A stretch of DNA of 64,000 nucleotides from Mycolicibacterium neworleansense (lineage in GTDB: Bacteria > Actinomycetota > Actinomycetes > Mycobacteriales > Mycobacteriaceae): positions 2,418,001 through 2,482,000 of the forward strand of contig NZ_CWKH01000001.1 in assembly GCF_001245615.1 (NCBI RefSeq). Direction: 5' to 3'. Shown here in pieces: positions 1-64,000 of this stretch. Both the position numbers and the translations under genes were made by a program. Below the pieces are notes generated by a model. It did not search any database and was not told the origin of the DNA. It saw only the letters and a program-made list of their open reading frames with translations. How positions within the stretch are numbered: position 1 is the first letter of the stretch; the number at the start of each line of letters is the position of its first letter.

Positions 1-516
1 GGCTTCTCGTTCTCAGCCGGGCTCATCGACCTGCTGCTCTACGGCGGTGCTCCCGCGGCGAACAACATCTGGCTGCTCATCGCGATGGGCGCGGTGTTCG
101 CGGTGGTCTACTTCGTGCTGTTCTATGTCGCGATCACGAAGTGGAACATGCGCACCCCTGGCCGTGAACCGGAAACCGATTTCGAGGCCGAGGAACAGGC
201 GAACCTCGGTGAGGGCGCCGACTCCACGACTGCCGTTGCCGCAGGCGGCGTGGCCACCGAAACGCTCACCGCCCCCGCCCGAGCCGACACTCAGGCCGAA
301 CAGATCATCGCGGCCTTCGGCGGCCGGGAGAACCTCGTGAACGTCGACGCCTGCATCACCCGGCTCCGCATGGAGGTCGCCGACAAGAGCAAGGTCGACC
401 AGGACCGACTGAAGGCGCTGGGCGCCGCAGGCGTCATCGAGGTCGGCAACAGCGTTCAAGCGGTCTTCGGCACCAGTTCCGAGGCGATCAAGAACGCGAT
501 CGTCGACACCTTGTAG
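1..516 (+). CDS. PTS permease EIICB, glucose/N-acetylglucosamine type (3' part)
   Basis: The gene enters from the left edge, so its start is missing; 171 residues remain. Residues 1-50 are the last membrane segments of an EIIC sugar channel (hydrophobic run around [18 protein letters not shown]). A charged, Ala-rich linker follows, and then an EIIB domain from about residue 98. The EIIB domain carries the phosphorylated cysteine in DACITRLR (Cys118 of the fragment) and the typical end [18 protein letters not shown]. The C-then-B order is that of glucose or GlcNAc permeases; the sugar cannot be read from this fragment. Its job is to take up and phosphorylate sugar at the membrane using HPr/EI phosphate. 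It converges with the next gene, 4 bp away. Confidence 0.9.
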
Positions 517-520
517 ACCC

Positions 521-952
521 TCACACCGACAGTAGCCGGTGGAAGAAGTCGCGATAGCGCTGCAGTGCCAGCCGGAGGTCCTCGGTCGAGGCCTCCTCGC
601 CGCGGCCCCATTGCGCCTCAAGGCGAGAACGCGTATCGGCGAAGCTCGCGGTGAGCTCATCGACAACTTCCGAGACGAGGTTGTCGGCTTCCTGGACGCA
701 GCCCTTCGGATCGTCGACGAACGCGGCCTGAACCTCGTCCCACCGCGAATTCAATCTGGTCCGGTGTTCATCGGCGAACAACAACGCGTTGTCGTCGGAT
801 GGCGGCTCGGGCTCCACGGTCTGCTCGGTCTCTGCGCGCTGAGGTGGTTCGACCTCTTCGTGGGCCGGCCCTGCCGCACCCGTATCGCGGCCTTCCGCTA
901 CATCAGTCGGCTCCGCTCGAACTGCTGACGTCTGCTCGTCGTGGGTGGTCAT
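521..952 (-). CDS. Conserved hypothetical protein, paralogue of its upstream neighbour
   Basis: A 143-residue protein with no signal peptide or membrane segment. Residues 1-55 are acidic, Glu/Pro-rich and probably disordered; residues 60-143 are helical. The helical part matches the soluble domain of the next gene upstream: W-x-x-V-Q-x-x-FVD-x-P, AD-x-LV-x-EV and YR-x-x-F-x-RLL occur in both, in the same order. Its ATG overlaps the stop of that gene (ATGA), so the two are co-transcribed and probably act together. I do not recognise a function. Confidence 0.75.
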   Translation of the reverse strand: MTTHDEQTSAVRAEPTDVAEGRDTGAAGPAHEEVEPPQRAETEQTVEPEPPSDDNALLFADEHRTRLNSRWDEVQAAFVDDPKGCVQEADNLVSEVVDELTASFADTRSRLEAQWGRGEEASTEDLRLALQRYRDFFHRLLSV

Positions 953-1602
953 GCTCGCGCCTCCTTCGGCGAATCTGTACCGGCCTCCGGCTCGGTATTT
1001 GTGTGGCGCTGGCGCTCATGCTCGGCGCGGGGCTCACGCTCATGCTCGGTGGGCGTCTCCGGCTCCATTCCGAGCAATCGTTCGAAGAGCGCGCGATAGT
1101 GCACGATCGCCTCGCGTTGCGCCTCGGTGCCGATCTCCCCCTTCTCCTGGGCGAGGTGAAGGATGTGCGCCGCCCGGTAGTGCTCGACCACCTTGGGGTG
1201 ATCGACCGAGATGTCGGCCGCACGTTGCTCGAAATCGTCTACCGGATAACCCCGTTCACGCATCACCTCGGTCACCAGGCGGTCGGCATCACCGACCGAT
1301 TTCGCCGGATTGTCGACGAATCCGGTCTGCGTCACGCCCCACGCCTCGACATATCGAGCCCGGGACTCCGGCGTCAACTCCTTGATGTCCAGCTTGTTGT
1401 GCTTGCGTTCGCGCGCAAGTAGTTCCCGCTCCGCGGCGCGCTGATCACCGGCCGTCTCGACCGCGTGCTCATATTCCGGCCCGAACTGATCCTTGAGCCG
1501 TTCGCTGCGCTTGTGACGCATCATCGATGCGGCCACGACCACCGCGAGCAGCACGAGCGCCACGACAACTACAGCGATGACGATCCAACTCCATGTAGGC
1601 AT
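949..1602 (-). CDS. Membrane-anchored conserved hypothetical protein
   Basis: A 217-residue protein with one N-terminal membrane segment (residues 5-27, WSWIVIAVVVVALVLLAVVV) followed by a basic stop-transfer stretch (MRHKRSERLK), so the rest probably lies in the cytoplasm. Residues 85-180 hold the helical domain shared with the downstream gene, including the phrase VDHPKVVEHYRAAH. The tail is Glu/Thr/His-rich and low-complexity. No enzyme motif is visible. It is the first gene of a two-gene minus-strand unit. The membrane anchor in one paralogue and its absence in the other suggest a membrane-bound and a soluble partner; this is inference. Confidence 0.75.
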   Translation of the reverse strand: MPTWSWIVIAVVVVALVLLAVVVAASMMRHKRSERLKDQFGPEYEHAVETAGDQRAAERELLARERKHNKLDIKELTPESRARYVEAWGVTQTGFVDNPAKSVGDADRLVTEVMRERGYPVDDFEQRAADISVDHPKVVEHYRAAHILHLAQEKGEIGTEAQREAIVHYRALFERLLGMEPETPTEHEREPRAEHERQRHTNTEPEAGTDSPKEARA

Positions 1603-1675
1603 TTCCTGACCTCCTGCGGCCAGGAGTACCCGCCCCCTGTCTACAGAAACGTCAATTCCGGAATGTGCCCCGCAG

Positions 1676-2233
1676 TCAGCGGCAATAGGACCGGGTGGCG
1701 AAGTCGAGCGCCCGCCGGTACAGCGGATCCAGATTCCGTGCCACGGCTACGGCATCGACGGCGCTCGCCAGGTCAGCCGGGCACGACGGTGAGTGCAGGG
1801 TCGGCCACTGATCGGCGATCTCGTCGACCATCGTGTGGTTCAGCGCGTCGATCGCGCTCCGCGACGCCGAAAGGTCGGGGGCGCTCACCGGAGCGGTGTC
1901 CGGATCCAGTTTCCACTGCGCGAACAGGCTGTGCTCCACGGCGACGGTGGCGTCGATCTGGTCCCGGAACACGTCGCCCACGTAGGCCGGGACGATGTGC
2001 CGGCTGTCGGCCTCGGCCGTCGTTGCGTCGATGACCTGCTGTTCGCGGCGCGGATCCTCGATCGGCCCACCGGTGCGGAACTTGTTGGCGGCCACCGGGT
2101 CCGCGGTCTGTAGCCGCTGCGCCGCCGCGTCGACCAACGGCAGCAGCGGGTTGGGGTCCTGCGCACTGGCGATCGGCGCGAGGGGCAGCACCGCGAGCGT
2201 GAGCGCGCCGGCGGCCGCGATTCGGGTCAGCAT
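1676..2233 (-). CDS. Secreted chorismate mutase (AroQ gamma class)
   Basis: Converts chorismate to prephenate outside the cytoplasm. The 185-residue protein starts with a signal peptide (cleavage near ASAQD, residue 24). The body matches the secreted mycobacterial enzyme (Rv1885c type): LVDAAAQRLQTADPVAANKFRTGG, shortened here to its key parts LVDAAA, RL, ADPVA and K-x-R, then PIEDPRREQQVID, VFRDQI-A, EHSLFAQWKLDP and PDLSASR-AIDALN. Two cysteines near the end (SPSC and SYCR) would form the disulfide known in this class. Its ATG overlaps the stop of the upstream LmeA-like gene by one base (TGATG), so the two form an operon. The role of an exported chorismate mutase is still debated. Confidence 0.9.
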   Translation of the reverse strand: MLTRIAAAGALTLAVLPLAPIASAQDPNPLLPLVDAAAQRLQTADPVAANKFRTGGPIEDPRREQQVIDATTAEADSRHIVPAYVGDVFRDQIDATVAVEHSLFAQWKLDPDTAPVSAPDLSASRSAIDALNHTMVDEIADQWPTLHSPSCPADLASAVDAVAVARNLDPLYRRALDFATRSYCR

Positions 2234-3234
2234 CAGAGCTTGGCGAAGCAGGCGTCGTCGGATTCGTCGTTGGGGATGGATGCGTTCTGGCTGGAGAACT
2301 TGCCCACCACGCCGGTGTCGGTCACCGCGACACTGTCGGCGTGGATGCCCAGTGGGTAGGCGTCGTTCAGCTGGGTCGTGAGGCCGTTGAGGGCCGCCTG
2401 CACGGTGTCCTTCTCGAATGGACCGCTGACATCGGTGACCTCCAGCTTGAGGTCACCGTTGTCGACGACCGGCTTGGCCGTCACCTTGGTGTCCCCGACG
2501 GCCTCCATGGTGATGGTGCCCGCCGCCGGATCGGTGGTGACATCGGAGACCAGTGCGCCGACACCGGGGAGGTTCTCGGCGACCGTGTCCTTGATCCCGG
2601 CCGATGTCCAGCTCAGGGTGGCGCTCAACGATCCGATGGTGCCCTTGGAGTCGTCGGTGCCCTGCAACCGGATGTCGGACAGCGCCACATCCGCCGTCAT
2701 CCCCTTCGCGGCCTGCACCTGCTTGCCCCCGGTCTCCACCGAGATGTTGGTGTAGTGCCCGTTGATGTGCTGCCACAGGAACGGCGGGTTCACCCCGAAC
2801 GAAACCGAGGCGTTGTCCTGGACCACGCACTCGGCGACCGCGACCAGTACCGAGCCGGCCTTGTGCCGGGCGTACAGTTCGGCACCGGTCAGGCCGATGA
2901 CGACGAGCGCGACGACGATGACGGCGCCGAGGATGATCGCCTGGGGACTGCGCCATCGTGAGGACGGCTTCGCCGGTTCGGGCCGTGCATCCCCGGGGCC
3001 GGGGGAGGGCCGTTGCGGCGGTGGCGGACCGGCCGGGCGCGGGGCAACCGGTGGCCGGTTCCGCATGATCTTCTCGGTCGCGGCCTCGGGCGGCTGAGGG
3101 CGGGCCCGAATCTGTTCGGTCGGCGCCTCGGAACGTCCGGGGCGAGGCAGCCGCCGGGTGGCCGGGTCAGGCGGGGGCACCGGGCCCCGGCCTCGCCGGC
3201 CGGGGTCGCCGGGATGTTGCGGCGGTGTCGGCAC
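2233..3234 (-). CDS. LmeA-like (DUF2993) membrane-anchored lipid-binding protein
   Basis: A 333-residue protein. Residues 1-105 are a cytoplasmic, Pro/Arg-rich tail (RRGRGPVPPPDP and similar). One membrane segment follows at about residues 107-130 (AIILGAVIVVALVVIGLTGA). The remainder is a DUF2993 beta-rich domain with repeated amphipathic strands (KVTAKPVVDNGDLKLEVTDV). The family includes LmeA, which binds phospholipid and helps mannan elongation of lipomannan. The GTG start sits directly against GGAGG, leaving almost no Shine-Dalgarno spacing, so a leaderless transcript or a slightly different start is possible. The chorismate mutase gene follows with a one-base overlap. Confidence 0.8.
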   Translation of the reverse strand: MPTPPQHPGDPGRRGRGPVPPPDPATRRLPRPGRSEAPTEQIRARPQPPEAATEKIMRNRPPVAPRPAGPPPPQRPSPGPGDARPEPAKPSSRWRSPQAIILGAVIVVALVVIGLTGAELYARHKAGSVLVAVAECVVQDNASVSFGVNPPFLWQHINGHYTNISVETGGKQVQAAKGMTADVALSDIRLQGTDDSKGTIGSLSATLSWTSAGIKDTVAENLPGVGALVSDVTTDPAAGTITMEAVGDTKVTAKPVVDNGDLKLEVTDVSGPFEKDTVQAALNGLTTQLNDAYPLGIHADSVAVTDTGVVGKFSSQNASIPNDESDDACFAKL

Positions 3235-3296
3235 CTCCGCAATTCTGCCGCATCGCGCGTGCCGTCAGAGGTGTGGCGCGCCTGTGGGTTCGCTCC

Positions 3297-4463
3297 TCAT
3301 TCCTGGTTGCCTGCCGCCCCTGAGGGCACCGCATCGGGTTCTTTCTGCAGGCCATCGGGATTTGCGGTGGCCGCCGCAGCGATCGACAGGCCCGCGATCA
3401 GCAGGCAGATCACGGTATAGGCGAGGCTGCCGATGGGATCGCCGTCGGCGGTGACTCCGTCGACCGCGCCGAAATACGCCGGCAGCGCCGCCAGCCACAG
3501 CACGGTCATCACCGCCAGGTACACCGCGGCATAGCGCAGGATGAGCGGGTTCGCGTAGCGCACCGCCGCCGGATCGCCGCCCTTGCGCAGGCTCGACCAT
3601 TGAGTGAACAGGACCGGGATCGCCACGAGGGTGAGCACGACGAGTTCGGCGGCGTACACGATGCCCCCGACGGTGGTGCTGCCCGAGATCGACGCGGCGA
3701 GCGTGGCAGGCAGCGGCAGCACCGCGGTGCCGATCGAAGCCAGAACACCGACGACGATGGTGCGGCCGAGGATTTGCAGGCCGGTGAACGTCTTGCCGTC
3801 CTGGACGTGGCGGCCGACGAACAGCTGCACACAGAAGGCCAGCGACATCGGCCACAGCGCGGCGAACACCACCACGCTGGGCAGCGGCACCGAATCGAAG
3901 AACGGCTGGTTCATCGGATGGTCCAGGGTCCACTCCCACCACCGCAGCTGCGGCCCGAGGTGGTCGAAGATCTCGTAGAACGCGTGATGGACGAAGCCGA
4001 CACAGACCGCGCCGACCAGGACCCCGCGCCGGCGGAACACCCCGAGGATGCGGACGATCTCGTACGCCACCGTCGCCATCATCGGGTAGATCGCCACGAT
4101 GTAGAGCGGCAGCCGTCCCCACAGGAAGTCGACGGTGAACACGTTGTGCGCGAACATCGTGTCGACGTGCTCGGCAATCCCGAATGCCCCGGGGAAGTAC
4201 AGCGGCGGTTCGATGATCAGCAGATAGGCGATGGCGCCGAACCACAGCACCAGGTTGGTCGGGTCGTTGTGACGGCGCAGCCGCACGATGGCGTACACCA
4301 GAGCCAGTACCGCGCCGACGATGACGGTGATCTCCAGCACCGGCAGCGTCCAGTTCTCCAGGCCGAACGGGTTACGGAACTCGACCGGCCCGCCGGCGGT
4401 GTCACACGAAAAGCCCAGGCGTCCAGCCAAATCCGAGAACGTCGGCGTGCACAGATCAGACAT
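3297..4463 (-). CDS. Polytopic membrane protein, unknown function
   Basis: A 388-residue protein with about nine hydrophobic segments (roughly residues 42-62, 72-92, 115-137, 147-167, 192-217, 230-255, 262-285, 308-330 and 345-365). The N-terminal loop has two cysteines. The loop between segments 4 and 5 is rich in aromatic and acidic residues (EIFDHLGPQLRWWEWTLDHP). No transporter family signature is recognised. It overlaps the end of the ferritin-like hydrolase gene by 8 bp and must be co-expressed with it, so it may supply or receive that enzyme's substrate in the membrane. The C-terminus is a short Ala/Pro/Gly tail. Confidence 0.7.
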   Translation of the reverse strand: MSDLCTPTFSDLAGRLGFSCDTAGGPVEFRNPFGLENWTLPVLEITVIVGAVLALVYAIVRLRRHNDPTNLVLWFGAIAYLLIIEPPLYFPGAFGIAEHVDTMFAHNVFTVDFLWGRLPLYIVAIYPMMATVAYEIVRILGVFRRRGVLVGAVCVGFVHHAFYEIFDHLGPQLRWWEWTLDHPMNQPFFDSVPLPSVVVFAALWPMSLAFCVQLFVGRHVQDGKTFTGLQILGRTIVVGVLASIGTAVLPLPATLAASISGSTTVGGIVYAAELVVLTLVAIPVLFTQWSSLRKGGDPAAVRYANPLILRYAAVYLAVMTVLWLAALPAYFGAVDGVTADGDPIGSLAYTVICLLIAGLSIAAAATANPDGLQKEPDAVPSGAAGNQE

Positions 4464-5406
4464 CGGCGGTGTCCACCTTCTTGCTCGGGGCCTTGTCGGC
4501 GGTGTACCACTGGGTGACCTCGTAGCCGTCCTCGTACCGCTGGAACCACTCGTCGGCCAATGCCGGCAGTTTCTCGTGGGCCGGATCGTGGCCCGGGACC
4601 TGGCTGCGCACCACGCCGGTGAGGGCGGTCAGCATCTCGCGCACCGGCAGATGCGCGAACGCGTTCTCCACCGGCCCGTCGTAGGCGGTCTTGGTGAACG
4701 GAAGCTTCTGCAGCAGAGCCTTTTTCCGCGCCTGCATGCCGAACATCGACATCGCGTCGATCTTGCGCTCCTCCAGTGGCACGTGCTTGTTGAAGCCGTC
4801 GCAGGCCACCTTGAGCACCGCCCACACGTGTTTGAAGATCGACGGCGCCACCCGCATGCGGTACCACGGATCGTCGGCCACCGCGTCATAGATGATCAGC
4901 GCCGAGCTGCGGTGCTCGACCTCTTCGACGAAGTGCCACAGGAACAGTGACGCCACCCGGTCGTCCCCCGGAGCGAACAGCGTGTCGTCATGGTCGAGCA
5001 TCAGTTTGAACACCGGGGTGAACGTCGCCTCCAGATCGGCGGTGTAGGCCAGCCGGTACTTCAGCGGTGTCTCGGCGGTCAGGTCGTCGAACGCCTTGAC
5101 CACCTCGTCGAGGGTCTCCTTGAGACCCGGGTAGGTCTTGATCAGCCCCTTGGCGTGCTGACGGTGGGCCATCGCATGCTGGCCTTCCTGCCGCACGAAG
5201 GCCTGAGCCTCCTCGGCCACCGCCGGGTCGGTGATGAACGGCATGGCCTCGGTGATCATGTGCCCGATCATCTTCTCGAATGCGATGGCCAGGAATGACA
5301 CCGCGTTGGCCATCGACGAGAACGCCGGATTGGACTCATTCCACAGAAATGGGACGCGGTGATCCGCGAACGCGAACCTCATCTTCCGCACGATCAGATC
5401 CGTCAT
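4456..5406 (-). CDS. Ferritin-like metal-dependent hydrolase family protein (PF10118 type)
   Basis: A 316-residue helical protein with the carboxylate/histidine pattern of the predicted metal-dependent hydrolase family: FVRQEGQHAMAHRQH at about residue 82 and WHFVEEVEHRSSALIIYD at about 166. These ExxH pairs would hold a di-metal centre. I chose the ATG at 5406 because GAGGTGG lies seven bases upstream and because the earlier ATG at 5436 lies inside the inverted repeat 5428-5465. The gene overlaps the following membrane-protein gene and faces a TetR gene, whose product is the obvious candidate to repress it. The substrate is unknown. Confidence 0.8.
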   Translation of the reverse strand: MTDLIVRKMRFAFADHRVPFLWNESNPAFSSMANAVSFLAIAFEKMIGHMITEAMPFITDPAVAEEAQAFVRQEGQHAMAHRQHAKGLIKTYPGLKETLDEVVKAFDDLTAETPLKYRLAYTADLEATFTPVFKLMLDHDDTLFAPGDDRVASLFLWHFVEEVEHRSSALIIYDAVADDPWYRMRVAPSIFKHVWAVLKVACDGFNKHVPLEERKIDAMSMFGMQARKKALLQKLPFTKTAYDGPVENAFAHLPVREMLTALTGVVRSQVPGHDPAHEKLPALADEWFQRYEDGYEVTQWYTADKAPSKKVDTADV

Positions 5407-5427
5407 CGGTGCCACCTCGCTTGTCCG

Positions 5428-5465
5428 AGTAATCATACAAAGAACGCCTTAGTTGTATGATTACT
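5428..5465. promoter_or_regulatory. Operator candidate: 13-bp perfect inverted repeat between hydrolase and TetR genes
   Basis: The arms AGTAATCATACAA (5428-5440) and TTGTATGATTACT (5453-5465) are perfect reverse complements around a 12-bp spacer. The repeat is AT-rich in GC-rich surroundings and sits between two divergent starts (5406 and 5538). This is the usual position of an autoregulatory TetR operator. The long arms could also be read as two half-operators for a pair of dimers. Confidence 0.75.
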
Positions 5466-5537
5466 ACACGCGGATGCGGCGCGTCAACGATGGGTGGCGA
5501 TATCCTGCAGAGATGTTGCTGGCCAGGAATCCGGACC

Positions 5538-6149
5538 GTGGCGCGTAGGCGCGGGTGGGACGGGCAACCGCCCGGCAGCGACGAGGAAGCCTCCGAACGC
5601 ATCGTGGCCACCGCGGTGCGGTTGATCGCCGAGACCGGCACCGGCATCAGCATCGCCGACGTCGCCGCATCGCTCGGCGTCATTCGTCAGACTGTGTACC
5701 GCTACTTCCCCACGGCCGAATCCCTGATGCACGCGGCCGCCATCGCCACGGTCGACGGATTCCTCGACCGGCTCGCCGAAAGCGTGCGCGGCATCACCGA
5801 CCCGGCCGAGGCGATGACCGAGGGCGTCATGTTCACCTTGGAGGAGGTCGCCCGCGTCCCGCATCTGCGCATCATGCTGTCCGGGCCACAGGCGGCGGCC
5901 AGTTCGGTCAATGTCGCTTCCGACGAAGGTCAGGCCTTCGGCATGCGGATGATCACCCGCTTCGACGTGGACTGGGAGAAGTACGGATACGACGAGGCCG
6001 CGCTGCGCGAGCTCGTGGAATTCACGCTGCGCACCATGCTGTCGTTCTTCGTCGCACCCAACGAACCGGCCCGCAGCCGCGAGGAGTTACGGCGCTTTGT
6101 CAGACGCTGGTTGGGCGGGGCGATTCTGGCGCAACCAACCGGCGGGTAG
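5538..6149 (+). CDS. TetR-family transcriptional regulator
   Basis: A 203-residue protein. The N-terminal helix-turn-helix is clear: SERIVATAVRLIAETGTG, then ISIADVAASLGVIRQTVYRYFP at about residues 37-58. The C-terminal ligand domain is all-helical. I chose GTG 5538, which has AGGA ten bases upstream. An in-frame ATG at 5457 would start inside the operator and add a Cys/Trp-rich stretch untypical of the family. It most likely binds the inverted repeat just upstream and controls the divergent hydrolase/membrane-protein operon and itself. Its 3' end overlaps the convergent epoxide-hydrolase-like gene by 50 bp. Confidence 0.85.
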   Translation: MARRRGWDGQPPGSDEEASERIVATAVRLIAETGTGISIADVAASLGVIRQTVYRYFPTAESLMHAAAIATVDGFLDRLAESVRGITDPAEAMTEGVMFTLEEVARVPHLRIMLSGPQAAASSVNVASDEGQAFGMRMITRFDVDWEKYGYDEAALRELVEFTLRTMLSFFVAPNEPARSREELRRFVRRWLGGAILAQPTGG

Positions 6150-7113
6150 CCAGAACGTCGCCGAACACCGCCGGGATCAACCGGTTGAAGATGTCGGCCC
6201 GCTCCCACTGCAGGAAGTGACCGGCGCCCGGAACGACCAGCGGCCCAATGCGGTTGAGGAACGCCCGTTCGCAACGGGGCACGAAGTCCTCTCCGACCAC
6301 ATGATCGTCGGGACCGTACAGCACCAGCGTGGGTATCTCGACCGCAGCCATCAGCGGGATCTCGGACATGGCACGTCCGTAGGCGAGCTGGTAGGACGCC
6401 CAGCCGGCCCGCAGCCGTGCCTCGTCGGCGAACGGCTCACTCATGAAATCCACGTCGGCTTGGCTGAACGCGTAGGCCGATCCCCACAGCCGATTCGTGT
6501 ACATCGCCGCGACCCACTGCCTGCGCGCCTGCGGCGTGGGCAGCATCGCGGCGAGCTCATCGGGAAAGGCGCCTTGCATCCAGCGGTAGTCGGCGGTCGG
6601 GTCGGCGGCGCCACCGACCGATGCCGGATGTTGTGTGCCGATTCCCGAGTAGTCGACGGCCATGGGCGGCACCGTGTTGAAAACACAGAAACCCGTGACG
6701 AATCCGGGAAACCGGTGGATCAGGTCGGTACTCACCACCGCCCCGACGTCGCTCGCGGCGATCAGGCAGGACTCATGCCCGAGCTGGTCATGGACCAGGG
6801 CATAGAGATCCCGGGAGTACGTGACGATGTCGTGCTGATCGTCGGGAGGGATCGAGCTGTCCCCCATACCGCGCAGGTCCGGGACGATGACCTCGAAACC
6901 GGCCGCGGCCAGGGCCTCGATGTTGCGCCACCAGATCCGCTTGGTCTCGGGATATCCGTGTACCAGCAGCAGGGGCACACCGCCGACACCCTCGCGGACG
7001 AACGCCAGCGAAACCCCCTCAGCGACAGGGGCAGTGTGGATGGTGAAAGCGTCAGCGGCCGGCGCCGGAGGTTGCACCGGGCGCTGACGCGGATCGTAAC
7101 GGAAATCCGCCAT
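6100..7113 (-). CDS. Alpha/beta hydrolase, epoxide-hydrolase-like
   Basis: A 337-residue cytoplasmic protein with the epoxide hydrolase/dehalogenase fold: oxyanion motif LLVHGYPE at about residue 49, VPDLRGMGDSS, an aspartate nucleophile in AASDVGAVVS where lipases have serine, the acid in LYGPDDHVV, and the catalytic histidine in GAGHFLQWE. An Asp nucleophile fits hydrolysis of an epoxide or of a carbon-halogen bond; the substrate is not evident. It lies 18 bp downstream of the D-aminoacylase-like gene on the same strand, so the two form a probable operon. It overlaps the convergent TetR gene at its 3' end. Confidence 0.8.
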   Translation of the reverse strand: MADFRYDPRQRPVQPPAPAADAFTIHTAPVAEGVSLAFVREGVGGVPLLLVHGYPETKRIWWRNIEALAAAGFEVIVPDLRGMGDSSIPPDDQHDIVTYSRDLYALVHDQLGHESCLIAASDVGAVVSTDLIHRFPGFVTGFCVFNTVPPMAVDYSGIGTQHPASVGGAADPTADYRWMQGAFPDELAAMLPTPQARRQWVAAMYTNRLWGSAYAFSQADVDFMSEPFADEARLRAGWASYQLAYGRAMSEIPLMAAVEIPTLVLYGPDDHVVGEDFVPRCERAFLNRIGPLVVPGAGHFLQWERADIFNRLIPAVFGDVLATRRLVAPESPRPTSV

Positions 7114-7131
7114 GACGAAAGACCCTACATA

Positions 7132-8892
7132 TCAACGGGTCCCGCGGACCAGCCGACCCGGACGGGCTCCGGTGTCGGCGCCGTGCCGGCGGGTGACCAC
7201 GCCGCTGACGACAGTGGCGTCGTAACCACTTGCACCCTGCACCAACCGCTTTCCGCCGGCAGGCAGGTCGTACGCCATCCTCGGCGCATGCAGGGTCAGG
7301 GCGTCCAGATCGATGACGTTGACGTCGGCCTTCTTCCCCACGCTGACCACGCCGCGGTCAGACATCCCGTAGAGCTGTGCGGTGTCGTGCGACTGCTTAC
7401 GGATCACGTACTCCAGCGGCAGCTTCTCGCCGCGATGGCGATCGCGCGCCCAGTGCGTCAACAGGAAGGTCGGGTACGAGGCGTCGCAGATCATGCTGCA
7501 GTGCGCACCACCGTCGGACAGGCCCAGCACGCCGGCCGGATGGGTGAGCATCTCGCGGATCGCGTCGTGGTTGCCGTCGGAGTAGTTGAACATCGGATAC
7601 ATCAGCATCGCGCCGGCGTTGGCCTCAAGCATCAGGTCGTACATCGCGGCCAGCGGATCCACACCTCGTTGCTTGGCGATGGCTGCGACGGTGCGCTCCT
7701 CGGTCGGTTCGTAATCCGGCGGTTCCCCGATGTGGTACAGCCGGTTCGCCGCATTCTGCGCGAGCATGAACATGCCGTCGAACAGCTTGCCCGGGTCTAT
7801 CGGCAGGTCTTCCTCGGCCAGGATCGCCGCACGCACCTTCGGGTCGGCCAGCCGCTCGGCGAGCTCCTCGCGGGTGCATTCGGCCTGCAGACGCCGGTAG
7901 GTGGGCCGGTGGGTGAAGGCGTGGTGGCCGGGGAAGCCCAGCAGCATGCCGAACGGGCGCGCCGCCACCTGCGGGAACAGCCGGCTGCCGGCCTGGTGCG
8001 CCGCGGCCGACAGGTCGAGCTGCTCGCGCCACAGATTGGGATCCGCGTCGACCTGGATCAGGGCGAAGCTCAGGGCGCAGTCGACCTCCTCGCCGAGACG
8101 GCGCATCCAGTCGAGTTCCTTCTTGGGTGCGACGATGTCCTCGCCGGCGGCCCCCTGCGGCGCCAGCTCGAACACCGCGGCACCGGCGGCCGCGGTGGCC
8201 CGGCCCAGGGCGAACAGCTCGTCCTCGGCGGCGAAAGTGCCAGGCACCGGCTCGCCGTCCATGGCCCGGTGCGCGAGCGTACGTGACGACGAAAAACCAA
8301 GCGCCCCAGCCTCGATCGCGCCCTGCACCAGCTCGGCCATGGCCTTGATGTCCTCAGGTGTGGCGGGTTCGTTTCGGGCGCCGCGCTCCCCCATCGCATA
8401 GGCCCGGACCGCGCCGTGGGCAATCTGGGTGCCCATGTCGACGGCGAGTTCACGCTTGCCGATCACGTCCAGGTATTCGCCGAAGGTCTCCCAGCCCCAG
8501 GTGATGCCCTCGGTCAAGGCCGTACCGGGGATGTCCTCGACCCCCTCCATCAGTTTGATCAGCCATTCCTCCTGGCCCGGACGAACGGGCGCGAAGCCGA
8601 CGCCGCAGTTGCCGGCCACCACGGTGGTGACGCCGTGGTTGCTGGACGGTTCGAGCACGGCGTCCCAGCTGACCTGGCCGTCGTAGTGGGTGTGGATGTC
8701 GACGAAGCCGGGGGCGACGATTTTGCCGGTGGCATCGATGGTTTCGGCTGCGTCACCGGGCAGGGCCGGGTCGTCGGCACCGCGGCGATGCACCTCGACG
8801 ATCTTTCCGTCCTTGATCGCGACGTCGGCGGTGAACCGGTCGGCGCCGGTCCCGTCGACCACGGTGCCGCCGGTGATTTTGAGATCGAACAC
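7132..8892 (-). CDS. Amidohydrolase, N-acyl-D-amino-acid deacylase family
   Basis: A 586-residue metal-dependent amidohydrolase. The N-terminal strand MFDLKITGGTVVDGTG is typical. The metal-binding HTH lies in VDIHTHYDGQ, the conserved AGNCGVGFAPV and SSSRTLAHR follow, and the catalytic Asp is in GLSDGGAHC. This pattern is that of D-aminoacylases and related imide or dihydropyrimidine hydrolases; the acyl substrate cannot be told. The start is a GTG preceded by AAGGGAG. It leads a two-gene unit with the epoxide-hydrolase-like gene and shares its upstream region, with the palindrome 8934-8948, with a divergent Rieske oxygenase gene. Confidence 0.8.
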   Translation of the reverse strand: MFDLKITGGTVVDGTGADRFTADVAIKDGKIVEVHRRGADDPALPGDAAETIDATGKIVAPGFVDIHTHYDGQVSWDAVLEPSSNHGVTTVVAGNCGVGFAPVRPGQEEWLIKLMEGVEDIPGTALTEGITWGWETFGEYLDVIGKRELAVDMGTQIAHGAVRAYAMGERGARNEPATPEDIKAMAELVQGAIEAGALGFSSSRTLAHRAMDGEPVPGTFAAEDELFALGRATAAAGAAVFELAPQGAAGEDIVAPKKELDWMRRLGEEVDCALSFALIQVDADPNLWREQLDLSAAAHQAGSRLFPQVAARPFGMLLGFPGHHAFTHRPTYRRLQAECTREELAERLADPKVRAAILAEEDLPIDPGKLFDGMFMLAQNAANRLYHIGEPPDYEPTEERTVAAIAKQRGVDPLAAMYDLMLEANAGAMLMYPMFNYSDGNHDAIREMLTHPAGVLGLSDGGAHCSMICDASYPTFLLTHWARDRHRGEKLPLEYVIRKQSHDTAQLYGMSDRGVVSVGKKADVNVIDLDALTLHAPRMAYDLPAGGKRLVQGASGYDATVVSGVVTRRHGADTGARPGRLVRGTR

Positions 8893-8933
8893 GTTTCTGC
8901 TCCCTTGAGGCGTTCAGGCCGCTACGGTGGCAA

Positions 8934-8948
8934 TGTAACACCGTTACA
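8934..8948. promoter_or_regulatory. Operator candidate TGTAAC-ACC-GTTACA
   Basis: A perfect 6-bp inverted repeat with a 3-bp spacer, centred between the GTG start of the amidohydrolase gene (8892) and the ATG of the Rieske gene (8995). Its size and symmetry fit a TetR-type operator. A TetR gene is the last gene of the Rieske transcript and is the likely binder. Confidence 0.6.
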
Positions 8949-8994
8949 GAACTGCCGTGCCGAGTTTTCGATCTTCGCAGCGGGAGGCATTTTC

Positions 8995-10332
8995 ATGGCG
9001 CTGAGTTCCACGCACACCGACAACCCGCGACGGGTCGACGCGATCGGCGAGCCGCCGGCGCGCCCCACCCTGGTGCCGGCCGACCGCTACATCTCGCCGG
9101 CGTTCGCCCGACTCGAGGCGGAACGCATGTGGCCGCGGGTGTGGCAGGCCGCATGCACGGTGGATCATGTGGCCGAGGCCGGCGACTACTTCGAATATCG
9201 TTGCGGCCCTTATTCGGTGCTGATCGTCCGCGGGGACGACGGTGAGTTGCGTGCCTTCCAGAATGCCTGTCGCCATCGCGGCAACGCCCTGTGCACCGGC
9301 GCGGGCTCCGCGCTGCGGGAGCTGAAATGCGGCTATCACGGCTGGACCTGGGATCTGGCCGGAGCGCTCAAACGGATTCCGAACCGCAAGGGCTTCGGGG
9401 CTGTGCGCATGTCCGAATTCCCGCTGGCACCGGTACAGGTCGACACCTGGGAACGCTTGGTCTTCGTGAACCTCGACCCCGACGCCATGCCCCTGGCCGA
9501 CTATCTTGAGGCGGTCCCGGGCGACATCGCCTGGTGCGGTCTGGGCGACTTCCGTTGCTACGCCACGATGACCATCGACGTCGAGGCCAACTGGAAGACC
9601 ATCGCCGACGGCTACAGCGAGACCTACCACGTACAGACGCTGCACCCAGAACTGCACCGGTGCATGGACGACGTGTACGCACCCCAGCAGATCTGGGGCC
9701 ACACGGGCAAATCGGAATCCCTGTACGGAGTTCCGAGCCCACGCCTGGCCGGGGCGCTGAGCGACGAAGAGGTGTGGGACGCCTACGTGTACACCCAGGG
9801 CGCCCTGATGGGCGTGGCCGAAGGAACCCCGTTCCCTCGTGACCGGCAGGCCCCCGGCCAGACGGTGGCCGACGTGATCGCCGCGCAGATCAAGGAGTTC
9901 GCGGCCGGCCGGGGAGTCGACATCGGCTGGGCAAGTACCGATCAGGTGATGTGCCTGCACCAGTACAACGTCTTCCCCAACCTCACCCTGCTGGCCAGCG
10001 CCGACCATCTGACGGTGATGACGTCGTTGCCCGGGTCCGATCCCGACCGGGGCCAGCTCGTGATGACCCTGATGACCCGCATGCCGGCGCAGGCGCCGCG
10101 GATCAGACCGACGGATGTCAACATGGGCGCCGACGAAGCCCACCCCGGTGTGGTGATGAGCCAGGACATCGCCGTGCTCACCGGTCTACAGCGCGGTTTG
10201 CACCAACCGGGGTTCACCCACCTGGTGCTGTCCGCCGAGGAGCGCAGAATCATCAACATGCACCACAACCTTGAGCGCTACCTCGACCTGCCGGAGCCCG
10301 AGCGCATCCGCGAGGCGGAAGCCGGCGGATGA
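8995..10332 (+). CDS. Rieske non-heme iron oxygenase, large subunit
   Basis: A 445-residue aromatic-ring-hydroxylating-type oxygenase. The Rieske [2Fe-2S] ligands are Cys92/His94 (NACRHRGN) and Cys112/His115 (CGYHGWTWDL). The mononuclear iron histidines are visible at His212 and His217 (YSETYHVQTLH). ATG 8995 is supported by GGGAGG nine bases upstream; the frame stays open far upstream, but that region is antisense to the amidohydrolase gene. No small subunit or ferredoxin is adjacent, so electrons must come from elsewhere. It is followed by a TetR gene with a 4-bp ATGA overlap. The substrate is unknown. Confidence 0.85.
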   Translation: MALSSTHTDNPRRVDAIGEPPARPTLVPADRYISPAFARLEAERMWPRVWQAACTVDHVAEAGDYFEYRCGPYSVLIVRGDDGELRAFQNACRHRGNALCTGAGSALRELKCGYHGWTWDLAGALKRIPNRKGFGAVRMSEFPLAPVQVDTWERLVFVNLDPDAMPLADYLEAVPGDIAWCGLGDFRCYATMTIDVEANWKTIADGYSETYHVQTLHPELHRCMDDVYAPQQIWGHTGKSESLYGVPSPRLAGALSDEEVWDAYVYTQGALMGVAEGTPFPRDRQAPGQTVADVIAAQIKEFAAGRGVDIGWASTDQVMCLHQYNVFPNLTLLASADHLTVMTSLPGSDPDRGQLVMTLMTRMPAQAPRIRPTDVNMGADEAHPGVVMSQDIAVLTGLQRGLHQPGFTHLVLSAEERRIINMHHNLERYLDLPEPERIREAEAGG

Positions 10333-10991
10333 GTCCGAAGGCAAAACCGATCGACGCCGATGTCATCCTCGACGCGGCGGCGGCTCTCATCGAATCCGAT
10401 GGGGTGGAAGCATTCTCGATGCGAGCGCTCGCCGAACGCATCGGCGTCGCCGTCACCTCGATCTACTGGCACGTCGGCGGCCGGGATGCACTCTTCGACA
10501 GCCTGGTCGACCGCCTCGTCGCCGAGATGGCCGCATTGCCCATGGAGGGCGACACTCCGGTGAACCGGATTGCCGCGCTCGCCCGCAACCAGCGCCGCCT
10601 GCTGATCCGCCGCCAGCACCTGTTGGCGATCGCCCACGAGCGGGATCGCACACCGACGTTGTTCCTGCCGGTCCAGCAGAAACTCGCCGCGGAACTGGCC
10701 GAGGCGGGCGTCACCGGCACCCAGGCCGCCCTGGTGTTGCGGGCAGTGCAGGTACACGTGACCGCCTCGGCGGTGATGCTGTTCTCAGCTGTGCGCGGCC
10801 CCCGGCACCAGGAGGAGGATCCGTCGCTGTGGACCGCCGACTGGCCCGATCAGGCCCTCGTCGCCGCGCTGCAGTCCCCCACCGACTACGACGCGGTGTT
10901 CGAATACGGCCTGTCGGCGATGCTGGCTCCGCTGGCGTCGCCGCCGCGGACCAACGGCCGGGTCAGGGCAGCACGGTCTTCATCAGCATGA
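10329..10991 (+). CDS. TetR-family transcriptional regulator
   Basis: A 220-residue regulator with an N-terminal helix-turn-helix: VILDAAAALIESDG, then FSMRALAERIGVAVTSIYWHVGGRDAL (key part AERIGVAVTSIYWHV). The C-terminal half resembles TetR_C domains (DYDAVFEYGLSAML near the end). Its ATG overlaps the Rieske stop, so it is co-transcribed and translationally coupled. The simplest model is self-controlled repression through the palindrome at 8934-8948, acting on the Rieske gene and perhaps on the divergent amidohydrolase operon. It overlaps the convergent DUF4185 gene by 29 bp. Confidence 0.85.
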   Translation: MSPKAKPIDADVILDAAAALIESDGVEAFSMRALAERIGVAVTSIYWHVGGRDALFDSLVDRLVAEMAALPMEGDTPVNRIAALARNQRRLLIRRQHLLAIAHERDRTPTLFLPVQQKLAAELAEAGVTGTQAALVLRAVQVHVTASAVMLFSAVRGPRHQEEDPSLWTADWPDQALVAALQSPTDYDAVFEYGLSAMLAPLASPPRTNGRVRAARSSSA

Positions 10992-12402
10992 CGTTGTAGG
11001 CCGACCACAGCGAAAGGTTGTAGTACAGCTCCTTACCCGTCGACCACGGGTGTAGGTACGGCGCGTAGATGCCGCCCGGGATCTGGGACGACGGCGCGAT
11101 CAACTGCTCCGGGCCCCACGGACCCTGGGGGGCCGGCGCAGTCCGCATCACCACATCGTTGGCCCCGTTGCCGTACAGCACCAGGTACTGCTTGAGATAC
11201 GTGTTGTACTGGGCCGACATTTCGCTCACCGGACCCGGGATCACCGGAGTCGCGGCCGCCGGATTGCCCGGTACCCACGCGTTGTTGTCGGCGTTGAAGT
11301 ACTCGTACTTGGTGAGGTCCGGGATGAAGGCCGGGGACACCCGTGAGATGTACGCCGACCCGCCGCGCCCGTTCGGGGTGCCGAACGAGTAGACGTAGGG
11401 ATCGCCCGGGCCCGGCTTGAGGAATGCGCCCATCTGGAAGTTCTCGTTGCCTCCACCGGGGGTGCGGATGGTTCCCGGGTAGACGCCCCAGTTCTCACCG
11501 TTGTCCGGAGACATCGCGATCGCCGAGAAATTGGTGGACCAGGCTCCCGGGCTGTCCCAGTTCCGGATCGACATGAAGTTCAGATACTGGTTGCGCCCGA
11601 CCGAGATTCCCGCGGTGGGAATGATGCCGGTCTCCTCCGGTGCCCGGCCGATGCTGTTGATGATCTGCTTCGAAATGCCTTGGCGCCACACCGGAGAACC
11701 CGAGTATTTGTTGGCGACCACACCGTCGGGCACGGCGACGGTCCGCGACAGCGAGCCGTCCTGGCTGCGGAACAACGCGTTGTACCGCCACTGCTTGCCG
11801 GGGATGCCGCAATATCCGTTGGTGTCGCCGAAGGCCATCAACACCTGGCGGTTCACCGGATCCCCGTTGTCCCACATGATTCCAAGGTCGGTGCCGGTGA
11901 TGGCGAACCGCTTGATGGTCTGGTTGGGGCTGTCGGGACCGGTCACCCAGCCGACGATGGAGGTACCGGGAGGTGCCCCTGGCGCCGGCGCGGCAGCGGG
12001 AGCCGGGGCTGGCTGAGACGCCGCCGGGACCGGAGCCGGCTGCGCCGCGTTCGGCACAGGTTGGGCACCGCCGGGATTGGGCGCCGGGACCACCGCCGCT
12101 CGCTGCCTGACCTGCCCGGTGTTCGGCATGAGCGCCTTGAGGAGGGCCAGCGGCAACTGGCCGAGCTTGGGGAGCGGGGCCCGGTCGTTGGCTCCGACCG
12201 GCATGTGACCGATCGGGCGGTTGAGCGGGGCGAGCCGAGAGGGCTTGGGGATCTGGAAGGCCTGGTTCGGAAGGGGTTGTGCGGCCGCCGCAGCACCTTC
12301 GCAGGGTTCAGCCGATGCCGATGGCGCCACGCCGACGGCGACGACAAGTCCGATCGCGGCCGCCGCTGCCATCGCGGAAGCACCTCGAGCACGTCGCGAC
12401 AT
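10963..12402 (-). CDS. Secreted DUF4185-domain protein
   Basis: A 479-residue exported protein. A signal peptide occupies residues 1-31 (MSRRARGASAM ... APSASAE). A Pro/Ala-rich linker with repeated PAP units covers about residues 95-150. The rest is a DUF4185 domain of beta-propeller appearance, rich in Trp, Gly and Asn (VLMAFGDTNGYCG, NFSAIAMSPDNGENW, YAPYLHPWS). Such proteins are common at the mycobacterial surface, and the fold resembles glycosidases, but no activity is proven. ATG 12402 with GGGAAGG ten bases upstream is preferred to the in-frame TTG at 12417. Confidence 0.8.
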   Translation of the reverse strand: MSRRARGASAMAAAAAIGLVVAVGVAPSASAEPCEGAAAAAQPLPNQAFQIPKPSRLAPLNRPIGHMPVGANDRAPLPKLGQLPLALLKALMPNTGQVRQRAAVVPAPNPGGAQPVPNAAQPAPVPAASQPAPAPAAAPAPGAPPGTSIVGWVTGPDSPNQTIKRFAITGTDLGIMWDNGDPVNRQVLMAFGDTNGYCGIPGKQWRYNALFRSQDGSLSRTVAVPDGVVANKYSGSPVWRQGISKQIINSIGRAPEETGIIPTAGISVGRNQYLNFMSIRNWDSPGAWSTNFSAIAMSPDNGENWGVYPGTIRTPGGGNENFQMGAFLKPGPGDPYVYSFGTPNGRGGSAYISRVSPAFIPDLTKYEYFNADNNAWVPGNPAAATPVIPGPVSEMSAQYNTYLKQYLVLYGNGANDVVMRTAPAPQGPWGPEQLIAPSSQIPGGIYAPYLHPWSTGKELYYNLSLWSAYNVMLMKTVLP

Positions 12403-12727
12403 GTCACACCTTCCCAATGCAGGGACGTCGGCATGACGTCACAGTTGGCTGATGTGACGTTAGTGATCAATGTTGCCGATGTGACCGGTGATGCACTGAT
12501 AGGTATCGTCCCGTGACCGTGTCGCAACCCTGCGCGGCGTGTTGCGTTTCCACTGCAGCCGGCGGCCCGTGAGTCGCCGGGCACTTTCTGCTCGCCCTGA
12601 TTCCTGCCGGCAACAGGCCGTGCGCAGGTCTCTTTCAGCTGCTCATCGCCGTTCGCCACCCCTGGCCTTGCCATCGTGGTTACGGTGGGAAGTGGTGGAA
12701 CTATCGAACCGAACGAGAGGGATCACC
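12403..12727. other. 325-bp intergenic region with divergent promoters
   Basis: Holds the upstream region of the DUF4185 gene (minus) and of the 32-codon gene (plus). It contains the inverted repeat 12436-12460, two copies of GATGTGAC about 24 bp apart and an AT-rich patch around 12460-12510. No convincing coding frame is seen. Confidence 0.5.
12436..12460. promoter_or_regulatory. Inverted repeat ACGTCACA-N9-TGTGACGT
   Basis: Perfect 8-bp arms spaced by 9 bp, 34 bp upstream of the DUF4185 start, where a regulator could cover the promoter. The half-site TGTGACGT recurs in part 24 bp away (GATGTGAC). The order TCACA...TGTGA is the reverse of a CRP site, so it is probably for another factor. 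Confidence 0.45.
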
Positions 12728-12826
12728 ATGGCCGGAACATTCGATCCGAAAAAGGGCGGCAAATTCGAGCCGACCACCAAGGCCAAGCCGCCGCCACCTC
12801 CGCGGCCCGGGGGCAACAAGAAGTAA
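12728..12826 (+). CDS. Small 32-residue Lys/Pro-rich protein
   Basis: A short gene supported by AGAGGGA seven bases before its ATG and by a strong hairpin directly after its TAA. The peptide begins MAGTFDPKKGGKFEP and contains a run of six prolines before PGGNKK. It is basic and has no membrane segment or cysteine. Codon choice is GC-rich in third positions like its neighbours. I do not recognise it. It could be a nucleic-acid-binding or SH3/WW-like ligand peptide, but there is no evidence for either. Confidence 0.6.
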   Translation: MAGTFDPKKGGKFEPTTKAKPPPPPRPGGNKK

Positions 12827-12831
12827 TCAGG

Positions 12832-12881
12832 CGAAACTGCCCACGTGCGAGCGCATCTGCGCTCGCACGTGGGCAGTTTCG
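12832..12881. terminator. Very stable bidirectional hairpin
   Basis: 24-bp perfect arms (12832-12855 and 12858-12881) separated by two bases, with core CTGCCCACGTGCGAGCGCA. It starts 6 bp after the stop of the 32-codon gene and ends 42 bp from the stop of the convergent mmpL gene, so it can end both transcripts. There is no clean U-tract, which is usual in mycobacteria. Confidence 0.8.
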
Positions 12882-12923
12882 TATCGTGGCCGGCTACAGG
12901 CCTGGACGAGGCTGCTTCTCGAG

Positions 12924-15785
12924 TCAGGGCTGTGCGGAAGCTGTGTTTGTCTGCTGATGCAGCGCGGCCAGCCGCCGCTTGGACGCCGCCGACTGGATGA
13001 CCTGCGGCCACCAGAACCACCGGCCCAGCATTGCCGCGATCGCCGGGGTCATGAAAGACCGCACGATGAGTGTGTCGAACAGCAGGCCGAGCGCGATGGT
13101 GGTGCCCACCTGTGCCATGACCTTCAGATCGCTGAACGCGAACGACGCCATGGTGAAGGCGAACACCAGCCCGGCCGAGGTCACCACAGAACCGGTACCC
13201 GCCATCGCCCGGATGATGCCGGTCTTCAGGCCACCGGGCAGTTCTTCCTTGAAGCGGGACACCAGCAGCAGGTTGTAGTCGGAGCCGACCGCCAGCAGCA
13301 GGATGACCGACATCGCCAGCACCATCCAATGCAGTTCCAGCCCGAGGAGATGCTGCCAGACGAGCACGGACAACCCGAACGACGCACCGAGGGACAGCAG
13401 CACCGTACCGACGATCACCGCTGCCGCCACCACACTGCGCGTGATCAGCAACATGATGATGAAAATCAATGACACCGCGGCGATTCCGGCGATCAGCAGG
13501 TCGTAGAACGATCCGTCCTTCATGTCCTTGTAGGTGGCCGCGGTGCCGGCCAGGTAGATCTTCGAGCCTTCCAGCGGCGTGCCCTTGAGCGCTTCCTTGG
13601 CTGCCAGCTTGATCGGGTCGACATGGTTGACGCCTTCGGGCGTCGCGGGATCACCCTCGTGACTGATGATGAACCGCACCGACTTTCCGTCGGGCGAGAT
13701 GAAGTTCTTCATGCCACGCTTGAAGTCCTTGTTGTCGAAGGCTTCCGGCGGAAGGTAGAACGTGTCGTCGTTGCGGGCCTCATCGAAGGCCTTGCCCATG
13801 GCCGTCGAATTCTCCTGCATGGCGGCCATCTGATCCTGCTGACCGGCCTGCGTGGACCGCTGCGTCAGCATCATCGTCTTCATGGTCTTCATGGATTCGA
13901 TCTGCTGGGGCATCAGCGCGACCAGCTGCGGCATCAGCGTATCCAGCCGCTCCAGCTCGGGTACCAATTGTTGAACGTCATCGGTGAGGGCGTCGATGCC
14001 GTCCAGGGTGTCGAAGATCGACCGGAGCGACTGGCACACCGGGATATCGAAACAGTGCGGCTCCCAGTAGAAGTAGTTGCGCAGCGGGCGCAGCCAATCG
14101 TCGAAATCGCCGATGTTGTCCCGCAATTCGGCGATGTCAAGGGTCATCACCTTGGTCTTGGCCACCATCGAATGCGTGATGTCGGCCATCTGCTGGGTCA
14201 GCCGCGACATCTGCTCCATCGTGTCGATGCTCTTCTGCATCTCGTCGGCCTGCACCAGCATGTCGGCCATGCGGTCCTGCTGGTACTTCCGGTTCATCGT
14301 GTTGGTCGTGCCCTGCCGGCTGAGCAGGAACGGGATACTCGTGTGCTCGATAGGCCGGCCGTTGGGCCTGGTGATCGCCTGCACCCGGGAGATGCCGGGC
14401 ACCCGGACGATGCCCTTGGCGATCTTGTCGATGACCAGGAAGTCTGCCGGATTTCGCAAATCGTGGTCGGCCTCGACCATCAGCAGTTCAGGGTTCATCC
14501 GGGCGGCGCTGAAATGCCTTTCAGCAGCGGCATATCCGACATTGGCCGGCAGATCCGACGGCAGGTACTTGCGGGCGTCATAGTTGGTCTTGTACCCCGG
14601 CAGCGTGAGCAGACCGATGAGTGCCAGCCCCAAGGTCGCGGCCAGGATCGGGCCGGGCCAGCGCACCACCGCGATACCGACGCGGCGCCAGCCCCTCGAC
14701 CGGATACTGCGCTTGGGTTCGAAACGTCCGAACCGGCTGCCGATCACGATGACCGCCGGGCCCATCGTCAACGCGGCGACGACCGCGACGAACGTACCCA
14801 CGGCGCACGGCACACCCATGGTCTGGAAGTAAGGCAGGCGGGTGAAGCTCAGACACAGCATCGCGCCGGCGATCGTCATTCCCGACCCGAGGACCACGTG
14901 CGAGGTGCCGCTGAACATCGTGTAGTACGCGGTTTCTCGGTCTTCGCCCGCGCCGCGTGCTTCTTGATAGCGACCGATCGCGAAGATCGCATAGTCGGTT
15001 CCGGCGGCGATCACCATCAACGTCAGCAGGTTGACAGCGAAGGTCGAGAGCCCGATCACCCCGGTGTGGGCCAGGAACGCGACGATGCCGCGGGCGGCGC
15101 CGAGTTCCATGAACACCATGAGCAGAACCAGGATCATGGTGGCGATCGAGCGGTAGACGATCAGCAGCATCACCGCGATCACCACCAGCGTGATGGCGGT
15201 GACCCGGGCGACGCTCTTGTCGCCCGCGTGGTGCTGATCGGACACCAACGGCGCCCCGCCCGTCACGTACACCTTGATTCCCGGCGGCGGCGAGGACTCG
15301 TTGACGATTTCGCGCACCGCGGCCACCGAATCGTTGGCCAGCGTCTCGCCCTGGTTGCCGCGCAGGTAAACCTGGACGTAGGCCGACTTACCGTCGTTGC
15401 TCTGGGCACCTGACGCCGTCAGCGGATCACCCCAGAAGTCCGCCACGTGCTGTACGTGGGCGGTGTCGGCCTCGAGCTTGTCGACGATCCCGTCGTAGTA
15501 GTGGTGCGCGGCATCGCCCAAGGGCTGCTCGCCCTCCAGCACCACCATCGCGTTGCTGTCGGAATCGAACTCCTGGAAGTCGCTGCCGATCTTGCGCATG
15601 GCGATCATCGCCGGCGCGTCCTTGGCACTCAGCCCGACGGTGTTCTCCTCGCCGACCTTCTCCAGCGGCGGAACGAAGACGTTGGTCAGGACGTTCAGCG
15701 CCACCCAGATGAGCACGATCGGCACCGCCAGCGTGCGGATGACCCGCGCGATGCCCGACCGGTTCTGCGTGCCGTGGTTGCTCAT
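12924..15785 (-). CDS. MmpL-family RND lipid transporter
   Basis: A 953-residue inner-membrane protein with the MmpL plan: a first membrane helix (residues about 14-35, [20 protein letters not shown]), a large extracytoplasmic domain, five helices from about 190 to 345 including [16 protein letters not shown], then a second half with a helical periplasmic domain (about 490-700) and a last helix bundle containing [15 protein letters not shown]. Both DY motifs of the proton relay are present. It exports lipids or siderophore-like compounds. No MmpS gene is adjacent, so the cargo cannot be guessed. I chose ATG 15785 because translation from further upstream would put a charged tail before the first helix and cover the promoter. 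Confidence 0.9.
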
Positions 15786-15901
15786 CGCTCGCCCGCGCGT
15801 GTCGGTGATGCCTTGGTCTGCACAACCCGCCCCTTCGATCAGGCCACTGTCGCCCGGTGGGACAGGTCGCAAGCGATACACATTCGCAAACGCGCGTAAT
15901 A

Positions 15902-15930
15902 TACCTAGCCTGTCAAAGTGTCGGTGTCAA
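15902..15930 (-). promoter_or_regulatory. Probable mmpL promoter (TTGACA-N17-TAGGTA)
   Basis: On the minus strand TTGACA (15930-15925) and TAGGTA (15907-15902) are 17 bp apart, about 117 bp upstream of ATG 15785. The -35 box is perfect and the -10 is imperfect. An inverted repeat CAAAGTG-N14-CACTTTG (15914-15941) overlaps the -35 box and is a possible repressor site. Confidence 0.45.
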
Positions 15931-15967
15931 CAATCACTTTGCACGTCAACTGACAGCAATTTCACAG

Positions 15968-16690
15968 TTAGGGTGCCGCGGCCCTCGCAGGTTGCCGCGC
16001 GCGCTCCCACGGCCAGGTCATCAGCGCCCACACCACGAGCACGATCGCGACCTCGGCGAGCAGATACACCGGCCACGGGCCCAACACATCCAGCAGCGAC
16101 GCGGTGGGAGGCTTGCGGTTGAGGTAGCCGTAGTTGGTTCCGGTGACGACGTTGAACGTGAAGGTGACCGCCGCCCAGACGAGGGTGGCCACGACGGCGA
16201 AGCGGTAGTCCCGCCACCCGGGTCGCATCCCTCTCCCCCACGTCAGGTAGATGGCCGCCAACACGACGAGCACGTGCAGCGTGAAGAACGTGACGAACAG
16301 ATGGTGTGGAAAATCCGGGGCGCCCTCTTTCGGCGTACCGATATCCGGCGTGATCAACGCTTGTGAACTCAGCACGAGGCCCCAGTAATAAGTCAGGACG
16401 AAGGCCCAATGCCGTTGGGACCACAAGGCATACGCCGCCGCCAGCTCCGCGAGGTCGCACAACTGCAGTGGGACCGAGGTGTCGATGGAGGGGTCGGCCA
16501 GTTTGTAGGCCAGCGCCACGAGAAATGCGGCAATGAGCAGAACTGCCAGACCACGGCTCAGGATGCGGGCCTGCGCCTGGGTCTGGCGACGGCCGATCAT
16601 GACCAGAAGCACGGCGCCCGTTACGAAAACCGCCAGCACCGCCAGGTGCGACGGGCCGTATGCCGAAAACTCGCGCTGCGCAGAGAACAT
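15968..16690 (-). CDS. TIGR02206/YwaF-family integral membrane protein
   Basis: A 240-residue protein with six to seven membrane helices. It begins MFSAQREFSAYGPSHLAVLAV and has the conserved CDLAELAAAYALW, a YYWGLVLSSQALITPDI stretch and GTNYGYLNRKP that mark this family. Function is unknown. ATG 16690 has GGGGAG nine to fourteen bases upstream; a longer in-frame start at 16747 adds only a basic stretch. The C-terminal tail is Arg/Ala-rich. It lies downstream of the cutinase gene on the same strand but behind the hairpin 16775-16794, so it is probably a separate unit. Confidence 0.8.
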   Translation of the reverse strand: MFSAQREFSAYGPSHLAVLAVFVTGAVLLVMIGRRQTQAQARILSRGLAVLLIAAFLVALAYKLADPSIDTSVPLQLCDLAELAAAYALWSQRHWAFVLTYYWGLVLSSQALITPDIGTPKEGAPDFPHHLFVTFFTLHVLVVLAAIYLTWGRGMRPGWRDYRFAVVATLVWAAVTFTFNVVTGTNYGYLNRKPPTASLLDVLGPWPVYLLAEVAIVLVVWALMTWPWERARQPARAAAP

Positions 16691-16774
16691 CTTGATCAAC
16701 TCCCCGTTTCGTCGCAGGGAACGATTCCCAATGATCGCAGGTCGCATTCGATCTCCGCGCCGGAAAATGCCGAA

Positions 16775-16794
16775 GGGCCGCGTCTCCGCGGCCC
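16775..16794 (-). terminator. Hairpin after the cutinase-like gene
   Basis: GGGCCGCG (16775-16782) and CGCGGCCC (16787-16794) form an 8-bp GC stem with a four-base loop, 25 bp beyond the stop codon of the cutinase-like gene on the minus strand. Confidence 0.6.
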
Positions 16795-16819
16795 ATGGGC
16801 ATGTTCGTCAGAGGATCGC

Positions 16820-17779
16820 TCAGACCAATCCGACTGCGGTCGACGGCGACGAAGACCCGGGAGTCGGCGGGTCGGACCCGGGTGGCTGCACGCCGTACCC
16901 GGGCGAGACCGGCGCGTACCCCGGCGAGGGTCCGTACCCCGGTTGCGGTCCGTGCAGCGACGTATTCGGGTCGGATCCGGGCCCATAGCCGGGCAGTGAC
17001 GTGTCCGGGCCGTAACTCGGCCCGTATCCGTAATCCGGCAGCGCCGGGCCGTACCCGGGCAGCGACTGGCCGAAGCCGGCCAGCAGCTTCGAGGCGGCGA
17101 ATGCCGCCGCCTGGGTCGTGTACACGGGGACGTAGCCCTCGGTGTGTCCGCTCCACTCGTTGCCCTGACCCTCGTGACAGATCGGGTCGCTGGGGTTGCA
17201 CAGGTCGATCGCCTTGGAACCGAACAGTGCGCTCTGCGTGGATATCGATTGCTTGGTGCGGGTGCCCACGTCGCCGAAGGTGGTGATCGCCGCGACGTTG
17301 TCCGCGTACTCGGGCGGCAGCGAATCGCCCCACTTGATGCCACCCAGCGGGTTGCCGGCCACGATGTTGATCACGCTCGCACCCTGCGAGTAGCCGCCCA
17401 GCACGATCTGGGTGTCGGGACACGAGGACAGCGTGGACTTGATGTGGGAGATCGCGTCTTTGGCGCCGTCACCACCGTGCAGCTGCAGCTTGCTGGCCTT
17501 GTAGTCGACCGCGTAGGTGGTGATGTTCATGCCGACGGCCTGCTTGCGTAGGGAGTCGACGAAGGCGTCACCGACACGGCCCATGCCCGGCGGCTCATCG
17601 GTGCCACGCGCGAAGACAACCTCGGCGTCGGCACAGTCGGCGGCATAGGCCACCGGCGGTGCGGTCAGGGCCACGAGCGGGACGCCCGCGGTGATGAGAG
17701 CAGCAGCGCCAAGCCCGACCCAGCGACCACCTGGCCGCGCACTGCCCGTCAAAGGGCTGAGTATGCGGCGAGAGAACAT
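16820..17779 (-). CDS. Cutinase-family secreted esterase with Gly/Tyr/Pro tail
   Basis: A 319-residue exported serine esterase. A signal peptide ends near VAYAAD (about residue 46). The cutinase domain starts [22 protein letters not shown]. The nucleophile is Ser131 in GGYSQG. The acid and His follow in [13 protein letters not shown] and GHTEGYVP, with paired cysteines as in fungal cutinases. Mycobacterial members act on lipid esters at the cell surface. Residues from about 230 to the end are an unusual tail of repeated PGYGP-like units, probably disordered or wall-binding. ATG 17779 is chosen because an upstream in-frame start would bury the signal peptide. Confidence 0.85.
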
Positions 17780-17974
17780 GCCTAAATCTAACCCGCATCC
17801 AGGACGGATGCGGCATTTGCCCTGGATGGACTGCCCGGCGCTGACGGTGTGGCCGCAGCTGTCACCTGCGAGCACGAACCCGAACTTGGGGTAGTCCGCT
17901 ACTCCAGACACGCGTGATCTCGCGACCGAAGATGTCGTTACCGGGAACGCTCACGCGCGGACGAAGGAGCCACC

Positions 17975-18322
17975 ATGGACTGCACTGGCACACCGAAACG
18001 AAGAATCGTCGGGTTGTCGACGGCGGTGGTGATGTCTGGTTTGAGCCTGGCCGGTTTGGCACTCGCGGGTAATGCGCAGGCCCGGCCCACCTGGTGCCCC
18101 GGGGATCCCCGGCCGGCCGCAGCGCCGTGGCCCGACTTCGACTGGTCTTCGTGTTACGAGTACAGCGGACAAAACGGACAGTACGGCTGGATCGACTTGG
18201 GCACCGGGATCTTTCACCCCATGCCGCTGGACATTCCGGCTACCCCACCGCCACCGAATCCGCCGGAGTGCATCGGCTTCTTTCCACTGCCCGGAGTCGA
18301 CCCGTCGCACTGCGTGATCTAG
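17975..18322 (+). CDS. Small secreted Cys-containing protein
   Basis: 115 residues, with GAAGGAG ideally placed before the ATG. Residues 1-36 form a signal peptide (RRIVGLSTAVVMSGLSLAGL, cleavage near AQARP). The mature part of about 79 residues has four cysteines (TWCPGD, SSCYEY, ECIGF, SHCVI) that could form two disulfides, and a Pro-rich spacer. It resembles the many small conserved exported proteins of mycobacteria; no function is known. It is divergent from the cutinase-like gene and ends at the hairpin shared with tmRNA. Confidence 0.8.
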   Translation: MDCTGTPKRRIVGLSTAVVMSGLSLAGLALAGNAQARPTWCPGDPRPAAAPWPDFDWSSCYEYSGQNGQYGWIDLGTGIFHPMPLDIPATPPPPNPPECIGFFPLPGVDPSHCVI

Positions 18323-18333
18323 CGGGCAACGAT

Positions 18334-18372
18334 GAAGGCCCAGGTCTGAGATTTACTCTGACCTGGGCCTTC
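18334..18372. terminator. Hairpin shared by the small secreted-protein gene and tmRNA
   Basis: GAAGGCCCAGGTC (18334-18346) pairs perfectly with GACCTGGGCCTTC (18360-18372) around a 13-base loop. Flanking bases extend the stem almost to the tmRNA 3' end. It can stop transcription from both sides. Confidence 0.7.
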
Positions 18373-18376
18373 GTCG

Positions 18377-18742
18377 TGGAGCTGCCGGGAATTGAACCCG
18401 GGTCCTACGGCATGTCCTCGAGGCTTCTCCGTGCGCAGTTCGCTGTGTCTCTACTCGGATCTCTCAGTCACGCGAACAAGCCGAGATGACGATCCCAGTC
18501 GCTGTTTGATGTCCCCACGGGTCCCGCGACCGAACCCGTAGGTGGGTCCCTCTAGCTGATGCCAGGGTCCGGGCCGAGGGCGCTCCCGGTCTGACAGACA
18601 CGCAGTCGCTTAGGCAGCGAGTGCGTAGTCGCGCTGATTGGAATCGGCGCTTAATTGGTTGCAACGACGCTTACGGTGGTCTCTTGCCTGCACCGGCACG
18701 CTTCCCTTGATTCGATGCGCGAAGTCGAAACCGATCAGCCCC
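18377..18742 (-). ncRNA. ssrA: Transfer-messenger RNA (tmRNA)
   Basis: Rescues stalled ribosomes together with SmpB, whose gene lies 180 bp upstream on the same strand. The 5' end GGGGCTGATCGGTTTCGACT and the 3' end GGGTTCAATTCCCGGCAGCTCC pair as an acceptor stem (GGGGCTG with CAGCTCC, one G-U). The T-arm GGTTCAATTCC is intact. The three bases after the discriminator are CGA rather than CCA, so CCA must be added after processing if this is the true end. The length, 366 nt, is normal. The tag frame is at 18648-18610. Confidence 0.93.
18610..18648 (-). other. tmRNA tag reading frame (ADSNQRDYALAA)
   Basis: The resume codon GCC and the following codons read A-D-S-N-Q-R-D-Y-A-L-A-A and end in TAA. 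The -ALAA end is the ClpXP degron. The tag I remember for M. tuberculosis is ADSHQRDYALAA, so position 4 differs (Asn for His). Confidence 0.9.
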
Positions 18743-18749
18743 TCGCATC

Positions 18750-18768
18750 CCTGCCGACTTTCGGCAGG
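18750..18768 (-). other. Hairpin just upstream of mature tmRNA
   Basis: CCTGCCGA and TCGGCAGG form a perfect 8-bp stem with a three-base loop, seven bases before the tmRNA 5' end. It may be in the pre-tmRNA leader and mark RNase P processing, or be a regulatory site. A TACCAT box further upstream (18781-18776) could be the -10. Confidence 0.4.
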
Positions 18769-18922
18769 ACAATCAATGGTACGCGAACACCAACGGCGAA
18801 CGCCAAGCGATTATTTCGCGGCATTTCCGTGTCGCTCGCGGGCGCCGAAGGTGCCCAGAATGCCCACGAAACCCGGCGTGTCGGCAGCAGACGCGCACGC
18901 TCGCGGTGCAAAGGGGGGACGG

Positions 18923-19414
18923 CTAGGACATGCCCTTGGCGCGGCGGCCCAACTCGCGGGTGATCTCCCGGTCGGCGTCACGCTTGGCCAGGTCCTGGCG
19001 CTTGTCGTGGGCCTGCTTGCCTCGGGCCAGCGCCAGTTCGACCTTGACCTTGCCGTCGGAGAAGTACATCGACAGCGGCACCAGGGTCAGGTTGCCGTCG
19101 CGGATCTTGCCGATCAGGTTGTCGATCTCCCTGCGGTGCAACAGCAGCTTGCGGTTGCGCCGCGGCGCGTGGTTGGTCCACGTGCCGTGGTGATACTCCG
19201 CGATGTGCACGTTGCGCAGCCAGATCTCACCGTCGTCGACGGTGGCGAACGCGTCGGCCAAGGAGGCCTGGCCTTCGCGCAGGCTCTTGACCTCGGTGCC
19301 CATCAGCGCGATACCCGCCTCATAGGTATCGAGGATCATGTAGTTGTGCCGCGCCTTGCGATTGCTGGCCACAATCTGCTTGTTGCCGGCGGGGCTGGAC
19401 TTCTTGGTCGCCAC
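18923..19414 (-). CDS. smpB: SsrA-binding protein SmpB
   Basis: 163 residues, the normal SmpB length. Binds the tRNA-like part of tmRNA and carries it to stalled ribosomes. The N-terminal core reads [21 protein letters not shown], with the conserved [28 protein letters not shown] and [14 protein letters not shown] stretch ([16 protein letters not shown]). The basic tail ([16 protein letters not shown]) inserts in the mRNA channel. It lies 10 bp downstream of ftsX on the same strand. Confidence 0.95.
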
Positions 19415-19424
19415 TAGTTCACGA

Positions 19425-20321
19425 CTACCTTCGTATGTAGAGCCGCAGCGTCACATACGCGGTTATGCCGGACATCGCCAGGCCGAGGAACAGCATCCAC
19501 GGTGCGCTGAAGTAGAGCACGTCAGCGTAGTCCACCCGGGCGATGAGATTCGACTGATAAAACTGGTCGAGCGCCTTCTCCAGGAACACCGCTCTGACCA
19601 CGATCAGCCCGACGATCGCGATCACCACACCGATCAGGGCCGCGATCATCGCCTCGACCAGGAACGGCAACTGGGTGTACCAGCGGGTCGCACCGACCAG
19701 GCGCATGATGCCGATCTCGGTGCGCCGCGTGTACGCGGCCACCTGGACCATGTTGGCGATCAGCAGCACCGCGCCGATCGCCTGCACCAGCGCCACGGCG
19801 AACGCGACACTACTGAGACCGTCGAGGACGGCGAACAACCGGTCGATCAGGTCCTTCTGGTTGAGGACGTTGAGCACACCGGGCTGGCCCTGCATCGCCT
19901 TGTCGAACGCCTCGTGCTGCTCGGGATCGTTGAGCTTGACGATGAACGACGCCGGGAACGCATCCTTGCCCGCGACGTCCTTGTACTGCGGGAACTTCTT
20001 GATCGCGTCGTCGTAGGCCTGCTCGCGGTTGAGGAAGCTCAGCGAGCGCACGTCGTCGCGGTCGTCGATCATGCGGTACAGCGCCTTGCACGCGTCGGCG
20101 TCGCAGTTGGGGTCGTTGGCCGAGATGTCATCGGTCAGGAACACCTGGCTCTCGACCCGGTCCAGGTAGATGTCACGGGACTGATCGGCCAGCCGCACCA
20201 CCAACAGGCCGCCACCGAACAGGCCGATAGAGATGGCGGTGGTCAGGATCATCGCCACCGTCATCGTGACGTTGCGACGAAGCCCGGTCAGAACTTCATT
20301 GACGAGAAAGCCGAAGCGCAC
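19425..20321 (-). CDS. ftsX: Cell-division ABC transporter permease FtsX
   Basis: 298 residues. One helix near the N-terminus (residues about 20-43, [23 protein letters not shown]), an extracytoplasmic loop (about 45-165, with a cysteine pair in [10 protein letters not shown]), then three helices (about 170-195, 220-245, 270-290). This is the FtsX plan; the loop activates peptidoglycan hydrolases such as RipC. It begins at once after ftsE (stop and start adjoining), and FtsE and FtsX form one complex. Confidence 0.95.
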
Positions 20322-21011
20322 TTAGCGATCCATTCCGTAGACGCCGCGCTGCTCATCACGGATCAGCCGGCCGAGTTCGAGTTCGACGACCCGCTGACGC
20401 ATGGAGTCGACGATGTGATGGTCGTGGGTGGCCATCAGCACCGTGGTGCCGGTGCGGTTGATCCGCTCCAGCAGATCCATGATGTCCTTGCTGGTCTCAG
20501 GATCCAAGTTGCCGGTGGGCTCGTCGGCGATCAGGACCAGCGGGCGGTTGACGAAGGCGCGGGCGATGGCCACGCGCTGCTGCTCGCCACCGGACAGCTC
20601 GCTCGGCAACCGGTTGGCCTTACCGGACAGGCCGACCATCTCGAGCACGTCCGGGACGACGCGGTTGATCACCTCGCCGCGCTTGCCGATCACCTCAAGG
20701 GCGAACGCCACGTTCTCGAACACCGTCTTCTGCTGGAGCAGCCGGAAGTCCTGGAACACGCAGCCGATCACCTGACGCAGGTTCGGGACATGCCGGCCGG
20801 CCAGCTTGTTGACGTGGAACTTGGACACTCGGATGTCACCCGAGGTGGGCGTCTCGGCCGCCAGCAGCAGCCGCATGAACGTCGACTTGCCCGAACCCGA
20901 CGGGCCGATCAGGAAGACGAACTCACCCTTGTCGATTTTCAACGAGACGTCGTCGAGCGCTGGGCGCGCCGAAGACTTGTAGTGCTTCGTCACGTGGTCG
21001 AGGGTGATCAT
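20322..21011 (-). CDS. ftsE: Cell-division ATP-binding protein FtsE
   Basis: 229 residues. Drives FtsX by ATP hydrolysis at the division site. Walker A is GPSGSGKST (about residue 36), the signature motif is [14 protein letters not shown] (about 138), Walker B is [14 protein letters not shown] and the switch His is in MATHDHHIV. The ATG at 21011 is preceded in frame by GTG (21014), which would add one residue; ATG gives the length I recall for mycobacterial FtsE. Confidence 0.95.
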
Positions 21012-21056
21012 CACGGCACGCCAGTGTAGCGGGGCGAAATCATCCGGCAGGTCAGG

Positions 21057-21581
21057 CTATCGCGGCAATGTCGGGGCCACCGACTCCTGGCCCGGTTGCT
21101 GCTGATCGATCGCCGGACTCGGGGCCGGGCCGGGGAGCACCGGCAACGTGATGGGCGGGATCAGTCCCGGGCCGTCCGGATCGATGACCGTCGTCCGCGG
21201 AGCGCCCGGCGGGGTTGTGGTGCTCGGACTCGTCGACGGACCGGGCACCGGCTCGGTCGTCTCCGAGGGCTCGGTCGGCGTCGTCGTCGGAGTCGTGGTC
21301 TCGGTGGTCGGCTCCGCCGTCTCGGTCGGGGTCGTCGTGCGAGGAGGCTGCACCTTGGTGCGCGGAACCCACGTGTAGTCCGGATCCGGCACGAACCCGG
21401 GCGGGACCACCTGCGTCCCGGGCGCGGGCTGTGCGGGCTGCGCCGGCCGGTATTCCTGTTGCAGCCACGACAGCGCGATGAACGCCACGATCAGGACCAC
21501 TGTCGAGGTGCGGAGCCGGCCCAGCCGGCTGCGCCAGAGCTTGGTGGCGGCATCGGTCACCTTGGAGAAGTCGAGCTTCAC
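21057..21581 (-). CDS. Pro/Thr-rich single-pass membrane protein (Rv3103c-like)
   Basis: 174 residues. A short cytoplasmic N-terminus ([20 protein letters not shown]) precedes one membrane segment at about residues 25-42 (TSTVVLIVAFIALSWL). The remaining 130 residues are outside the membrane and are dominated by Thr, Pro and Glu (TTTPTETAEPTTETTTPTTT). That part is disordered, and likely wall-spanning or glycosylated. It overlaps the upstream channel gene by 4 bp. The same gene lies between prfB and ftsE in M. tuberculosis, which hints at a role in the envelope or division; this is not shown. Confidence 0.8.
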   Translation of the reverse strand: MKLDFSKVTDAATKLWRSRLGRLRTSTVVLIVAFIALSWLQQEYRPAQPAQPAPGTQVVPPGFVPDPDYTWVPRTKVQPPRTTTPTETAEPTTETTTPTTTPTEPSETTEPVPGPSTSPSTTTPPGAPRTTVIDPDGPGLIPPITLPVLPGPAPSPAIDQQQPGQESVAPTLPR

Positions 21582-22567
21582 TTCTTCTGCTCCTGCGCCG
21601 AGGACGCCGGTGCCGTGGTGGCCTGCGTTTCCGCGACAGCCGCCGGATGCACCACATCGCCTGCCGCGGCGATCGACGCATCAGACGAGGTCACCACGCC
21701 GGCACGGCGCAGCGCGCGCACCACCCGTACCCGCAACCGCCGGCCCACATCGAACTGCTTGCCCGGCAGAGTGCGCGCGACCATCCGCAGGTTCACGGTG
21801 TCCAGGCCGATGCTCTCCACACCCATCAGCTGCGGCTTGTCGAGCAGCAGCTTGGACAGCTCGCCATCCTCGGCCGCCTTCTCGGCGACATCGTTGAGCA
21901 CGTCGTTGACCACGTTCAGGTCGGCGCTGACCGAGACCGGGATGTCGACCACCGCACGCGCCCAGTCCTTGGACAGGTTGAGCGCCTTGACGATCTGCCC
22001 GTTGGGCACGGTGTACATCTCCCCCTCGGAGGACCGCAGCTTGGTGACCCGCAATGTGACGTCCTCGACAGTGCCCTCGGCCTCATTGGCGGCGGCGATC
22101 GTCAGCCGGACCAGGTCACCGAACCCGTACTGCTTCTCGGTGATGATGAAGAAGCCGGCAAGCAGGTCCTGCACGATGCGTTGCGCACCGAAACCGAGAG
22201 CGGCACCGAGCACCGCGGCCGGGGCGACCAGAGAGGCGATCGGCACCGCGAGCGCATCGGTGACCTCGACGAGCACGATGATGAACAGCACCGCCACCGA
22301 GACCCAGGAGATCACCGAGGCGACGGCCTGCCGGTGCTTGGCGCTCTCCGAGCGCACCAGCTGATCGCTTTCCTGATATTCGGCGTCGATCCGGCGCACC
22401 ACCCGTTGCGCGGCCCAGTTGATGAAGCGCGCGGCCAGCAGGCCGCCGATCAGCAACAGGGCGATGTGCAGCCCGGTGGTCAGGATCCAGACGCCGATCT
22501 CGCCATGCCAGAAACCGTGCCAGCGGTCGGCGAGGGAAAAGGCCAGCACCGTATTAGTCGTCGTCAT
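21578..22567 (-). CDS. Small-conductance mechanosensitive channel (MscS family)
   Basis: 329 residues. Helices at about 24-46 and 88-140 precede the pore helix (about 140-165, [21 protein letters not shown]), which shows the Gly/Ala packing of MscS. The beta domain follows ([38 protein letters not shown] in part), then an alpha/beta domain and a charged tail. It releases osmolytes under osmotic shock. ATG 22567 overlaps the end of prfB by 14 bp. The frame stays open to 22621, but that stretch is within prfB and has no family match. Confidence 0.85.
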
Positions 22568-23663
22568 CTTTTCTGTTGCGCCATCTGATCCCTGCTTCCA
22601 GGAATCCGTCGATGTCTCCATCCAGCACCGTGGCCGGGTTCCCGACCTCGTACTCGGTGCGAAGATCTTTCACCATCTGATAGGGGTGCAGAACATAGGA
22701 CCGCATCTGGTTACCCCAGGAGCTGCCGCCGTCACCCTTGAGCGCATCCATCTCGGCGCGCTCCTCCAGACGCTTGCGTTCGAGCAGCCGGGCCTGCAGC
22801 ACCCGCATCGCGGCGACCTTGTTCTGCAGCTGTGACTTCTCGTTCTGACAGGTCACCACGATCCCGGTCGGGATGTGGGTGAGGCGGACGGCCGAGTCGG
22901 TGGTGTTCACCGACTGCCCGCCGGGACCGCTGGAGCGGTACACGTCGACGCGCAGGTCGCCTTCGGGGATCTCGATGTGGTCGGTGGTTTCGACGACCGG
23001 GAGCACCTCGACGTCGGCGAACGACGTCTGGCGCCGGCTCTGGTTGTCGAACGGGCTGATGCGCACCAGCCGGTGGGTGCCCTGTTCGACCGACAGGGTG
23101 CCGTAGGCGAACGGGGCGTGCACCGCGAAGGTCGCGCTCTTGATCCCGGCCTCTTCGGCGTAGGAGGTGTCGAACACCTCGACCGGATAGTCGTGCTTCT
23201 CGGCCCAGCGGATGTACATCCGCATCAGCATCTCGGCCCAGTCCGCGGCGTCGACGCCGCCGGCGCCCGAACGGATCGTGACGACAGCTTCGCGCTCGTC
23301 GTACTCGCCCGAGAGCAGGGTGCGAACCTCAAGGGTCTCGATGTCCTCACGGAGCTTGGCGAGTTCGGCGTCGGCCTCGGCGAGCTCGTCGGCACCACCC
23401 TCTTCGGCCGCGAGTTCGAACAACACCGGCAGGTCGTCGACACGCTGACGCAACTCCTGCACCCGGCGCAGTTCGTTCTGCGCGTGCGAGAGCTCACTGG
23501 TGACTTTCTGCGCCCGCGACTGGTCATCCCAGAGGTTCGGATCGGAGGCCTGCTGCTCGAGCATGTCGATCCGCTGGCGCAGGCCATCGATGTCGAGCAC
23601 CCGCTCCACGGTCGTCAGGGTGGTGTCGAGTGCGGCTACGGCGGCTTGGCGGTCTGGATCCAC
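22554..23663 (-). CDS. prfB: Peptide chain release factor 2
   Basis: 369 residues. Ends translation at UGA and UAA. The codon-recognition tripeptide SPF ([16 protein letters not shown]) and the peptidyl-hydrolysis motif GGQ ([18 protein letters not shown]) are present, and the GTG start ([20 protein letters not shown]) matches the mycobacterial protein. The frame is continuous, so the autoregulatory UGA frameshift of E. coli prfB is absent. It leads the prfB-channel-ftsEX-smpB series on the minus strand, and it diverges from fprA across 150 bp. Confidence 0.95.
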
Positions 23664-23813
23664 GAATGTTCAGGGTACCCGGCGGCATTTCGGCGGCAGT
23701 TCTCTCCGACTCGCGGCAGCACAGGCGATCTGTGTTTAGCATCGGGTGGTACCCGTCACAGCACGCCAAGGTTCGGGTTGTGACGGCTTTTCCGGCTCGT
23801 AAGAAGGCAGGGT

Positions 23814-25184
23814 ATGCGCCCATATCACGTAGCGATCGTCGGCTCCGGCCCCTCAGGTTTCTTTGCTGCCGCATCGCTGCTGAAGTTCGCCGATTCGCCC
23901 GACTCCGATCGCGACGTTCGGGTCGACATGCTCGAGATGCTGCCGACCCCGTGGGGGTTGGTGCGTTCGGGAGTGGCGCCCGACCATCCGAAGATCAAGT
24001 CCATCAGCGCGCAGTTCGACAAGACCGCAGCCGATCCGCGGTTCCGGTTCTTCGGCAACATCAAGGTCGGCGAGCATGTCACGCCGGCCGAACTGGCGCA
24101 GCGCTATGACTCGGTGATCTATGCCGTCGGGGCGCAGTCCGACCGGGCGTTGCACATCCCCGGGGAAGAGTTGCCCGGCAGCGTTGCCGCAGTGGATTTC
24201 GTCGGCTGGTACAACGCCCATCCCCATTTCGATGACATGGCACCCAATCTGGCGGGAGGACGGGCGGTGGTGGTCGGCAACGGCAACGTCGCCCTGGACG
24301 TGGCCCGCATCCTGGTCAGCGACCCCGAGGCCCTGGCCAACACCGACATCGCCAACCACGCGCTGGCCTCACTGGACACCCGCGGGGTGGAAGAGGTGGT
24401 CGTGATCGGACGTCGCGGACCGCTGCAGGCGACGTTCACCACCCTGGAACTGCGCGAACTCGGCGACCTCGAGGCGTTGGGTGATGTCGACGTCGTCCTC
24501 GATCCGGCCGATTTCGACGGCATCACCGACGATGACCTGGAAGCTGCGGGCAAGACCGTCAAGCAGAACATCAAGGTGCTGCGCAAGTACATCGACCAGC
24601 AGCCGCGAGAAGCCAAGCGGCGCATCATCTTCCGCTTCTGCACCTCCCCCGTCGAACTGCGCGGCGAGGATCGGGTCGAGTCGATTGTGCTGGGCCGCAA
24701 CGAACTTGTCCGTGACGCCGACGGACGCATGGTGGCCAAAGACACCGGCGAACGCGAGGAGCTGCCGGCCCAGCTGGTGGTGCGGGCGGTCGGTTATCGC
24801 GGCGTGCCCACGCCCGGACTGCCGTTCGACGAACGCTCCGGCACGATTCCGCACACCGACGGACGTATCGAGGGCAGCCGCAACGAATACGTGGTGGGCT
24901 GGATCAAACGCGGGCCGTCCGGCGTGATCGGCAGCAACAAAAAGGACTCACAGGACACCGTCGACACCCTGCTGGACGACCTTCGGGCCGGCGGCGTCGA
25001 CGAGCGAGGCGCCGAGTACGACATCGAACTCGCCGAATGGCTGCTGGAACACCAGCCCAAGCTCGTCACCGGCGAGCACTGGCAGCTGATCGACGCGCAC
25101 GAGCGCGCCGCCGGAGAGCCGCTGGGCCGTCCACGCGTGAAGCTGGCGAGTGTGGCCGAGCTGCTCCGGATCGCGCACGCCTGA
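23814..25184 (+). CDS. fprA: NADPH-ferredoxin (adrenodoxin-type) reductase FprA
   Basis: 456 residues. Passes electrons from NADPH through FAD to ferredoxins, for example for cytochromes P450. The FAD-binding GxGxxG lies at the N-terminus (HVAIVGSGPSGFFAAASLL). PTPWGLVRSGVAPDHPKIK is the adrenodoxin reductase signature, the NADP site is VVGNGNVALDVARIL, and the C-terminal GWIKRGPSGVIGSNKKDS is conserved. ATG 23814 has AAGAAGG upstream. Its stop adjoins the stop of the convergent gene within TGATCA. Confidence 0.95.
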   Translation: MRPYHVAIVGSGPSGFFAAASLLKFADSPDSDRDVRVDMLEMLPTPWGLVRSGVAPDHPKIKSISAQFDKTAADPRFRFFGNIKVGEHVTPAELAQRYDSVIYAVGAQSDRALHIPGEELPGSVAAVDFVGWYNAHPHFDDMAPNLAGGRAVVVGNGNVALDVARILVSDPEALANTDIANHALASLDTRGVEEVVVIGRRGPLQATFTTLELRELGDLEALGDVDVVLDPADFDGITDDDLEAAGKTVKQNIKVLRKYIDQQPREAKRRIIFRFCTSPVELRGEDRVESIVLGRNELVRDADGRMVAKDTGEREELPAQLVVRAVGYRGVPTPGLPFDERSGTIPHTDGRIEGSRNEYVVGWIKRGPSGVIGSNKKDSQDTVDTLLDDLRAGGVDERGAEYDIELAEWLLEHQPKLVTGEHWQLIDAHERAAGEPLGRPRVKLASVAELLRIAHA

Positions 25185-25538
25185 TCAGGCCGGCGGCGGC
25201 TCCGCAGGCGCGAAAGCCCACTTGTCCGGATTGCTCGGCGAGTAGACGACGGGGAACAGCGCCCCCATGGCCGGCCACTCGTTCACGTCGACAGCCATGC
25301 GCTGATACACGACGTGCTCGCTGAGGGTCGGACCGGTGATGACGCCGGTGATGGTGACGTACTGCTCCCCCGTCGCATCCGGCCGGGGGCTCACCCCGGT
25401 CACCAGCAACGTGCCGTGCGCCAGTTCACCCCGAATTCCCCGGCGCCGCATGATCCATGGCGCCAGCAGCAGCACGAGGGCCCCGACCAGCAGGAGGAGT
25501 ATTCCGAATTCCCACACGAGGCCATGGTAGGACTGCAC
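25185..25538 (-). CDS. Single-pass membrane protein, unknown
   Basis: 117 residues. One membrane helix at about 8-28 ([20 protein letters not shown]) is followed by an Arg-rich turn (RRRGIRGEL) and a beta-rich domain ending in [17 protein letters not shown], which resembles DUF3592-like small domains. The GTG start at 25538 leaves only two bases to the divergent hisN ATG. A GTG at 25517 would leave a more usual gap and keeps the whole helix. Function not recognised. Confidence 0.65.
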
Positions 25539-25540
25539 GC

Positions 25541-26323
25541 ATGAGTTCCGTTGCAGATGACTTGACGTTGGCCCTCGAACTGGCCGACCAGGCCGACTCC
25601 TTGACCATGGACCGCTTCGGCGCGCTGGATCTGCACATCGAGACCAAACCGGACCTGACTCCCGTCACCGACGCCGACCGCGGAGCCGAGGAGGAGTTAC
25701 GCGCCTCGCTGGCCGCGGCCCGCCCCGGCGACTCGGTGTTCGGCGAAGAATTCGGTGGCACAACGACATTGACCGGCCGTCAGTGGGTGATCGATCCGAT
25801 CGACGGAACCAAGAACTTCGTCCGGGGCGTGCCGGTGTGGTGCACGTTGATCGCGTTGCTCGAAGACGGTGTGCCGACCGTCGGCGTGGTGAGCGCGCCG
25901 GCGCTCGCGCGGCGTTGGTGGGCGGGGCTGGGCCAGGGTGCGTTCGGCTCCTTCGCCGGGGCTACTCGCAAACTGTCGGTGTCGGGTGTCAGCGATCTGG
26001 CGTCGGCCAGCCTGTCGTACTCGGACCTGACCACCGGGTGGGAAGACCGTCGCGACCGTTTCGTCGAGCTCACCGACGCGGTCTGGCGCGTCCGCGCCTA
26101 CGGCGACTTCTGGTCGTACTGCATGGTCGCTGAAGGCGCGGTCGACATCGCCTGCGAGCCCGAGGTGAAGCTGTGGGACATCGCCCCGCTGGACATTCTC
26201 ATCCGCGAGGCCGGTGGCACCTTCAGCAGCATCGACGGCAGCACCGGACCCCACGGCGGTAGCGCGCTGGCCACCAATGGACTGCTGCACAGGCAGGTGC
26301 TCGACCGGCTCGCCGGAAACTGA
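25541..26323 (+). CDS. hisN: Histidinol-phosphatase, inositol-monophosphatase family (Rv3137-like)
   Basis: 260 residues. Dephosphorylates histidinol phosphate in histidine synthesis, as established for the M. tuberculosis orthologue. All metal-binding motifs of the family are seen: [40 protein letters not shown] and [15 protein letters not shown]. The start [19 protein letters not shown] aligns with the known protein. No Shine-Dalgarno is evident and the divergent gene starts two bases away, so a leaderless transcript is likely. Confidence 0.9.
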
Positions 26324-26325
26324 GC

Positions 26326-27243
26326 TCAGGGCCGGATGACAAACCGACCGCGCACCCCGCCCTTGGCGAGCGCCCGGTGGGCATCGGCCACCTGATCCAG
26401 CGGCAGCACGGCATGCACCCGCGCCTGCAACTGCCCGGAGGCCATGCGGGCCAGGAGGTCGGCGAGCCGAGAGCCGTCGGGATGGGCCACCACCGCTGAC
26501 ACGGTGATGCCGCGTTCGGCCGGCAGCTCCGAACTCGGCTGCACCCCGACGAACCGCCCGCCGTCGCGTACGAGCGCGAGAGCCGCCTCCTGCATCGCGC
26601 CGGCGTCGGCGACCGCGTCCCATCCCGGCTCCGCCGTGGCGGTGAAGGCAGCTCCGAGGCCGCGGACGAACTCCTCATCGTGCTCGCGGGCCAGGCCGGT
26701 GACGTTCCAACCGCGCTCGGCGGCGAGCGCGCTGAGGTAAGCGCCGACCGCACCCGCAGCTCCGGTGACCAGGAGGCGGCGACCGTCGGCGGGTGCGTCA
26801 CCGAGCAGATCGAGGATCTGCGCGGCGGCCAAACCGTTGAGCGGCACCGTCGACGCGTCGATCAAACTCAGCCCGTCGGGCACGACAGCAACGTCGGCCG
26901 CCGACACCACCAGTTGCTCGGCGTAGGTGCCGTAGTCCCGGTCGAATCCAGCCACGACACCGGCGACCCGCGTACCCACAGCCAGATCCACACCCGGCCC
27001 GACAGCCTCGACGATGCCCGCGAAATCCCAGCCGAGCCCGGTCCAGTTCGGTTGGTCGACCAGGCCGAGATCGTGGAACACACCGGCGGCCACGCCGACG
27101 TCGACCGGGTTGACCGTCGCCGCGGCGACCTTCACCCGGACCTGACCGGGGCCAGGCGCGACCAGCGGAACTTCGATGATCTCGATGGAGTCCGGCCCGC
27201 CCGGAGTACGTACAACCGCGGCGTGAAAAGTAGAGACGGACAT
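26326..27243 (-). CDS. NADPH-dependent MDR oxidoreductase, quinone-reductase-like
   Basis: 305 residues, a zinc-free medium-chain reductase. The N-terminal catalytic domain has AATVNPVDVGVAAG and GLGWDFAGIVEAVGPGV; the cofactor domain has LLVTGAAGAVGAYLSALAAERGW. The C-terminal VLPLDQVADAHRALAKGGVRGRFVI is typical. It would reduce quinones or alpha,beta-unsaturated carbonyls. AAGGAG lies before the ATG. It is divergent from an HxlR gene, whose regulators often control such detoxifying reductases, and the gap holds two palindromes. Confidence 0.8.
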   Translation of the reverse strand: MSVSTFHAAVVRTPGGPDSIEIIEVPLVAPGPGQVRVKVAAATVNPVDVGVAAGVFHDLGLVDQPNWTGLGWDFAGIVEAVGPGVDLAVGTRVAGVVAGFDRDYGTYAEQLVVSAADVAVVPDGLSLIDASTVPLNGLAAAQILDLLGDAPADGRRLLVTGAAGAVGAYLSALAAERGWNVTGLAREHDEEFVRGLGAAFTATAEPGWDAVADAGAMQEAALALVRDGGRFVGVQPSSELPAERGITVSAVVAHPDGSRLADLLARMASGQLQARVHAVLPLDQVADAHRALAKGGVRGRFVIRP

Positions 27244-27285
27244 GAAAATTCACTCCTTCTTGAACTCTTGCGTGGAACTGCTCTC

Positions 27286-27304
27286 CCACTCCACGATGGA
27301 GTGG
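27286..27304. promoter_or_regulatory. Palindrome CCACTCCA-CGA-TGGAGTGG
   Basis: Perfect 8-bp arms with a 3-bp spacer, 43 bp upstream of the oxidoreductase start. A likely operator for the divergent HxlR regulator. Confidence 0.5.
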
Positions 27305-27325
27305 TAACTCTCCGATGGGAAGTAG

Positions 27326-27339
27326 GCACTTCGAAGTGC
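27326..27339. promoter_or_regulatory. Palindrome GCACTTCGAAGTGC
   Basis: A perfect 14-bp palindrome flanked by TA(G/C) on both sides, 31 bp before the HxlR GTG. HxlR dimers bind such sites in front of their own genes. Confidence 0.55.
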
Positions 27340-27369
27340 GTAACCCACCCCGGAGCGAAAGGAGCGGAC

Positions 27370-27819
27370 GTGCCGACGACAACCGCCGCCCAGAAACGGG
27401 CACGAGCAAAGCTCGAATACGACGCCTTCCTGGCGAATTGCCCTAGCCGCCAACTACTCGACCGCATCAGTGACAAATGGGTAGCCCTCATCTTGGCGGC
27501 GCTCGGTGGCGACGGCCCGCGACCCGGGTCCGCGAGCGCCGGCGAACCGCGGCCGATGCGTTATTCCGAGCTTTCTCGGCGCCTGGCCGGCGTCAGCCAG
27601 AAGATGCTCACCCAGACACTGCGATCCCTGGAGCGCGACGGGTTGCTCATCCGGACCGTGACGCCGAGCGTGCCGGTCACGGTCACCTACGAGCTAACTG
27701 ACCTGGGGTTTTCCCTGCACCAGCTCATGGTCGGGATCAAGTCATGGGCCGAGGCCCACATGGACGAGGTGCGCGCGAACCGCGAACGCCACGACCGGCT
27801 CTCGGCGGCCGAACCCTGA
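27370..27819 (+). CDS. HxlR-family transcriptional regulator
   Basis: 149 residues with a winged helix-turn-helix: NCPSRQLLDRISDKWVALIL (cysteine at the usual first-helix site), MRYSELSRRLAGVSQKMLTQ, then LRSLERDGLLIRTVTPSVPVTVTYELTDLG. HxlR proteins sense aldehydes, quinones or redox state, often through that cysteine. The GTG at 27370 has AAAGGAG upstream. It probably controls the divergent quinone-reductase-like gene through the two palindromes in between. Confidence 0.9.
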   Translation: MPTTTAAQKRARAKLEYDAFLANCPSRQLLDRISDKWVALILAALGGDGPRPGSASAGEPRPMRYSELSRRLAGVSQKMLTQTLRSLERDGLLIRTVTPSVPVTVTYELTDLGFSLHQLMVGIKSWAEAHMDEVRANRERHDRLSAAEP

Positions 27820-27855
27820 TCTCAGGCGATGTGAAGTTGGTAACAGATGCCATAC

Positions 27856-27871
27856 CTTACTCCGGAGTAAG
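27856..27871. promoter_or_regulatory. Operator candidate CTTACTCCGGAGTAAG
   Basis: A perfect 16-bp palindrome, 42 bp before the fadE24 start. A TACGGT box (-10 like) begins two bases after it, so a protein bound here would block RNA polymerase. It looks like a TetR-type site; no regulator gene of that class lies next to it. Confidence 0.6.
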
Positions 27872-27913
27872 ATACGGTCAGATGCGTCGCCACGACCAGT
27901 AGAGGCAGCAGAC

Positions 27914-29311
27914 ATGACCAACACCCTGCCGTCCAAGAACGGCACCCAATCCCGTCCCTCCAACCCCAGCCAGCAAAGCGCGGTGGGACTGCACAAGCAC
28001 AAGCGGACAGCGACCGACATCGGGTTGGCGCTGATCACGCCCATCGTCGGCCAGGAATTCCTGGACCGTTACGGCCTGCGCGATCCGCTCAACCGCGGCC
28101 TGAAATACGGTGTGAAGCAGGTGTTTTCGACCGCGGGCGCGGCCACCCGCCAATTCCAGCGGATCCAGGGGCTCGGCAAGGCGCCCACCCGGCTGAAGGC
28201 CAGCGGGGCCGACTACTTCGACCTGACCCCCGACGAAGACCAGCAGATGATCGTCGAGACGGTCCGGGAGTTCGCCGAGGAGATCCTGCGGCCCGCCGCG
28301 CACGACGCCGACGAGGCCGCGGCCTACCCCGCGGATCTCATCGCAAAGGCCGCTGAGCTGGGCATCACCGCCGTCAACGTGCCCGAGGACTTCGACGGCA
28401 TCGCCGAGCACCGCAGCACCGTCACCAACGCGCTCGTCGCCGAGGCCCTGGCCTACGGCGACATGGGCCTCGCGCTGCCGATCCTGGCGCCCGGCGGCGT
28501 CGCCTCGGCCCTGACCCACTGGGGTAGCGCCGACCAGCAGGCCACCTACCTCAAGGAATTCGCGGGCGAGAACGTGCCCCAGGCGTGTGTGGCGATCGCC
28601 GAACCGCACGCCCTGTTCGATCCGACCGCGCTCAGGACCAGCGCCGTGCGCACCCCCAGCGGCTACCGCCTGTCCGGCGTCAAGTCACTGGTTCCGGCTG
28701 CCGCCGACGCCGAATTGTTCATCGTGGCAGCACAACTCGACGGCAAGCCGGCGCTGTTCATCGTCGAGGCATCGTCAGCGGGCCTGACCGTCAAGGCCGA
28801 TCCCAGCATGGGCATCCGTGCCGCCGCGCTCGGTCAGGTCGAGCTCGACAACGTGGCGGTGCCGCTCGCCAACCGTCTCGGTGAGGACGGCGCCACCGAT
28901 CAGGACTACTCCGAGGCGATCGCGCTGTCCCGGCTGGGCTGGGCCGCGTTGGCCGTCGGCACCTCGCACGCGGTGCTCGACTACGTCATCCCCTACATCA
29001 AGGAGCGCCAGGCGTTCGGCGAGCCGATCGCCCACCGCCAGTCGGTGGCGTTCATGACCGCCAACATCGCCATCGAGCTCGACGGCCTGCGGCTGATCAC
29101 CTGGCGCGGTGCCGCCCGCGCCGAGCAGGGCCTGCCGTTCGCCCGCGAGGCCGCACTGGCCCGCAAGCTCGGCACCGACAAGGGCATGCAGATCGGCCTC
29201 GACGGCGTGCAGCTGCTCGGCGGTCACGGTTACACCAAGGAACACCCGGTCGAGCGCTGGTACCGCGATCTGCGGGCCATCGGCGTCGCCGAGGGTGTCG
29301 TGGTTATCTAG
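27914..29311 (+). CDS. fadE24: Acyl-CoA dehydrogenase FadE24-like
   Basis: 465 residues. First oxidation step of beta-oxidation, FAD-dependent. A basic N-terminal extension of about 95 residues (HKHKRTATDIGLALITPIVG) precedes the usual dehydrogenase fold, which starts at DYFDLTPDEDQQMI. The C-terminal domain has SRLGWAALAVGTSHAVLDYV, RQAFGEPIAHRQSVAFM and LLGGHGYTKEHPVERWYRDL. The protein stops at GVAEGVVVI, directly after the Glu-Gly where many family members continue with a longer FAD-contacting tail. With fadE23, 27 bp downstream, it probably forms a two-subunit enzyme. In M. tuberculosis the orthologous pair is known as isoniazid-inducible. Confidence 0.88.
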   Translation: MTNTLPSKNGTQSRPSNPSQQSAVGLHKHKRTATDIGLALITPIVGQEFLDRYGLRDPLNRGLKYGVKQVFSTAGAATRQFQRIQGLGKAPTRLKASGADYFDLTPDEDQQMIVETVREFAEEILRPAAHDADEAAAYPADLIAKAAELGITAVNVPEDFDGIAEHRSTVTNALVAEALAYGDMGLALPILAPGGVASALTHWGSADQQATYLKEFAGENVPQACVAIAEPHALFDPTALRTSAVRTPSGYRLSGVKSLVPAAADAELFIVAAQLDGKPALFIVEASSAGLTVKADPSMGIRAAALGQVELDNVAVPLANRLGEDGATDQDYSEAIALSRLGWAALAVGTSHAVLDYVIPYIKERQAFGEPIAHRQSVAFMTANIAIELDGLRLITWRGAARAEQGLPFAREAALARKLGTDKGMQIGLDGVQLLGGHGYTKEHPVERWYRDLRAIGVAEGVVVI

Positions 29312-29338
29312 GTCCTCGATCGAACTGAAAGACTAATC

Positions 29339-30559
29339 ATGGCAATCAATCTGGAAATGCCCCGCAAGCTCCAGGCGGTCATCGAGAAGGGCCACCAGGG
29401 CGCCGCCGAGATGCTTCGCCCGATCTCGCGCAAGTACGACCTCGCCGAGCACGCCTACCCGGTCGAGCTGGACACGTTGGCCACGCTGTTCGAAGGCATC
29501 TCGGAAGCCAAGACGATCTCGTTCGCCGGCGCCGAGGCGTTCCGCGACGACGCCAACACCAAGGGCGAGAAGGTCACCGTCAACGGCGCCAACATGTCGG
29601 CGCTGCTCAACGCGCTCGAGATCAGCTGGGGTGATGTCGCCCTGCTGTTGTCGGTGCCGCGTCAGGGCCTCGGGAACGCCGCCATCTCCTCGGTGGCCAC
29701 GCCCGAGCAGCTCGAACGCCTCGGCAAGGACGTGTGGGCCGCGATGGCCATCACCGAGCCCGGCTTCGGCTCCGACTCGGCGGCCGTCACCACCACCGCG
29801 GTGCTCGACGGCGACGAGTACGTGATCAACGGCGAGAAGATCTTCGTCACCGCCGGTTCGCGGGCCACCCACATCGTGGTGTGGGCAACCCTCGACAAGT
29901 CGCTGGGCCGTGCGGCCATCAAGTCGTTCATCGTGCCGCGCGAGCATCCCGGCGTCACCGTCGAGCGTCTCGAGCACAAGCTCGGCATCAAGGCGTCCGA
30001 CACCGCGGTGATCCGGTTCGAGAATGCCCGCATCCCCAAGGACAACCTGCTGGGTGACCCGGAAATCCACGTGGAGAAGGGTTTTGCCGGGGTCATGGAG
30101 ACCTTCGACAACACCCGCCCCATCGTGGCGGCCATGGCCGTCGGCATCGCCCGCGCCGCGCTGGAGGATCTGCGTGCGATCCTCACCGACGCCGGCGTAG
30201 AGATCTCCTACGACAAGCCCGCGCATGCTCAGAGCGCCGCGGCAGCGGAGTTCCTGCGGATGGAGGCCGACTGGGAGGCCGGTTACCTGTTGACCGTGCG
30301 CTCGGCATGGCAGGCCGACAACAGCATCCCCAACTCCAAGGAAGCCTCGATGGGTAAGGCGAAGGCCGCCCGGGTGGCCAGCGACATCACCCTCAAGGCC
30401 GTCGAAATGGCCGGTACCACCGGCTATTCCGAGCAGACGCTGCTGGAGAAGTGGGCTCGCGACTCGAAGATCCTCGATATCTTCGAAGGTACTCAGCAGA
30501 TCCAGCAGCTGGTGGTCGCCCGCCGCCTGCTGGGCCTGTCCTCGGCCGAGCTCAAGTAG
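29339..30559 (+). CDS. fadE23: Acyl-CoA dehydrogenase FadE23-like
   Basis: 406 residues. FAD-binding motif WAAMAITEPGFGSDSAAV, substrate loop FVTAGSRATHIVVWATL, C-terminal MAGTTGYSEQTLLEKWARDSKI and the catalytic Glu in LDIFEGTQQIQQLVVAR. It is complete at the C-terminus, unlike its partner fadE24. The N-terminal MAINLEMPRKLQAVIEKGHQ is somewhat different from classical FadE proteins. The Shine-Dalgarno is weak (GAAAGACT), suggesting coupling to fadE24. The operon ends at the hairpin 30573-30622. Confidence 0.88.
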   Translation: MAINLEMPRKLQAVIEKGHQGAAEMLRPISRKYDLAEHAYPVELDTLATLFEGISEAKTISFAGAEAFRDDANTKGEKVTVNGANMSALLNALEISWGDVALLLSVPRQGLGNAAISSVATPEQLERLGKDVWAAMAITEPGFGSDSAAVTTTAVLDGDEYVINGEKIFVTAGSRATHIVVWATLDKSLGRAAIKSFIVPREHPGVTVERLEHKLGIKASDTAVIRFENARIPKDNLLGDPEIHVEKGFAGVMETFDNTRPIVAAMAVGIARAALEDLRAILTDAGVEISYDKPAHAQSAAAAEFLRMEADWEAGYLLTVRSAWQADNSIPNSKEASMGKAKAARVASDITLKAVEMAGTTGYSEQTLLEKWARDSKILDIFEGTQQIQQLVVARRLLGLSSAELK

Positions 30560-30572
30560 GTCTTTCGGCGAA

Positions 30573-30622
30573 CAGACGTAAAGCTGCCCAGAACCGCCTG
30601 GTTTTGGGCAGTTTTGCGTCTG
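30573..30622. terminator. Hairpin between fadE23 and fadB4
   Basis: Arms CAGACGTAAAGCTGCCCAG and the matching CTGGTTTTGGGCAGTTTTGCGTCTG half pair with a few mismatches; the core CTGCCCA/TGGGCAG is perfect. It may lower read-through into fadB4. The core CTGCCCA and the outer CAGACG/CGTCTG recur in other hairpins of this window. Confidence 0.65.
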
Positions 30623-30643
30623 CTCGGACAATAGGGTGAGGCC

Positions 30644-31642
30644 ATGGACACGTTTCAGGCACTGGTCGCACGGCAGGACGGCGACCGCATCGACGCCGCG
30701 GTCGAGACGTTGCAGGCTTCCGAACTACCTGCGGGTGACGTCACCATCCGGGTGTTGTACAGCAGCGTCAACTTCAAGGACGCCCTGGCGCTGACCCCCA
30801 AAGGCGGTGTGGTGCGCGACTATCCGATCGTCCCGGGCATCGACCTGACCGGCGAGGTGGTCAGCTCCGAGTCCGCTGAGTTCGCGCCCGGTGACCTCGT
30901 GCTGGCCCACGGCTATCAGATCGGCACCGGTCATCACGGCGGCTACGCCGAATACGCCCGACTGCCCGCCGATCAGGTGGTCGCACTGGGCTCGCTGAGC
31001 CCGCGCGAGGGTGCGGCGATCGGCACCGCCGGATTCACCGCGGCGATGAGTGTGCAGGCCCTGACCCGCCACGGCATCACCCCGCAGGACGGCCCGATCG
31101 TGGTCACCGGAGCGACCGGCGGTGTGGGGTCGGTCAGCGTCGACCTACTGGCCGCCGCCGGCTACCAGGTGGTGGCATCGACCGGAAAGGCCGACCAGGC
31201 CGATCACCTTCGCGCTCTGGGCGCCTCGGAGGTGATCGGCCGGCTCCCCGCCGAACCCGACGCCAAGCCCCGCCCGCTGGGCAAGACACGGTGGGCGGCG
31301 GCGGTGGACTGCGTCGGCGGCGCCACGCTCGCCGATGTGCTGAGCACCCTGAAATACGGCGGTGCGGTGGCGGCCAGCGGACTGACCGGCGGAGCGGCCC
31401 TGAACACCACGGTGATGCCGTTCATCTTGCGCGGTGTCTCTCTGCTGGGCATCGATTCGGTGCTGCTACGGATTGAGCCGCGGCGGGAGCTGTGGGCACA
31501 GCTGGGTGGGCCGCTGAAACCGCGCCACCTCGACGACGTCACCCACGAGATCGACGTCAAGGATGTCGTCGGCGTCCTCGACGAGGTCCGTGCCGGACGG
31601 TACTCCGGGCGCGCGGTGGTAAAGGTGGCCGGCGGCTTCTAA
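30644..31642 (+). CDS. fadB4: MDR oxidoreductase, AcuI/YhdH type (FadB4-like)
   Basis: 332 residues. Signatures of the acryloyl-CoA reductase/YhdH group: VLYSSVNFKDALALTPKGGV, YPIVPGIDLTGEVV, HHGGYAEYARLPADQVV, cofactor motif VVTGATGGVGSVSVDLLAAA and the C-terminal PRHLDDVTHEIDVKDV-like segment. Members reduce acrylyl-CoA or similar enones with NADPH. Despite the fadB4 name inherited from M. tuberculosis it is not a hydroxyacyl-CoA dehydrogenase. It follows fadE23 by 84 bp, across a hairpin. Confidence 0.85.
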   Translation: MDTFQALVARQDGDRIDAAVETLQASELPAGDVTIRVLYSSVNFKDALALTPKGGVVRDYPIVPGIDLTGEVVSSESAEFAPGDLVLAHGYQIGTGHHGGYAEYARLPADQVVALGSLSPREGAAIGTAGFTAAMSVQALTRHGITPQDGPIVVTGATGGVGSVSVDLLAAAGYQVVASTGKADQADHLRALGASEVIGRLPAEPDAKPRPLGKTRWAAAVDCVGGATLADVLSTLKYGGAVAASGLTGGAALNTTVMPFILRGVSLLGIDSVLLRIEPRRELWAQLGGPLKPRHLDDVTHEIDVKDVVGVLDEVRAGRYSGRAVVKVAGGF

Positions 31643-31662
31643 CCCGGCAGCTACGCCCGCCC

Positions 31663-31709
31663 ATAACGAAATCGCCCAGAACACAAGGTGTTCTGGGCGA
31701 TTTCGTTAT
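31663..31709. terminator. Bidirectional hairpin between fadB4 and fbpB
   Basis: 22-bp perfect arms (31663-31684 and 31688-31709) with a three-base loop AAG; core GAAATCGCCCAGAACAC. It lies between two converging stop codons. Confidence 0.85.
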
Positions 31710-31724
31710 CGCGTGTTGTTCGGC

Positions 31725-33133
<1,409 letters not shown>

Positions 33134-33153
33134 ACCATACTAAAAAGTATGGT
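33134..33153. promoter_or_regulatory. Operator candidate ACCATACT-AAAA-AGTATGGT
   Basis: Perfect 8-bp arms with a four-base A spacer, 12 bp before the start of the flavin monooxygenase gene. A protein bound here would block initiation or translation start. The TetR protein encoded at 40157 is a candidate. Confidence 0.6.
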
Positions 33154-33165
33154 AGCTTTCGGGCC

Positions 33166-34332
33166 ATGACCTCGCCCCCCGCCACGGACTGCGTCATCAC
33201 CCCCGAATTCGTCGCGCTACTGGCCGAACGTGCCGCCGAAGCCGAGCAGTTGCGCCGGCTTCCCGATGCGACGGTCACCGACCTCGTCGACTCCGGTTTC
33301 ACCGAACTCCTCGTGCCCGCCCGCTACGGCGGTCGGCAGGCAGATTTCCCGCAGATCCTGGACCCCGTGCGCCGGATGGCTCACGGCTGCACGTCGAGCG
33401 CCTGGACCATCGGCTTCTTGGCCCTGCACAACTGGATGCTGTCGCTGTTCGGCGAGCAGGCCCAGGAGGAGGCCTTCGCAAGCCGGCCGTTTCTCGCCCC
33501 GGCCCCGCTCGCGCCGACCGGGCGCGGGGTGCCGGCCGACGGTGGCATCCGCCTGACCGGCCGGTGGTCCTGGGCCACCGGCGTCATGCACGGGAACTGG
33601 ATCATCGTCGCGGCCCTGTGCGGCCCCGACGACGGGCTGTATCCGGCCCTGGCACTGCTACCGATCAGCGACGTGACCGTGGCCGACGTGTGGCACACCG
33701 ATGGCATGCGGGCCACCGGCTCCAACGACGCCATCGCCACCGATGTCTTTGTGCCGGAGCACCGACTGGTGAAAGTGCTCGACATCTATTCCGGTACCGC
33801 TCCGGGCGCGGGGTTGCACGACAGCGCCACCTACCGCTGGCCCATGGTGCCCGCCCTGGCCCTGCTGGCGGCGATGCCCGCCCTGGGCAGTGCCGAACGG
33901 GTCACCGAGATCTACGCACAGCGGTTGGGCGAACGCGTACTGCCGTACGAAGGCGTCGTACAGAAGGACAAGCCCATCGCCCAGGCCCATCTGGCCGGAG
34001 CCCAGGTCCGCGTACGCGCCCTGCGCGCGTTGCTGGCCGACACCGTCGGCGAGATCGAGGCCATCGTGGCCTCGGGTGATGCAGTGGACAAGCCGGTGCG
34101 CGCGCAGGCCCGGCTGTCGGCCGCCCACATCGTCAGCGAGTCCAAGGCGGTGATCGCCGACCTGTTGGGTGCGGGTGGTGCCAGCATCCATTTCCTGTCC
34201 AGCCCGTTGCAGCGGTTCAAGCGCGACGTCGACGTTCTGTCCGGACATGTGGTGTTCGACTACGACACCAGTCGCGAGCTGGCGGGCGCGCTGGCGCTGG
34301 GGATGCGAATCCCCCGTACGTCCATGGTCTGA
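33166..34332 (+). CDS. Flavin-dependent monooxygenase, HsaA / HpaB-C2 type (acyl-CoA dehydrogenase fold)
   Basis: 388 residues. The fold is that of acyl-CoA dehydrogenases, but the pattern is that of two-component hydroxylases such as HsaA: GFTELLVPARYGGRQADF, RMAHGCTSSAWTIGF, LTGRWSWATGVMHGNWIIV, DGMRATGSNDAIATDVFVPEHR and no catalytic YEG glutamate. The C-terminal HFLSSPLQRFKRDVDVLSGH is typical. It would hydroxylate an aromatic or similar ring using reduced flavin from a separate reductase. The azoreductase-like gene 13 bp downstream may supply this, although HsaB-type reductases are more usual partners. The ATG at 33166 follows the palindrome 33134-33153. Confidence 0.8.
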   Translation: MTSPPATDCVITPEFVALLAERAAEAEQLRRLPDATVTDLVDSGFTELLVPARYGGRQADFPQILDPVRRMAHGCTSSAWTIGFLALHNWMLSLFGEQAQEEAFASRPFLAPAPLAPTGRGVPADGGIRLTGRWSWATGVMHGNWIIVAALCGPDDGLYPALALLPISDVTVADVWHTDGMRATGSNDAIATDVFVPEHRLVKVLDIYSGTAPGAGLHDSATYRWPMVPALALLAAMPALGSAERVTEIYAQRLGERVLPYEGVVQKDKPIAQAHLAGAQVRVRALRALLADTVGEIEAIVASGDAVDKPVRAQARLSAAHIVSESKAVIADLLGAGGASIHFLSSPLQRFKRDVDVLSGHVVFDYDTSRELAGALALGMRIPRTSMV

Positions 34333-34345
34333 GGGAGCTGATCTG

Positions 34346-34963
34346 ATGCGGACCCTGTGGATCGAGGCCAGCCCCAAAGGGGACGACGCATTGTCCTCAC
34401 AATTGGCGCAGGCCTTTCTCGATGCCGGCGACGGCGTCGGCGAAGTGGAACGGTTCTCGGTCTGGGACGAGGACGTGCTGCGGTTCGGCCGGGACGCGGC
34501 GGTCGCGAAGTTCGCCCAGTTGTTCGGGGAGCCGATCACCGAGGACCAGCACGCGGTGTGGCAGCAAGTGCTCGCCGAGATCGAGCGAGTACGAGGGTTC
34601 GACCGGCTGGTGCTGTCCTCCCCGATGTGGAACTGGCATGTGCCGCATGCCCTCAAGGCGTGGATCGACATCATCGTGCAGCCGATCGCCAGCTTCACCC
34701 TCAATGAGCGCGGCGAACATGTGGGTACCCTCGGCGATGGAAAACCGTTGCAACTCATCCTGACCCGTAGCAGCGCCTACGACGGCCGTCACGCCGAACT
34801 GCAGGATTTCCAGAAGCCGTATCTCGAGTACGTGTTCGGGATGCTGGGCTATCGCGTGGACACCCTGGTGGTGGAACCCACCACCAGGTGGACACCGGCC
34901 GAGCGGGAACAGATGCGCGCCGAGGCCGTCGACCGAGCGCGTGCGGCCGGTACTCAGGTTTGA
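34346..34963 (+). CDS. FMN-dependent NADH azoreductase (AcpD) family
   Basis: 205 residues with a flavodoxin-like fold: RTLWIEASPKGDDALSSQLA at the start, LVLSSPMWNWHVPHALKAWID (FMN and substrate site) in the middle and LILTRSSAYDGRHAELQDFQ later. It reduces azo compounds, quinones or flavin with NADH. GAGGGAG precedes ATG 34346. Being next to a monooxygenase that needs reduced flavin, it could be its reductase; that is inference. It overlaps the convergent DJ-1-like gene by 10 bp. Confidence 0.8.
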   Translation: MRTLWIEASPKGDDALSSQLAQAFLDAGDGVGEVERFSVWDEDVLRFGRDAAVAKFAQLFGEPITEDQHAVWQQVLAEIERVRGFDRLVLSSPMWNWHVPHALKAWIDIIVQPIASFTLNERGEHVGTLGDGKPLQLILTRSSAYDGRHAELQDFQKPYLEYVFGMLGYRVDTLVVEPTTRWTPAEREQMRAEAVDRARAAGTQV

Positions 34964-35511
34964 GCGGGGCTGCTCGCCAACACCTCGGTGATGGCCTCAC
35001 AGAACGCCGGCAGATCGTCCGGCGCGCGGCTGGTGATCAGGTTGCCGTCGACGCACACCTGCCGATCCACCACGGTCGCACCGGCGTTTCCGAGATCCGT
35101 GCGGATGCTGGGATAGCTGGTCAGTGTGCGTCCGCGCACCACGTCCGCCTCCACGAGGGTCCACGGGCCGTGACAGATGGCCGCGACGGGCTTGCCCGAT
35201 TGGACGAAATCGCGAACGAACGCGACCGCGGTCTTGTCGAGCCTCAACTTGTCGGGGTTCACGGTCCCCCCGGGCAGGATCAGCGCGTCGAACTGGTCGA
35301 CTTTGGCCTCGGCGACCGTGCGGTCCACCGGGAAGGTGCCCGCGGGCTCGAGGTCGTGGTCGCGGGCCTGGATTTCACCGGCCTTGAGCGACAGGAGCTC
35401 GACGTGACCGCCTTCGTTCTCGACAGCCGCGCGCGGTTGTTCGAGTTCGATGCGCTCCACACCGTCGGCGGCAAGGATCCCGACCCTGCGGCCTTCCAAT
35501 TCCTTTCTCAT
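34954..35511 (-). CDS. DJ-1/PfpI family protein (class I glutamine-amidotransferase fold)
   Basis: 185 residues. The nucleophile elbow is in VAAICHGPWTLVEADV, the conserved Glu is in ADGVERIELEQP and the oxyanion strand is DALILPGG. This is the PfpI/YhbO group, credited with protease, chaperone or glyoxalase/deglycase activity; which applies is open. AAAGGA precedes the ATG. It is on the opposite strand to the surrounding catabolic genes. Confidence 0.8.
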   Translation of the reverse strand: MRKELEGRRVGILAADGVERIELEQPRAAVENEGGHVELLSLKAGEIQARDHDLEPAGTFPVDRTVAEAKVDQFDALILPGGTVNPDKLRLDKTAVAFVRDFVQSGKPVAAICHGPWTLVEADVVRGRTLTSYPSIRTDLGNAGATVVDRQVCVDGNLITSRAPDDLPAFCEAITEVLASSPAQT

Positions 35512-35635
35512 GCGAGTCCTTTCGTTGACGCCGACCGGCAGGCGCCCGGCTGGGCACCCGCCTGAGGGCTACCCAGCGACGCCGGCACCGAAACGGTGAG
35601 ATCCGTCCGCCGAACCCCTTGTCAGGGGCTGTAAC

Positions 35636-35660
35636 AAAAAGTAAAGTCACTTTCAGTTTT
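35636..35660. promoter_or_regulatory. AT-rich quasi-palindrome before the dioxygenase-like operon
   Basis: The core AAAGT-C-ACTTT (35643-35653) is perfect and lies in a wider imperfect repeat running from AAAAAGT to AGTTTT. It ends 25 bp before ATG 35686 and fits an operator or an UP-type promoter element. Confidence 0.4.
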
Positions 35661-35685
35661 CGACCGCACCTTTCAGGAGTCGAGC

Positions 35686-36789
35686 ATGGAATCCTTCGTT
35701 CACCTGCGCAAAGGCAAGACCCCGAAACGGGTGCATGCCGACCTAGACGGGCTCAAGGACGACGAACTTGGTCGCGGGGGGTTCGTCGGTCGCACCGCGA
35801 ACATGTACCGGCGTAACGACCCCACCGCCTACCGCACGGTCGGCCCCCTGCGCCCCACCGACGTGTTGTCCAGTGAGCTCAAGCCCAGCGACGCGACCGA
35901 CGCCCATGGCGGACCGCTGTTGATGTTCTCCAACGCCGACTGCCAGGTGCTGCTGAGCCGGCGCACCGAGGAGATGCCGTTCTACGTCCGCTACGTCGAC
36001 GGCGATCTGCTGCTGTTCGTGCACAAGGGGTCGGGCCTGCTGGAGACCGAGTTCGGTCCCATGCGCTACCGCGAGGGCGACTGGGTCTACATCCCGAAGG
36101 CCTGCACGTTCCGCCAGCTACCCGACAGCGAGAGCACGTGGCTGATGATCCAGGCCACCGACGATTTCCGGGTCCCGCCGGCCGGCACCCTGGGTCGGCA
36201 CTTCCCCTTCGACCCCGCACAGGTGACCATTCCCGAACCGGAACCCATCGACGACGACGGCCGGGACGAGTACGAGGTCCGGCTGATCCACTCAGAAATC
36301 CAGGGGGTGGGCTCTACATCTTTGTTCTACCAACACAATCCCCTCGACGTGGAAGGCTGGCGGGGCGACAACTTCCCGTTCACCTTCAACATCGAGGACT
36401 ACACCGTCATCACGTCCGAGAGTGTGCACCTGCCACCGACCGTGCACCTCTTCATGCAGGCCACCGGGGTGTACGTGATGAACTTCCTGCCCAAGCCGGC
36501 CGAGAGCGTGCCGGGCACCGAGCGCACCCCCTGGTATCACCGCAACGTCGACTACGACGAGATCGCGTTCTTCCACGACGGATCGCTCTACGGCATCCCG
36601 ATGCCAGCCGGCCTGGTTTCCCATGCCCCGCAGGGTGTTCACCACGGGGCACCGGAGAAGGCGCGGGAACGCGCCCGCCGCAAGTTCGACGATTACGACC
36701 GGGTCGACTGGTCGGTGATCGCCATCGACACCCGCCGTCGGCTCGTCCCGTCCGCCGAAATCCTCGCCAACGACCTGGGGCAGCACTAG
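35686..36789 (+). CDS. Homogentisate 1,2-dioxygenase-like protein
   Basis: 367 residues, double cupin. Homogentisate dioxygenase opens an aromatic ring with O2 and Fe(II). The iron ligands can be traced: His285 in WYHRN, the acid at Asp291/Glu292 in VDYDEIAFF, and His319/His320 in PQGVHHGAPE, matching the H-E-H set of the human enzyme. It is shorter than typical homogentisate dioxygenases (about 430-445), so the substrate may differ. No maleylacetoacetate isomerase or fumarylacetoacetase is adjacent; an alpha/beta hydrolase follows instead. It leads a plus-strand series to 43361. Confidence 0.75.
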   Translation: MESFVHLRKGKTPKRVHADLDGLKDDELGRGGFVGRTANMYRRNDPTAYRTVGPLRPTDVLSSELKPSDATDAHGGPLLMFSNADCQVLLSRRTEEMPFYVRYVDGDLLLFVHKGSGLLETEFGPMRYREGDWVYIPKACTFRQLPDSESTWLMIQATDDFRVPPAGTLGRHFPFDPAQVTIPEPEPIDDDGRDEYEVRLIHSEIQGVGSTSLFYQHNPLDVEGWRGDNFPFTFNIEDYTVITSESVHLPPTVHLFMQATGVYVMNFLPKPAESVPGTERTPWYHRNVDYDEIAFFHDGSLYGIPMPAGLVSHAPQGVHHGAPEKARERARRKFDDYDRVDWSVIAIDTRRRLVPSAEILANDLGQH

Positions 36790-36791
36790 TG

Positions 36792-36824
36792 ATGAGCGCT
36801 TGCGCGAAGCACGAAGGACAGTGA
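36792..36824 (+). CDS. MSACAK minigene, first tandem copy (10 codons)
   Basis: ATG AGC GCT TGC GCG AAG begins a frame that reads MSACAKHEGQ and stops at TGA 36822-36824. It starts two bases after the TAG of the dioxygenase-like gene, and its stop overlaps the ATG of the second copy by one base (TGATG). The sequence GAAGGA near its end can serve as a ribosome site for the next frame. Whether the peptide matters or only the coupling is unknown. Confidence 0.5.
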   Translation: MSACAKHEGQ

Positions 36825-36859
36825 TGAGCGCTTGCGCGAAGAACAAAGGACACCGATGA
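36824..36859 (+). CDS. MSACAK minigene, second tandem copy (11 codons)
   Basis: Reads MSACAKNKGHR and stops at TGA 36857-36859, which overlaps the ATG of the alpha/beta hydrolase gene (ATGA). AAAGGA inside it acts as the ribosome site of that gene. The first 21 bases from the preceding TG are identical to those of the first copy, so this is a duplication of about 32 bp. Confidence 0.5.
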   Translation: MSACAKNKGHR

Positions 36860-38046
36860 CAACGATCGATTCACCTGTGAAGCACGCGTACGACCGCATT
36901 CCGTATCTGGTTGCCTACCAGAACAACTCGGCGGTACGCGACGTCTACGGTGGCGTCGCCGAACTGGTGGTGCTGGAGAGCTATCTGCTCAAGCCGAAGG
37001 AGAAGTCGTCCGACACGGTGCTGGTGTTCATGCACCCGATCGGCGGCGGCGCCTACCTGCCGATGATCAATGCACTGGCCCGCGCCGGACACCACGTCAT
37101 CTACTGCAACAGCCGGTTCCGAGGCACCGACTCGGCCCTACTCATGGAGAAGGTGGTCGAAGACCTCGGTGAGTGCATCAAGGACGCCAAGAACCGGCTC
37201 GGCTACGACAAGGTGGTGCTGGCCGGGTGGAGCGGCGGCGGCTCACTGTCGGTGTTCTACCAACAGCAGGCACAACACCCGACGGTGACGGCCAGCCCGT
37301 CCGGAGACGGCCCCGACCTGACCCAGCTGGGGTTGATCCCGGCCGACGGAATCATGTTGCTGGCCGCGCATATCAGCCGGCACGGCACCATGACCGAATG
37401 GATGGACGCATCCATCCTCGACGAGAACGATCCGTCCAAGCGGGACCCGGAACTCGACCTCTACAACCCGGACAACCCCAACCAGCCGCCGTACACGCCG
37501 GAGTTCCTGGAGCGCTACCACCAGGCGCAGATCGCCCGGAACCGGCGAATCACCAAGTGGGTCAAAGAAAAATTAGCGGAGCTCTCCGAACAGGGGCGGC
37601 CCGATGACGAGTTCGCGTTCGTCGTGCACGGCACGATGGCCGACCCGCGCTGGCTGGACCCGACGGTCGATCCCAACGAGCGCACGCCCGGCACGTGCTA
37701 TCTGGGCGATCCCCAGGTGGTCAACATGAGTCCGGTGGGCCTGGCGAGATTCTGCACATTACGCAGCTGGCTGTCGCAGTGGAGCTACGACGACGCCAAC
37801 GGTGACGCGGTCAAGGCTGGGCCGGATATCGCGGTGCCCGCACTGGTGATCGGAAACCTCGCCGACGACGCGTGCACGCCCAGTCACACCCGGCGGTTGT
37901 TTGAGGCCATCGGTCACTCCGACAAGGAGATGCACGAGATCCCCGGTGCCAACCACTACTACTCGGGTCCGGATCAGCGCGAAACGCTGCGCCAAGCCGT
38001 CGGCATCTGTACGGATTGGCTGCATCGCCACGGGTTTTCAGCATGA
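36856..38046 (+). CDS. Alpha/beta hydrolase
   Basis: 396 residues. Oxyanion region VLVFMHPIGGGAYLPMINAL, nucleophile Ser126 in LAGWSGGGSLSVFY, acid near IGNLADDACTPSH and His in EIPGANHYYSG. The middle has a long inserted lid (about 190-290). It could hydrolyse an ester or a C-C bond of a ring-cleavage product. Its ATG is tied to the upstream minigene, and its own stop overlaps the CoA-transferase start (ATGA), so the series is translationally coupled. Confidence 0.8.
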   Translation: MTTIDSPVKHAYDRIPYLVAYQNNSAVRDVYGGVAELVVLESYLLKPKEKSSDTVLVFMHPIGGGAYLPMINALARAGHHVIYCNSRFRGTDSALLMEKVVEDLGECIKDAKNRLGYDKVVLAGWSGGGSLSVFYQQQAQHPTVTASPSGDGPDLTQLGLIPADGIMLLAAHISRHGTMTEWMDASILDENDPSKRDPELDLYNPDNPNQPPYTPEFLERYHQAQIARNRRITKWVKEKLAELSEQGRPDDEFAFVVHGTMADPRWLDPTVDPNERTPGTCYLGDPQVVNMSPVGLARFCTLRSWLSQWSYDDANGDAVKAGPDIAVPALVIGNLADDACTPSHTRRLFEAIGHSDKEMHEIPGANHYYSGPDQRETLRQAVGICTDWLHRHGFSA

Positions 38047-39245
38047 CGACCGGGGCGCTGGACGGGATCCGGGTCATCGAGCTCGGCACCTTGATCTCGG
38101 GGCCGTTCGCCGGCCGGCTGCTAGGCGACATGGGCGCCGAGGTCATCAAGATCGAGCTACCGGCCACTCCCGATCCGTTGCGCACCTGGGGTCAGGCCGA
38201 ACTCGACGGACACCACTTCTTCTGGACCGTGCATGCCCGCAACAAGAAGGCCGTCACCCTCGACCTTCGCAAGGAAGCCGGCCGGGAGCTGTTTCTCGAG
38301 CTGGTCGAGCAATCCGACATCATCGTCGAGAACTTCCGGCCCGGCACCCTGGAGAAGTGGAACCTGGGCTACGACGTTCTGCGCGAACGTAACAAGGGCA
38401 TCATCCTGGTGCGGGTGTCGGGCTACGGGCAGACCGGACCGGACGCCGGCAAGGCCGGGTACGCCTCGGTCGCCGAGGCCTCCAGCGGGCTGCGCCACAT
38501 GAACGGCTTCCCCGGTGGCCCCCCGCCACGGTTGGCCCTGTCCCTGGGCGACAGCCTGGCCGGCATGTTCGCCGCCCAGGGCGCCCTGGCCGCCCTGTAC
38601 CGGCGAACCGTCACCGGCGAAGGTCAGATCGTGGACACCGCACTGACCGAAAGTTGCCTGGCGATACAGGAATCCACCATTCCCGACTATGACGTGTGTG
38701 GTGTGGTGCGCGGTCCGTCGGGCACCCGACTGGAGGGCATCGCGCCGTCGAACATCTACCAGAGCGCGAACGGCAGCTGGGTGGTGATCGCGGCCAACCA
38801 GGACACCGTGTTCCGCCGGTTGTGCACGGCCATGGGTAACCCGGAGCTGGCGACCGACGATCGATTCGTCAACCACGTTGCCCGCGGCCGCAATCAGGAT
38901 GAGCTCGACAAGATCATCGGTGACTGGGCCGCGACGCGCCAGCCCGCCGAGATCATCGAGACCCTGTCGCAGGCCGGCGTGATCAGCGGGCCGATCAACA
39001 CCGTGGCCGAGGTCGTAGAGGATCCGCAACTGCGGTACCGCGGCATGATCGCCGATCACTTCGATGAACGGATCGAGCGGACCGTGAAAGGACCCGGCGT
39101 GGTCCCGGTGCTCTCCGAGTCCCCCGGCAGCATCCGCAACGCCGGGTCGGCGCGGCCGGGCCAGCACAACGACGAGGTGTACGGCGATCTACTCGGCCGC
39201 AGTACACAGGAACTGGAAGCCCTGCGTTCACAGGGGGTGCTGTGA
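38043..39245 (+). CDS. Class III CoA-transferase (CaiB/BaiF family)
   Basis: 400 residues. Moves CoA between carboxylic acids. Start MTTGALDGIRVIELGTLISGPFAGRLLGDMGAEVIKIE, shortened here to IRVIELGTLISGPFAGRLLG, is typical; RNKKAVTLDLRKEAGRELF and VENFRPGTLEKWNLGYD follow. The catalytic Asp of formyl-CoA transferase (VDVSMQD) aligns with Glu203 in VDTALTE, so either Glu serves or the subgroup works differently. It probably activates an acid released by the upstream hydrolase. Confidence 0.85.
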   Translation: MTTGALDGIRVIELGTLISGPFAGRLLGDMGAEVIKIELPATPDPLRTWGQAELDGHHFFWTVHARNKKAVTLDLRKEAGRELFLELVEQSDIIVENFRPGTLEKWNLGYDVLRERNKGIILVRVSGYGQTGPDAGKAGYASVAEASSGLRHMNGFPGGPPPRLALSLGDSLAGMFAAQGALAALYRRTVTGEGQIVDTALTESCLAIQESTIPDYDVCGVVRGPSGTRLEGIAPSNIYQSANGSWVVIAANQDTVFRRLCTAMGNPELATDDRFVNHVARGRNQDELDKIIGDWAATRQPAEIIETLSQAGVISGPINTVAEVVEDPQLRYRGMIADHFDERIERTVKGPGVVPVLSESPGSIRNAGSARPGQHNDEVYGDLLGRSTQELEALRSQGVL

Positions 39246-39246
39246 G

Positions 39247-40149
39247 ATGAACCTGCCAACCAAGGTCGATATCCGCGAGGTGTGCCTGCGCGACGGCCTG
39301 CAGATCGAGACGCCGATCCCCTTGTCCGCCAAGGTCGCGATCCTCGAGGCGATCGTGGCGACCGGGGTGCGTGAGGTGGAGGCGACGGCGTTTGTCTCAC
39401 CATCGAAAGTACCGGCACTGGCCGATGCGGCCGAACTCGCCGAGGAACTGCAGCGGTTTCCCGATGTGGAGTTCTCCGCACTCGTGGCCAGCCCCAACGG
39501 CGCCAAACGCGCCATCGCCGCCGGCCTGCGCTCGATCGAATACGTGGTGTCCGCCTCGGATGCCCACTCCCACGCCAACGTCGGCCGCACGTCGGCCGAG
39601 GCCACCGCGCAGATCGCCGACATCGTGGCCATCGCCGGCGACAGCGGCACCTCGGTGGAGGTGATCGTCGCCACCGCGTGGGACTGCCCGTTCGACGGGC
39701 CGACCGACCCACAGCGGGTGCTCGACATCACCTCGGCTGCCGTCGGTTTCGGGGTGAACCGGTTGGCGATCGCGGACACCATCGGCACCACCACCCCGCG
39801 GCGAGTGAGTTCCTTGATCGAGAAGGTCCGGCCGCTGATCGGGGACCTGCCGCTGGGCGCGCACTTCCACAACACCCGCGGCGCTGGCCTTGCCAGCGCA
39901 TACGCGGCCGTGCAGGCCGGAGTGACTCGGCTGGACGCGTCGGTCGGCGGATTGGGCGGCTGCCCGTTCGCCCCGGGCGCCAGCGGCAACATCGCCACCG
40001 AAGATCTTGTCTACATGTTGCGCGACAGCGACATCGCCGTCGATGTGGATCTGCCCGCCGCCATCGATGCCGCCCGTGTCGCGCAGGAGGCCGTGGGCCA
40101 CGAACTTCCCAGCGCGCTGCTGCGGGCCGGCGACCGGATCCTGGGCTGA
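39247..40149 (+). CDS. Hydroxymethylglutaryl-CoA lyase family protein
   Basis: 300 residues, DRE-TIM aldolase. VDIREVCLRDGLQIE contains the metal/catalytic RDG-Q set, HFHNTRGAGLASAYAA the metal histidines, and the signature loop is GGLGGCPFAPGASGN with catalytic Cys239. It would cleave HMG-CoA or a similar 3-hydroxy-3-alkyl-acyl-CoA to acetyl-CoA or acetoacetate plus a second product. It starts one base after the CoA-transferase stop. It may act in leucine breakdown or in the local pathway; the context favours the latter. Confidence 0.85.
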   Translation: MNLPTKVDIREVCLRDGLQIETPIPLSAKVAILEAIVATGVREVEATAFVSPSKVPALADAAELAEELQRFPDVEFSALVASPNGAKRAIAAGLRSIEYVVSASDAHSHANVGRTSAEATAQIADIVAIAGDSGTSVEVIVATAWDCPFDGPTDPQRVLDITSAAVGFGVNRLAIADTIGTTTPRRVSSLIEKVRPLIGDLPLGAHFHNTRGAGLASAYAAVQAGVTRLDASVGGLGGCPFAPGASGNIATEDLVYMLRDSDIAVDVDLPAAIDAARVAQEAVGHELPSALLRAGDRILG

Positions 40150-40156
40150 GGCGTCG

Positions 40157-40768
40157 ATGACCGCCGCCGAGCTGGGCACCAAGGGCCGCCAGACCCGGTC
40201 GGCCCTCGAGCTGGCCGCGCGGAAACTATTCGCCGAGCGTGGCTTTCACGGCACCACCCTGGCCGACATCACCTCGGCCGCGGGCAAGAGCCCGGCGGTG
40301 TTCTATCGGTACTTCACCGACAAGGAGGATCTGCTGGCAGCGCTGGCCGAATCGTTTTTGCACGATGTCGTCGAACCCTCCGGGCTCAATCTGCATCTAC
40401 CGGACTCCCCCGACGACACCGAGTTCTTCACCACGGTGGTGACCGGTTACTGGAACATCTTCAAACAGAACATCGGCATCATGATCGCGGTCGCCCAGTT
40501 GGCTGCCACCCAGCAGAGATTCGCCGACGTGCAGAACAAGTTCCGCCGGTTCGGCATAGACATCGTCATCGCGTCGGTCCACCACGCTCAGGGCCAGGGG
40601 TACGCGCAGGGGCTGGAGCCGGAGCACGTCGGTGCGGCCATCGCGCTGTTGTTCGAGAACTTCACCACCGTCTTCGTCGGCCAATCCGGGCTCGGCATCG
40701 AGATCGGCGATGCGGACGCCATCGCCACGCTGTCCACAATCTGGAAGAGAACCCTGTACGGCTTCTGA
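40157..40768 (+). CDS. TetR-family regulator inside the catabolic operon
   Basis: 203 residues. HTH: ALELAARKLFAERGFHGTTL, ADITSAAGKSPAVFYRYFTDKEDL. The C-terminal ligand domain has IFKQNIGIMIAVAQLAATQQ, a stretch often seen in regulators sensing acyl-CoA or lipids. It lies seven bases after the aldolase gene and 33 bp before the dehydrogenase gene. It is the natural candidate for binding the sites at 33134-33153 and 35636-35660. Confidence 0.85.
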   Translation: MTAAELGTKGRQTRSALELAARKLFAERGFHGTTLADITSAAGKSPAVFYRYFTDKEDLLAALAESFLHDVVEPSGLNLHLPDSPDDTEFFTTVVTGYWNIFKQNIGIMIAVAQLAATQQRFADVQNKFRRFGIDIVIASVHHAQGQGYAQGLEPEHVGAAIALLFENFTTVFVGQSGLGIEIGDADAIATLSTIWKRTLYGF

Positions 40769-40801
40769 CCCGGGCTTTCGACCCGAGAAAGAGAGATCAT
40801 C

Positions 40802-42046
40802 GTGGATTTCGCTTTACCCGACCATCTTTCAACTGTCCTTGCCGAGATGGACGAGTTCATCGAGACCGAGATCAAGCCGCTTGAGCGCGAGCACATGCAG
40901 TACTTCGACCAGCGCCGTGAGTATGCCCGCACCGACTGGGACAACGGCGGGATACCCAACCGGGCCTGGGAAGATCTGCTCGACGAGATGCGGCGCCGCG
41001 CGGATGCCGCGGGGTGGCTGCGGTACGGGCTGCCCGCCCGGTTCGGCGGGCGCGACGGCAGCAACCTCGACATGGCCGTGATCCGGGAGCACTTGGCGCA
41101 CAAAGGCCTCGGGCTGCACAACGACCTGCAGGACGAGTCCTCGATCGTCGGCAACTTCCCGCAGGTGATCATGATGGACCGGTTCGGCACCGAGGCGCAG
41201 AAGTCCGAATGGGTCGAGGCCATGCTCACCGGCAAGCGGTCGATGGCGTTCGGATTGACCGAGCCCGACCACGGTTCAGATGCCACCTGGCTGGAGACGA
41301 CAGCGGTTTCGGATGGGAACGGCTGGATCATCAACGGACGCAAACGGTGGAACACCGGGGTACACCGCGCCACCCACGATCTGATCTTCGCCCGGACGTC
41401 AGGTGATCCGGGGCAGGCGCGTGGGATCACTGCCTTCCTGGTCCCCACCGATGCCCCGGGATTCACGGTCCCGTTCTACTGGTGGACGTTCAACATGCCC
41501 ACAGATCACGGCGAAGTCGAACTGAACGACGTGCGGGTCCCGGCCGATGCGGTGCTCGGTGAGATCGACCGCGGTCTGGAGGTCGGGCAGACGTTCCTGC
41601 ACGAGAACCGGATTCGTCAGGCCGCCAGCAGTCTGGGCGCCGCCCAGTTCTGTATCGACCGCGCCGTGGACTACGCCAACCGGCGCAAGGTGTTCGGCAA
41701 GCCACTGGCGGTGAATCAGGCCGTGCAGTGGCCGTTGGTGGAACTGCAGACCGAGGCGCAGATGGTCCGGTTGCTTGTCCGGTATGCCGCAACGCAGTTG
41801 GACCAGAACCACCATATGGAGGTGTCAGACAAGGTTTCGATGGCCAACTACCGCGCCAACCGTCTGGTGTGCGAGGCCGCCGATCGGGCCATGCAGGTGC
41901 ACGGCGGCATCGGCTACAGCCGTCACGAACCGTTCGAGCACATCTACCGCCACCACCGACGCTACCGCATCACCGAAGGTGCCGAGGAGATCCAGATGCG
42001 ACGAGTGGCGCAGCGGCTCTTCGGTTTCGGCAAGGCAAAGCAGTGA
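40802..42046 (+). CDS. Acyl-CoA dehydrogenase (ACAD10/11 or LvaC-like context)
   Basis: 414 residues. FAD-binding FGLTEPDHGSDATWLETTA, NGRKRWNTGVHRATHDLIFA, RKVFGKPLAVNQAVQWPLVEL and MQVHGGIGYSRHEPFEHIYR are intact, with the catalytic Glu in RITEGAEEIQMRR. The start is a GTG after GAAAGAGAG. Its stop overlaps the start of the APH-kinase gene (GTGA). The same two domains are fused in animal ACAD10/ACAD11, where a phosphorylated 4-hydroxyacyl-CoA is the substrate; this enzyme may act alike. Confidence 0.88.
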   Translation: MDFALPDHLSTVLAEMDEFIETEIKPLEREHMQYFDQRREYARTDWDNGGIPNRAWEDLLDEMRRRADAAGWLRYGLPARFGGRDGSNLDMAVIREHLAHKGLGLHNDLQDESSIVGNFPQVIMMDRFGTEAQKSEWVEAMLTGKRSMAFGLTEPDHGSDATWLETTAVSDGNGWIINGRKRWNTGVHRATHDLIFARTSGDPGQARGITAFLVPTDAPGFTVPFYWWTFNMPTDHGEVELNDVRVPADAVLGEIDRGLEVGQTFLHENRIRQAASSLGAAQFCIDRAVDYANRRKVFGKPLAVNQAVQWPLVELQTEAQMVRLLVRYAATQLDQNHHMEVSDKVSMANYRANRLVCEAADRAMQVHGGIGYSRHEPFEHIYRHHRRYRITEGAEEIQMRRVAQRLFGFGKAKQ

Positions 42047-43023
42047 CGGAGGCCGGCCTGCTCACCTCCGGGCTGGTCGATGTGCTCACCCCGGTACTGG
42101 GCGACGGGGTGGCCGTGCAGAACCTGCGCGAGCTGACTGGCGGGGCCAGCCGCACCACCTGGTCGTTCGACGCCGTCACGGACGCGACCCGGCGCCCGTT
42201 GATCCTGCGCACCGGCGCGCCAGACGAGGTACATGCCGGGATGGAGCTGGAGGCCGCCGCCCAGCGGGCTGCGGCGCTGGCCGGGGCGCCGGTACCCCAC
42301 GTGCTGGTCGCCGACAATTCCGTTGCCGCGCTGGGTGATCCCTTCCTCATCTGTGACTTCATCGGTGGCGAGACCATCGTGCGGCGGATCCAGCGCACGC
42401 TTGACGACAGCGGCCGGGCCCGGCTGCTCACTCAGTGCGCGCAGGCTCTGGCCGCCATCCACCGCGCCGAACCGCCCGAACTGCCCGGCCTCGTCGAGCA
42501 GGACCAGATGTCCCAGTGGCGCGCCCAACTCGACGAGATGGGCGATACCACCGCCACTTTCGAGTGGGTGTTCCGCTGGCTGGCCGCCAACCGCCCGCCG
42601 CCGTCGCCGACCCGGTTGGTCCACGGCGACTTCCGGATGGGCAATGTCATCGTCGACGAGTCGGGCCTGGCGGCGGTATTGGATTGGGAGTTGGTACACC
42701 TCGGCGAGGTGTACGAGGACCTGGCCTGGTTCTGCATCCGGGCCTGGCGGTTCGGGGCGCCGGCCGGGCTCGGTGCGGGCGGTCTGGGCAGCATCGAGAG
42801 CTTCCTGACCGCCTACGAGGACGCCGGCGGCGCCACCCTCGACCGGTCGGCGATCCGCTGGTGGCTGGTGCTCGCCACCCTGCGTTGGGGAGTCATCTGC
42901 CGCTATCAAGCAGAGCGCCACCTGAGCGGGCAGACCAGGTCGGTCGAGCTGGCAACGATCGGGCGCCGCGTCTGCGAAACCGAGTGGGACTTGTTGTGTC
43001 TGCTGGACGGGAGCGGATGGTGA
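42043..43023 (+). CDS. APH-family kinase, possible 4-hydroxyacyl-CoA kinase (LvaA-like)
   Basis: 326 residues with the aminoglycoside phosphotransferase fold: glycine-rich LTGGASRTTWSFDAV, catalytic Asp196 in LVHGDFRMGNVIVD, metal Asp214 in AVLDWELVHLGEVYEDLAW. The sequence around RFGAPAGLG and the C-terminal WGVICRYQAERHLSGQ fit the branch found beside acyl-CoA dehydrogenases rather than drug-resistance enzymes. In levulinate catabolism (LvaA) and in ACAD10/11 such kinases phosphorylate 4-hydroxyacyl-CoA. The GTG start overlaps the dehydrogenase stop. Confidence 0.85.
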   Translation: MTEAGLLTSGLVDVLTPVLGDGVAVQNLRELTGGASRTTWSFDAVTDATRRPLILRTGAPDEVHAGMELEAAAQRAAALAGAPVPHVLVADNSVAALGDPFLICDFIGGETIVRRIQRTLDDSGRARLLTQCAQALAAIHRAEPPELPGLVEQDQMSQWRAQLDEMGDTTATFEWVFRWLAANRPPPSPTRLVHGDFRMGNVIVDESGLAAVLDWELVHLGEVYEDLAWFCIRAWRFGAPAGLGAGGLGSIESFLTAYEDAGGATLDRSAIRWWLVLATLRWGVICRYQAERHLSGQTRSVELATIGRRVCETEWDLLCLLDGSGW

Positions 43024-43361
43024 GCAACCTGTACGGGCGGCCGAGCGCGGCCGAACTCGTGGCCGCGGTCGCCGAATTTCTCGACACCGAGGTGCGCGAA
43101 CAATGCGGCGGCGCCCTGAACTTCCACGCCCGCGTGGCCGCCAACGCGCTGCGGATGGTGGAACGCGAGCTGCTGACCGAGGATGCGGTCCCGGCTGCCG
43201 AGGCAGCCCTGGCCGGCGTCGGGTTCGCCGACGAGGACGAGCTGGCAGCGGCGATCCGGGCCGGCGACCTCGATGACCGAGCCGACGACGTCACCGCCTG
43301 CCTGCGCGTCCTGGTACGTCAGCGGCTTTCCGCCGCGCATCCGGGCTACGACGAGCCGTGA
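43017..43361 (+). CDS. DUF6285-like small protein (possible LvaB-type helper)
   Basis: 114 residues, helical and acidic: RPSAAELVAAVAEFLDTEV, LNFHARVAANALRMVERELL and DDVTACLRVLVRQRLSAAHP. The family regularly follows APH-type kinases and acyl-CoA dehydrogenases in actinobacteria and proteobacteria. ATG 43017 overlaps the kinase stop by seven bases; GTG 43020 is a second option. By position it corresponds to LvaB, which aids the LvaA kinase. I base this on gene order and size rather than on a sequence comparison. Confidence 0.7.
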   Translation: MVSNLYGRPSAAELVAAVAEFLDTEVREQCGGALNFHARVAANALRMVERELLTEDAVPAAEAALAGVGFADEDELAAAIRAGDLDDRADDVTACLRVLVRQRLSAAHPGYDEP

Positions 43362-43366
43362 GCCCG

Positions 43367-44002
43367 TCAGAGCCTGCGGATCCGGGCCAGCCACGCCGGC
43401 TCGTCGACCCGGGCTCCGACCGGTTCACCGATCGCCTCGGCGTGAGCCGCTCCGACCACACCGCGGTATGTCGTGGTGTCCAGCGCTTCCAGCTCCCAGC
43501 CTTCAGAGAAGGCCTGTCGGATGACGTCCTCGCTGACCTGGGGCCCGAAACCGCGGCCCGCATCCGACAGTGCCAGTACGTGCACCCTCGCGCCGGGACT
43601 GCACGCCCGGTGCAGGCTGGCGACATAGCGCGGCCGGTCGGCATCGCCGAAGATGTGGAACAGGGCGCTGTCGACGATGGTGTCGTACCGCGGCCCGTCG
43701 GACTCGCCGAGACGGGTCGCGTCGGCGACGGCGAACTGCGCATCGATGCCCCGTTGGGCGGCATTCTCCCGGGCCTGGGCGACGGCTTGTTCGGAGAAGT
43801 CGATGCCGAGCACGTCGTACCCGAGCCGGGTCAGCAGCATGGTGTGTTCACCGGCGCCGCAGCCGACATCGAGCACCTTGCCGCCCAGGCGGCCGGTGCG
43901 TTCCAGCTCGACGATGGCCGGCTGGGGCTCGCCGATGACCCACGGTGCGGTGCGGGACTCGTAGGCTTCGTCGAACAACGAATGTGCGGGCGTGGAGTTC
44001 AT
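43367..44002 (-). CDS. Class I SAM-dependent methyltransferase
   Basis: 211 residues. The SAM-binding motif I is GKVLDVGCGAGEHTMLL, motif II DVLGIDFSEQAV, then AQFAVADATRL and YDTIVDSALFHIF. The start PAHSLFDEAYESRTAPWVIGEPQPAI is common in tellurite/thiopurine-type or small-molecule methyltransferases. The substrate is unknown. It converges on the DUF6285-like gene and diverges from the NTF2-like gene. Confidence 0.85.
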   Translation of the reverse strand: MNSTPAHSLFDEAYESRTAPWVIGEPQPAIVELERTGRLGGKVLDVGCGAGEHTMLLTRLGYDVLGIDFSEQAVAQARENAAQRGIDAQFAVADATRLGESDGPRYDTIVDSALFHIFGDADRPRYVASLHRACSPGARVHVLALSDAGRGFGPQVSEDVIRQAFSEGWELEALDTTTYRGVVGAAHAEAIGEPVGARVDEPAWLARIRRL

Positions 44003-44058
44003 GATTCGAGTCTGAAACCTGAATGGCTATTGAGGTCAAGCACCAACCGAGGAGGCCG

Positions 44059-44451
44059 ATGATGTCCGCTGCCGAAGCCGCGATCGTCGACGACGTCGCG
44101 CACCGCCTGTTCGACGCGATCGAGCGTGGCGACACCGCCGGCGTGGCTCAGCTGTGGGCCGATGACGTCGCGGTATGGCACGCCGGTCACACCAGGGACA
44201 ACGACCGGACCCGCGCGCTGAAGGTCATCGCCTGGTTCGTCGACGCCACCCGCGAGCGCCGCTACGAGGTGCTGGACCGGCAGTTCTTCGACGGCGGGTT
44301 CGTCCAGCAACACGTCCTGCATGCCGGGGCGCGCGACGGCACGTTGATCGCGCTGCGCGTGTGCATCGTGATCAAGGTGGGTACCGACGGACTGATTCAC
44401 CGAATCGACGAGTACTTCGATCCGAGGGACATCGCTCCCCTGTTGACCTGA
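44059..44451 (+). CDS. NTF2/SnoaL-like protein
   Basis: 130 residues with the cone-shaped NTF2 pattern: VAHRLFDAIERGDTAGVAQLWADDVAVWHAG, then DRQFFDGGFVQQHVLHA and GLIHRIDEYFDPRDIAPL (each typical in order). Such proteins are isomerases, dehydratases or binding proteins. The start is chosen at ATG 44059 with GGAGG six bases upstream; a second ATG follows directly. It lies 21 bp before the YceI gene. Confidence 0.75.
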   Translation: MMSAAEAAIVDDVAHRLFDAIERGDTAGVAQLWADDVAVWHAGHTRDNDRTRALKVIAWFVDATRERRYEVLDRQFFDGGFVQQHVLHAGARDGTLIALRVCIVIKVGTDGLIHRIDEYFDPRDIAPLLT

Positions 44452-44472
44452 CCCGAGGAAGATGGAGGTCTC

Positions 44473-44988
44473 ATGCCTACGACCAGCGACATCCTGACCG
44501 AAAGCGCCGGAAACTGGGCGCTGGTACCGGACCGGTCCAGGGTGCGGTTCCGGAACAAGACGCTGTGGGGCCTGGCGACCGTCTCCGGTGAGTTCACCGA
44601 TTTCAACGGCGAAGGCTCGGCCGGCGCGGGGGTGACGGGCCAGGTGGTGATCAAAGCGGCATCGGTGCGCACCGGCATCGGTAAACGGGACAACCATCTG
44701 CGGTCCGCCGATTTCTTCGACGTCGAGGCACATCCGGACATCATCGTGCAGGTGACGGGTTTGGAGCCCTCCGACGACCGGGTGCGCTTGACGGCGGTTC
44801 TGACCGTCCGCGGCGTGTCGAGGCCCGTCGAATTACCGGTCGACGTGCAGGCACTCGACGATGGCGCGGTGCGGGTGTCCGGCCAGTGCGAGGTCCAACG
44901 AGACGACTTCGGCGTGTCGGGTGACCTGCTCGGGATGGTCGGACCGACGACGGTCCTGTCCGGTGAACTTGTGTTCACCCGGGACTGA
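44473..44988 (+). CDS. YceI-family lipid-binding protein
   Basis: 171 residues. Beta-barrel pattern: WALVPDRSRVRFRNKTLWGL, ASVRTGIGKRDNHLRSADFFDVEAHPDI (core KRDNHLRSADFFDVEAHP), VTGLEP, VRGVSRPVELPV and a final DDFGVSG. It binds isoprenoid-like lipids such as polyprenyl chains. No signal peptide is seen, so it is probably cytoplasmic. ATGGAGG precedes the start. Confidence 0.85.
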   Translation: MPTTSDILTESAGNWALVPDRSRVRFRNKTLWGLATVSGEFTDFNGEGSAGAGVTGQVVIKAASVRTGIGKRDNHLRSADFFDVEAHPDIIVQVTGLEPSDDRVRLTAVLTVRGVSRPVELPVDVQALDDGAVRVSGQCEVQRDDFGVSGDLLGMVGPTTVLSGELVFTRD

Positions 44989-45052
44989 TGCGCCACAACA
45001 GAATTCGTTGAGTTGTCCGGCCGGCGGCGCCGTGCGCAGTAGCATCGGCAGC

Positions 45053-45451
45053 ATGGCCGGCCCCGCGCCGCTGCACATCATGGTGTACAGCGACAATCCG
45101 CGCACCCGCGAACAGGTACGTCTCGCACTGGGCAAACGCGTGCACCCGGAACTGCCCGAGCTGGAATACGTCGAGATCGCCACCGCGCCGATGGTGATTT
45201 CTCGGATGGACGCCGGGGGCATCGACCTGGCCATCCTCGACGGGGAAGCGACACCCGCCGGGGGCATGGGAGTGGCCAAACAACTCAAGGACGAGATCGC
45301 GGAATGCCCGCCGGTCCTGGTGCTCACCGGGCGGCCCGACGATGCCTGGCTGGCTAGCTGGTCGCAGGCCGAGGCGGCCGTGCCACACCCGATCGATCCG
45401 ATCCGGTTGGGCGATGCGGTGGTGTCGCTGCTGCGCACCCCGGTCCAGTGA
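45053..45451 (+). CDS. Orphan receiver-domain protein (Rv3143-like)
   Basis: 132 residues, a response-regulator receiver with no output domain: VYSDNPRTREQVRLALGKR, phospho-acceptor candidate Asp63 in LAILDGEATPAGGMG, then PPVLVLTGRPDDAWLASW and AVPHPIDP in place of the usual Lys region. It stands just upstream of nuoA, as in M. tuberculosis, so a link with respiration control is likely but not shown. No kinase gene is nearby. It lies in the same direction as nuo, 173 bp upstream. Confidence 0.8.
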   Translation: MAGPAPLHIMVYSDNPRTREQVRLALGKRVHPELPELEYVEIATAPMVISRMDAGGIDLAILDGEATPAGGMGVAKQLKDEIAECPPVLVLTGRPDDAWLASWSQAEAAVPHPIDPIRLGDAVVSLLRTPVQ

Positions 45452-45572
45452 TGTTTCTTCGAATTGCCCTGTAGCCGTTGATTGTTGACGGCACGGCTGT
45501 GGCCGCAGCGACACGCTGCCCCGATATGAAACGATACTAACCAAAATGTGTGGCGCAGGCCGCAAACCTCGC

Positions 45573-45593
45573 TAGGCTGTGGGTTAGCTCACA
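45573..45593 (+). promoter_or_regulatory. nuo promoter -10 with overlapping CRP-like site
   Basis: TAGGCT (45573-45578) fits a mycobacterial -10. The sequence TGTG-GGTTAGCT-CACA (45578-45593) matches the CRP pattern TGTG-N8-CACA and starts in the last base of the -10, 32 bp before the nuoA ATG. A factor bound here would cover the transcription start and so repress. Confidence 0.55.
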
Positions 45594-45624
45594 TCGACAG
45601 GCAGGCGAGGGAGCGGTCAGTGGC

Positions 45625-45993
45625 ATGAATTTATATACGCCAATCCTGGTTCTCGGAGCGATCGCGGCCGCGTTCGCCGTGGTTTCCGTGGGGATCGCGC
45701 TCGTCATCGGCCCGCGCCGCTACAACCAGTCCAAACTCGAGGCCTACGAATGCGGTATCGAGCCGATACAGCCCGGGGCCGCCGGCGTGACCGGGCAGCG
45801 CATGCCGATCCGGTACTACCTGACGGCGATGTTGTTCATCGTGTTCGACATCGAGATCGTCTTTCTCTACCCGTGGGCCGTGGCGTTCGACAGCCTCGGG
45901 TTGTTCGCGCTGGTCGAGATGTTGCTGTTCATGCTCACGGTGTTCGTGGCGTACGCCTATGTCTGGCGGCGAGGGGGCCTGAATTGGGATTAG
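45625..45993 (+). CDS. nuoA: NADH dehydrogenase I subunit A
   Basis: 122 residues, three membrane helices (about 5-30, 63-87, 93-115). Part of the membrane arm at the joint with the quinone site. The conserved loop [12 protein letters not shown] carries the cysteine that is exposed in the inactive enzyme state. [25 protein letters not shown] is the family signature. First gene of the operon, 31 bp downstream of the CRP-like site. Confidence 0.95.
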
Positions 45994-46538
45994 AGGAGCG
46001 TCTGCCCGGCGGGATCCTGCTGTCGACGGTCGAGGCCGTCGCAGGATACGTGCGTAAGGGGTCGTTGTGGCCGGCCACATTCGGCCTGGCCTGCTGCGCA
46101 ATCGAGATGATGTCGACCGCCGGACCGCGTTTCGACATCGCCCGGTTCGGGATGGAACGATTCTCGGCGACACCGCGACAGGCCGATCTGATGATCGTGG
46201 CGGGCCGGGTCAGCCAGAAGATGGCGCCGGTGCTGCGACAGATCTACGACCAGATGGCCGAGCCGAAATGGGTGCTCGCCATGGGGGTTTGCGCCTCCTC
46301 CGGCGGGATGTTCAACAACTACGCGGTGGTCCAAGGCGTCGATCATGTGGTGCCCGTCGACATCTACCTGCCCGGATGCCCACCCCGACCGGAGATGCTG
46401 CTGCACGCAATCCTGAAGCTGCACGACAAGATTCAGCAGATGCCACTCGGGGTGAACCGCGAGGAGGCCATCCGGGAGGCCGAAAAGGCGGCACTGGCCG
46501 TCACCCCCACCATCGAGCTCAAGGGGCTGTTGCGGTGA
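45984..46538 (+). CDS. nuoB: NADH dehydrogenase I subunit B
   Basis: 184 residues. Holds cluster N2, the last iron-sulfur centre before quinone: the adjacent cysteines in [10 protein letters not shown], then MGVCASSGG and LPGCPPRPE. The start is TTG 45984, inside nuoA (10-bp overlap) and preceded by GAGGGGG; it gives [10 protein letters not shown], as in the M. tuberculosis protein. Confidence 0.95.
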
Positions 46539-47218
46539 GCACCGCCAACGGAAACAGCGAGGGTGCCGAGGTGATCGGTACGCGCCGCGGCATGTTCGGC
46601 GCCTCGGGCACGGGCGACACCTCGGGGTACGGCCGGCTGGTGCGCTCGGTGGCATTGCCCGGCAGCTCCCCTCGGCCCTACGGCGGGTACTTCGACGAGG
46701 TGGTCGACCGGCTCGCCGAGATCCTCGGCGAGGAACGGTATGCGGTGTCGATCGAGCGCGTGGTCGTTCATCGAGACGAGCTGACACTGGAGATCAGCCG
46801 GGTCCAGCTGCCGGCCGTGGCCAGCGTGCTGCGCGACGATCCGCAGCTGCGGTTCGAGCTGTGCCTGGGGGTGAGCGGGGTGCACTACCCCGACGACACC
46901 GACCGCGAGCTTCATGCCGTCTACCCGCTGATGTCGATCACCCACAACCGCCGGATCCGGCTGGAAGTCGCGGCGCCCGACGCGGATCCGCACATTCCGT
47001 CGCTGTATGCGGTCTATCCGACCACCGACTGGCACGAACGGGAGACCTACGACTTCTTCGGCATCGTGTTCGACGGGCATCCCGCCCTGACCCGGATCGA
47101 GATGCCCGACGACTGGGTCGGCCATCCCCAGCGCAAGGACTATCCGCTGGGCGGTGTTCCGGTCGAGTACCACGGCGCGCAGATCCCGCCGCCCGATCAG
47201 CGGAGGTCCTACAACTGA
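46535..47218 (+). CDS. nuoC: NADH dehydrogenase I subunit C
   Basis: 227 residues, 30-kDa-type subunit of the peripheral arm. [37 protein letters not shown] and [11 protein letters not shown] are the conserved segments. The first 25 residues are a Gly/Ser-rich extension. GTG start overlaps the nuoB stop (GTGA). It is separate from nuoD, unlike the fused NuoCD of E. coli. Confidence 0.95.
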
Positions 47219-48522
47219 TGAGTACCGAATCCCCGGTCGTTGTGGTCGGCGGGCAGGACTGGGACGACGTGGTGTCCGCGGCCCGCGAGCACGCCGGCGA
47301 ACGCATCGTGGTCAACATGGGCCCACAGCACCCGTCCACGCACGGCGTGCTGCGACTGATCCTGGAGATCGAGGGCGAGATCATCACCGAAGCCCGTTGC
47401 GGCATCGGCTATCTGCACACCGGTATCGAGAAGAACCTGGAATACCGCAACTGGACACAGGGCGTCACGTTCGTCACCCGGATGGACTATCTCTCGCCGT
47501 TCTTCAACGAGACGGCGTACTGCCTGGGCGTGGAGAAACTGCTCGGCATCACCGATGATGTTCCCCAGCGCGCCAGCGTGATCCGCGTGATGCTCATGGA
47601 GCTCAACCGGATCACGTCGCATCTGGTGGCGCTGGCCACCGGCGGTATGGAACTCGGCGCGATGAGCGCGATGTTCTACGGATTTCGGGAGCGCGAGGAA
47701 ATCCTGCGGGTGTTCGAGTCGATCACCGGCCTGCGGATGAACCATGCCTACATCCGGCCGGGCGGCCTGGCCGCCGACCTGCCCGACGGTGCACTGGCCC
47801 AGGTGCGGGCGCTGCTCGACCTGTTGCCGAACCGCTTGGGCGACTTGGAGGATCTGCTCAACGAGAACTACATCTGGAAGGCGCGCACCGTCGGTGTCGG
47901 GTATCTCGACCTGACCGGGTGTATGGCATTGGGAATCACCGGCCCGGTGTTGCGGTCCACCGGGCTGCCCCACGATCTGCGCCGCGCACAACCGTACTGC
48001 GGTTACGAGAACTACGAATTCGACGTGATCACCGATGATCGCTGCGACTCCTACGGTCGGTACATCATCCGGGTCAAGGAGATGCGGGAGTCGCTCAAGA
48101 TCGTCGAGCAGTGTGTCGATCGCCTCGAGAAGATGGGCGATGGTCCGGTGATGATCAGCGACAAGAAGCTGGCCTGGCCGGCCGATCTCAAGGTCGGGCC
48201 GGACGGGCTCGGCAACTCCCCCGAGCACATCGCCAAGATCATGGGCCACTCCATGGAGGGCCTGATCCACCACTTCAAGCTCGTCACCGAGGGCATCCGG
48301 GTGCCGGCCGGACAGGTTTACGTCGCGGTCGAGTCCCCGCGCGGGGAGCTCGGGGTGCACATGGTCTCCGACGGCGGCACCCGGCCCTACCGGGTGCACT
48401 ACCGCGACCCCTCGTTCACGAATCTGCAAGCGGTGGCGGCGATGTGCGAGGGCGGCATGGTGGCCGATGCGATAGCCGCGGTGGCGTCGATCGATCCGGT
48501 CATGGGAGGGGTTGATCGATGA
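47218..48522 (+). CDS. nuoD: NADH dehydrogenase I subunit D
   Basis: 434 residues, 49-kDa-type quinone-binding subunit. [15 protein letters not shown] carries the quinone-site histidine; [20 protein letters not shown] and the C-terminal [15 protein letters not shown] and [23 protein letters not shown] (last 10 residues PVMGGVDR) are conserved. Its ATG overlaps the nuoC stop (TGATG) and its own stop overlaps the MSACAK minigene start (ATGA). Confidence 0.95.
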
Positions 48523-48554
48523 GCGCTTGCGCGAAGAGGAGACAGCACGGATGA
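48519..48554 (+). CDS. MSACAK minigene between nuoD and nuoE (11 codons)
   Basis: Reads [11 protein letters not shown]. Its ATG overlaps the nuoD stop and its TGA (48552-48554) overlaps the nuoE ATG, each through ATGA. The first 18 bases are identical to both copies at 36792 and 36824. AGGAGA inside it is the nuoE ribosome site. It is therefore a movable-looking coupling unit placed within an otherwise standard operon. Confidence 0.5.
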
Positions 48555-49279
48555 CTGACGTATTCATTCAACTGGGGCAACGCCCCGATGAAGCGGGCCC
48601 GCCGATCAACGGGCCCGCGGCGTATCCGGAGGAGGTGACAGCCCGGCTCACCGCCGACGCCGAGCAGATCACCGCACGCTATCCCGATGCCCGCTCCGCG
48701 CTGCTGCCGCTGCTGCATCTGGTGCAGGCAGAGGACGCGTGCCTCACCCCCGCCGGAATCAATTTCTGCGCAACGCTGTTGGGCCTGTCCGATGCCGAGG
48801 TCACTGCGGTGGCGACGTTCTACTCGATGTACCGGCGCACCCCCACCGGCGACTATCTCGTCGGTGTCTGCACCAACACGTTGTGCGCGATCATGGGCGG
48901 CGACGCGATCCTGGATGCGCTGCAAGAGCATCTGGACATCCACGCCGGGGAAACGACTGCCGACGGCCGGGTCACCCTCGAACACATCGAGTGCAATGCG
49001 GCGTGCGACTACGCCCCGGTGGTGATGGTCAACTGGGAGTTCTACGACAACCAGACCCCGTCGTCGGCACGGGATCTGGTGGACGGACTACGCGGCGGCA
49101 CGCCACCGGCGCCGACCCGCGGTGCACCGCTGTGCACCTTCCGCGAAACTGCCCGCACGTTGGCTGGGCTGGCCGATCCGCACGTACCCGGTGGTGTCCC
49201 CGGGGCGGCCACCCTGGCCGGCCTGCGCGAAGCCCGCAAACGCGGATGGTCTGATCCCGAGGCAGGACCGATCGCATGA
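48551..49279 (+). CDS. nuoE: NADH dehydrogenase I subunit E
   Basis: 242 residues, 24-kDa-type subunit with [2Fe-2S] cluster N1a: Cys107 and Cys112 (CTNTLC), Cys148 and Cys152 (CNAAC). The thioredoxin-like core is preceded by a helical N-terminus. A C-terminal extension after about residue 175 (Pro/Ala/Arg-rich) is usual in actinobacteria. The start lies within the minigene stop. Confidence 0.95.
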   Translation: MTDVFIQLGQRPDEAGPPINGPAAYPEEVTARLTADAEQITARYPDARSALLPLLHLVQAEDACLTPAGINFCATLLGLSDAEVTAVATFYSMYRRTPTGDYLVGVCTNTLCAIMGGDAILDALQEHLDIHAGETTADGRVTLEHIECNAACDYAPVVMVNWEFYDNQTPSSARDLVDGLRGGTPPAPTRGAPLCTFRETARTLAGLADPHVPGGVPGAATLAGLREARKRGWSDPEAGPIA

Positions 49280-50592
49280 CCGCTCTGACCCCGGTACTGA
49301 GCCGATTCTGGGACGAACCCGAACCGTGGACGTTGGACACCTACCGCCGCCACGATGGCTACCGCGGGCTGCAGCAGGCCCTGGCGAAGGCGCCGGACGA
49401 TGTGATCGCGCTGATCAAGGATTCCGGGCTGCGCGGCCGCGGCGGCGCCGGGTTCCCGACCGGGACCAAATGGTCGTTCATCCCGCAGGGCGAAGAGGGG
49501 GCCGGGGCCAAGCCGCATTACCTGGTGGTCAACGCCGACGAGTCGGAACCCGGCACCTGCAAAGACATTCCGCTCCTGCTGACCACTCCGCACTTTCTGG
49601 TCGAGGGAGTGATCATCGCGGCATACGCGATCCGGGCCCGCCACGCATTCATCTATGTCCGGGGTGAGGTGGTGCCGGTGCTGCGGCGGCTGCAGGCCGC
49701 GGTCGCCGAAGCCTATGCGGCCGGCTATCTGGGCGCCGACATCCTCGGCTCCGGCTTCGATCTGGAGCTGACCGTACACGCCGGTGCGGGCGCCTACATC
49801 TGCGGCGAGGAGACCGCCCTGCTGGATTCCCTGGAGGGCCGGCGCGGTCAACCACGGTTGCGCCCACCGTTTCCCGCCGTCGCGGGGCTGTACGCCTGTC
49901 CCACCGTGGTCAACAACGTCGAGTCCATCGCCAGTGTGCCGCCGATCATGGTCAACGGGGTGGACTGGTTCCGGTCGATGGGATCGGAGAAATCCCCTGG
50001 CTTCACGCTCTACTCGCTGTCGGGCCACGTCAACCGGCCCGGTCAGTACGAGGCACCGCTCGGCATCACCCTGCGCGAACTGCTCGACTATGCCGGCGGT
50101 GTGCGCGACGGCCACACGCTGAAGTTCTGGACCCCGGGCGGCTCGTCGACACCCCTGCTGACCACCGAACACATCGACGTGCCACTGGATTACGAGGGTA
50201 TGGCCTCGGTCGGGTCGATGCTGGGCACGAAGGCGCTGCAGATCTTCGACGAGACCACCTGTGTGGTGCGGGCCGTGCGGCGCTGGACACAGTTCTACGC
50301 CCATGAGTCCTGCGGCAAGTGCACCCCGTGCCGGGAGGGCACCTACTGGCTGGCCCAGATCTATGCCCGGCTGGAAACCGGTGCCGGCACCCAGGCCGAC
50401 ATCGACAAGCTGCTCGACATCGCCGACGGCATCTTCGGGAAGTCGTTCTGCGCGTTGGGCGACGGCGCGGCCAGCCCGATCATGTCCTCGATCAAATATT
50501 TCCGTGACGAGTACGTAGCGCACCTGGACGGGGGTTGCCCGTTCGACCCGCACGCCTCGACGCTGATGGCGACCGAAAGTGCGGGTGCCTGA
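49276..50592 (+). CDS. nuoF: NADH dehydrogenase I subunit F
   Basis: 438 residues, 51-kDa-type subunit that binds NADH and [21 protein letters not shown] is the NADH/FMN site, [16 protein letters not shown] and [19 protein letters not shown] the FMN site, and [12 protein letters not shown] with a later Cys in [12 protein letters not shown] the N3 cluster ligands. ATGA overlap with nuoE. It shares its junction with nuoG with a 13-codon frame (50593-50634). Confidence 0.95.
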
Positions 50593-50634
50593 ATGTTTCG
50601 CACCACTCGCGCAAGGAAAGGGGGACGTGCATGA
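50593..50634 (+). CDS. Short frame bridging nuoF and nuoG (13 codons)
   Basis: Starts directly after the nuoF TGA and reads [13 protein letters not shown], then TGA overlapping the nuoG ATG (ATGA). It holds the strong ribosome site of nuoG (AAGGAAAGGGGG). The peptide is basic and unlike MSACAK. It could be a coupling device or a chance frame. Confidence 0.3.
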
Positions 50635-53018
50635 CGCTGGCCGAGCCGACCAAGGACACCCCGCCGGTGGAGATGGTGTCGCTCACCATCGACGGCCACG
50701 AGATCAGTGTCCCCAAGGGCACGTTGGTGATCCGTGCCGCCGAGCTGATGGGTGTCCAGATCCCCCGGTTCTGCGACCACCCGCTGCTCGATCCGGTCGG
50801 GGCCTGCCGGCAGTGCCTGGTCGAGGTCGAAGGCCAGCGCAAACCGATGGCCTCGTGCACCACCACGGTCATGCCGGACATGGTGGTGCACACGCAGTTC
50901 AGCTCCGAGGCGGCCGACAAGGCCCAGCGCGGGGTGATGGAACTGCTGCTGATCAACCATCCCCTGGACTGCCCGATCTGCGACAAGGGCGGCGAATGCC
51001 CGCTGCAGAACCAGGCCATGTCCAACGGGCGGCCCGAGACCCGGTTCGAGGATGTCAAGCGGACCTACCCGAAGCCAATCAGCATCTCCTCGCAGGTGCT
51101 GCTGGACCGGGAACGCTGCGTCCTGTGCGCACGTTGCACCCGGTTCTCCGCACAGATCGCCGGCGATCCGTTCATCGAGCTGCTGGAACGCGGTGCGCTG
51201 CAACAGGTCGGCATCGCCCCTGGCGAACCGTTCCAGTCGTACTTCTCCGGCAACACCGTGCAGATCTGCCCGGTCGGGGCGCTGACCGGGACGGCCTACC
51301 GATTCCGGGCCCGGCCTTTCGATCTCGTCTCCAGCCCCAGCGTCTGTGAGCACTGCGCTTCGGGCTGTGCCCAGCGCACCGATCATCGGCGCGGCAAGGT
51401 GATGCGCCGCTTGGCCGGCGACGATCCCGAGGTCAACGAGGAGTGGAACTGCGACAAGGGCCGGTGGGCATTCACCTACGCGACCACCGGTGACCGGATC
51501 ACCACACCGTTGATCCGTGAAGACGGCGTACTGCGGCCGGCTTCGTGGTCGGAGGCGTTGACGGTCGCGAGTTCGGGCCTGCTGGCCGCGGGTGCGAACA
51601 CCGGTGTGCTGGTCGGTGGACGCTGCACCGTGCAGGATGCCTACGCGTACTCGAAGTTCGCCCGAATGGTGCTGGGCACCAACGACATCGACTTCCGCGC
51701 CCGGCCGCACTCCGCCGAGGAAGCCGCATTCTTGGCGGCCCGCATCGCGGGGCAGCCCATGACCTTGCGCTACGCCGATCTGGAGAAGGCGCCGACGGTG
51801 CTGCTCATCGGACTCGAACCCGAAGAGGAGTCGCCGATCGTCTTCCTGCGGCTGCGCAAGGCGGCCCACAAGAACGGTCTGCAGGTAATCGCGGTGGCCC
51901 CGTTCGCCAGTCGCGGGTTGACCAAGACGGCAGGCGCGCTCATCCCGACGGTGCCGGGAGGCGAAGCGGCCGCACTGGAAGCGCTGGAAGCCGATGAGCG
52001 GCTGCGACGCCCCGGCGCGGTGATCCTGGTCGGTGAACGCCTGGCCAACTCACCGGGTGCGCTGTCGGCGACACTGCGGCTGGCCTCGGCCACCGGGGCC
52101 CGGCTGGCCTGGATTCCACGCCGGGCCGGTGAGCGCGGCGCCCTGGAAGCAGGCGCCTTGCCGAACCTGCTTCCCGGCGGACGTCCGGTCGACGACGCCG
52201 ACGCTCGCGCCCAGACCGCCGCGGTGTGGAATACCGCGGATCTGCCCGGCAGCGCGGGCCGCGACACCGCGGGCATCCTGGCCGCGGCGGCCGAGGGAGC
52301 GCTGTCGGCGCTCATCGTCGGCGGCGTCGAGATCACCGACCTGCCCGACCCGGCCGCAGCAGTGGCCGCGCTGCGGGCCACCCCCCTGGTGGTGAGCCTC
52401 GAGCTACGCGAGAGCGAGGTCACCGAGCTGGCGGACGTGGTCTTCCCCGTGGCGCCGGTCGTGGAGAAGGGCGGTGCGTACCTGAACTGGGAAGGCCGGA
52501 TCCGCCCGTTCAAGCCGGCGCTGCAGACCAACGCCATCCCCGACCTGCGGGTCCTGCACTATCTGGCCGATGAGATCGGCATCGACCTCGGCATGACCGG
52601 GCCCGAAGCCGCCGACCGCGAGCTGTCCCGGCTCGGCACATGGGCCGGAGCCCGGGCCCCAGAACCGTCGGCAGCACCCGGACCTGTCCCGGCCCCGGGC
52701 CCCGGGCAAGCCGTGCTGGCCAGCTGGCGTCTGCTGCTGGACGCCGGACGCCTTCAGGACGGTGAGCCCTTCCTGGCTGGCACTGCGGTCAGCCCCGTGG
52801 TACGGCTGTCCCCGGCCACCGCCGCCGAACTCGATGTGGCGCCTGGAGATTCCGTGACCGTGAGCACCGATCGCGGCACCGTCACGTTGCCGCTGGAGAT
52901 GGCCGAGATGCCCGACCGGGTGGTGTGGTTGCCCACCAATTCGCCGGGATCGGCGATTCATCGCCAACTCGGGGTGACCGCCGGTGCGCTCGTCTCGATC
53001 GGGCGGGCCGACTCATGA
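50631..53018 (+). CDS. nuoG: NADH dehydrogenase I subunit G
   Basis: 795 residues, 75-kDa-type subunit. N-terminal ferredoxin domain ([20 protein letters not shown]), His-cysteine 4Fe cluster ([19 protein letters not shown]), twin 4Fe ligands in [11 protein letters not shown] and [10 protein letters not shown]. Then the extra N7 cluster set CEHCASGC with NCDKGRW, which only part of the bacteria keep. The molybdopterin-like domain follows and ends in a small beta domain ([16 protein letters not shown]). It passes electrons from NuoF/E to NuoI. Confidence 0.95.
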
Positions 53019-54238
53019 CACACCCCGACCCCACTCTGTTCGGTCACGACCCGTGGTGGCTGATACTGGCCAAGGCGCTCGGGGTGTTCGTCTTCCTGCT
53101 GCTCACGGTGCTCGCGGCGATCCTGATCGAACGTAAAGTGCTGGGCCGCATGCAGATGCGTCCAGGGCCCAACCGAGTCGGGCCCTGGGGACTGCTGCAG
53201 TCGTTGGCCGACGGTGTGAAGCTGGCCCTCAAGGAGGGTCTGACCCCCGCAGGCATCGACAGACCCATCTACCTTCTGGCACCGATCATCTCGGTGATCC
53301 CGGCGTTCATGGCCTTCGCGGTGATCCCGATGGGTGGCGAGGTATCGGTCTTCGGGCACCGCACCGCACTGCAGCTGACCGATCTGCCGGTGGCGGTGCT
53401 CTACATCCTGGCCGTCACGTCGATCGGGGTGTACGGCATCGTGTTGGCCGGCTGGGCATCCGGATCCACGTACCCGCTGCTCGGCGGCCTGCGGTCCAGC
53501 GCCCAGGTGATCTCCTACGAGATCGCGATGGCCCTGTCGTTCGCCGCGGTGTTCCTCTATGCGGGGACGATGTCCACCTCGGGCATCGTCGCGGCGCAGG
53601 ACCGCACCTGGTACGTGTTCCTGCTGCTGCCCTCGTTCGTGGTGTACGTGACCTCGATGGTGGGCGAAACCAACCGGGCACCCTTCGATCTGCCCGAGGC
53701 CGAGGGCGAACTCGTCGGCGGATTCCACACCGAGTACTCGTCATTGAAGTTCGCCATGTTCATGCTTGCCGAGTACGTCAACATGACCACTGTGTCGGCG
53801 CTGGCCACCACCATGTTCCTCGGCGGCTGGCACGCGCCGTTCCCGTTCAACCTGATCGACGGTGCCAACAGCGGGTGGTGGCCGTTGTTGTGGTTCACCG
53901 CCAAGGTGTGGACGTTCATGTTCCTGTACTTCTGGCTTCGGGCCACCCTGCCCCGGCTGCGCTACGACCAGTTCATGGCGCTGGGCTGGAAGGTGCTCAT
54001 CCCGGTGTCGTTGGTCTGGATCATGGTCGTCGCCGTCACCCACAGCTTGCGCGAGCACGGCTACCACAACTGGGCCACCGGTCTGGTGACCACCGCAGTC
54101 GTCATAGTGGCGGTCCTGGCCGTCGCGCTGTGGAAGGCGCTGCGGGCCAGGACCGTTCAGCCCGTACCACAACAGAGCTCCGGCGCCTATCCGGTGCCGC
54201 CGCTGCCGAACGCGGGAAAGGAGACCGTCGATGTTTAG
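53015..54238 (+). CDS. nuoH: NADH dehydrogenase I subunit H
   Basis: 407 residues, about eight membrane helices. Forms the quinone entry and the first proton path. [24 protein letters not shown], shortened to [16 protein letters not shown], and [20 protein letters not shown] are the signatures; the acidic loop is [16 protein letters not shown]. The C-terminal 40 residues are a cytoplasmic Pro-rich tail. ATGA overlap with nuoG. Confidence 0.95.
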
Positions 54239-54764
54239 GAAGCCGAAGTTCCTCGACGCGCTGGCCGGATTCGCGGTCACCTTCGGTTCGATGTTCAAAA
54301 AGCCGCTCACCGAAGAGTATCCGGAGAAACCGGGGCCGGTGGCGCCGCGCTATCACGGCCGGCATCAACTCAACCGCTACCCCGACGGCCTGGAGAAGTG
54401 CATCGGCTGCGAGTTGTGCGCCTGGGCCTGCCCGGCCGACGCCATCTTCGTCGAGGGCGCCGACAACACAGACGCAGAACGCTTCTCGCCGGGAGAGCGG
54501 TACGGCCGGGTGTACCAGATCAACTATCTGCGTTGCATCGGATGCGGCTTGTGCATCGAGGCGTGCCCGACGCGTGCGCTGACCATGACCAACCAGTATG
54601 AGATGGCCGACGACAACCGGGCCGACCTGATCTGGGGCAAGGACAAACTCCTGGCCCCGCTGCAGCCTGGCATGCAGGCGCCCCCTCATGACATGGCCCC
54701 GGGCAGCACCGACGACGACTATTACCTCGGCCGGATCAACCCGCTCACCCAGGACGTCCAGTGA
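54231..54764 (+). CDS. nuoI: NADH dehydrogenase I subunit I
   Basis: 177 residues with two 4Fe-4S motifs, [12 protein letters not shown] and [12 protein letters not shown] (clusters N6a and N6b), linking NuoG to N2 in Nuo[14 protein letters not shown] precedes the first motif. The C-terminal extension ([18 protein letters not shown]) is typical for actinobacteria. It overlaps nuoH by 8 bp. Confidence 0.95.
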
Positions 54765-55522
54765 GCGCTGACATCATGCTGCTCGCCGCGGAGAACGCGG
54801 CGCGCACCTCGACGTCGGAAGCGGTCCTGTTCTGGGTCCTCGGGGCGGTCGCAGTGCTCGGTGCCATCGGAGTGGTCGCCGCCCCCAAAGCGGTGTACTC
54901 GGCGGTGTTCCTGGCCTGCACCATGATCGCGCTGGCCGTGCTCTACATCGCCCAGGACGCACTGTTCCTCGGCGTGGTGCAGGTGGTGGTCTACACCGGT
55001 GCGGTGATGATGCTGTTCCTGTTCGTACTGATGCTCATCGGTGTCGACCTGTCCGAATCGTTCACCGAAACGCTACGTGGACAACGCCTTGCGGCCTTGG
55101 CCGCCGGCACCGGATTCGGCATTCTGTTGATCGCGGGGATCGGCAACGTTTCGGCCGTCGGCTTCACCGGGTTGGCGCAGGCCAACAGCGGCGGCAACGT
55201 CGAGGGGCTGGCAGCGCTGATCTTCACCCGCTACCTGTGGGCGTTCGAGTTGACCAGCACACTGCTGATCACCGCGGCCTTGGGCGCGATGGTGCTCGCC
55301 CACCGGGAACGCTTCGAGCGCCGCAAGACCCAACGGGAGCTGGCTGTCGAACGTTTCCAGGCCGGGGGCCACCCGACGCCGCTGCCCAATCCCGGTGTCT
55401 ATGCGCGGCACAACGCCGTCGACGTCCCTGCTCGGCTGCCCGATGGCTCCGATGCGGCGTTGTCGGTAAGCGCCATCCTGCCGCAGCGCTCAGTCAGTGG
55501 CTCGTCGAACGGGGAGGGGTGA
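54761..55522 (+). CDS. nuoJ: NADH dehydrogenase I subunit J
   Basis: 253 residues with five membrane helices (about 20-42, 46-68, 73-95, 106-128, 157-180). [20 protein letters not shown] includes the pi-bulge region central to coupling. A long cytoplasmic tail (from about 185) carries basic and Pro residues. GTG start overlaps the nuoI stop. Confidence 0.95.
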
Positions 55523-55526
55523 TGCG

Positions 55527-55826
55527 GTGAATCCCGACAACTATCTGTACCTGTCGGCACTCTTGTTCACCATCGGGGCGTCCGGAGTGCTGTTGCGGCG
55601 CAACGCCATCGTGATGTTCATGTGCGTCGAGCTCATGCTCAATGCCGCCAACCTGGCATTCGTGGCGTTCTCCCGCATGCACGGTCATCTCGACGGTCAG
55701 GTGGTGGCGTTCTTCACCATGGTGGTCGCTGCCTGCGAGGTGGTGGTCGGGCTGGCGATCATCATGACCATCTTCCGTACCCGCCGTTCGGCCTCGGTCG
55801 ACGACGCCAGTCTGCTGAAGCACTAA
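55527..55826 (+). CDS. nuoK: NADH dehydrogenase I subunit K
   Basis: 99 residues, three helices. [18 protein letters not shown] carries the buried Glu of the proton path; [23 protein letters not shown] holds the second Glu. GTG 55527 gives the standard length. GGGGAGGGG lies 7-16 bases upstream. A two-codon frame ATG-CGG-TGA sits between the nuoJ stop and this start. Confidence 0.95.
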
Positions 55827-55833
55827 GGGCACC

Positions 55834-57714
55834 ATGACGATTCCGATATGGCTGGTGATCGCCCTCCCCGCCGCTGGAGCCGCCGTGCTGTTGCTGGGCG
55901 GTCGGCGCACCGACCGGTGGGGACATCTGCTCGGCTGCGCGACCGCGCTGGGCGCCTTCGTCCTGGGAACCGTGCTGTTCACTCAGATGCTGGGCCGCCA
56001 CGGCGAGCACCGCGTGGTCACCGAATCCCTGTTCTCCTGGGTCCCCGTCGCCGGACTGCAGGTGGATTTCGGGCTGCAGCTGGACCAGTTGTCGGTGTGT
56101 TTCGTCTTGTTGATCACCGGCGTGGGCTCGCTGATCCACATCTATTCGATCGGCTACATGGCTGAAGATCCGGATCGCAGAAGGTTCTTCGCGTATCTCA
56201 ACCTGTTCCTGGCGGCCATGCTGCTGCTTGTCCTCGCCGACAACTACCTCGGCCTGTACGCCGGGTGGGAAGGCGTGGGCCTGGCCTCGTATCTGCTGAT
56301 CGGATTCTGGTCCCACAAGCCCTCGGCCGCCGCCGCGGCCAAGAAGGCATTCGTGGTCAACCGGGTCGGTGACATGGGCTTGGCCATTGCGTTGATGATC
56401 ATGTTCGCCACCATCGGGTCCATCTCGTTCGCCGGAGTCTTCAGCGCCGCACCGGCATTGAGCGAGGCTACGCTCACCGCGATCGGTCTTCTCCTGCTGT
56501 TGGGCGCGTGCGGCAAATCGGCCCAGGTGCCGTTGCAGTCGTGGCTCGGAGATGCGATGGAGGGCCCGACGCCGGTGTCGGCGCTGATCCACGCTGCCAC
56601 CATGGTCACCGCCGGCGTCTATCTGATCGTGCGCTCGGGGCCGATCTTCGATCTCGCGCCGGGCGCCCAGACCGGCGTGGTCATCGTCGGGGCCGTCACG
56701 CTGCTGTTCGGCGCGATCATCGGCTGCGCCAAGGACGACATCAAGAAAGCCCTTGCCGCATCGACCATGAGCCAGATCGGCTACATGGTGCTGGCCGCCG
56801 GGCTCGGACCCGCGGGGTACGCGTTCGCGATCATGCACCTGCTCACCCACGGCTTCTTCAAGGCAGGCCTGTTCCTCGGCGCCGGGTCGGTGATGCACGC
56901 GATGAACGACGAGGTCAACATGCGCCGCTACGGCGGGCTCCGCAAGGTCTTGCCCGTCACCTTCGCCACCTTCGGGCTCGGCTACCTGGCCATCATCGGA
57001 GTGCCGCCACTGGCCGGCTTCTTCTCGAAGGACAGCATCATCGAAGCGGCACTGGGTGCCGGAGGCATCCGCGGCGTGATCCTCGGTGGCGCGGCCATTC
57101 TCGGCGCCGGGATCACCGCGTTCTACATGACCCGGGTCATGTTGATGACGTTCTTCGGCGAAAAGCGCTGGGACGACGGGGTTCACCCGCACGAGGCCCC
57201 GGCCGTGATGACCTGGCCGATGATCCTGCTCGCGGTCGGGTCGGTGGTTTCCGGCGGTGCGCTGGCCATCGGCGGCACGCTGTCGCACTGGCTCGAGCCG
57301 GTGGTGGGTGCGCACGAGGCGCACCACGCGGTCCCGGCGTGGGTGGTCACCGTGATCGTGCTCACGGTCGTCGCGGTGGGGATCGCGGTGGCCTATCGGA
57401 TGTACGCGCAGCGGCCGGTGCCTGCCGAGGTGCCCGACGGCTCGGCACTGACGTTGGCCGCCCGCCGCGACCTGTACGGCGACGCATTCAACGAGGCGGT
57501 GTTCATGCGCGGAGGCCAGACCCTGACCGCGGCCCTGGTGACCGTCGACGACAAGGTGGTCGACGGCACTGCCGGTGGGCTGGCCGCGCTCGTGAGCCGG
57601 ACATCGGATGGGTTGCGCCAGTTGCAGACCGGCTTCGCCCGGTCCTATGCGCTCTCCATGCTCGGTGGGGCGGCCCTGGTGGTGGCGACGATCCTGGCGG
57701 TGCAACTGTGGTGA
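55834..57714 (+). CDS. nuoL: NADH dehydrogenase I subunit L
   Basis: 626 residues, the distal antiporter-like pump with about 15-16 helices and the long lateral helix at the end (starting near LFGGEKR-type [10 protein letters not shown] and [12 protein letters not shown]). [18 protein letters not shown] has the key Glu; [13 protein letters not shown] and [30 protein letters not shown] carry the pumping lysines and histidines. Confidence 0.95.
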
Positions 57715-59303
57715 GCACATTCCCGTGGTTGACGGCGCTGTGGGCGATCCCGACGGTGGGCGCGGCCATCGTGATGCTGCTGCCGGCCGCGCACCGGACC
57801 CTCGCGAAGTGGCTGGCACTGGCTATCTCGCTGGCGGCGCTGGGACTCGTCGGAGTGATTGCCGTCGGTTTCGACCCCGCCGGCGAGCAGTATCAGTTCG
57901 TCGAATCACACCGATGGATCCCGTCATTCGGAACCGGGTACATCCTCGGAGTCGACGGCATCGCCTTGGCCCTGGTGGTTCTCACGGCCGTGCTGCTACC
58001 GCTGCTGATCGTCGCGGGCTGGAACGATGCCACCCACCAGACCGGGCTCGGCGGCCGGGGTGTGCAGGCGTACCTGGCGTTGACGCTGGCTGTCGAAGGC
58101 ATGGTGTTCATGTCCCTGGTGGCACTGGACATCCTGCTGTTCTACGTCTTCTTCGAAGCCATGTTGATCCCGATGTACTTCCTGATCGGCGGATTCGGAG
58201 GACACCGGGCCAAAGCTTCCAAGGCCGCGGTGAAGTTCCTGCTGTACAACCTGTTCGGCGGCCTGGTGATGCTGGCCGCGGTGATCGGCCTCTACGTGGT
58301 CACCGCAGGCAGCGATGCGTTCGACTCGGGCACCTTTGACTTCCGCGCGATCGTCACCGCGGTCTCCTCCGGCGAATTCGTGATCAACCCGGCGGTCGCG
58401 AACCTGCTGTTCCTGGGGTTCATGTTCGCGTTCGCGGTCAAGGCGCCGCTTTGGCCGTTCCACCGCTGGCTGCCCGATGCCGCGGTTCAGGCCACCCCGG
58501 CCAGCGCGGTGCTGATGATGGCGATCATGGACAAGGTCGGCACCTTCGGCATGCTGCGCTACTGCCTGCCGCTGTTTCCCGATGCGTCAACGTATTTCCG
58601 TCCGCTGGTCATCACCCTGGCCGTGATCGGCATCATCTACGGCGCCGTCCTGGCGATCGGTCAGACCGATGTGATGCGCCTGATCGCCTACACCTCGATA
58701 TCGCACTTCGGTTTCATCATCCTCGGCATCTTCGTGATGACCAGCCAGGGCCAGGCTGGTTCGACGCTGTACATGATCAATCACGGGATCTCCACGGCCG
58801 CGCTGTTCCTGATCGCCGGTTTCCTGGTGTCGCGGCGCGGTTCCCGCTTGATCGATGCCTACGGCGGTGTGCAGAAGGTGGCCCCGGTGCTCGCCGGAAC
58901 ATTCCTGGTGGCCGGCCTCGCTACGTTGTCCCTGCCAGGCCTGGCGCCGTTCATCAGCGAATTCCTGGTCCTGATCGGCACATTCACGCGCTACCCGGTC
59001 GTCGCCGTCTTCGCCGCCACCGCGCTGGTGTTGTCCGCGGTGTACATCCTGTGGATGTATCAGCGGATGATGACTGGCCCGATCCGCGATGGGCTGCTCG
59101 ACGGTGAGAACAAGGTGCGCGATCTGGTGCCACGCGAGCTGGTTGTGGTGGCGCCGTTGATCGCGCTGCTACTGGTGCTGGGCATCTATCCCAAACCCGC
59201 TCTGGACGTGATCAATCCGGCCGTGCAGCACACCTTGACCACCATCGGGCAGACCGACCCGATACCGAGCGCACCACCGACCGTCGCCGAGGGGGGCCGC
59301 TGA
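57711..59303 (+). CDS. nuoM: NADH dehydrogenase I subunit M
   Basis: 530 residues, second antiporter-like subunit, 14 helices. [21 protein letters not shown] has the essential Glu; [22 protein letters not shown] (core [12 protein letters not shown]) the Lys/His path; [16 protein letters not shown] is conserved. GTG start overlaps the nuoL stop (GTGA). Confidence 0.95.
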
Positions 59304-59305
59304 TC

Positions 59306-60871
59306 ATGGTGACGCCGAGCATCGAGTACGCCCTGCTCTCCCCCATGCTGATCGTGTTCGGAGTGGGCGTTGCCGGTGTGCTGGTCGAGGCCTTCCTGCC
59401 CCGGCCGGCCCGCTACGGGGTGCAGGTCGCCCTCGCATTGGGTGGGCTGGTGGCCGCCATCGTCGCGGTCGTGCTGCTGTCCCGGGACCTGCACGGTACC
59501 CCCGGCAAGCCCGCGGTGCTGGGCTCCGTCGTGCTCGATGCCCCGGCGCTGTTTCTGCAGGGCACCATCGCCCTGGTAGGCATTCTGGGTGTCCTGCTGA
59601 TCGCCGAACGCCAGTCCGCCGCTGAAACTTCCGGCGGCGCCCGAGGCCTGGACGGCTTCACTCCGCAGGCGTCGGCGGTACCTGGAAGTGTGGCCGAGCA
59701 GCTGGCCACCAAGACCGGCGTGATGCAGACAGAGGTCTTTCCGCTGACGATGTTCGCCATCGGCGGCATGCTGTTGTTCCCGGCAGCCGACGATCTGCTG
59801 ACCATGTTCATCGCGCTGGAAGTGCTGTCACTGCCGCTGTACCTGCTGTGCGGGCTGGCCCGCCGGCGGCGGCTGCTGTCGCAGGAGGCGTCGCTGAAAT
59901 ACTTTCTGCTGGGCGCCTTCTCGTCAGCGTTCTTCCTGTACGGCGCGGCCATGCTGTACGGCTACGCGGGCACCCTGGACCTGAACGGGATCGCCAACGC
60001 GGTGATCACGAAGGAACCCAACACTCCGCTGGCACTGATCGGAATCGGGTTACTGCTGGTCGGACTGTTGTTCAAAGTCGGTGCTGTTCCGTTCCATTCG
60101 TGGATCCCCGACGTGTACCAAGGTGCCCCCACGGCGATCACCGCGTTCATGGCCGCGGCCACCAAGATCGCCGCATTCGGCGCCACGCTGCGCATCTTCT
60201 ACGTCGCACTGCCGCAGCTACGCGATGACTGGCGGCCGGTCCTGTGGGCGATCGCGATCCTGACCATGGTCATCGGCACCATCACCGCCGTCACCCAGAC
60301 CGATGTCAAACGAATGCTGGCCTACTCCGCGGTGGCCCATTCGGGTTTCATCCTCACCGGTGTGATCGCCGCCAACCCGGCCGGGGTGTCCTCGACGCTG
60401 TTCTATCTGTTCGCCTACGGTTTCAGCACGCTGGGCGCATTCGCGGTCGTCGGTCTGGTACGCAACTCCTCGGGCGAGGAGGCCACCGCGATGGCCCAGT
60501 GGGCGGGCCTGGGCCGGCGGTATCCGATTGTCGGCGTGGTGTTCTCGCTGTTTCTTCTGGCGTTCGCCGGGATCCCGCTGACCAGCGGCTTCGTCAGCAA
60601 GTTCGCGGTGTTCAAGGCGGCAGGTGAAGGCGGGGCGATTCCGCTGGTCATCGTCGGCGTCGTCGCCAGCGCCGTCGCGGCGTACTTCTACGTGCGGGTC
60701 ATCGTGCTGATGTTCTTCACCGATCCGCCCGAGGACGCACCCGCGGTCGTGGTCCCCAGTGGCCTGACCACCGCCGTCATCACCGTCACCGCGGCTGTCA
60801 CGTTCGCGCTCGGCGCGTTGCCTCAGCCGCTGCTGGATCTGGCCAACAATGCCGAGACCTTCCTGCGGTGA
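59306..60871 (+). CDS. nuoN: NADH dehydrogenase I subunit N
   Basis: 521 residues, third antiporter-like subunit. FIALEVLSLPLYLLCGLARR carries the Glu, KVGAVPFHSWIPDVYQGAPT the Lys/His path and RMLAYSAVAHSGFILTG is typical. A loop at about residues 108-135 (GGARGLDGFTPQASAVPGS) is an insertion common in actinobacteria. Last gene of the operon; an inverted repeat (60881-60940) follows. Confidence 0.95.
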   Translation: MVTPSIEYALLSPMLIVFGVGVAGVLVEAFLPRPARYGVQVALALGGLVAAIVAVVLLSRDLHGTPGKPAVLGSVVLDAPALFLQGTIALVGILGVLLIAERQSAAETSGGARGLDGFTPQASAVPGSVAEQLATKTGVMQTEVFPLTMFAIGGMLLFPAADDLLTMFIALEVLSLPLYLLCGLARRRRLLSQEASLKYFLLGAFSSAFFLYGAAMLYGYAGTLDLNGIANAVITKEPNTPLALIGIGLLLVGLLFKVGAVPFHSWIPDVYQGAPTAITAFMAAATKIAAFGATLRIFYVALPQLRDDWRPVLWAIAILTMVIGTITAVTQTDVKRMLAYSAVAHSGFILTGVIAANPAGVSSTLFYLFAYGFSTLGAFAVVGLVRNSSGEEATAMAQWAGLGRRYPIVGVVFSLFLLAFAGIPLTSGFVSKFAVFKAAGEGGAIPLVIVGVVASAVAAYFYVRVIVLMFFTDPPEDAPAVVVPSGLTTAVITVTAAVTFALGALPQPLLDLANNAETFLR

Positions 60872-60880
60872 TCTCTCACC

Positions 60881-60940
60881 GCGAGCAGACACAAACTCGC
60901 GTAAATGTGCGGCGTAGCATGCGATTTTATGTCTGCTCGC
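60881..60940. other. Inverted repeat after nuoN spanning the enoyl-CoA hydratase start
   Basis: GCGAGCAGACA (60881-60891) and TGTCTGCTCGC (60930-60940) are perfect reverse complements 38 bp apart. The right arm contains the start codon region of the next gene. A TAGCAT box (60915-60920) lies in the loop, eight bases before ATG 60929, so transcription may start at or next to the start codon. Confidence 0.55.
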
Positions 60941-61705
60941 AAAGTTGTGCTGACCACCGATCATGGCGCGGTACGAGTGCTGACGCTGAATCGTCCGCAG
61001 TCCCGGAATGCCCTGGGCCGTGAGCTGATCGAGGAACTGTACGGCGCCCTGGTCGCCGCCGACGCCGACGATGCCGTGCGGACGATCGTGCTCACCGGGA
61101 CCGACCCGGCGTTCTGCGCCGGCGTCGACCTCAAAGAGGCGCAGACCCTCGGCATGGAGTATTTCGAGAGGTTCCGGTCGCACAACTGCATCACCAAGAC
61201 TGGAGAACTGCGCACCCCGATCCTTGGGGCGATCAACGGCGCCACCTTCACCGGCGGGCTGGAGATGGCTCTGGGCTGCGATTTCCTGATCGCGTCGGAC
61301 CGGGCCGTGTTCGCCGACACCCATGCCCGGGTCGGCATCCTGCCCGGTGGCGGGATGACGGCCCGGCTCCCCCATGTGGTCGGCGCCGCCATGGCGCGAC
61401 GGCTGTCGATGACCGGAGAAGTCATCGACGCCGCCCGCGCCGAACGACTCGGTCTGGTCACCGAAGTGGTGCCGCACGAGCGCCTGCTGGACCGCGCGTT
61501 GGAGCTCGCCCGACAGATCGCCGAGGTGCCTGGCCCGGTCATGGCCGGTCTCAAGGAGATCTATGACCGCGGCACCGAGCCCCTGATCGGTCCGGCCCTG
61601 GCCGCCGAGCAGGCCATCGCCGGCGCGCAGACGCGGGATTTCGACGGCCTGGGCGACCGTTATCGCGCTGTCGCTCAACGGAATCGCGGTCAACTCGACG
61701 GTTAG
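60929..61705 (+). CDS. Enoyl-CoA hydratase/isomerase family protein
   Basis: 258 residues, crotonase fold. LTLNRPQSRNALGRELIEEL, LTGTDPAFCAGVDLKEAQT (oxyanion strand), INGATFTGGLEMALGCDFLIASDRA and ADTHARVGILPGGGMTARLP (with a Gly where the second catalytic Glu often is) mark the family. It hydrates enoyl-CoA or has an isomerase-type variation. No Shine-Dalgarno precedes ATG 60929; a -10-like TAGCAT eight bases upstream favours a leaderless mRNA. Confidence 0.88.
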   Translation: MSARKVVLTTDHGAVRVLTLNRPQSRNALGRELIEELYGALVAADADDAVRTIVLTGTDPAFCAGVDLKEAQTLGMEYFERFRSHNCITKTGELRTPILGAINGATFTGGLEMALGCDFLIASDRAVFADTHARVGILPGGGMTARLPHVVGAAMARRLSMTGEVIDAARAERLGLVTEVVPHERLLDRALELARQIAEVPGPVMAGLKEIYDRGTEPLIGPALAAEQAIAGAQTRDFDGLGDRYRAVAQRNRGQLDG

Positions 61706-61757
61706 CCGTGGGTGGCGGCGCATCATCGACCGGGTCAGCCGATTGTCTTGATCACCC

Positions 61758-62174
61758 TTGCCGGTACGCCGGCCACCAATGCCGGGCATGCGCGCGGACA
61801 CCGAATGGGGTGCGTACTACGACGATTTCAGCCGGACGTTCGGAATCCGGATCGACACGATCGGCCCTGGCTTCGGTGTCGACGTGCTCCTCGACGAGCT
61901 CGCCGCATCCACCGAACTGTCCACCCTCGTCGGCGAGGGCTCTCGATACCTCTGGCCCGAGTCGTACGACCTGCGGCGGATCCCTATCGTGGATCCGACC
62001 CCGGTCTACCCGCACTCGATCATCTGGCGCGACGACAACCCACAACCTGCACTCGGCGCATTCCTGGAGCATCTGCGCAGCATGCGAATCAACAGTCCCG
62101 GTGTCGAAACATGGGCGCCCTCCTGGGCGTACCAAACGGACGGGACTTCGAGCCGGAGTGCGGGCAACAGCTAG
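61758..62174 (+). pseudogene. Remnant of a LysR-type regulator (C-terminal effector domain only)
   Basis: The frame (138 codons from a TTG) encodes WGAYYDDFSRTFGIRIDTIG, FGVDVLLDELAAS, LVGEGSRYLWPESYDLRRIP and PVYPHSIIWRDDNPQPALGAFLEHLR, which match the last third of the LysR ligand domain. The helix-turn-helix and first two thirds are absent; a stop precedes in frame at 61749. I read it as a decayed gene, with the last 15 residues probably read-through. It overlaps the convergent alcohol dehydrogenase gene by 4 bp. Confidence 0.65.
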
Positions 62175-63214
62175 TCGGCCCGCCCAGGCTCGACGATCGT
62201 CATCCCGACGGCCGGATCGTCCATGGCCGCGAGCGCCGCTCCGGCGTCGTCCAGACCCACCCGCCGGGTCACCAGCAACTCCGGCTGCAATGCGCCCGAC
62301 GCCACAAGGTCGAGCATCGCCGGATAGTCGACGGCGGGCATGCCGTGCGACCCGAGGATCGAAAGTTCCTGGGCGATCACCTGATCCATCGGTAACGCGG
62401 TCTGCGCCGCGTCGCCCAACAGCAACCCGACCTGGATATGCCGTCCACGACGGCGCAGCGAGGACACCGAAGCTGCTGCCACCGCGGGATGTCCGATGGC
62501 GTCGACCCCGAGGTGTGCGCCACCTCCGGTCCGGTGCACGACTTCGGCTGCCACATCGGAGATCTCGGTACCGTCGATCATTTCGTCGGCCCCGATCCGG
62601 CCGGCGCCGGCCAGCGCGGCGGCGCTGCGGTCGATGGCAACAACCCTGGCGCCGAACGCCTTCGCGATCATCACCGCCGACAGGCCCACCCCTCCGCATC
62701 CGTGCACCGCCACCCACTGGCCGGGCTGAACTCCGCCGTGGGTGACCACGGCCCGGAACGACGTCGCGAACCGGCACCCGAGCGACGCCGCCGCGACGAA
62801 CGAGACGCTGTCGGGTAGCCGCACAAGATTGGCCTGAGCCCGCGGCACCGCCAGCCGCTGCGCGAATGAGCCCGGCAGGGTGAAGCCCGGCTGCAGCTGG
62901 GCCGGGCACACCTGAGCGTCTCCGGCCACACAGAACTCGCAGTGTCCGCAACCCAGCACGAAGGGTGCGGTCACCCGGTCGCCCACCTGCCAGCCCGCCA
63001 CTCCGGCGCCGACCGCCGCGATCGTTCCGGCGAATTCGTGCCCAGGGATGATCGGCAGGGCCACCGGATCGTGCCCCCGCCAGGCGTGCCAGTCAGACCG
63101 GCACACCCCGGTGGCCGCGACCTCGACGATCACGCCGTCGTCGGGACATTCGGGGTCGGCCACCTCGACCACCGCGGGCAGCACGCCTACCTCGGAATAC
63201 ACCACAGCACGCAC
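62171..63214 (-). CDS. Zinc-dependent alcohol dehydrogenase
   Basis: 347 residues. Catalytic zinc: Cys in ATGVCRSDWHAWRG and GHEFAGTIAAVGAGV; structural zinc: CGHCEFCVAGDAQVC, all four cysteines present. Cofactor motif VHGCGGVGLSAVMIAKAFGA. It oxidises an alcohol or reduces an aldehyde with NAD(P). The substrate is not evident. It may share a transcript with the deacetylase-like gene 30 bp upstream on the same strand. Confidence 0.88.
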   Translation of the reverse strand: MRAVVYSEVGVLPAVVEVADPECPDDGVIVEVAATGVCRSDWHAWRGHDPVALPIIPGHEFAGTIAAVGAGVAGWQVGDRVTAPFVLGCGHCEFCVAGDAQVCPAQLQPGFTLPGSFAQRLAVPRAQANLVRLPDSVSFVAAASLGCRFATSFRAVVTHGGVQPGQWVAVHGCGGVGLSAVMIAKAFGARVVAIDRSAAALAGAGRIGADEMIDGTEISDVAAEVVHRTGGGAHLGVDAIGHPAVAAASVSSLRRRGRHIQVGLLLGDAAQTALPMDQVIAQELSILGSHGMPAVDYPAMLDLVASGALQPELLVTRRVGLDDAGAALAAMDDPAVGMTIVEPGRAD

Positions 63215-63244
63215 AGCTGCGATCGTAGGCCGACGCCGGCGGGG

Positions 63245-63919
63245 TCAGCGATGCCGCTTGAGGATGAAACCGACGGTTCGCTCGCCGAAGCCTGGCAACG
63301 CCGGTGTGGACATCTCCACCTGCGCCCGGGCCTGTTCGACCACGGGGGTTTCCGGGTCGAGCACCGACAGGTAAACCTCGTGAGCGGCAAGGGCATCCAC
63401 CGCTGCATCGGTGTAGCCGTCGACCACCTCGCAATGCGTGGGATCCGGTCCGTTCTCGAACAGCCACCCCGGCGGGTCGGCGAGACTGTCATATGCCGCC
63501 GCGACCGCATGGGCGAACTCGATGTGATCACGCTGGTTCGGGGCGCCGGGCGCCCAGGCCGGACCGCTGTAAGTGGTGACGACGACATCGGGACGCAGCG
63601 ACACGATGGTCTCGGCGATCTTCGCCTGCAACTCGGGGGTGTCGTGGATGTTGCTGTCCGGAAAGTCCCAGAATGTCACGTCGTCCACTCCCACAATGGC
63701 AGCCGATCGGCGCTGCTCCCCTTCCCGTAAGGGTCCGGCCTCCTCCGGGGGCATTCCGGCGATCCCGACCTCACCCCGGCAGGCCAGCGCGTAATGCACG
63801 GCCTTGCCCTCGGCGGTCCACTTCGCGACGGCCGCACCGACCCCGTACTCGGGATCATCCGGGTGTGCGACCAGCACGAGCGCTGTCTGCCAGTCGGTGG
63901 GAAACGGTTGTACCGGCAT
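63245..63919 (-). CDS. PIG-L/LmbE family deacetylase-like protein
   Basis: 224 residues. Zinc-binding LVAHPDDPEYGVGAAVAKW near the N-terminus, TFWDFPDSNIHDTPELQ, then PNQRDHIEFAHAV with the second metal His. The family includes MshB and Mca of mycothiol metabolism and GlcNAc-PI deacetylase. This sequence is shorter than MshB/Mca and could hydrolyse another amide. Its ATG is two bases from the stop of the gene at the window edge, so the two are coupled. Confidence 0.8.
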   Translation of the reverse strand: MPVQPFPTDWQTALVLVAHPDDPEYGVGAAVAKWTAEGKAVHYALACRGEVGIAGMPPEEAGPLREGEQRRSAAIVGVDDVTFWDFPDSNIHDTPELQAKIAETIVSLRPDVVVTTYSGPAWAPGAPNQRDHIEFAHAVAAAYDSLADPPGWLFENGPDPTHCEVVDGYTDAAVDALAAHEVYLSVLDPETPVVEQARAQVEMSTPALPGFGERTVGFILKRHR

Positions 63920-63921
63920 GG

Positions 63922-64000
63922 CTAGCTCACCCGGGTGTTGTGGGCGGAGCGAATCAACCAGCGCCCGTCGCGTTCCACGACGACGTAGCTGATGATTCCG
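63922..64000 (-). CDS. C-terminal end of an NTF2-like protein (SgcJ/EcaC type), partial
   Basis: Only 25 codons lie in the window; they read GIISYVVVERDGRWLIRSAH and NTRVS before the TAG. A strand ending in DGRW-LIRSAHNTR is common at the end of SgcJ/EcaC and DUF4440-like NTF2-fold proteins. The rest lies beyond the right edge. Confidence 0.5.
   Translation of the reverse strand, partial: GIISYVVVERDGRWLIRSAHNTRVS

Follow-up and report, generated by a model that had tools for sequence, protein, structure and literature searches.

Tandem MSACAK minigenes of Mycolicibacterium neworleansense as probable copies of a short, dispersed, MIRU-like element at stop/start junctions

The tandem minigenes lie within 64,000 nucleotides of the Mycolicibacterium neworleansense genome (contig NZ_CWKH01000001.1, positions 2,418,001 to 2,482,000), the whole of which is termed the window. 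On the forward strand, an HgmA_N-like gene (35686..36789; PF20510, with a weak match to homogentisate 1,2-dioxygenase) ends with TAG at 36787-36789, leaving a gap of 2 nt before the ATG of the first minigene (36792-36794), so this junction is adjacent and not overlapping. Minigene 1 (36792..36824, forward strand) encodes MSACAKHEGQ, and its TGA stop (36822-36824) overlaps the ATG (36824-36826) of minigene 2 as TGATG (36822-36826). Minigene 2 (36824..36859, forward strand) encodes MSACAKNKGHR and stops with TGA at 36857-36859, overlapping as ATGA (36856-36859) the start codon (36856-36858) of an alpha/beta hydrolase gene (36856..38046, forward strand; PF12146 and PF00561), after which comes a gene for a family III CoA-transferase. 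The unit period of the pair is 32 bp, and each unit carries a forward-strand, ribosome-site-like stretch 5 nt ahead of the following ATG: AAGGA (36814..36818) before 36824 and AAAGGA (36845..36850) before 36856. The chained minigenes, both overlaps, a duplication of about 32 bp and the purine-rich stretches had been pointed out in a preliminary description, and all were read again directly from the letters. A third copy in the window is a single unit (48519..48554, forward strand; 19-mer match at 48518), the minigene stop of which overlaps the ATG at 48551 that begins the next coding frame. An Rfam search of 36300-37500 gave no match up to E 1, and thus no known RNA family.

The distribution of the repeat was followed from the window outwards. 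With up to three mismatches, the MSACAK 19-mer had three matches in the window where 0.05 were expected, and the exact 18-mer was found in 18 copies at 14 loci of the same genome while the reversed control gave none. A 16-mer with two mismatches matched 37 places in this genome against 6 for the control, so these looser matches include chance ones. Across the genus, the relaxed core GATGAGCGCTYGCGCGAAGA was present in 135 of 198 genomes, that of the window included, with none for the control; it amounted to 2,237 copies over the 198 genomes, with a maximum of 73 in a single genome and arrays of up to seven units (genome G090). The sequence is therefore dispersed in mycobacteria, as had been proposed from the window alone. 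In a sample of 200 genomes from the order the core was detected in 40, 25 of them outside the genus, and in none of the eight sampled genomes that belong to the same family but to a different genus. Twenty hand-chosen stretches from other families of the order were fetched: one family has composite units, mostly 75-95 bp long, that end in the MSACAK core, with the downstream start 30-44 bases after the core start (L398-L409), and further families have arrays with a 30-32-bp unit. A search of the unit against plasmids and phages returned no match at E 1e-3, and the single match of the core to a viral contig had neither the GATGA start nor the purine tail. The 16-base core had no match in open-access papers, so the element may still be published elsewhere.

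Junctions of conserved operons were compared between filled and empty genomes. At ilvB-ilvN, the window's genome carries GCCTGATGAGC followed by a 32-bp unit, while its two closest relatives, 89% identical in this region, carry GCCTGATGAGCAAC without a unit, making the former longer by exactly 32 bp. For this junction 58 of 60 genomes were matched, 30 loci were fetched and the gene families were checked; four loci were filled and 26 empty, with zero, one or two units across the set. All 26 empty loci had a stop/start overlap, which by our own count was TGATG in 24. At cysD-cysN, again with gene families checked, the window's genome holds an additional 35 bp, and junctions contain either no unit or one: two of 29 other loci were filled, one more held a degenerate unit beside a different repeat, GGGGCGAGCGAAGCGACGGG, and further loci carried GGGGCGAGCGAAGCGACGGG alone. 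At the hydrolase junction the MSACAK element was present in five of 54 loci, in one of them in an Arg form; other inserts were a MIRU core (L167), a near copy of it (L166), a looser unit recognised by eye (L168) and a degenerate insert (L163), and the remaining loci among the 54 listed had no insert of these kinds. A tree was made from the flanks, with many weak forks and with rows holding other inserts left out; on it the three junctions required 5, 4 and 3 changes for 5/49, 4/30 and 3/25 filled loci. These counts fit repeated insertion, and repeated loss is possible as well.

The GGGGCGAGCGAAGCGACGGG sequence is a third dispersed repeat, with a tandem period of about 30 bp, present in 85 of the 198 genus genomes (L338-L367) and in no copy in the window's genome. 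It sits at some MSACAK junctions (L313, L315, L317 and L328 at cysD-cysN) and also elsewhere: 19 of 30 arrays lay between same-strand coding sequence and the rest did not, some being inside genes. Its similarity to MIRU53 is weak, 27 of 2000 shuffles scoring as high.

The position and reading frame of the units were examined in a set of at least 143 arrays, with at least 206 units, drawn from the loci of the window's genome and from a genome scan of at least 120 stretches, 15 of 120 records in which were by our own count not titled as mycobacteria. Thirteen of the 143 arrays had short flanks and were left out, leaving 130; genes were called by codon usage and not taken from an annotation, with a score for which 48 of the window's ORFs served as the training set and which was applied to other organisms too. 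Among the matches listed, 109 of the 130 arrays had same-strand coding on both sides and 21 did not. Units in the listed arrays were most often spaced by 32 bp (30 cases), followed by 33 bp (17), 30 bp (10), 31 bp (four), and 34 and 35 bp (one each). The ATG of the first minigene was overlapped by the upstream stop in 82 of 119 arrays listed (39 as TGATG, 43 as ATGA), and the upstream frame agreed in 98 of the 119. On the downstream side, an overlap between the minigene stop and the next start was seen in 66 of 111 arrays listed (52 as ATGA, 14 as TGATG), while a control frame two bases on gave one in only 6 of the 111; of the remaining 45, 26 had no stop within the short stretch that was read and 19 stop elsewhere. 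The third frame of the unit stopped immediately in 110 of 111 arrays listed, since it is the same frame as that of the upstream gene. Chaining at both ends was seen in 52 of 106 arrays among the matches listed. In tandem arrays, leaving out one mixed array, the spacing neither stopped nor stayed in frame in 3 of 41 listed (p 9e-5 against one third), a value that, like the other p-values on arrays, is only indicative because related genomes do not yield independent arrays. In the 20 other-family loci the core was read as MSACAK or MSARAK into an overlap in 12, as DER(L/S)RE in four and in the third frame in two, with no overlap in the other two; the core is read in different frames, and the minigene peptide is therefore not conserved.

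Three loci of the window's genome were also viewed by eye. In L009 and L025 the core, read in the DERLRE frame, looks joined to a gene, at the N terminus in one and at the C terminus in the other, and these could possibly be protein extensions derived from the element. In L020 the minigene is in frame with a downstream lipoprotein-like gene, of which it may form an N-terminal extension.

The strength of the ribosome sites was estimated in the 111 arrays listed as pairing with what we take to be the anti-Shine-Dalgarno sequence. Mean values were -5.95 kcal/mol for the unit tails, taken as 17 bases up to position 3 before the downstream gene's start, -6.32 kcal/mol for the host sequence ahead of the first minigene's ATG and -3.55 kcal/mol for one random place per upstream gene. 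The tails differed from the random places (p 1.5e-8) and not from the host sequence (p 0.35), so the unit brings a ribosome site about as good as the one that it displaces.

The observed dispersal, position, reading frame, empty sites and tail strength argue for a dispersed unit of translational coupling, which was one half of the original proposal; the other half, attenuation through cysteine, found no support. It would have the Cys codon of each minigene sense cysteine and attenuate the downstream gene, and it draws on the one TGC codon of the typical unit, on the copy at cysD-cysN and on the reported existence of cysteine-responsive polycysteine leaders in mycobacteria. However, when one locus was taken from each genome, 10 of 30 had CGC (Arg) in place of this codon, and some of these loci may not be junction copies. 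This figure is used in place of the 195:11 ratio of Cys to Arg units among the matches listed in the array set, which is biased because the genome scan employed the Cys form of the core. Each unit has a single Cys in place of a conserved run, the units lie within operons whose functions are unrelated (the genes, apart from ilvB-ilvN and cysD-cysN, being recognised by eye), and just two of the 29 other cysD-cysN loci are occupied, with one more degenerate. Cysteine sensing was rejected on these grounds and is considered very improbable. Polycysteine leaderless short ORFs of mycobacteria were reportedly described by Canestrari et al. in 2020; like them, the MSACAK minigene is a short ORF with cysteine in an operon, but its Cys is single and replaceable, it is operon-internal and its targets are generally not related to cysteine.

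The closest known repeats in anatomy are the mycobacterial interspersed repetitive units (MIRUs), reportedly described by Supply et al. in 1997, for the insertion of which target sites are given in the literature. The core called MIRU here has a 53-bp spacing plus a 77-bp form, and was assigned as a putative MIRU from these lengths and its anatomy, not from a published sequence. According to the portions of the sources available, MIRUs are apparently mobile, insert at start codons and have an internal ORF coupled to the gene (PMC12548453), have units of 46-101 bp at 41 loci (PMC3914561), and include named forms of 77 and 53 bp (PMC4213456), while the letters of our core are those of a repeat-derived primer for M. 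intracellulare (PMC10117815). MIRU-like cores were found in 89 of the 198 genus genomes (L217-L246), wider than the available wording of PMC4213456, which confines MIRUs to M. leprae and the tuberculosis complex. Same-strand coding flanked 27 of 31 MIRU arrays and ATGA was present at the downstream start in 21 of 28. The MIRU start stretch copies the target start: among the 17 of 31 arrays that could be paired, base 5 agreed in 16 against 6 expected. Over the 198 genomes the copy counts of MIRU and MSACAK were inversely related (Spearman -0.71), and only two genomes had five or more copies of both. On a tree of 54 genomes, in which 25 of 51 inner branches are weak, the 36 genomes labelled as MIRU-rich or MSACAK-rich needed two changes, 18 with few copies having been left out. 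With so few changes lineage history suffices, and interference between the two families was rejected as the cause of the exclusivity.

The reading we favour, with a probability of about 0.8, is that a short, non-autonomous, MIRU-like element, which rebuilds the stop/start junctions it has entered, is present here in tandem as the two MSACAK minigenes. An element of 30-35 bp would enter operon junctions at which a stop overlaps or abuts the next start. Its 5' end would supply (T)GATGA, which places the ATG of the element at the stop of the upstream gene; the element would also bring the purine-rich tail and the sequence that sets the minigene stop on the downstream start. A ribosome ending the upstream gene could then reinitiate on the 10-11-codon minigene and again on the next gene, so that expression would suffer little when a unit inserts or multiplies in tandem. 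Translation of the minigenes and preserved coupling are suggested by the anatomy, and the element would probably be moved by an enzyme acting in trans. Against this reading stand the 45 of 111 arrays whose minigene stop lies off the next start, the 21 of 130 that are not flanked on both sides by same-strand coding, the copies read in other frames and the unconserved peptide.

The patchy, singleton distribution at the three junctions, the amplification in some lineages and not others and the unconserved peptide would suit a selfish repeat without effect on expression, seen at stop/start overlaps because selection removes other insertions. We regard this as a serious candidate, if somewhat short of an even chance; it is compatible with the favoured element, although the tail's matched ribosome-site strength and frame suggest an element built for the junction niche. 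The anatomy and niche common to both families raise the further idea that MSACAK is a true, shortened member of the MIRU family. This could also explain a CGCTTGC stretch common to MIRU77 and the MSACAK unit, and the MIRU core, near copy and looser unit at the hydrolase junction of other genomes. Note, however, that the local alignment of MSACAK was matched by 359 of 1000 dinucleotide shuffles for MIRU77 and 781 of 1000 for MIRU53, the MIRU units being taken from our own loci by their 53/77-bp length and not from the original paper, and that a unit of 30-35 bp falls outside 46-101 bp; membership of the family is accordingly judged unlikely. Ancient, conserved short coding genes inherited vertically are the least probable explanation considered and are given next to no weight: the core does reach other families of the order, but the nearest relatives have no copies at ilvB-ilvN, cysD-cysN and the hydrolase junction, and such empty sites speak against vertical inheritance.

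The matched empty and filled junctions at conserved operons provide a compact, naturally replicated test of mycobacterial termination-reinitiation, and the element would extend the MIRU principle to unrelated sequences. A broader proposal, which we put forward tentatively and think rather more apt to fail than to hold, is that in the order several families of mini-elements of unrelated sequence (MSACAK, MIRU and possibly GGGGCGAGCGAAGCGACGGG) have made stop/start junctions their niche. Each would carry or borrow a start together with a ribosome site and a terminal stop/start overlap and would spread via an enzyme in trans, and the amplified family would differ by lineage.

The stop/start architecture itself is already known for MIRUs, and what differs is the MSACAK sequence and its unit length. 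Both are short, dispersed, tandem-prone repeats between co-oriented genes, with an internal ORF that would be coupled to the start of the following gene and with chaining at both ends that, for MSACAK, does not extend to every array; MIRUs are regarded as mobile elements with little effect, and MSACAK is likened to them in this. The two differ in that the MSACAK unit is 30-35 bp in the genus and the MIRU unit longer, in that MSACAK begins with a fixed ATGAGC whereas the MIRU start is copied from the target gene, in having no sequence similarity above chance and in being abundant in different lineages of the genus. Dispersed repeats of the REP, BOX and RUP type are likewise small and non-autonomous; unlike these, MSACAK has by eye no strong palindrome and is placed by stop/start overlap.
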